Of a stretch of 11,597 nucleotides of DNA, positions 1 to 11,597 are shown one piece after another. The stretch spans positions 1 through 11,597 of the forward strand of contig WGBJ01000091.1 of the NCBI GenBank assembly GCA_015494385.1, read 5' to 3'. Every line of letters begins with the position of its first letter. Position 1 is the first letter of the stretch. The notes under the pieces were generated by a model. The model searched no databases. It was not told the DNA's origin and saw only the letters and a list, made by a program, of their open reading frames with translations. The position numbers were made by a program, and so were the translations under genes. Source of the stretch: Marinosulfonomonas sp. (GTDB taxonomy: Bacteria > Pseudomonadota > Alphaproteobacteria > Rhodobacterales > Rhodobacteraceae).

Positions 1-1260
1 CACACCAAACGCTATACCACCCTTGGCATGGCGACCGATCAGGGCAAGCTAAGCAATATCAACGGGTTGGCCGTATTGTCCGATGCTTTGGGCCAGCCCA
101 TCCCGCAAACCGGCACAACCACCTTTCGCCCGCCCTACACGCCGATATCAATGGGCGCGATTGTGGGCGAGGCGCGTGGCGGTATCTTCCAGCCCCTGCG
201 CCGCACCCCTATGCACGACTGGCATGTGGAACAGGGCGCCTATATGGAACCCGTCGGCCAATGGCGCCGCCCCTATTGCTATCCACGGGGGGACGAAAGC
301 CATGATCAGGCCGTGGCGCGCGAGGTGAACAACACCCGCAATAATCTGGGCCTGCTCGATGCCTCGACCCTTGGCAAGATCATCGTCAAGGGGCCGGATG
401 CGGGCAGGTTCCTCGACATGCTATACACCAATATGATGTCCACCTTAAAACCGGGCCGCTGCCGTTACGGGCTGATGTGCAATGAAAACGGTTTTTTGAT
501 GGATGACGGCGTGGTGGCGCGGATTGATGATGACACATTCCTGTGCCACACCACGTCCGGCGGGGCCGAGCATATCCATGCGTGGATGGAGGAATGGCTG
601 CAAACCGAATGGTGGGACTGGAAGGTTTACGTTGCCAATGTGACCGAACAACTGGCGCAGGTCGCCGTGGTTGGTCCCAACGCCCGCAAGCTGTTGGAGA
701 AACTGGGCGGCATGGATGTCACCAAAGAAGCACTGACCTTTATGGGCTGGGCAGACGGCACCATCGGCGGCTTTGACGCGCGGGTCTACCGGATTTCGTT
801 TTCCGGCGAGTTGTCTTATGAAATCGCTGTGCCCGCCTCGCAAGGCCGCGCGTTCTGGGATGCGTTGCACGCGGCCGGTGCGGAATTCGGCGCGATGACC
901 TATGGCACCGAGGCACTGCATATCATGCGGGCCGAAAAGGGCTTTATCATGATCGGGGATGAAACCGATGGCACCGTGATCCCGCAGGATCTGGGGCTGC
1001 ATTGGGCGATCTCGAAAAAGAAAGAGGATTTCCTTGGCAAACGCGCCCAGCAGCGCCCGCATATGGTGGACCCGAACCGCTGGCAGTTGGTCGGGCTGGA
1101 AACGCTGGATGGCTCGACCCTGCCGGACGGGGCCTATGCGCTGGCCGAAGGGGTAAATGCCAACGGGCAGCGCAATATGCAGGGGCGGGTGACGTCAAAC
1201 CTACCATTCGCCCACGCTGGGGCGTGGTATTGCAATGGGGCTGGTGCTGCACGGGCCTGA
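1..1260 (+). CDS. soxA: Sarcosine oxidase alpha subunit, C-terminal part; 5' truncated by window and frameshifted near its 3' end
   Basis: The frame is open from base 1 (HTKRYTTLGM...), so the start lies outside the window. Known role of the family: the alpha subunit of heterotetrameric sarcosine oxidase, which demethylates sarcosine to glycine and passes the one-carbon unit to tetrahydrofolate. The visible ~419 residues cover the junction with the dehydrogenase part (TLGMATDQGK, NGLA, TFRPPYTP) and the C-terminal half resembling the glycine-cleavage T-protein (RRTPMHDWH, LGLLDASTLGKI, GPDAGRFLD, FSGELSYEI, GTEALHIMRAEKGFI). The frame closes at TGA 1258-1260, but the last ~20 residues after GRVTS do not look like the family. 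The expected ending continues in frame 2 to 1369. The gene sits directly upstream of soxG. Subunit identity is confident. Whether the product is functional depends on whether the frameshift is real. Confidence 0.88.
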   Translation, partial: HTKRYTTLGMATDQGKLSNINGLAVLSDALGQPIPQTGTTTFRPPYTPISMGAIVGEARGGIFQPLRRTPMHDWHVEQGAYMEPVGQWRRPYCYPRGDESHDQAVAREVNNTRNNLGLLDASTLGKIIVKGPDAGRFLDMLYTNMMSTLKPGRCRYGLMCNENGFLMDDGVVARIDDDTFLCHTTSGGAEHIHAWMEEWLQTEWWDWKVYVANVTEQLAQVAVVGPNARKLLEKLGGMDVTKEALTFMGWADGTIGGFDARVYRISFSGELSYEIAVPASQGRAFWDALHAAGAEFGAMTYGTEALHIMRAEKGFIMIGDETDGTVIPQDLGLHWAISKKKEDFLGKRAQQRPHMVDPNRWQLVGLETLDGSTLPDGAYALAEGVNANGQRNMQGRVTSNLPFAHAGAWYCNGAGAARA

Positions 1261-1369
1261 CCGGATGGGCGAGGCGATCGAATTTGGCCTGATTGATGGC
1301 ACCACGGTTGCCGCGAAAATTGTTGATCCGGTGTTCTATGACAAAGAAGGGGAGAAGCAGAATGTCTAA
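1197..1369 (+). pseudogene. soxA: Out-of-frame tail of soxA (frameshift point to true stop)
   Basis: After GTG ACG TCA (V-T-S, ending at 1197) the family-like reading needs one base skipped in the AAA run at 1197-1199. From ACC at 1199 frame 2 reads TYHSPTLGRGIAMGLVLHG, then PDRMGEAIEFGLIDG and TTVAAKIVDPVFYDKEG, closing at TAA 1367-1369. VTS-[ST]-Y-x-SP-x-LGR is the usual close of the T-protein-like domain in the alpha subunit, and no other residue is lost or gained. The simplest explanation is a +1 insertion of A. It replaces about 56 C-terminal residues with an unrelated ~20-residue tail. This may be a true mutation or a sequencing/assembly error. The restored stop overlaps the soxG start by 8 bases, as expected for an intact operon. 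Confidence 0.85.
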
Positions 1370-1916
1370 TGCTGTCAGCGCGTTGCAGGGCGTTTCTTCT
1401 GCCGGATATGTGGATGTGCAGGAAATTGGCCTGCAAGGGATGATCACCCTGCGCGGTGATCTGTCGATGGGTAAAATTGCCAAGGCGGTCAAGGCGGCTG
1501 TGGGGGTGGAAATGCCCGCGCAGCGCGGGATCAACCTGAAAGACGGCAAGGGGGCGGCGTGGATGTCGCCGGATGAATTGCTGTTGATGGTGGCCTATCA
1601 GGACGCCGAAGCAACCGTGGCCAAACTGCAAAAAGCGCTGGGCGAGACCCATTCTCTGGTGGTCAATGTCTCGGACGCCCGCGCGGTGTTCACCCTGACC
1701 GGCGAGCGGGTACGCGAAGTGCTGGCAAAGCTGTCGCCGGTGGATATGGACACTTTCCCGATGGGCGAAATCCGCCGCACACGGCTGGCACAGGTGCCGG
1801 CCGCGTTCTGGATGTCGGGCGAGGATGAAATCACGCTGGTGGTGTTCCGCAGCGTGGCGCAATACGCGTTTGATCTGCTGAAAACAGCGGCGGCCAAGGG
1901 CGGCGAGGTCTGGTAA
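1362..1916 (+). CDS. soxG: Sarcosine oxidase gamma subunit
   Basis: This gene encodes 184 residues, starting MSNAVSALQG. ATG 1362 is chosen over upstream in-frame codons from 1293 because GGGGAG at 1349-1354 lies 7 bases before it, and because it gives the usual gamma-subunit length and the normal short overlap with the soxA stop at 1369. The gamma subunit is a small relative of the T-protein fold and is a structural member of the alpha-beta-gamma-delta enzyme in the cytoplasm. Visible support includes QEIGLQGMITLRGDL near the N terminus, the central AAWMSPDELLLMV segment, VSDARAVFTLTGERVREVLAKL, and the terminal FRSVAQYAFDLL helix. It is translationally coupled to soxA, so both are presumably made from one transcript that starts left of the window. 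A following hairpin at 1899-1925 may end it. Confidence 0.9.
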   Translation: MSNAVSALQGVSSAGYVDVQEIGLQGMITLRGDLSMGKIAKAVKAAVGVEMPAQRGINLKDGKGAAWMSPDELLLMVAYQDAEATVAKLQKALGETHSLVVNVSDARAVFTLTGERVREVLAKLSPVDMDTFPMGEIRRTRLAQVPAAFWMSGEDEITLVVFRSVAQYAFDLLKTAAAKGGEVW

Positions 1917-1930
1917 CCCGCCGCCGTTGT
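1899..1930 (+). terminator. Possible terminator hairpin between convergent soxG and the outer-membrane gene
   Basis: GGCGGCG at 1899-1905 pairs perfectly with CGCCGCC at 1919-1925 across a 13-base loop that contains the soxG stop codon. GTTGTTTGCC follows, so the T-tract is poor. The position, in the 19-base gap between two converging genes, suits a terminator for soxG. The weak T-run keeps the call tentative. Confidence 0.35.
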
Positions 1931-1935
1931 TTGCC

Positions 1936-2631
1936 TTATTGACCCAATGCCAGATGATACCCAATTCTGAATTCCGGTGTCAGGGTCGAAACAGACAGGT
2001 TGCCAGCGTCCAAACCTCCAAGATCGGTTAAGGATATGCTGCTTCTTCCGGTTTTGACGACAACGGCACTTGCCGACAACTGTCCACGGCTGCCAACATC
2101 CCTAAGATACCTTAGCCCGACCATGCCATAGCCGCTTGTGCTGCTCTTTGACCCGCTAACAACGGTGTCATCGGTTTGAATGTCCTGATAGACCACCCCG
2201 CCACCAATGCCGAATTCGGTCCGCCAGCGCGTGCCTTTGTTCACAAGTCCCCACAGGTTAACGCCGATGCGCCCCGTCTGGATATTGCTGCGGTAGTGAA
2301 ATGCAGGGTTGGGCAACCCGGGAAAACTGGCCGAGACGACATCATAATCATTGAACCACGCCAGTTCCACTTCGGGGGTTATGGTAACACCTTTCCAATT
2401 CCATTTATCCTGAATACCATAGGTCAGGGATATGCCCTGATAGTCGACTTGAACTGTATCTTTGTTACTGAAATTGCCGGCCGTATTATAGCCGTCAAAC
2501 GCATTTATTGGCGCCCCTGCGATCAGGTTCAGGCCGATATAGCGTTTTGTCCCCTCGGCATGGGCCGGCTGTAGGCCAAGGGTTAAACAAATCGCAATGA
2601 CGGTCGAGGAAAGTAGGGTGCTTTTTTTCAT
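1936..2631 (-). CDS. Small predicted outer-membrane beta-barrel protein
   Basis: The protein has 231 residues from the ATG at 2631-2629. An upstream in-frame start at 2700 exists, but the later ATG begins a textbook signal peptide (MKKSTLLSSTVIAICLTLGL, then QPAHA|EG) and has AGAGAAG about 5 bases before it. The mature part of ~206 residues is a run of amphipathic, aromatic-rich strands: RYIGLNLIAG, VQVDYQGISLTYGI, GVTITPEVELAWF, IQTGRIGVNLWGLV, RTEFGIGGGVVYQ, GYGMVGLRYLR, GQLSASAVVVKT and TPEFRIGYHLALG. That makes about eight strands, the size of OmpA-domain or OmpX-like barrels. It has no OmpA peptidoglycan domain and no terminal phenylalanine. The beta-barrel prediction is by eye. I do not recognise the exact family or the ligand. 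It converges with soxG and diverges from the small secreted-protein genes. Confidence 0.7.
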   Translation of the reverse strand: MKKSTLLSSTVIAICLTLGLQPAHAEGTKRYIGLNLIAGAPINAFDGYNTAGNFSNKDTVQVDYQGISLTYGIQDKWNWKGVTITPEVELAWFNDYDVVSASFPGLPNPAFHYRSNIQTGRIGVNLWGLVNKGTRWRTEFGIGGGVVYQDIQTDDTVVSGSKSSTSGYGMVGLRYLRDVGSRGQLSASAVVVKTGRSSISLTDLGGLDAGNLSVSTLTPEFRIGYHLALGQ

Positions 2632-2834
2632 AATGCTTCTCTTGGTGCTTATTGTTTCTAAAGTGCCTGAACAATGCAAAATAGTTAAAATACAAAACAT
2701 CGATTAAGCCGTTCGGTAACGCATGTCAATTTTTCGCATGCAGCAATTTGAATGTATGATCTTGTGGGTTATTTCTTGCCTTTACTGCCCGTTATTGGTG
2801 TGTAATGCTGGGGTGGGTAACAATAGGTTTAGTG
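2632..2834. other. Divergent, AT-rich intergenic region
   Basis: About 200 bases separate the minus-strand barrel gene from the first secreted-protein gene and should hold both promoters. Visible structures are a weak minus-strand promoter-like pair at 2651-2679 and a short inverted repeat, GCATG 2721-2725 and CATGC 2737-2741, around an AT-rich centre that could be an operator. I could not find a convincing plus-strand -35/-10 pair. No RNA gene or further coding sequence is evident. Confidence 0.5.
2651..2679 (-). promoter_or_regulatory. Weak sigma70-like promoter candidate for the outer-membrane gene
   Basis: On the minus strand TTGCAT (2679-2674) and AACAAT (2656-2651) are separated by 17 bases, with the -10 ending about 20 bases before the chosen ATG. 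The -10 matches the consensus at 4 of 6 positions and the -35 only partly, so this is a positional candidate. Confidence 0.22.
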
Positions 2835-3248
2835 ATGAGAGTTCAAAAAAGTTTTGCCGCAATCCTGTTAGGGGCTATCGCGCTCGCTGGTTCTGCATTT
2901 GCAACATCATACAAATGCAATATCAGGGAAAATGGCCTATATGGCGCGATTCCTTCGGTTTTGGTTTTTTCAGTCAACGAGGAAGAAAGCAAAGCCGTAA
3001 TTTATTATGCTTTGATCAAATATTTATATGAAAGACCAATCGAGGCAAAGCTAGTTGTGGCCAACCCCAAACGGTATACATTCAAATGGTCGGTTGATGT
3101 CCCAACCTCCGAAAATAACAGAACCACAATCAAAACAGATTACAGAGCAAGCTACATCAGGGGAACGCGCAAGATTTCCCTGCGGGGCTTTCCAAGAGGG
3201 TTTGACGTTGAGTTTACCGGCGCTGGGAAATGTATTCCCGTGAAATAA
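2835..3248 (+). CDS. Small secreted two-cysteine protein, paralogue 1 of 4
   Basis: The protein has 137 residues from ATG 2835, chosen because it begins a normal signal peptide (MRVQKSFAAILLGAIALAGS, then AFA|TSYKC). An in-frame ATG at 2805 would put 10 extra residues before it, and neither start has a clear Shine-Dalgarno. Mature cysteines are C28 (SYKC) and C133 (GAGKC), the only two, so one disulfide in the periplasm or outside the cell is likely. The centre, YERPIEAKLVVANPKRYTFKW, matches paralogue 4 (YDRPIEATVVASSDKRLTVKW) almost residue for residue. The rest is beta-rich and has no known catalytic motif. Codon use is markedly AT-rich compared with soxG or sodB, suggesting a different history. 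I do not recognise the family, and the function is unknown. Confidence 0.75.
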   Translation: MRVQKSFAAILLGAIALAGSAFATSYKCNIRENGLYGAIPSVLVFSVNEEESKAVIYYALIKYLYERPIEAKLVVANPKRYTFKWSVDVPTSENNRTTIKTDYRASYIRGTRKISLRGFPRGFDVEFTGAGKCIPVK

Positions 3249-3355
3249 CACGCTTTCCGGGCCTCAAAATGCTGTGATGGGTTCTTGGAATCCGGGTGTG
3301 AATGATTAGTTATAAGGTCATAATATAAACCGGTTCCGAATAGGAGATCTGACAA

Positions 3356-3871
3356 ATGAAACGCATTCTTACGGTTGCTCTTGCATCGTTTGCACTGATG
3401 GCCGGCGCTGCCAGCGCCAAAACATATTCATGCAGCGTCACACCGGACAGCTCCCGCGACTTCATCCCGCACACCCTGTTGATGAATATAGATGATAACA
3501 GCGGTAAAATTTTGATCTATGATGATCTGGTGAAAAAGGTGGTGGGAAAGCCGGTCCGTGGCAAACTGTCCGCTGAAACCGGCAAGCGGATCACTGTGAA
3601 GTGGACTCTGCATCAGGTGCATGACGATTATGGCGAGAGCACGGCGCGTTTCTTTTTTCGGGCCTCCTATTACAAGGATAATGGCAAATTGATCATGTCG
3701 TCTATCCCGGGTGGCTGGGACAATATGTTTGGCGGTCGGGGTCGGTGTACTGTCACATCAGATGAAAACTGGTCCAATGTATTGGCGAATACACCGGTTC
3801 AGACATTTAACGCCCGTGGCAAGGAGCGCTTCTTTATGTCCGGTGAAAGCAACGATTGGGTGTTCCGGTAA
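3356..3871 (+). CDS. Small secreted two-cysteine protein, paralogue 2 of 4, with C-terminal extension
   Basis: The protein has 171 residues. ATG 3356 has a good AGGAG at 3342-3346. The signal peptide is MKRILTVALASFALMAGAAS-A|KTYSC. The only two cysteines are C26 (TYSC) and C131 (GRGRC), spaced 105 residues apart exactly as in paralogue 1. The family core is present as VGKPVRGKLSAETGKRITVKW (residues 63-83), followed by an aromatic strand (ARFFFRASYYKDNGKLIM) and a GGWDNMFGGRGRC close. Unlike the other three it continues about 40 residues past the last cysteine, with a polar tail ending ESNDWVFR. A 107-base gap upstream leaves room for its own promoter. Paralogue 3 begins 36 bases downstream, so co-transcription is likely. 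Function is unknown. Confidence 0.8.
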   Translation: MKRILTVALASFALMAGAASAKTYSCSVTPDSSRDFIPHTLLMNIDDNSGKILIYDDLVKKVVGKPVRGKLSAETGKRITVKWTLHQVHDDYGESTARFFFRASYYKDNGKLIMSSIPGGWDNMFGGRGRCTVTSDENWSNVLANTPVQTFNARGKERFFMSGESNDWVFR

Positions 3872-3907
3872 GCGGGTTATATTTCGGTGGAATGAAAGGT
3901 TCTGGTT

Positions 3908-4351
3908 TTGAGAAAAAAGATGATTGTTGGCGTTTTGGTTGCGGCTTTGTTTACAGGCGCTGCCAATGCGGAGTCGTACGAATGCAAAGTGAAAATCCGT
4001 GGAATTGATTACGGGTGGATATCCAGGGCTTTGGTGATCAATATTCCCTATCGGTTAAATGAAACCTCGGTCGAGAACACACTTATCAAGGCCACAGGAC
4101 CGACAACAGTCCCCGCTGATTTGTCTATGTACAGCAAGCAACGGGTGACTGTCAGTTGGGAACTGAAAGGCGTTCTTGGGCCACATGGCAAGAATTTGGG
4201 AATAATCAGGTACAGGGCGACTGTTTTAAAACCTAGCAACCGGATTTCTGTAACCGCGCTTGACCCTGGCGGGTTACATTCGATTGGCCCCACTATGGCC
4301 CAGGGGCGGGAAACAGCGAGTGCTACAGGCAAGTGTGTGTATCATAAATAA
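3908..4351 (+). CDS. Small secreted two-cysteine protein, paralogue 3 of 4 (probable TTG start)
   Basis: The protein has 147 residues if translation starts at TTG 3908. That start gives a positively charged signal peptide (MRKKMIVGVLVAALFTGAAN-A|ESYEC) and has AAAGG at 3895-3899, 8 bases upstream. The ATG at 3920 would give MIVGVL with no basic n-region, so I prefer TTG, which also aligns the first cysteine (C26) with paralogues 2 and 4. The only cysteines are C26 (SYEC) and C143 (TGKC). It shares DYGWISRALVINI with paralogue 4 (DNGWISKTIVVNV) and the core KQRVTVSWELKG. A ~10-residue insertion (LHSIGPTMAQGRETA region) lengthens the loop before the last cysteine. It is 36 bases after paralogue 2 and 39 before paralogue 4, consistent with one operon. 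Function is unknown. Confidence 0.77.
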   Translation: MRKKMIVGVLVAALFTGAANAESYECKVKIRGIDYGWISRALVINIPYRLNETSVENTLIKATGPTTVPADLSMYSKQRVTVSWELKGVLGPHGKNLGIIRYRATVLKPSNRISVTALDPGGLHSIGPTMAQGRETASATGKCVYHK

Positions 4352-4390
4352 AGATGTGAAATAGTTTGAGTAAAAAAGAAGGGATGGGGA

Positions 4391-4804
4391 ATGAAAAATA
4401 CAATCATAACCGGTGTTTTGGCAATTGGTCTGGTGGCAGGGTCCGCCAATGCCGAAACATACGTTTGCAAGTTGAAAACGTCAGGGCGTGATAATGGCTG
4501 GATTTCAAAAACCATCGTTGTCAATGTGAATGATGCGGGCGACAAAGTTCTGGTTAATGATGCGCTTGTCCAGCAAGCTTACGACAGGCCAATTGAGGCA
4601 ACGGTTGTTGCGAGTAGTGACAAGCGATTGACCGTAAAGTGGGAAGTGAATGGGCTTAAGACTGTACGAGGTGTTACCATCCCGCGCTTTATGTACCGTT
4701 TGACGATCCTGAAAGCACGGGGAAACAAGGCCATTGTCAAGGCTCAGGCCGCTGGTTACTGGGGGGATCTGGGCGCATCCGGTAAGTGCAGACTTAGCAA
4801 GTAA
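4391..4804 (+). CDS. Small secreted two-cysteine protein, paralogue 4 of 4
   Basis: The protein has 137 residues from ATG 4391, preceded by purine-rich AAGGGATGGGGA that offers a ribosome site. The signal peptide is MKNTIITGVLAIGLVAGSAN-A|ETYVC. The only cysteines are C26 and C133 (ASGKC). The order of shared elements is the clearest of the four: YVCKLKTSGRDNGWISKTIV, a D/N-rich turn (NDAGDKVLVND), YDRPIEATVVASSDKRLTVKW, an aromatic strand (RFMYRLTILK), and a GYWGDLGASGKC close. The protein is beta-rich, with no active-site motif that I recognise. It is the last gene of the array. sodB follows after 105 bases, with its own leader. Role unknown: a small periplasmic or exported binding protein or inhibitor is possible, but nothing in the sequence shows this. 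Confidence 0.8.
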   Translation: MKNTIITGVLAIGLVAGSANAETYVCKLKTSGRDNGWISKTIVVNVNDAGDKVLVNDALVQQAYDRPIEATVVASSDKRLTVKWEVNGLKTVRGVTIPRFMYRLTILKARGNKAIVKAQAAGYWGDLGASGKCRLSK

Positions 4805-4849
4805 GCGGTTCTGTCGCATTGTTTGATAAAGGGAAACCCCTTGACCTTC

Positions 4850-4904
4850 CCCCCTTGGCCGCTGCATCTATCGGCATAGATTTTCACGCGAACAACCAAG
4901 GGGG
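4850..4904 (+). promoter_or_regulatory. Inverted repeat overlapping the sodB Shine-Dalgarno
   Basis: CCCCCTTGG (4850-4858) is perfectly complementary to CCAAGGGGG (4896-4904), which contains the sodB ribosome site AAGGGGG, 5 bases before ATG 4910. A second CCCCTTG copy at 4837-4843 could pair with the same site. Folding would hide the ribosome site, but only on a transcript that begins upstream of 4850. TTGACC at 4841-4846 could instead be a -35 box; a transcript from it would lack the left arm. Confidence 0.4.
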
Positions 4905-4909
4905 CTAAT

Positions 4910-5518
4910 ATGTCTTTTACACTTCCCGATCTACCCTATGCACATGATGCGCTGGCCGATGCCGGCATGTCCAAGGAAACACTGGAATACCACCACGACT
5001 TGCACCACAAGGCCTATGTCGACAACGGCAACAAGCTGATTGCCGGCACCGAGTGGGAAGGCAAATCGCTGGAAGACATCATCACCGGCACCTATCAGGC
5101 CGGTGCTGTTGCGCAGAACGGTATCTTCAACAACGCATCCCAACACTGGAACCACACCCAGTTCTGGGAAATGATGGGGCCGAATTCCGGCGCCATGCCC
5201 GGCGAGCTGGAAAGCCGCATCACGGATGCCTTTGGCACGGTCGATGAATTCAAATCGCAGTTTGCTGCAGCAGGTGCTGGCCAGTTCGGTTCCGGCTGGT
5301 GCTGGCTGGTGGTTGATACCGACGGCACGCTGAAGGTGACAAAAACCGAAAACGGTGTGAACCCGCTGTGTTTCGGTCAAACCGCGCTGCTGGGCTGTGA
5401 TGTTTGGGAACATTCCTACTATATCGATTTCCGCAACAAGCGGCCGGTTTACCTGTCCAACTTCCTGGACAAGCTGGTGAACTGGGAAAACGTGGCCGAA
5501 CGTCTGGCCAACGCCTAA
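4910..5518 (+). CDS. sodB: Superoxide dismutase, Fe type
   Basis: The protein has 202 residues, the usual length for a cytoplasmic Fe/Mn superoxide dismutase, and no signal peptide. It converts superoxide to O2 and H2O2. By alignment with the E. coli enzyme the metal ligands are H28 (EYHHDLHHKAYV), H82 (QHWNHTQFW), D164 and H168 (CDVWEHSYYIDF). Q78, four residues before H82, is at the position of the outer-sphere glutamine of iron enzymes (manganese enzymes carry it elsewhere), so iron is the likely metal, though cambialistic use cannot be excluded. The family ending RNKRPVYLSNFLDKLVNWENVA is complete. The start at ATG 4910 has AAGGGGG 5 bases upstream. A strong hairpin with a T-run at 5527-5553 ends the transcript. 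The upstream inverted repeat may affect translation. Confidence 0.96.
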   Translation: MSFTLPDLPYAHDALADAGMSKETLEYHHDLHHKAYVDNGNKLIAGTEWEGKSLEDIITGTYQAGAVAQNGIFNNASQHWNHTQFWEMMGPNSGAMPGELESRITDAFGTVDEFKSQFAAAGAGQFGSGWCWLVVDTDGTLKVTKTENGVNPLCFGQTALLGCDVWEHSYYIDFRNKRPVYLSNFLDKLVNWENVAERLANA

Positions 5519-5526
5519 GTCAAACG

Positions 5527-5553
5527 GGGAGGGCGGATCTGCCCTCCCTTTTT
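5527..5553 (+). terminator. Intrinsic terminator of sodB
   Basis: GGGAGGGC (5527-5534) and GCCCTCCC (5541-5548) form a perfect 8-bp GC-rich stem with a 6-base loop, followed immediately by TTTTT (5549-5553). It lies 8 bases after the sodB stop. This is the clearest intrinsic terminator in the window and separates sodB from the DUF302 gene. Confidence 0.92.
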
Positions 5554-5573
5554 CATATTTGGGGAGACATTGT

Positions 5574-5960
5574 ATGAGCTATACTCTGGACCGCATTCTG
5601 GCCGGCATTGACATGGATACCGCCGAAGAACGGACACGCGCGGCGCTGACGGCCAACGGCTTTGGTGTGCTGACAGAAATCGATGTAACCGCGACGATGA
5701 AGAAAAAGCTGGATGTCGACATGGCCGGGTACAAAATTCTTGGGGCCTGTAATCCGAAAATGGCCTATGAGGCGATCGGGCTGGAGCCGAAACTGGGGGC
5801 TATGCTGCCGTGCAATGTGATCCTGCGCGCCGTGGATGGTGGTGTCGAGGTCAGCGCGATTGATCCTGTGGCCTCGATGATGGGCGTTGATAACGCCGAA
5901 CTGCCTGCGGTCGCTGAAATGGTGCGCGGGATGCTGCAAAAAACGGTTGACGAAATCTAG
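5574..5960 (+). CDS. DUF302 domain protein
   Basis: The protein has 128 residues from ATG 5574, which has GGGGAGA at 5561-5567. A TTG start at 5559 in the same frame would begin inside the sodB terminator and is rejected. The whole protein is one DUF302 domain: ALTANGFGVLTEIDVTATMKKKL (residues 25-46), the hallmark YKILGACNPKMAYEAI with C59, and LGAMLPCNVIL with C80, then a short beta-strand and a terminal helix. DUF302 proteins are small cytoplasmic alpha/beta proteins of unsettled function, often found near redox or sulfur genes. The two conserved cysteines are suggestive of thiol or metal chemistry but prove nothing. The sodB terminator upstream and the palindrome downstream suggest its own transcription unit. 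Confidence 0.88.
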   Translation: MSYTLDRILAGIDMDTAEERTRAALTANGFGVLTEIDVTATMKKKLDVDMAGYKILGACNPKMAYEAIGLEPKLGAMLPCNVILRAVDGGVEVSAIDPVASMMGVDNAELPAVAEMVRGMLQKTVDEI

Positions 5961-6023
5961 GGCCGATAAGGGTCAAACCCCGAAAATCAATGAATTTGAT
6001 CACCGGCAGGAATTGCCATGGTC

Positions 6024-6057
6024 AACACATCCATTAAACCGGTTTAATGGATGTGTT
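6024..6057. repeat. 34-bp perfect palindrome between the DUF302 gene and rarD
   Basis: The arm AACACATCCATTAAACC (6024-6040) is followed directly by its exact reverse complement (6041-6057), with CCGG at the centre. As RNA it would fold into a ~15-bp stem with a 4-base loop. The next bases are TAT, so it has no good T-run in the plus direction. It lies 63 bases after the DUF302 stop in a 210-base intergenic space. It may be a terminator, an operator for a dimeric regulator, or a repeat. The rest of this intergenic space is AT-rich and shows no gene or convincing promoter. Confidence 0.85.
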
Positions 6058-6170
6058 TATCGCCATTAAAACAATATATTACAGCCCAAACGCACCCCTT
6101 GTTTTTTACGGTCTGGACACTGCAGATTTAGGTTATAGACTGTGTTCTTTCCTGAAAGACAGGCAACACC

Positions 6171-7115
6171 ATGACACGCACACAACAAGGCATTGCCGCA
6201 ATGATCGCGGCCTGCGTCCTATGGGGTCTGTCGCCACTCTATTACAAAGCGCTGTCACACATCCCCCCGCTGGAAGTGCTGTCACACCGCACCCTGTGGT
6301 CGCTGGTGTTCTTTGGCATCGTGTTGGCAGTGCAGGGGCGGTTGGGAGAAATCGGCGTGATTTTCCGCTCGGGCGGGCTGTTTGCGGTGATGCTGGCCTC
6401 GTCAATCCTGATCGCGGTGAACTGGGGCATCTTTATCTGGGCCATTCAGGTCGGGCGCACGGTTGAATCCAGTCTGGGCTATTACATTTACCCGCTGATC
6501 TCGGTCCTGCTGGGGGCTGTGCTGTTTCACGAACGGCTGGACCGGGTGCAAATCCTGTCGGTGGTGCTGGCAACAGGAGCGGTGGGCCTGTTGACATGGG
6601 GGCTGGGCGTTGCGCCGTGGATATCACTGTCGCTGGCGATCAGTTTTGTCGCCTACGGGGTGATCAAGAAACAGGTGCCGGTGGGGCCGGTGGTGTCGGT
6701 CACCACAGAAGTGCTGCTGTTGTTGCCGCTGGCTATTGTCTGGCTGTGGGGCATCCATGCGCAGGGCTGGAGCGATTTTGACGGCCGCAACGTCGCGGCG
6801 TTTGGCGATGGCTGGTTCAACACCGTCATGCTGATGGGGCTGGGGCTGATCACGGCCTTGCCGCTGATCCTGTTTTCCTATGCCACCAAACGGCTGGGGT
6901 TCGCCACGCAAGGATTGCTGTTCTATCTGAACCCGACCCTGCAATTCATCGTCGCTGTTGTCGCCTTTGGCGAAGCAGTCAGCCGTTGGCACATGATTGC
7001 CTTCCCGCTGATCTGGCTGGCGCTGGCGATCTATTCGCTGAATGCGCTGCGTCAGGAAAGGGCGTTGCGCAGGGCATCCGTCAAGGCAGGCACGGTTTCC
7101 ACCACATCGAAATAA
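6171..7115 (+). CDS. rarD: RarD family transporter (EamA/DMT superfamily)
   Basis: The protein has 314 residues with about ten hydrophobic helices, the layout of drug/metabolite transporters with two EamA repeats. Diagnostic RarD stretches are the N-terminal QGIAAMIAACVLWGLSPLYY, PPLEVLSHRTLWSL (residues 32-45), NWGIFIWAIQ, VESSLGYYIYPLISVLLGA (around 98-116) and LGFATQGLLFYLNPTLQFIV near the C terminus. RarD is an inner-membrane protein named from chloramphenicol-sensitivity studies; its natural substrate is not settled. Start ATG 6171 has only a weak ribosome site (CAGGCAACACC before it). The last 21 codons overlap antisense with the end of the convergent LOG gene, and the tail RRASVKAGTVSTTSK is probably an unstructured consequence of this. 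Confidence 0.9.
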   Translation: MTRTQQGIAAMIAACVLWGLSPLYYKALSHIPPLEVLSHRTLWSLVFFGIVLAVQGRLGEIGVIFRSGGLFAVMLASSILIAVNWGIFIWAIQVGRTVESSLGYYIYPLISVLLGAVLFHERLDRVQILSVVLATGAVGLLTWGLGVAPWISLSLAISFVAYGVIKKQVPVGPVVSVTTEVLLLLPLAIVWLWGIHAQGWSDFDGRNVAAFGDGWFNTVMLMGLGLITALPLILFSYATKRLGFATQGLLFYLNPTLQFIVAVVAFGEAVSRWHMIAFPLIWLALAIYSLNALRQERALRRASVKAGTVSTTSK

Positions 7116-7621
7116 TCGCGCAGGCTGGCATCGGCGAACCCCTGTTCGATCACATGCTCCAGCAGCGCCAGCAGGGGTTGCCAATAGCCATCGACATTCA
7201 ACAGATAGATCGGTTTTTCATGCAGGCCCAGTTGGCGCCATGTCAGAACCTCGAACAATTCGTCCAGTGACCCCGCCCCGCCGGGCAGCACCACAATGGC
7301 ATCCGAATTCATATACATCACCTTTTTGCGCTCGTGCATGTTTTCGGTGACGATGAATTGTGACAGATCCCGCTTGCCGACCTCGCGCCGCATCAGGTGC
7401 TCGGGGATCACGCCAAAGGTTTCACCGCCTGCCGCCTGCGCCCCGCTGGCCACGGCCCCCATCAACCCGACATCGCCCGCGCCGTAAACCAGTCGCCAGC
7501 CCTGTTGTGCCAGTGTCCGGCCCAGTTCGGTTGCAGCGGCCTTGTAGGCGGGGTTGGTGCCAAAGCGGGATCCGCAATAGACACAGACGGACAGGCGGGC
7601 AGGGGAGGGGGAAACAGACAT
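7052..7621 (-). CDS. LOG family protein (cytokinin riboside 5'-monophosphate phosphoribohydrolase type)
   Basis: The protein has 189 residues from the ATG at 7621-7619, with AGGAA about 10 bases upstream. A longer in-frame start at 7729 would overlap the divergent LysM gene and add 36 residues that are not family-like. Known members hydrolyse nucleoside 5'-monophosphates at the N-glycosidic bond, giving a free base and ribose 5-phosphate. Support: the nucleotide-binding fold opening VCVYCGSRFGTNPAY, LVYGAGDVGLMGAVA (44-58), MHERKKVMY (95-103), and the signature PGGAGSLDE (113-121), with serine where threonine is commoner, then LDELFEVLTWRQLGLHEKPI. Bacterial members are often annotated TIGR00730 or lysine decarboxylase-like; the latter activity is not expected. 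The 3' end lies within rarD. Confidence 0.92.
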   Translation of the reverse strand: MSVSPSPARLSVCVYCGSRFGTNPAYKAAATELGRTLAQQGWRLVYGAGDVGLMGAVASGAQAAGGETFGVIPEHLMRREVGKRDLSQFIVTENMHERKKVMYMNSDAIVVLPGGAGSLDELFEVLTWRQLGLHEKPIYLLNVDGYWQPLLALLEHVIEQGFADASLRDYFDVVETVPALTDALRNALS

Positions 7622-7646
7622 GTGACAATATTCCTGAAAACGGCTT

Positions 7647-7675
7647 TTGACCGCTGATACCGCTGTTGCTATGGT
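7647..7675 (+). promoter_or_regulatory. Sigma70-like promoter candidate for the LysM protein gene
   Basis: TTGACC (7647-7652, 5 of 6 to consensus) and TATGGT (7670-7675, 4 of 6) have the ideal 17-base spacer. Transcription would start near 7682, giving a ~40-base leader to ATG 7723. It lies in the divergent space between the LOG and LysM genes. Confidence 0.5.
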
Positions 7676-7722
7676 CGCGCAAGCACGGGGCCGCTGGGGC
7701 TGTGCGAAAAGGGAAGAATAAG

Positions 7723-9090
7723 ATGACAAACAAGACTGCGCTGGGGTCCGGAATTCAAATGGTGGCCGGAGGGGCCGCTGCTGTTGCCTTGGCGTTGGCG
7801 GCCTATCTGGGCTATCAGTATTTTAACAACACACAAGCACCGGTAACATTGTTACAGCCGACCGAAGGGGCGGATGCAAAAGCCACCAGCGGGGGCGACA
7901 CCGGCACAGCACCCGCGACAACTGCGCCCGCCCAAAGTGAGACCGCTTCCAATCCGCTGGCCGATGATCAGGCCGCTCCGGACGGGCAAACCAATGTGGC
8001 CACCCCCTCTGTCCCCGCGCCGAAATTCGACGTGGTTCGGGTTGCGCCGGACGGAAGTTCGGTCATCGCCGGCCTTGCCCAGCCCGGAGAAGAGGTCACC
8101 ATCCTGCTGGATGGCAAGGAAGTGGCCCGCGCAACCGCAGACGCGCAGGGAAATTTCGTATCATTGCTGACGGTTCCGCCCAGCGATACCGCCCGTGTGG
8201 TGACCCTGTCTGTTCCCGGCGAAGGCGATGCCGTGGTGGCATCCGATGACAGCATCATTCTAGCCCCCGTAACCAGCCCGACACAGCCACAAGACCAGAT
8301 CGCCAGCGCCACGCAAACGCAACCTTCCGCACCCTCGCCACAGCAGACAGAACAAACCCCTGCAACGGAAGAGAGCCCAGCCGATACAGCCGCTTTGGAG
8401 GCGGGCGAAACAGGGGCGCAAACCGGCGCGCCTGATGCCGATACTGAAACCGCGCAAACCCGGACACCTGCGGGCCCTGATGCTGAAACCCAAACAGCAA
8501 CACCCACAGCGACAGAGACGCAAACACCGGCAGGCAACGCTTCCGATGCCCCCAAAGCCCCCGCTGTGTTGCTGGCGTCCAAAGACGGGGTGCGCGTCTT
8601 GCAACCCGCTGACAGCAGCCCCGAAATGACAACCAACGTGGTGATTGACGCAATCAGCTATGACGCCGCTGGCGAGGTTCAGTTGTCGGGGCGCGGCACG
8701 GATGAAGGCTTTGTGCGGGTCTATCTGGACAACAAGCCGGTTCTGACCACACCAATTGACGCCGGCGGGGGCTGGCATACCGAATTACCCGATGTCGATA
8801 GCGGTATCTATACCCTGAGGGTGGATCAGGTCGATGCCACAGGATCCGTGGTTTCGCGCACCGAAACACCGTTCAAACGCGAAACCGCCGAAGCCCTGCA
8901 AAGCACCCAAAGCACGTCCCGCGCGCCAGCCATTGCGATCACCGTTCAGCCCGGATCGACCCTCTGGGCGATTGCGCGGGAAACCTATGGCGACGGGATG
9001 ATGTATGTGCGCGTCTTTGAAGCCAACCGCGACAGCATCCGCGACCCCGATCTGATCTATCCCGGACAAGTGTTCGCAGTGCCCGATTAG
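7723..9090 (+). CDS. Membrane-anchored LysM protein with two Ig-like segments
   Basis: The protein has 455 residues from ATG 7723, with AAGGGAAG about 6 bases upstream. An in-frame TTG at 7666 lies inside the candidate promoter and is rejected. Order of parts: one N-terminal membrane helix (about 12-32, IQMVAGGAAAVALALAAYLG) that leaves the rest in the periplasm; a Thr/Ala/Pro/Gln-rich linker (about 40-98); a first Ig-like segment (about 101-183, EEVTILLDGKEVARATADAQ); a long acidic linker rich in T, P, Q, E and D (184-280); a second Ig-like segment (about 282-385, FVRVYLDNKPVLTTPIDAGG); and a C-terminal LysM domain (about 405-453, VQPGSTLWAIARETYGDG and DPDLIYPGQVFAVPD). LysM domains bind N-acetylglucosamine polymers such as peptidoglycan. 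It probably spans from inner membrane to cell wall; its precise job is unknown. This architecture is common in alphaproteobacteria. Confidence 0.88.
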   Translation: MTNKTALGSGIQMVAGGAAAVALALAAYLGYQYFNNTQAPVTLLQPTEGADAKATSGGDTGTAPATTAPAQSETASNPLADDQAAPDGQTNVATPSVPAPKFDVVRVAPDGSSVIAGLAQPGEEVTILLDGKEVARATADAQGNFVSLLTVPPSDTARVVTLSVPGEGDAVVASDDSIILAPVTSPTQPQDQIASATQTQPSAPSPQQTEQTPATEESPADTAALEAGETGAQTGAPDADTETAQTRTPAGPDAETQTATPTATETQTPAGNASDAPKAPAVLLASKDGVRVLQPADSSPEMTTNVVIDAISYDAAGEVQLSGRGTDEGFVRVYLDNKPVLTTPIDAGGGWHTELPDVDSGIYTLRVDQVDATGSVVSRTETPFKRETAEALQSTQSTSRAPAIAITVQPGSTLWAIARETYGDGMMYVRVFEANRDSIRDPDLIYPGQVFAVPD

Positions 9091-9153
9091 GCGCTGGTAA
9101 TCCGGTGCAGGGGCCATTACATTCGGGCGTCCACCCCGTAAGAAAGTCGTGAC

Positions 9154-10989
9154 ATGGTTAGCCGGATCACCAAAGCCGAATTCACCCCCGAGGAACGCCG
9201 CCAGAACTGGCGCACCATCCGCAAGGTTGCCCCCTATATGTGGCCCAAGGATCAGCCATGGGTCCGGCGGCGTGTTGTGGTGGCGATGTTGTTGCTGGTG
9301 GTGGCCAAACTGATATCGGTTCTGACCCCGTTTTTCTACAAGGCCGCAGTGGATTCACTGGCGGGCGATGCCACGCCGGCATGGATGCTGGGGGCGGGGG
9401 CGATCACGCTGACGATTGCCTATGGCGTGGCAAAACTGATGACGGTGGGTTTCCAGCAATTGCGCGATGCAGTCTTTGCGCGGGTTGCACAACGGGCCTT
9501 GCGGGCGCTGGCGCTGGAAACCTTCCAGCACATGCACCGGCTATCGATGCGCTATCATATCACGCGTAAAACCGGCGGTCTTAGCCGGATCATTGAACGC
9601 GGGGTCAAGGGGGTGGAATTCCTGCTGCGGTTCCTGTTGTTCAGCATGGGTCCGCTGGTTCTGGAACTGCTGATGATCGGCGTGGTTCTGTATATTGTCT
9701 TTGATATCTGGTATCTGGCCGTGGTTGTTGTCACCATCTGGGCCTATGTCTGGTTCACCTTCAAGGTGACGGAATGGCGGGTGAAAATCCGCAAACAGAT
9801 GAACGATCAGGATACTGACGCCAACCAGAAGGCCATCGATTCCCTACTGAATTTCGAAACCGTGAAATACTTTGGCGCCGAGGCACGCGAGGCCGAACGC
9901 TATGATGTTTCTATGGCCGGATACGAACAGGCCGCGCTGAAAACCTCCTACTCTCTGGCTTTCCTGAATTTTGGCCAGTCGGTATTTATCACCGCCGGTC
10001 TGGTGGCCGTGATGGTAATGGCTGCGATGGGCGTGCAGCGCGGTGATCTGACGGTGGGCGATTTCGTCATGGTCAACGCCTATATGATCCAGATCACCAT
10101 GCCGCTGAATTTCCTTGGCACGGTGTACCGCGAAATCCGCCAGTCGCTGGTGGATATGGGCGAAATGTTCACCCTGCTGGAACAACCCGCCGAGGTCAAA
10201 GACAAACCCGACGCCAAACCGCTGGTGGTGACGGAAGGTAAGGTCGAACTGGATGACGTCTATTTCGGCTACGAGGCCGCGCGGCCCATTCTGAAGGGCG
10301 TCAGCCTGACTGTGGGTGGCGGTGAAACCGTGGCGATTGTCGGCCCTTCGGGCAGCGGCAAATCGACCATCGGGCGGCTGTTGTTCCGCTTCTATGACGT
10401 CAACAAAGGCGCCTTGCGGATTGACGATCAGGACGTGCGCGATGTGACGCAGGTCAGCCTGCACGCGCAAATCGGCGTGGTGCCGCAGGATACGGTGCTG
10501 TTCAATGACACCATCCTTTACAACATCGCATACGGTCGCCCCGAAGCCACCCGTGCCGAGGTTGAAGAGGCCGCGAAGGCCGCCAAAATCCACGACTTCA
10601 TCCTCAGCCTGCCGGATGGCTATGACACCACCGTCGGCGAACGCGGGCTGAAACTGTCGGGCGGTGAAAAACAGCGCGTGGGCATCGCCCGCACCCTGTT
10701 GAAAAACCCGCCGATCCTGCTGCTGGACGAGGCCACATCGGCGCTCGATACCCAGACCGAACGCGACATTCAGGATTCACTGCGCGAGATGGGGCAGGGG
10801 CGTACGGTGATCACCATCGCCCACCGTCTGTCCACCATTGTGGATGCGGATATGATCGTGGTGCTGGAAGATGGCGTGATCGTCGAGCGCGGTAGCCACG
10901 ACGAATTGCTGTCCCACCACGGGCGCTATTACAAGATGTGGAACCGCCAGCAGGCGGACGAGGAAAAGGGCTTGGCTGTTGCGGAATAA
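9154..10989 (+). CDS. Atm1-type ABC exporter (fused membrane and ATPase domains)
   Basis: The protein has 611 residues, full length for a half-transporter that works as a homodimer in the inner membrane. The membrane domain occupies about residues 38-330 with six helices. The family-typical NFETVKYFGAEAREAERYD (233-251) and FLNFGQSVFITAGL (270-283) mark the Atm1/HMT1 type. N272 and Q275 sit where the Novosphingobium Atm1 structure binds glutathione (assignment from memory). The ATPase domain has A-loop Y373, Walker A GPSGSGKST (397-405), Q-loop Q445, signature LSGGE (501-505), Walker B ILLLDE (521-526) and H-loop H557, all intact. Relatives export glutathione-linked metals or persulfide-type sulfur compounds; the substrate here is inferred. 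ATG 9154 has no strong ribosome site, 63 bases after the LysM gene, so read-through expression is possible. Confidence 0.93.
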   Translation: MVSRITKAEFTPEERRQNWRTIRKVAPYMWPKDQPWVRRRVVVAMLLLVVAKLISVLTPFFYKAAVDSLAGDATPAWMLGAGAITLTIAYGVAKLMTVGFQQLRDAVFARVAQRALRALALETFQHMHRLSMRYHITRKTGGLSRIIERGVKGVEFLLRFLLFSMGPLVLELLMIGVVLYIVFDIWYLAVVVVTIWAYVWFTFKVTEWRVKIRKQMNDQDTDANQKAIDSLLNFETVKYFGAEAREAERYDVSMAGYEQAALKTSYSLAFLNFGQSVFITAGLVAVMVMAAMGVQRGDLTVGDFVMVNAYMIQITMPLNFLGTVYREIRQSLVDMGEMFTLLEQPAEVKDKPDAKPLVVTEGKVELDDVYFGYEAARPILKGVSLTVGGGETVAIVGPSGSGKSTIGRLLFRFYDVNKGALRIDDQDVRDVTQVSLHAQIGVVPQDTVLFNDTILYNIAYGRPEATRAEVEEAAKAAKIHDFILSLPDGYDTTVGERGLKLSGGEKQRVGIARTLLKNPPILLLDEATSALDTQTERDIQDSLREMGQGRTVITIAHRLSTIVDADMIVVLEDGVIVERGSHDELLSHHGRYYKMWNRQQADEEKGLAVAE

Positions 10990-11005
10990 TCATGCCAGAC
11001 TGACG

Positions 11006-11029
11006 GGGCAGGGTCGGTCGATCCTGCCC
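11006..11029 (+). terminator. Hairpin after the ABC exporter, possible terminator
   Basis: GGGCAGGGT (11006-11014) pairs with ATCCTGCCC (11021-11029), with one G-T pair and a 6-base loop, 17 bases after the exporter stop. No T-run follows (GAGGTCCCG), so it would be a non-canonical terminator or an mRNA-stabilising 3' stem. Confidence 0.45.
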
Positions 11030-11075
11030 TGAGGTCCCGTAGGATTATAGTCACGATCTGACGTCGGAGGACGAA

Positions 11076-11486
11076 ATGACGGATATTACCCGCACCACCA
11101 CGACCCCGACCATTGATACACGGCTGAAAATCGCAGCCCTCTGGACCTCGCTTTTGTTCATCTTTGCCTATGTCGATATCTTCGCCCATTTGCGGGCGGA
11201 TGTTGTCACCGATGTGCTGGCCGGAAAGGTTGCCGTGTTCACGGTGGACCAGAGTTTTTTGTTGCTGACCACGCTCTATGTGATCATCCCCAGCCTGATG
11301 ATTTCCCTGTCCCTGATCCTGCCACCCGGCGCCAACCGTTTGACCAACATCATCGTTGCCGCTGTATATGCGCTCACCATTCTGGGCAGTTGCATTGGCG
11401 AGGTGTGGATATATTACTGGCTCGGCAGCCTGACCGAGGTTCTGTTGCTACTGGTGATTATGCGCTACGCTTGGAAGATGCCGTAG
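11076..11486 (+). CDS. Small integral membrane protein, DUF6326-like
   Basis: The protein has 136 residues from ATG 11076, with a strong GGAGG at 11066-11070. It has four hydrophobic helices: about 18-38 (LKIAALWTSLLFIFAYVDIF), 60-82 (SFLLLTTLYVIIPSLMISLS), 88-108 (LTNIIVAAVYALTILGSCIG) and 110-131 (WIYYWLGSLTEVLLLLVIM). Between the second and third is the LILPPGANRLTNII loop that I associate with the DUF6326 family. Function is unknown. A TATAGT at 11046-11051 could be a -10 box but has no partnered -35. The final codons ATG CCG TAG enter the repeat element at 11481-11554, which supplies the stop. Confidence 0.82.
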   Translation: MTDITRTTTTPTIDTRLKIAALWTSLLFIFAYVDIFAHLRADVVTDVLAGKVAVFTVDQSFLLLTTLYVIIPSLMISLSLILPPGANRLTNIIVAAVYALTILGSCIGEVWIYYWLGSLTEVLLLLVIMRYAWKMP

Positions 11487-11554
11487 GGCGGGGTTCACCC
11501 CGCCGCTTTGGGTTTGACGCTGCGTGGTTGGTGGGTTGATAACCCACCCTACGG
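11481..11554. repeat. REP-doublet-like element with terminal inverted repeats
   Basis: The 74-bp stretch is bounded by CCGTAGGG (11481-11488) and its exact inverse CCCTACGG (11547-11554). Inside are two hairpins: GGCGGGG-TTCA-CCCCGCC (11487-11504) and GGTGGGTT-GAT-AACCCACC (11530-11548), separated by about 25 bases. Two inward-facing palindromes of this kind match the layout of REP doublets. The GGTGGGTTGATAACCCACC motif resembles short dispersed repeats I recall from many proteobacteria; copy number here is untested. It lies exactly at the junction of two convergent genes and could also end transcription of both. Confidence 0.65.
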
Positions 11555-11597
11555 CTTGTTAAAGATGTTGGTGATGTCGATGAGGGGGATCAAAGAT
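11549..11597 (-). CDS. Possible C-terminal end of a convergent gene running off the window
   Basis: Reading the minus strand from the edge gives S-L-I-P-L-I-D-I-T-N-I-F-N-K-P and TAG at 11551-11549. Nearly every codon ends in C (ATC four times, plus CTC, CCC, GAC, ACC, AAC), as in the strongly biased genes of this window, which supports real coding. The stop and the proline codon lie in the repeat end CCGTAGGG, mirroring the DUF6326-like gene. Only ~15 codons are visible and no product can be named. Confidence 0.45.
   Translation of the reverse strand, partial: SLIPLIDITNIFNKP

Follow-up and report, generated by a model that had tools for sequence, protein, structure and literature searches.

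The window, an 11,597-nucleotide stretch of Marinosulfonomonas sp. DNA analyzed as a whole, carries four consecutive plus-strand genes between soxG and sodB. Gene 1 (2835..3248), identified from its open reading frame, homology, and a genome search, encodes an exported two-cysteine protein of 137 aa, and an additional in-frame ATG lies further 5' at 2805. Gene 2 (3356..3871) encodes 171 aa and, from homology and a structural model, appears to add a C-terminal extension of ~36 residues to the barrel that is predicted for it and for gene 4. Gene 3 (3908..4351), an open reading frame with homology to the others, starts with TTG and encodes 147 aa, including an 11-residue insert before the second cysteine. 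Gene 4 (4391..4804) encodes 137 aa and was characterized by homology, a database search, and a model. The original prediction described four exported proteins of 137–171 aa encoded in a row on the plus strand; the reading frames at 2835–4804 agree, with signal peptides assigned by eye and the first cysteine at residue 5 past the A-x-A site. The predicted pair of cysteines, 105–117 residues apart, is likewise found: each protein has exactly two, and the spacings counted for genes 1–4 are 105, 105, 117, and 107 residues. The [KQ]R-x-T-x-[KS]W core is present in all four proteins as KRYTFKW, KRITVKW, QRVTVSW, and KRLTVKW, respectively.

The upstream border of this slot is soxG, encoding sarcosine oxidase gamma (1293..1916, plus strand; Pfam PF04268 and synteny), and the downstream border is sodB, encoding an Fe/Mn superoxide dismutase (4910..5518, plus strand; Pfam PF00081/PF02777 and synteny). 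Within the slot, a minus-strand gene (1936..2700) encodes a predicted outer-membrane beta-barrel protein, assigned from a weak Pfam OMP_b-brl match below the cut-off; in a blastp screen of 61 loci, it was matched only in this genome and in Profundibacter amoris, a member of the same genus. The elements TTGACC and ATCTAT (4841..4871, plus strand) form a possible sodB promoter, as suggested by the recurrence of TTGAC. The promoter scan of the window did not list this site, and the promoter and terminator scans barely exceed shuffles (7 versus 4.6 and 7 versus 4.3). Directly 3' of sodB is a gene for a DUF302 protein (5565–5960), which has no match in the other 60 loci.

Gene 1 is only 26–30% identical to the other three, with 15 invariant columns in the alignment of four. 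When the genome itself (540 contigs, 92% complete) was searched with gene 4, genes 1–3 were recovered at E values of 1.2e-18, 2.8e-18, and 1.8e-13, with no further match at E≤10. Because gene 4 alone retrieves the other three, the four genes are more than chance look-alikes. A 59-member profile also matches the four array proteins with an hhalign probability of 100, a value that is partly by construction because these proteins are among its members. The local duplication with diversification proposed at the outset thus holds, as the four proteins are homologous by both alignment and genome search.

Relatives are confined to the GTDB family of the window in the genomes searched (394 from the family and 385 from the class). 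An 18-row profile matched 71 of the 394 family genomes, and a 59-row profile matched 98, including 91 of the 347 of good quality. The class-wide search matched 4 of 385 genomes, all of them in the same GTDB family and one of them the window's own. The 59 aligned members, mostly shorter open reading frames, were hand-picked from 95 found. The proposed search for relatives in Rhodobacteraceae and comparison of array sizes thus yields 98 genomes and 1–5 family reading frames per locus. Protein databases returned 22 proteins with gene 4 as the query and 26 with the profile. None of these carries a Pfam domain, and few have a name at all; the names given are 'hypothetical protein', with one exception that bears the UniRef name DUF3108.

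Searches of Pfam and NCBIfam with the 59 members and the window's genes gave scattered weak rows and no convincing family. Those of the window's own genes fall under the curated cut-off, and those of other members are given without cut-offs. Big_4, PS_pyruv_trans, and pyruv_kin, each in one or two members, and Rv0804_CPBP, in 2 of 59 members with a best E value of 0.0004, were rejected. A sequence search of the PDB produced six rows with a best E value of 0.25, all of which were discarded. Rfam gave no match, and PHROGs gave two weak rows, for gene 1 only, with a best E value of 0.021. An origin in a mobile element was rejected: plasmids and viral contigs searched with gene 4 only, and phages searched with the array DNA and gene 2, returned no match. 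Titles and abstract openings of the papers surveyed hold nothing on the family, a scope that leaves most subscription papers outside and absence from print unproven; a term search of PMC2953401 found no matching passage. The forecast that no known domain would be recognizable and that the family is undescribed is consistent with these results. We are highly confident that the four genes belong to a Rhodobacteraceae family that has no name in Pfam or NCBIfam and that occupies a characteristic chromosomal slot.

This fixed slot between soxG and sodB is the main contextual fact about the family and was absent from the original prediction. Synteny was compared across 61 loci, comprising the window and 60 regions from the 71 genomes matched by the 18-row profile, with ten left out. 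sodB lies downstream in 55 loci, sox genes lie upstream in 53, and both are present in 50. The usual order is soxA, soxG, the family genes, and sodB, often followed by rarD, LOG, lysM, and an ABC transporter. Median spacings from predicted starts are 106 bp between sox and the family, 36.5 bp within arrays, and 112 bp between the family and sodB. Arrays are the minority: a single family reading frame occurs in 44 of the 61 loci, two occur in 8, three in 4, four in 2, and five in 3, counts that take in fragments of broken genes. In a second set of 80 loci, drawn by SodB and chosen independently of the family, 20 contain the family, always upstream of sodB. Another 32 have sox without the family, with a sox–sodB gap of ≤412 bp in 28 of them, and in the remaining 28, some on short contigs, neither sox nor the family was found. 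The slot is therefore empty or nearly so in many relatives.

In some genomes the slot holds different cargo, such as a glycosyltransferase in an Oceanicola genome or an FkbM methyltransferase in one of Ruegeria. In four Ruegeria and Phaeobacter relatives, the slot contains a methyltransferase-like gene that runs on the opposite strand, sometimes alongside family genes; Pfam identifies it as FkbM in L172, and the genes in L157, L167, and L169 look alike by eye. In L172, two family members (4157–5037) are inverted relative to sodB. In L063, the gene next to the family member (6633–8309) resembles ribosomal protein S1 by eye.

One explanation for this neighborhood is a function coupled to SodB, in which the family acts in the periplasm under oxidative or metal stress and both are needed at the same time. 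In 55 of 61 loci, sodB follows the family on the same strand, at ≤211 bp in 48 of these, and its neighborhood is kept without sox upstream in L043, L046, L064, L070, and L086, the last near a contig end. However, 60 of the 80 sampled sodB loci lack the family. The family also stands beside sox without sodB in L071 and L091 (L047 reaches a contig end), and in L058, L063, and L080 it is distant from both sox and sodB. Of the 21 loci with the family, 17 have TTGAC ≤150 nt from sodB, as do 42 of the 59 without it, counts that carry no shuffle control. Because this promoter-like element is present whether or not the array is, an operon with sodB is not supported, and the same independence argues against functional coupling. 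Family identity, moreover, hardly follows SodB identity. Across the 50 of 61 loci that have both borders, the family copy nearest sodB averages 25% identity between loci, compared with 84% for SodB and 50% for SoxG. The identities of SodB and SoxG are correlated (r 0.34, reached by 0 of 999 permutations), whereas the Mantel r of the family is 0.07 against SodB (110 of 999 permutations as high) and 0.09 against SoxG (75 of 999). We regard coupling to SodB as unlikely.

Presence of the family was mapped onto a soxG+sodB tree of the 50 of 80 loci in which SoxG and SodB were found. It requires at least 11 changes, at least 5 of them forced by starred branches, versus ~15 for shuffled labels, with counts this low in 7 and 14 of 500 shuffles. 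Presence is patchy yet nonrandom, because the changes number 11 rather than the ~15 obtained under shuffling. In a tree of 90 of the 95 members, those under 110 aa having been dropped, within-genome pairs are mixed with cross-genome branches, and the tree is weakly resolved.

Comparison with P. amoris captures this turnover at close range. Three of its copies are nearest gene 1, one of them broken by a stop. The two full gene-1-type copies are 52% identical to each other, and gene 1 is 43–49% identical to them; the additional copies may reflect either a gain in P. amoris or a loss in the window genome. The counterpart of gene 2 keeps the C-terminal extension (79.5% identity over 166 aa). Protein P0021 (L034, 8700–9179) is a fusion in which residues 1–105 resemble gene 3 (70%) and the following 53 residues resemble the end of gene 4 (79%), corresponding to its residues 85–137. 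Because the two parts were joined out of register, the protein contains ~20 barrel residues in duplicate. When the window is compared with P. amoris, gene 1 is saturated in dS, and the values for gene 2, the gene 3 part, and the gene 4 part are 1.10, 1.27, and 0.56, possibly inflated by hidden paralogy and codon usage; for eight neighboring genes dS is 0.17–0.53, the OMP-like gene standing at 0.53. The corresponding dN/dS values are 0.11, 0.13, and 0.35 for gene 2, the gene 3 part, and the gene 4 part. Where estimable in this comparison, values of 0.11–0.35 indicate purifying selection, with no sign of positive selection. Computation thus shows that the family diverges fast, is patchily present, and changes in copy number by events that include fusion and decay; a birth-and-death family is the best reading.

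The same observations raise the prospect that the genes are for the most part dispensable, carried along in a flexible intergenic slot and maintained by duplication and transfer. Patchy presence, the broken copy in P. amoris, and the different cargo in the same slot are in keeping with this, as is base composition: GC is 44–51% for the array genes and ~50% for the OMP-like gene, versus 56–61% for the six other neighbors, and family genes fall below their flanking genes at 50 of 58 loci. However, dN/dS values of ~0.11–0.13 for genes 2 and 3, the invariant cysteine pair, and the mostly open frames family-wide speak for constraint, and we consider passenger status very unlikely.

Both cysteine columns are invariant in the 59 aligned members, whose mature part contains exactly two cysteines in 59 of 59. 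In the residue-by-residue count, Cys26 (117 of 117) and Cys133 (111 of 111) are invariant as well. Among full reading frames, over-long starts and fragments included, the count is exactly two in 59 of 122. Conservation is also high at Trp84 (97%), Gly131 (97%), Asp57 (91%), Tyr102 (83%), and Pro67 (80%), Asp57 being the sole charged residue conserved above 80%. The model of gene 4 is an eight-stranded barrel (pLDDT 87.5, pTM 0.78), and that of gene 2 (pLDDT 82.4, pTM 0.73) has the same strand order. The fold-agreement check attached to the original prediction thus gave one barrel for both proteins, and from these models it is very likely that the family folds in this way. The nearest structural neighbors are designed and avidin-type barrels, the latter numerous.

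Along the predicted strands, positions of the more hydrophobic parity have a mean entropy of 2.19 versus 3.25 for the other parity. Outward positions hold 25% Lys/Arg versus 12% Asp/Glu, and Lys/Arg or Ser/Thr make up at least half at outward positions 71, 79, 81, 103, 105, 113, and 117. With mature starts set from rough cleavage points, the median pI is 9.3, and it exceeds 8 in 50 of 59 members. A conserved core and a variable, partly basic face appear to fit this pattern better than an enzyme site does, with Asp57 as a possible exception. A lipocalin- or avidin-like barrel carrying a hydrophobic small molecule might also produce hydrophobic inward positions, near-invariant Trp84 and Tyr102 among them, and the avidin-type structural neighbors are compatible with such a carrier. 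The same inward residues, however, would make an ordinary packed core, and a carrier function appears doubtful.

Our preferred reading, to which we assign a probability of roughly 45% as a whole, is that these proteins constitute an undescribed family of soluble periplasmic or extracellular binding barrels with diversified partners. The proteins would be exported by Sec, and oxidation in the periplasm would then form a disulfide tying the first and last strands. On the resulting rigid scaffold, the variable and on balance basic outer face may bind a partner in the envelope or the extracellular space, either an anionic one or a protein, with the seven lower-entropy Lys/Arg/Ser/Thr positions named above as the proposed binding face. 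Within an array, the members would have different partners or affinities, and a change of partners would lead to gain, fusion, or loss of copies. Since sodB seems to have its own promoter, such turnover may be tolerated in the slot. Several points count against the binding-barrel reading: most loci carry one copy, positive selection has left no trace, and the basic charge is not peculiar to the family. The duplication, diversification, and novelty in the original prediction stand, whereas the variable binding, inhibition, or defense role stays conjectural; PADLOC models matched none of the four proteins (0 families at E≤0.1). Distinctly unlikely is the more specific view that the slot is a diversification locus for recognition at the surface or in the periplasm, in which cationic barrels recognizing molecules of rival bacteria, phage, or algal hosts are gained, fused, and replaced between strains; if true, a variable interaction system would be hidden next to a housekeeping gene.

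Roughly one in four of the genomes sampled from this GTDB family encodes proteins that Pfam and NCBIfam leave nameless. With most members at one fixed chromosomal address, presence, absence, and copy number can be read off readily, and deletions are simple to construct. When genes multiply, fuse, and diverge far faster than their neighbors, they often answer to a changing partner, and identifying that partner could open a question on the interactions of these bacteria.

Among known systems, MliC/PliC (PF09864) proteins are small barrels that share with the family export, a Y-x-C start, and a late cysteine. This plan, together with the variability of the family, invites comparison with secreted lysozyme or protease inhibitors acting like MliC/PliC or Inh. 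The details differ: hhalign of the family against seven Rhodobacteraceae MliC proteins gives a probability of 4.9 over 7 columns, and the S-x-SGA-x-Y motif is present in 7 of 7 of these proteins versus 0 of 122 family reading frames. Family proteins are also longer, and they are basic where MliC is acidic. Pfam models for MliC and for Inh (PF02974) match 0 of 59 members at E≤0.1, and Inh matches occur in 1 of 61 genomes. The structural matches listed hold no Inh, lipocalin, or MliC rows, which speaks neither for nor against a likeness to the Inh barrel. Inhibition of this kind is improbable. DUF3108 (PF11306), the UniRef name of P0021, shares the basic charge; as an identity for the family, it was rejected, since P0021 has no Pfam match at E≤0.01, 0 of 59 members match, and the hhalign probability is 1.1. 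The Burkholderia vietnamiensis structure 5hal, known here by its entry title alone ('putative beta-lactamase'), is 11–12% identical. Sequence offers no visible relation to avidins: the hhalign probability against two of them is 0.1, identity is 8–10%, and the Pfam Avidin model (PF01382) matches 0 of 59 members at E≤0.1. In the models, however, the family adopts an eight-stranded barrel of the avidin arrangement, as in bradavidin, rhizavidin, and agroavidin, and differs from these in an invariant cysteine pair that would tie both ends together.
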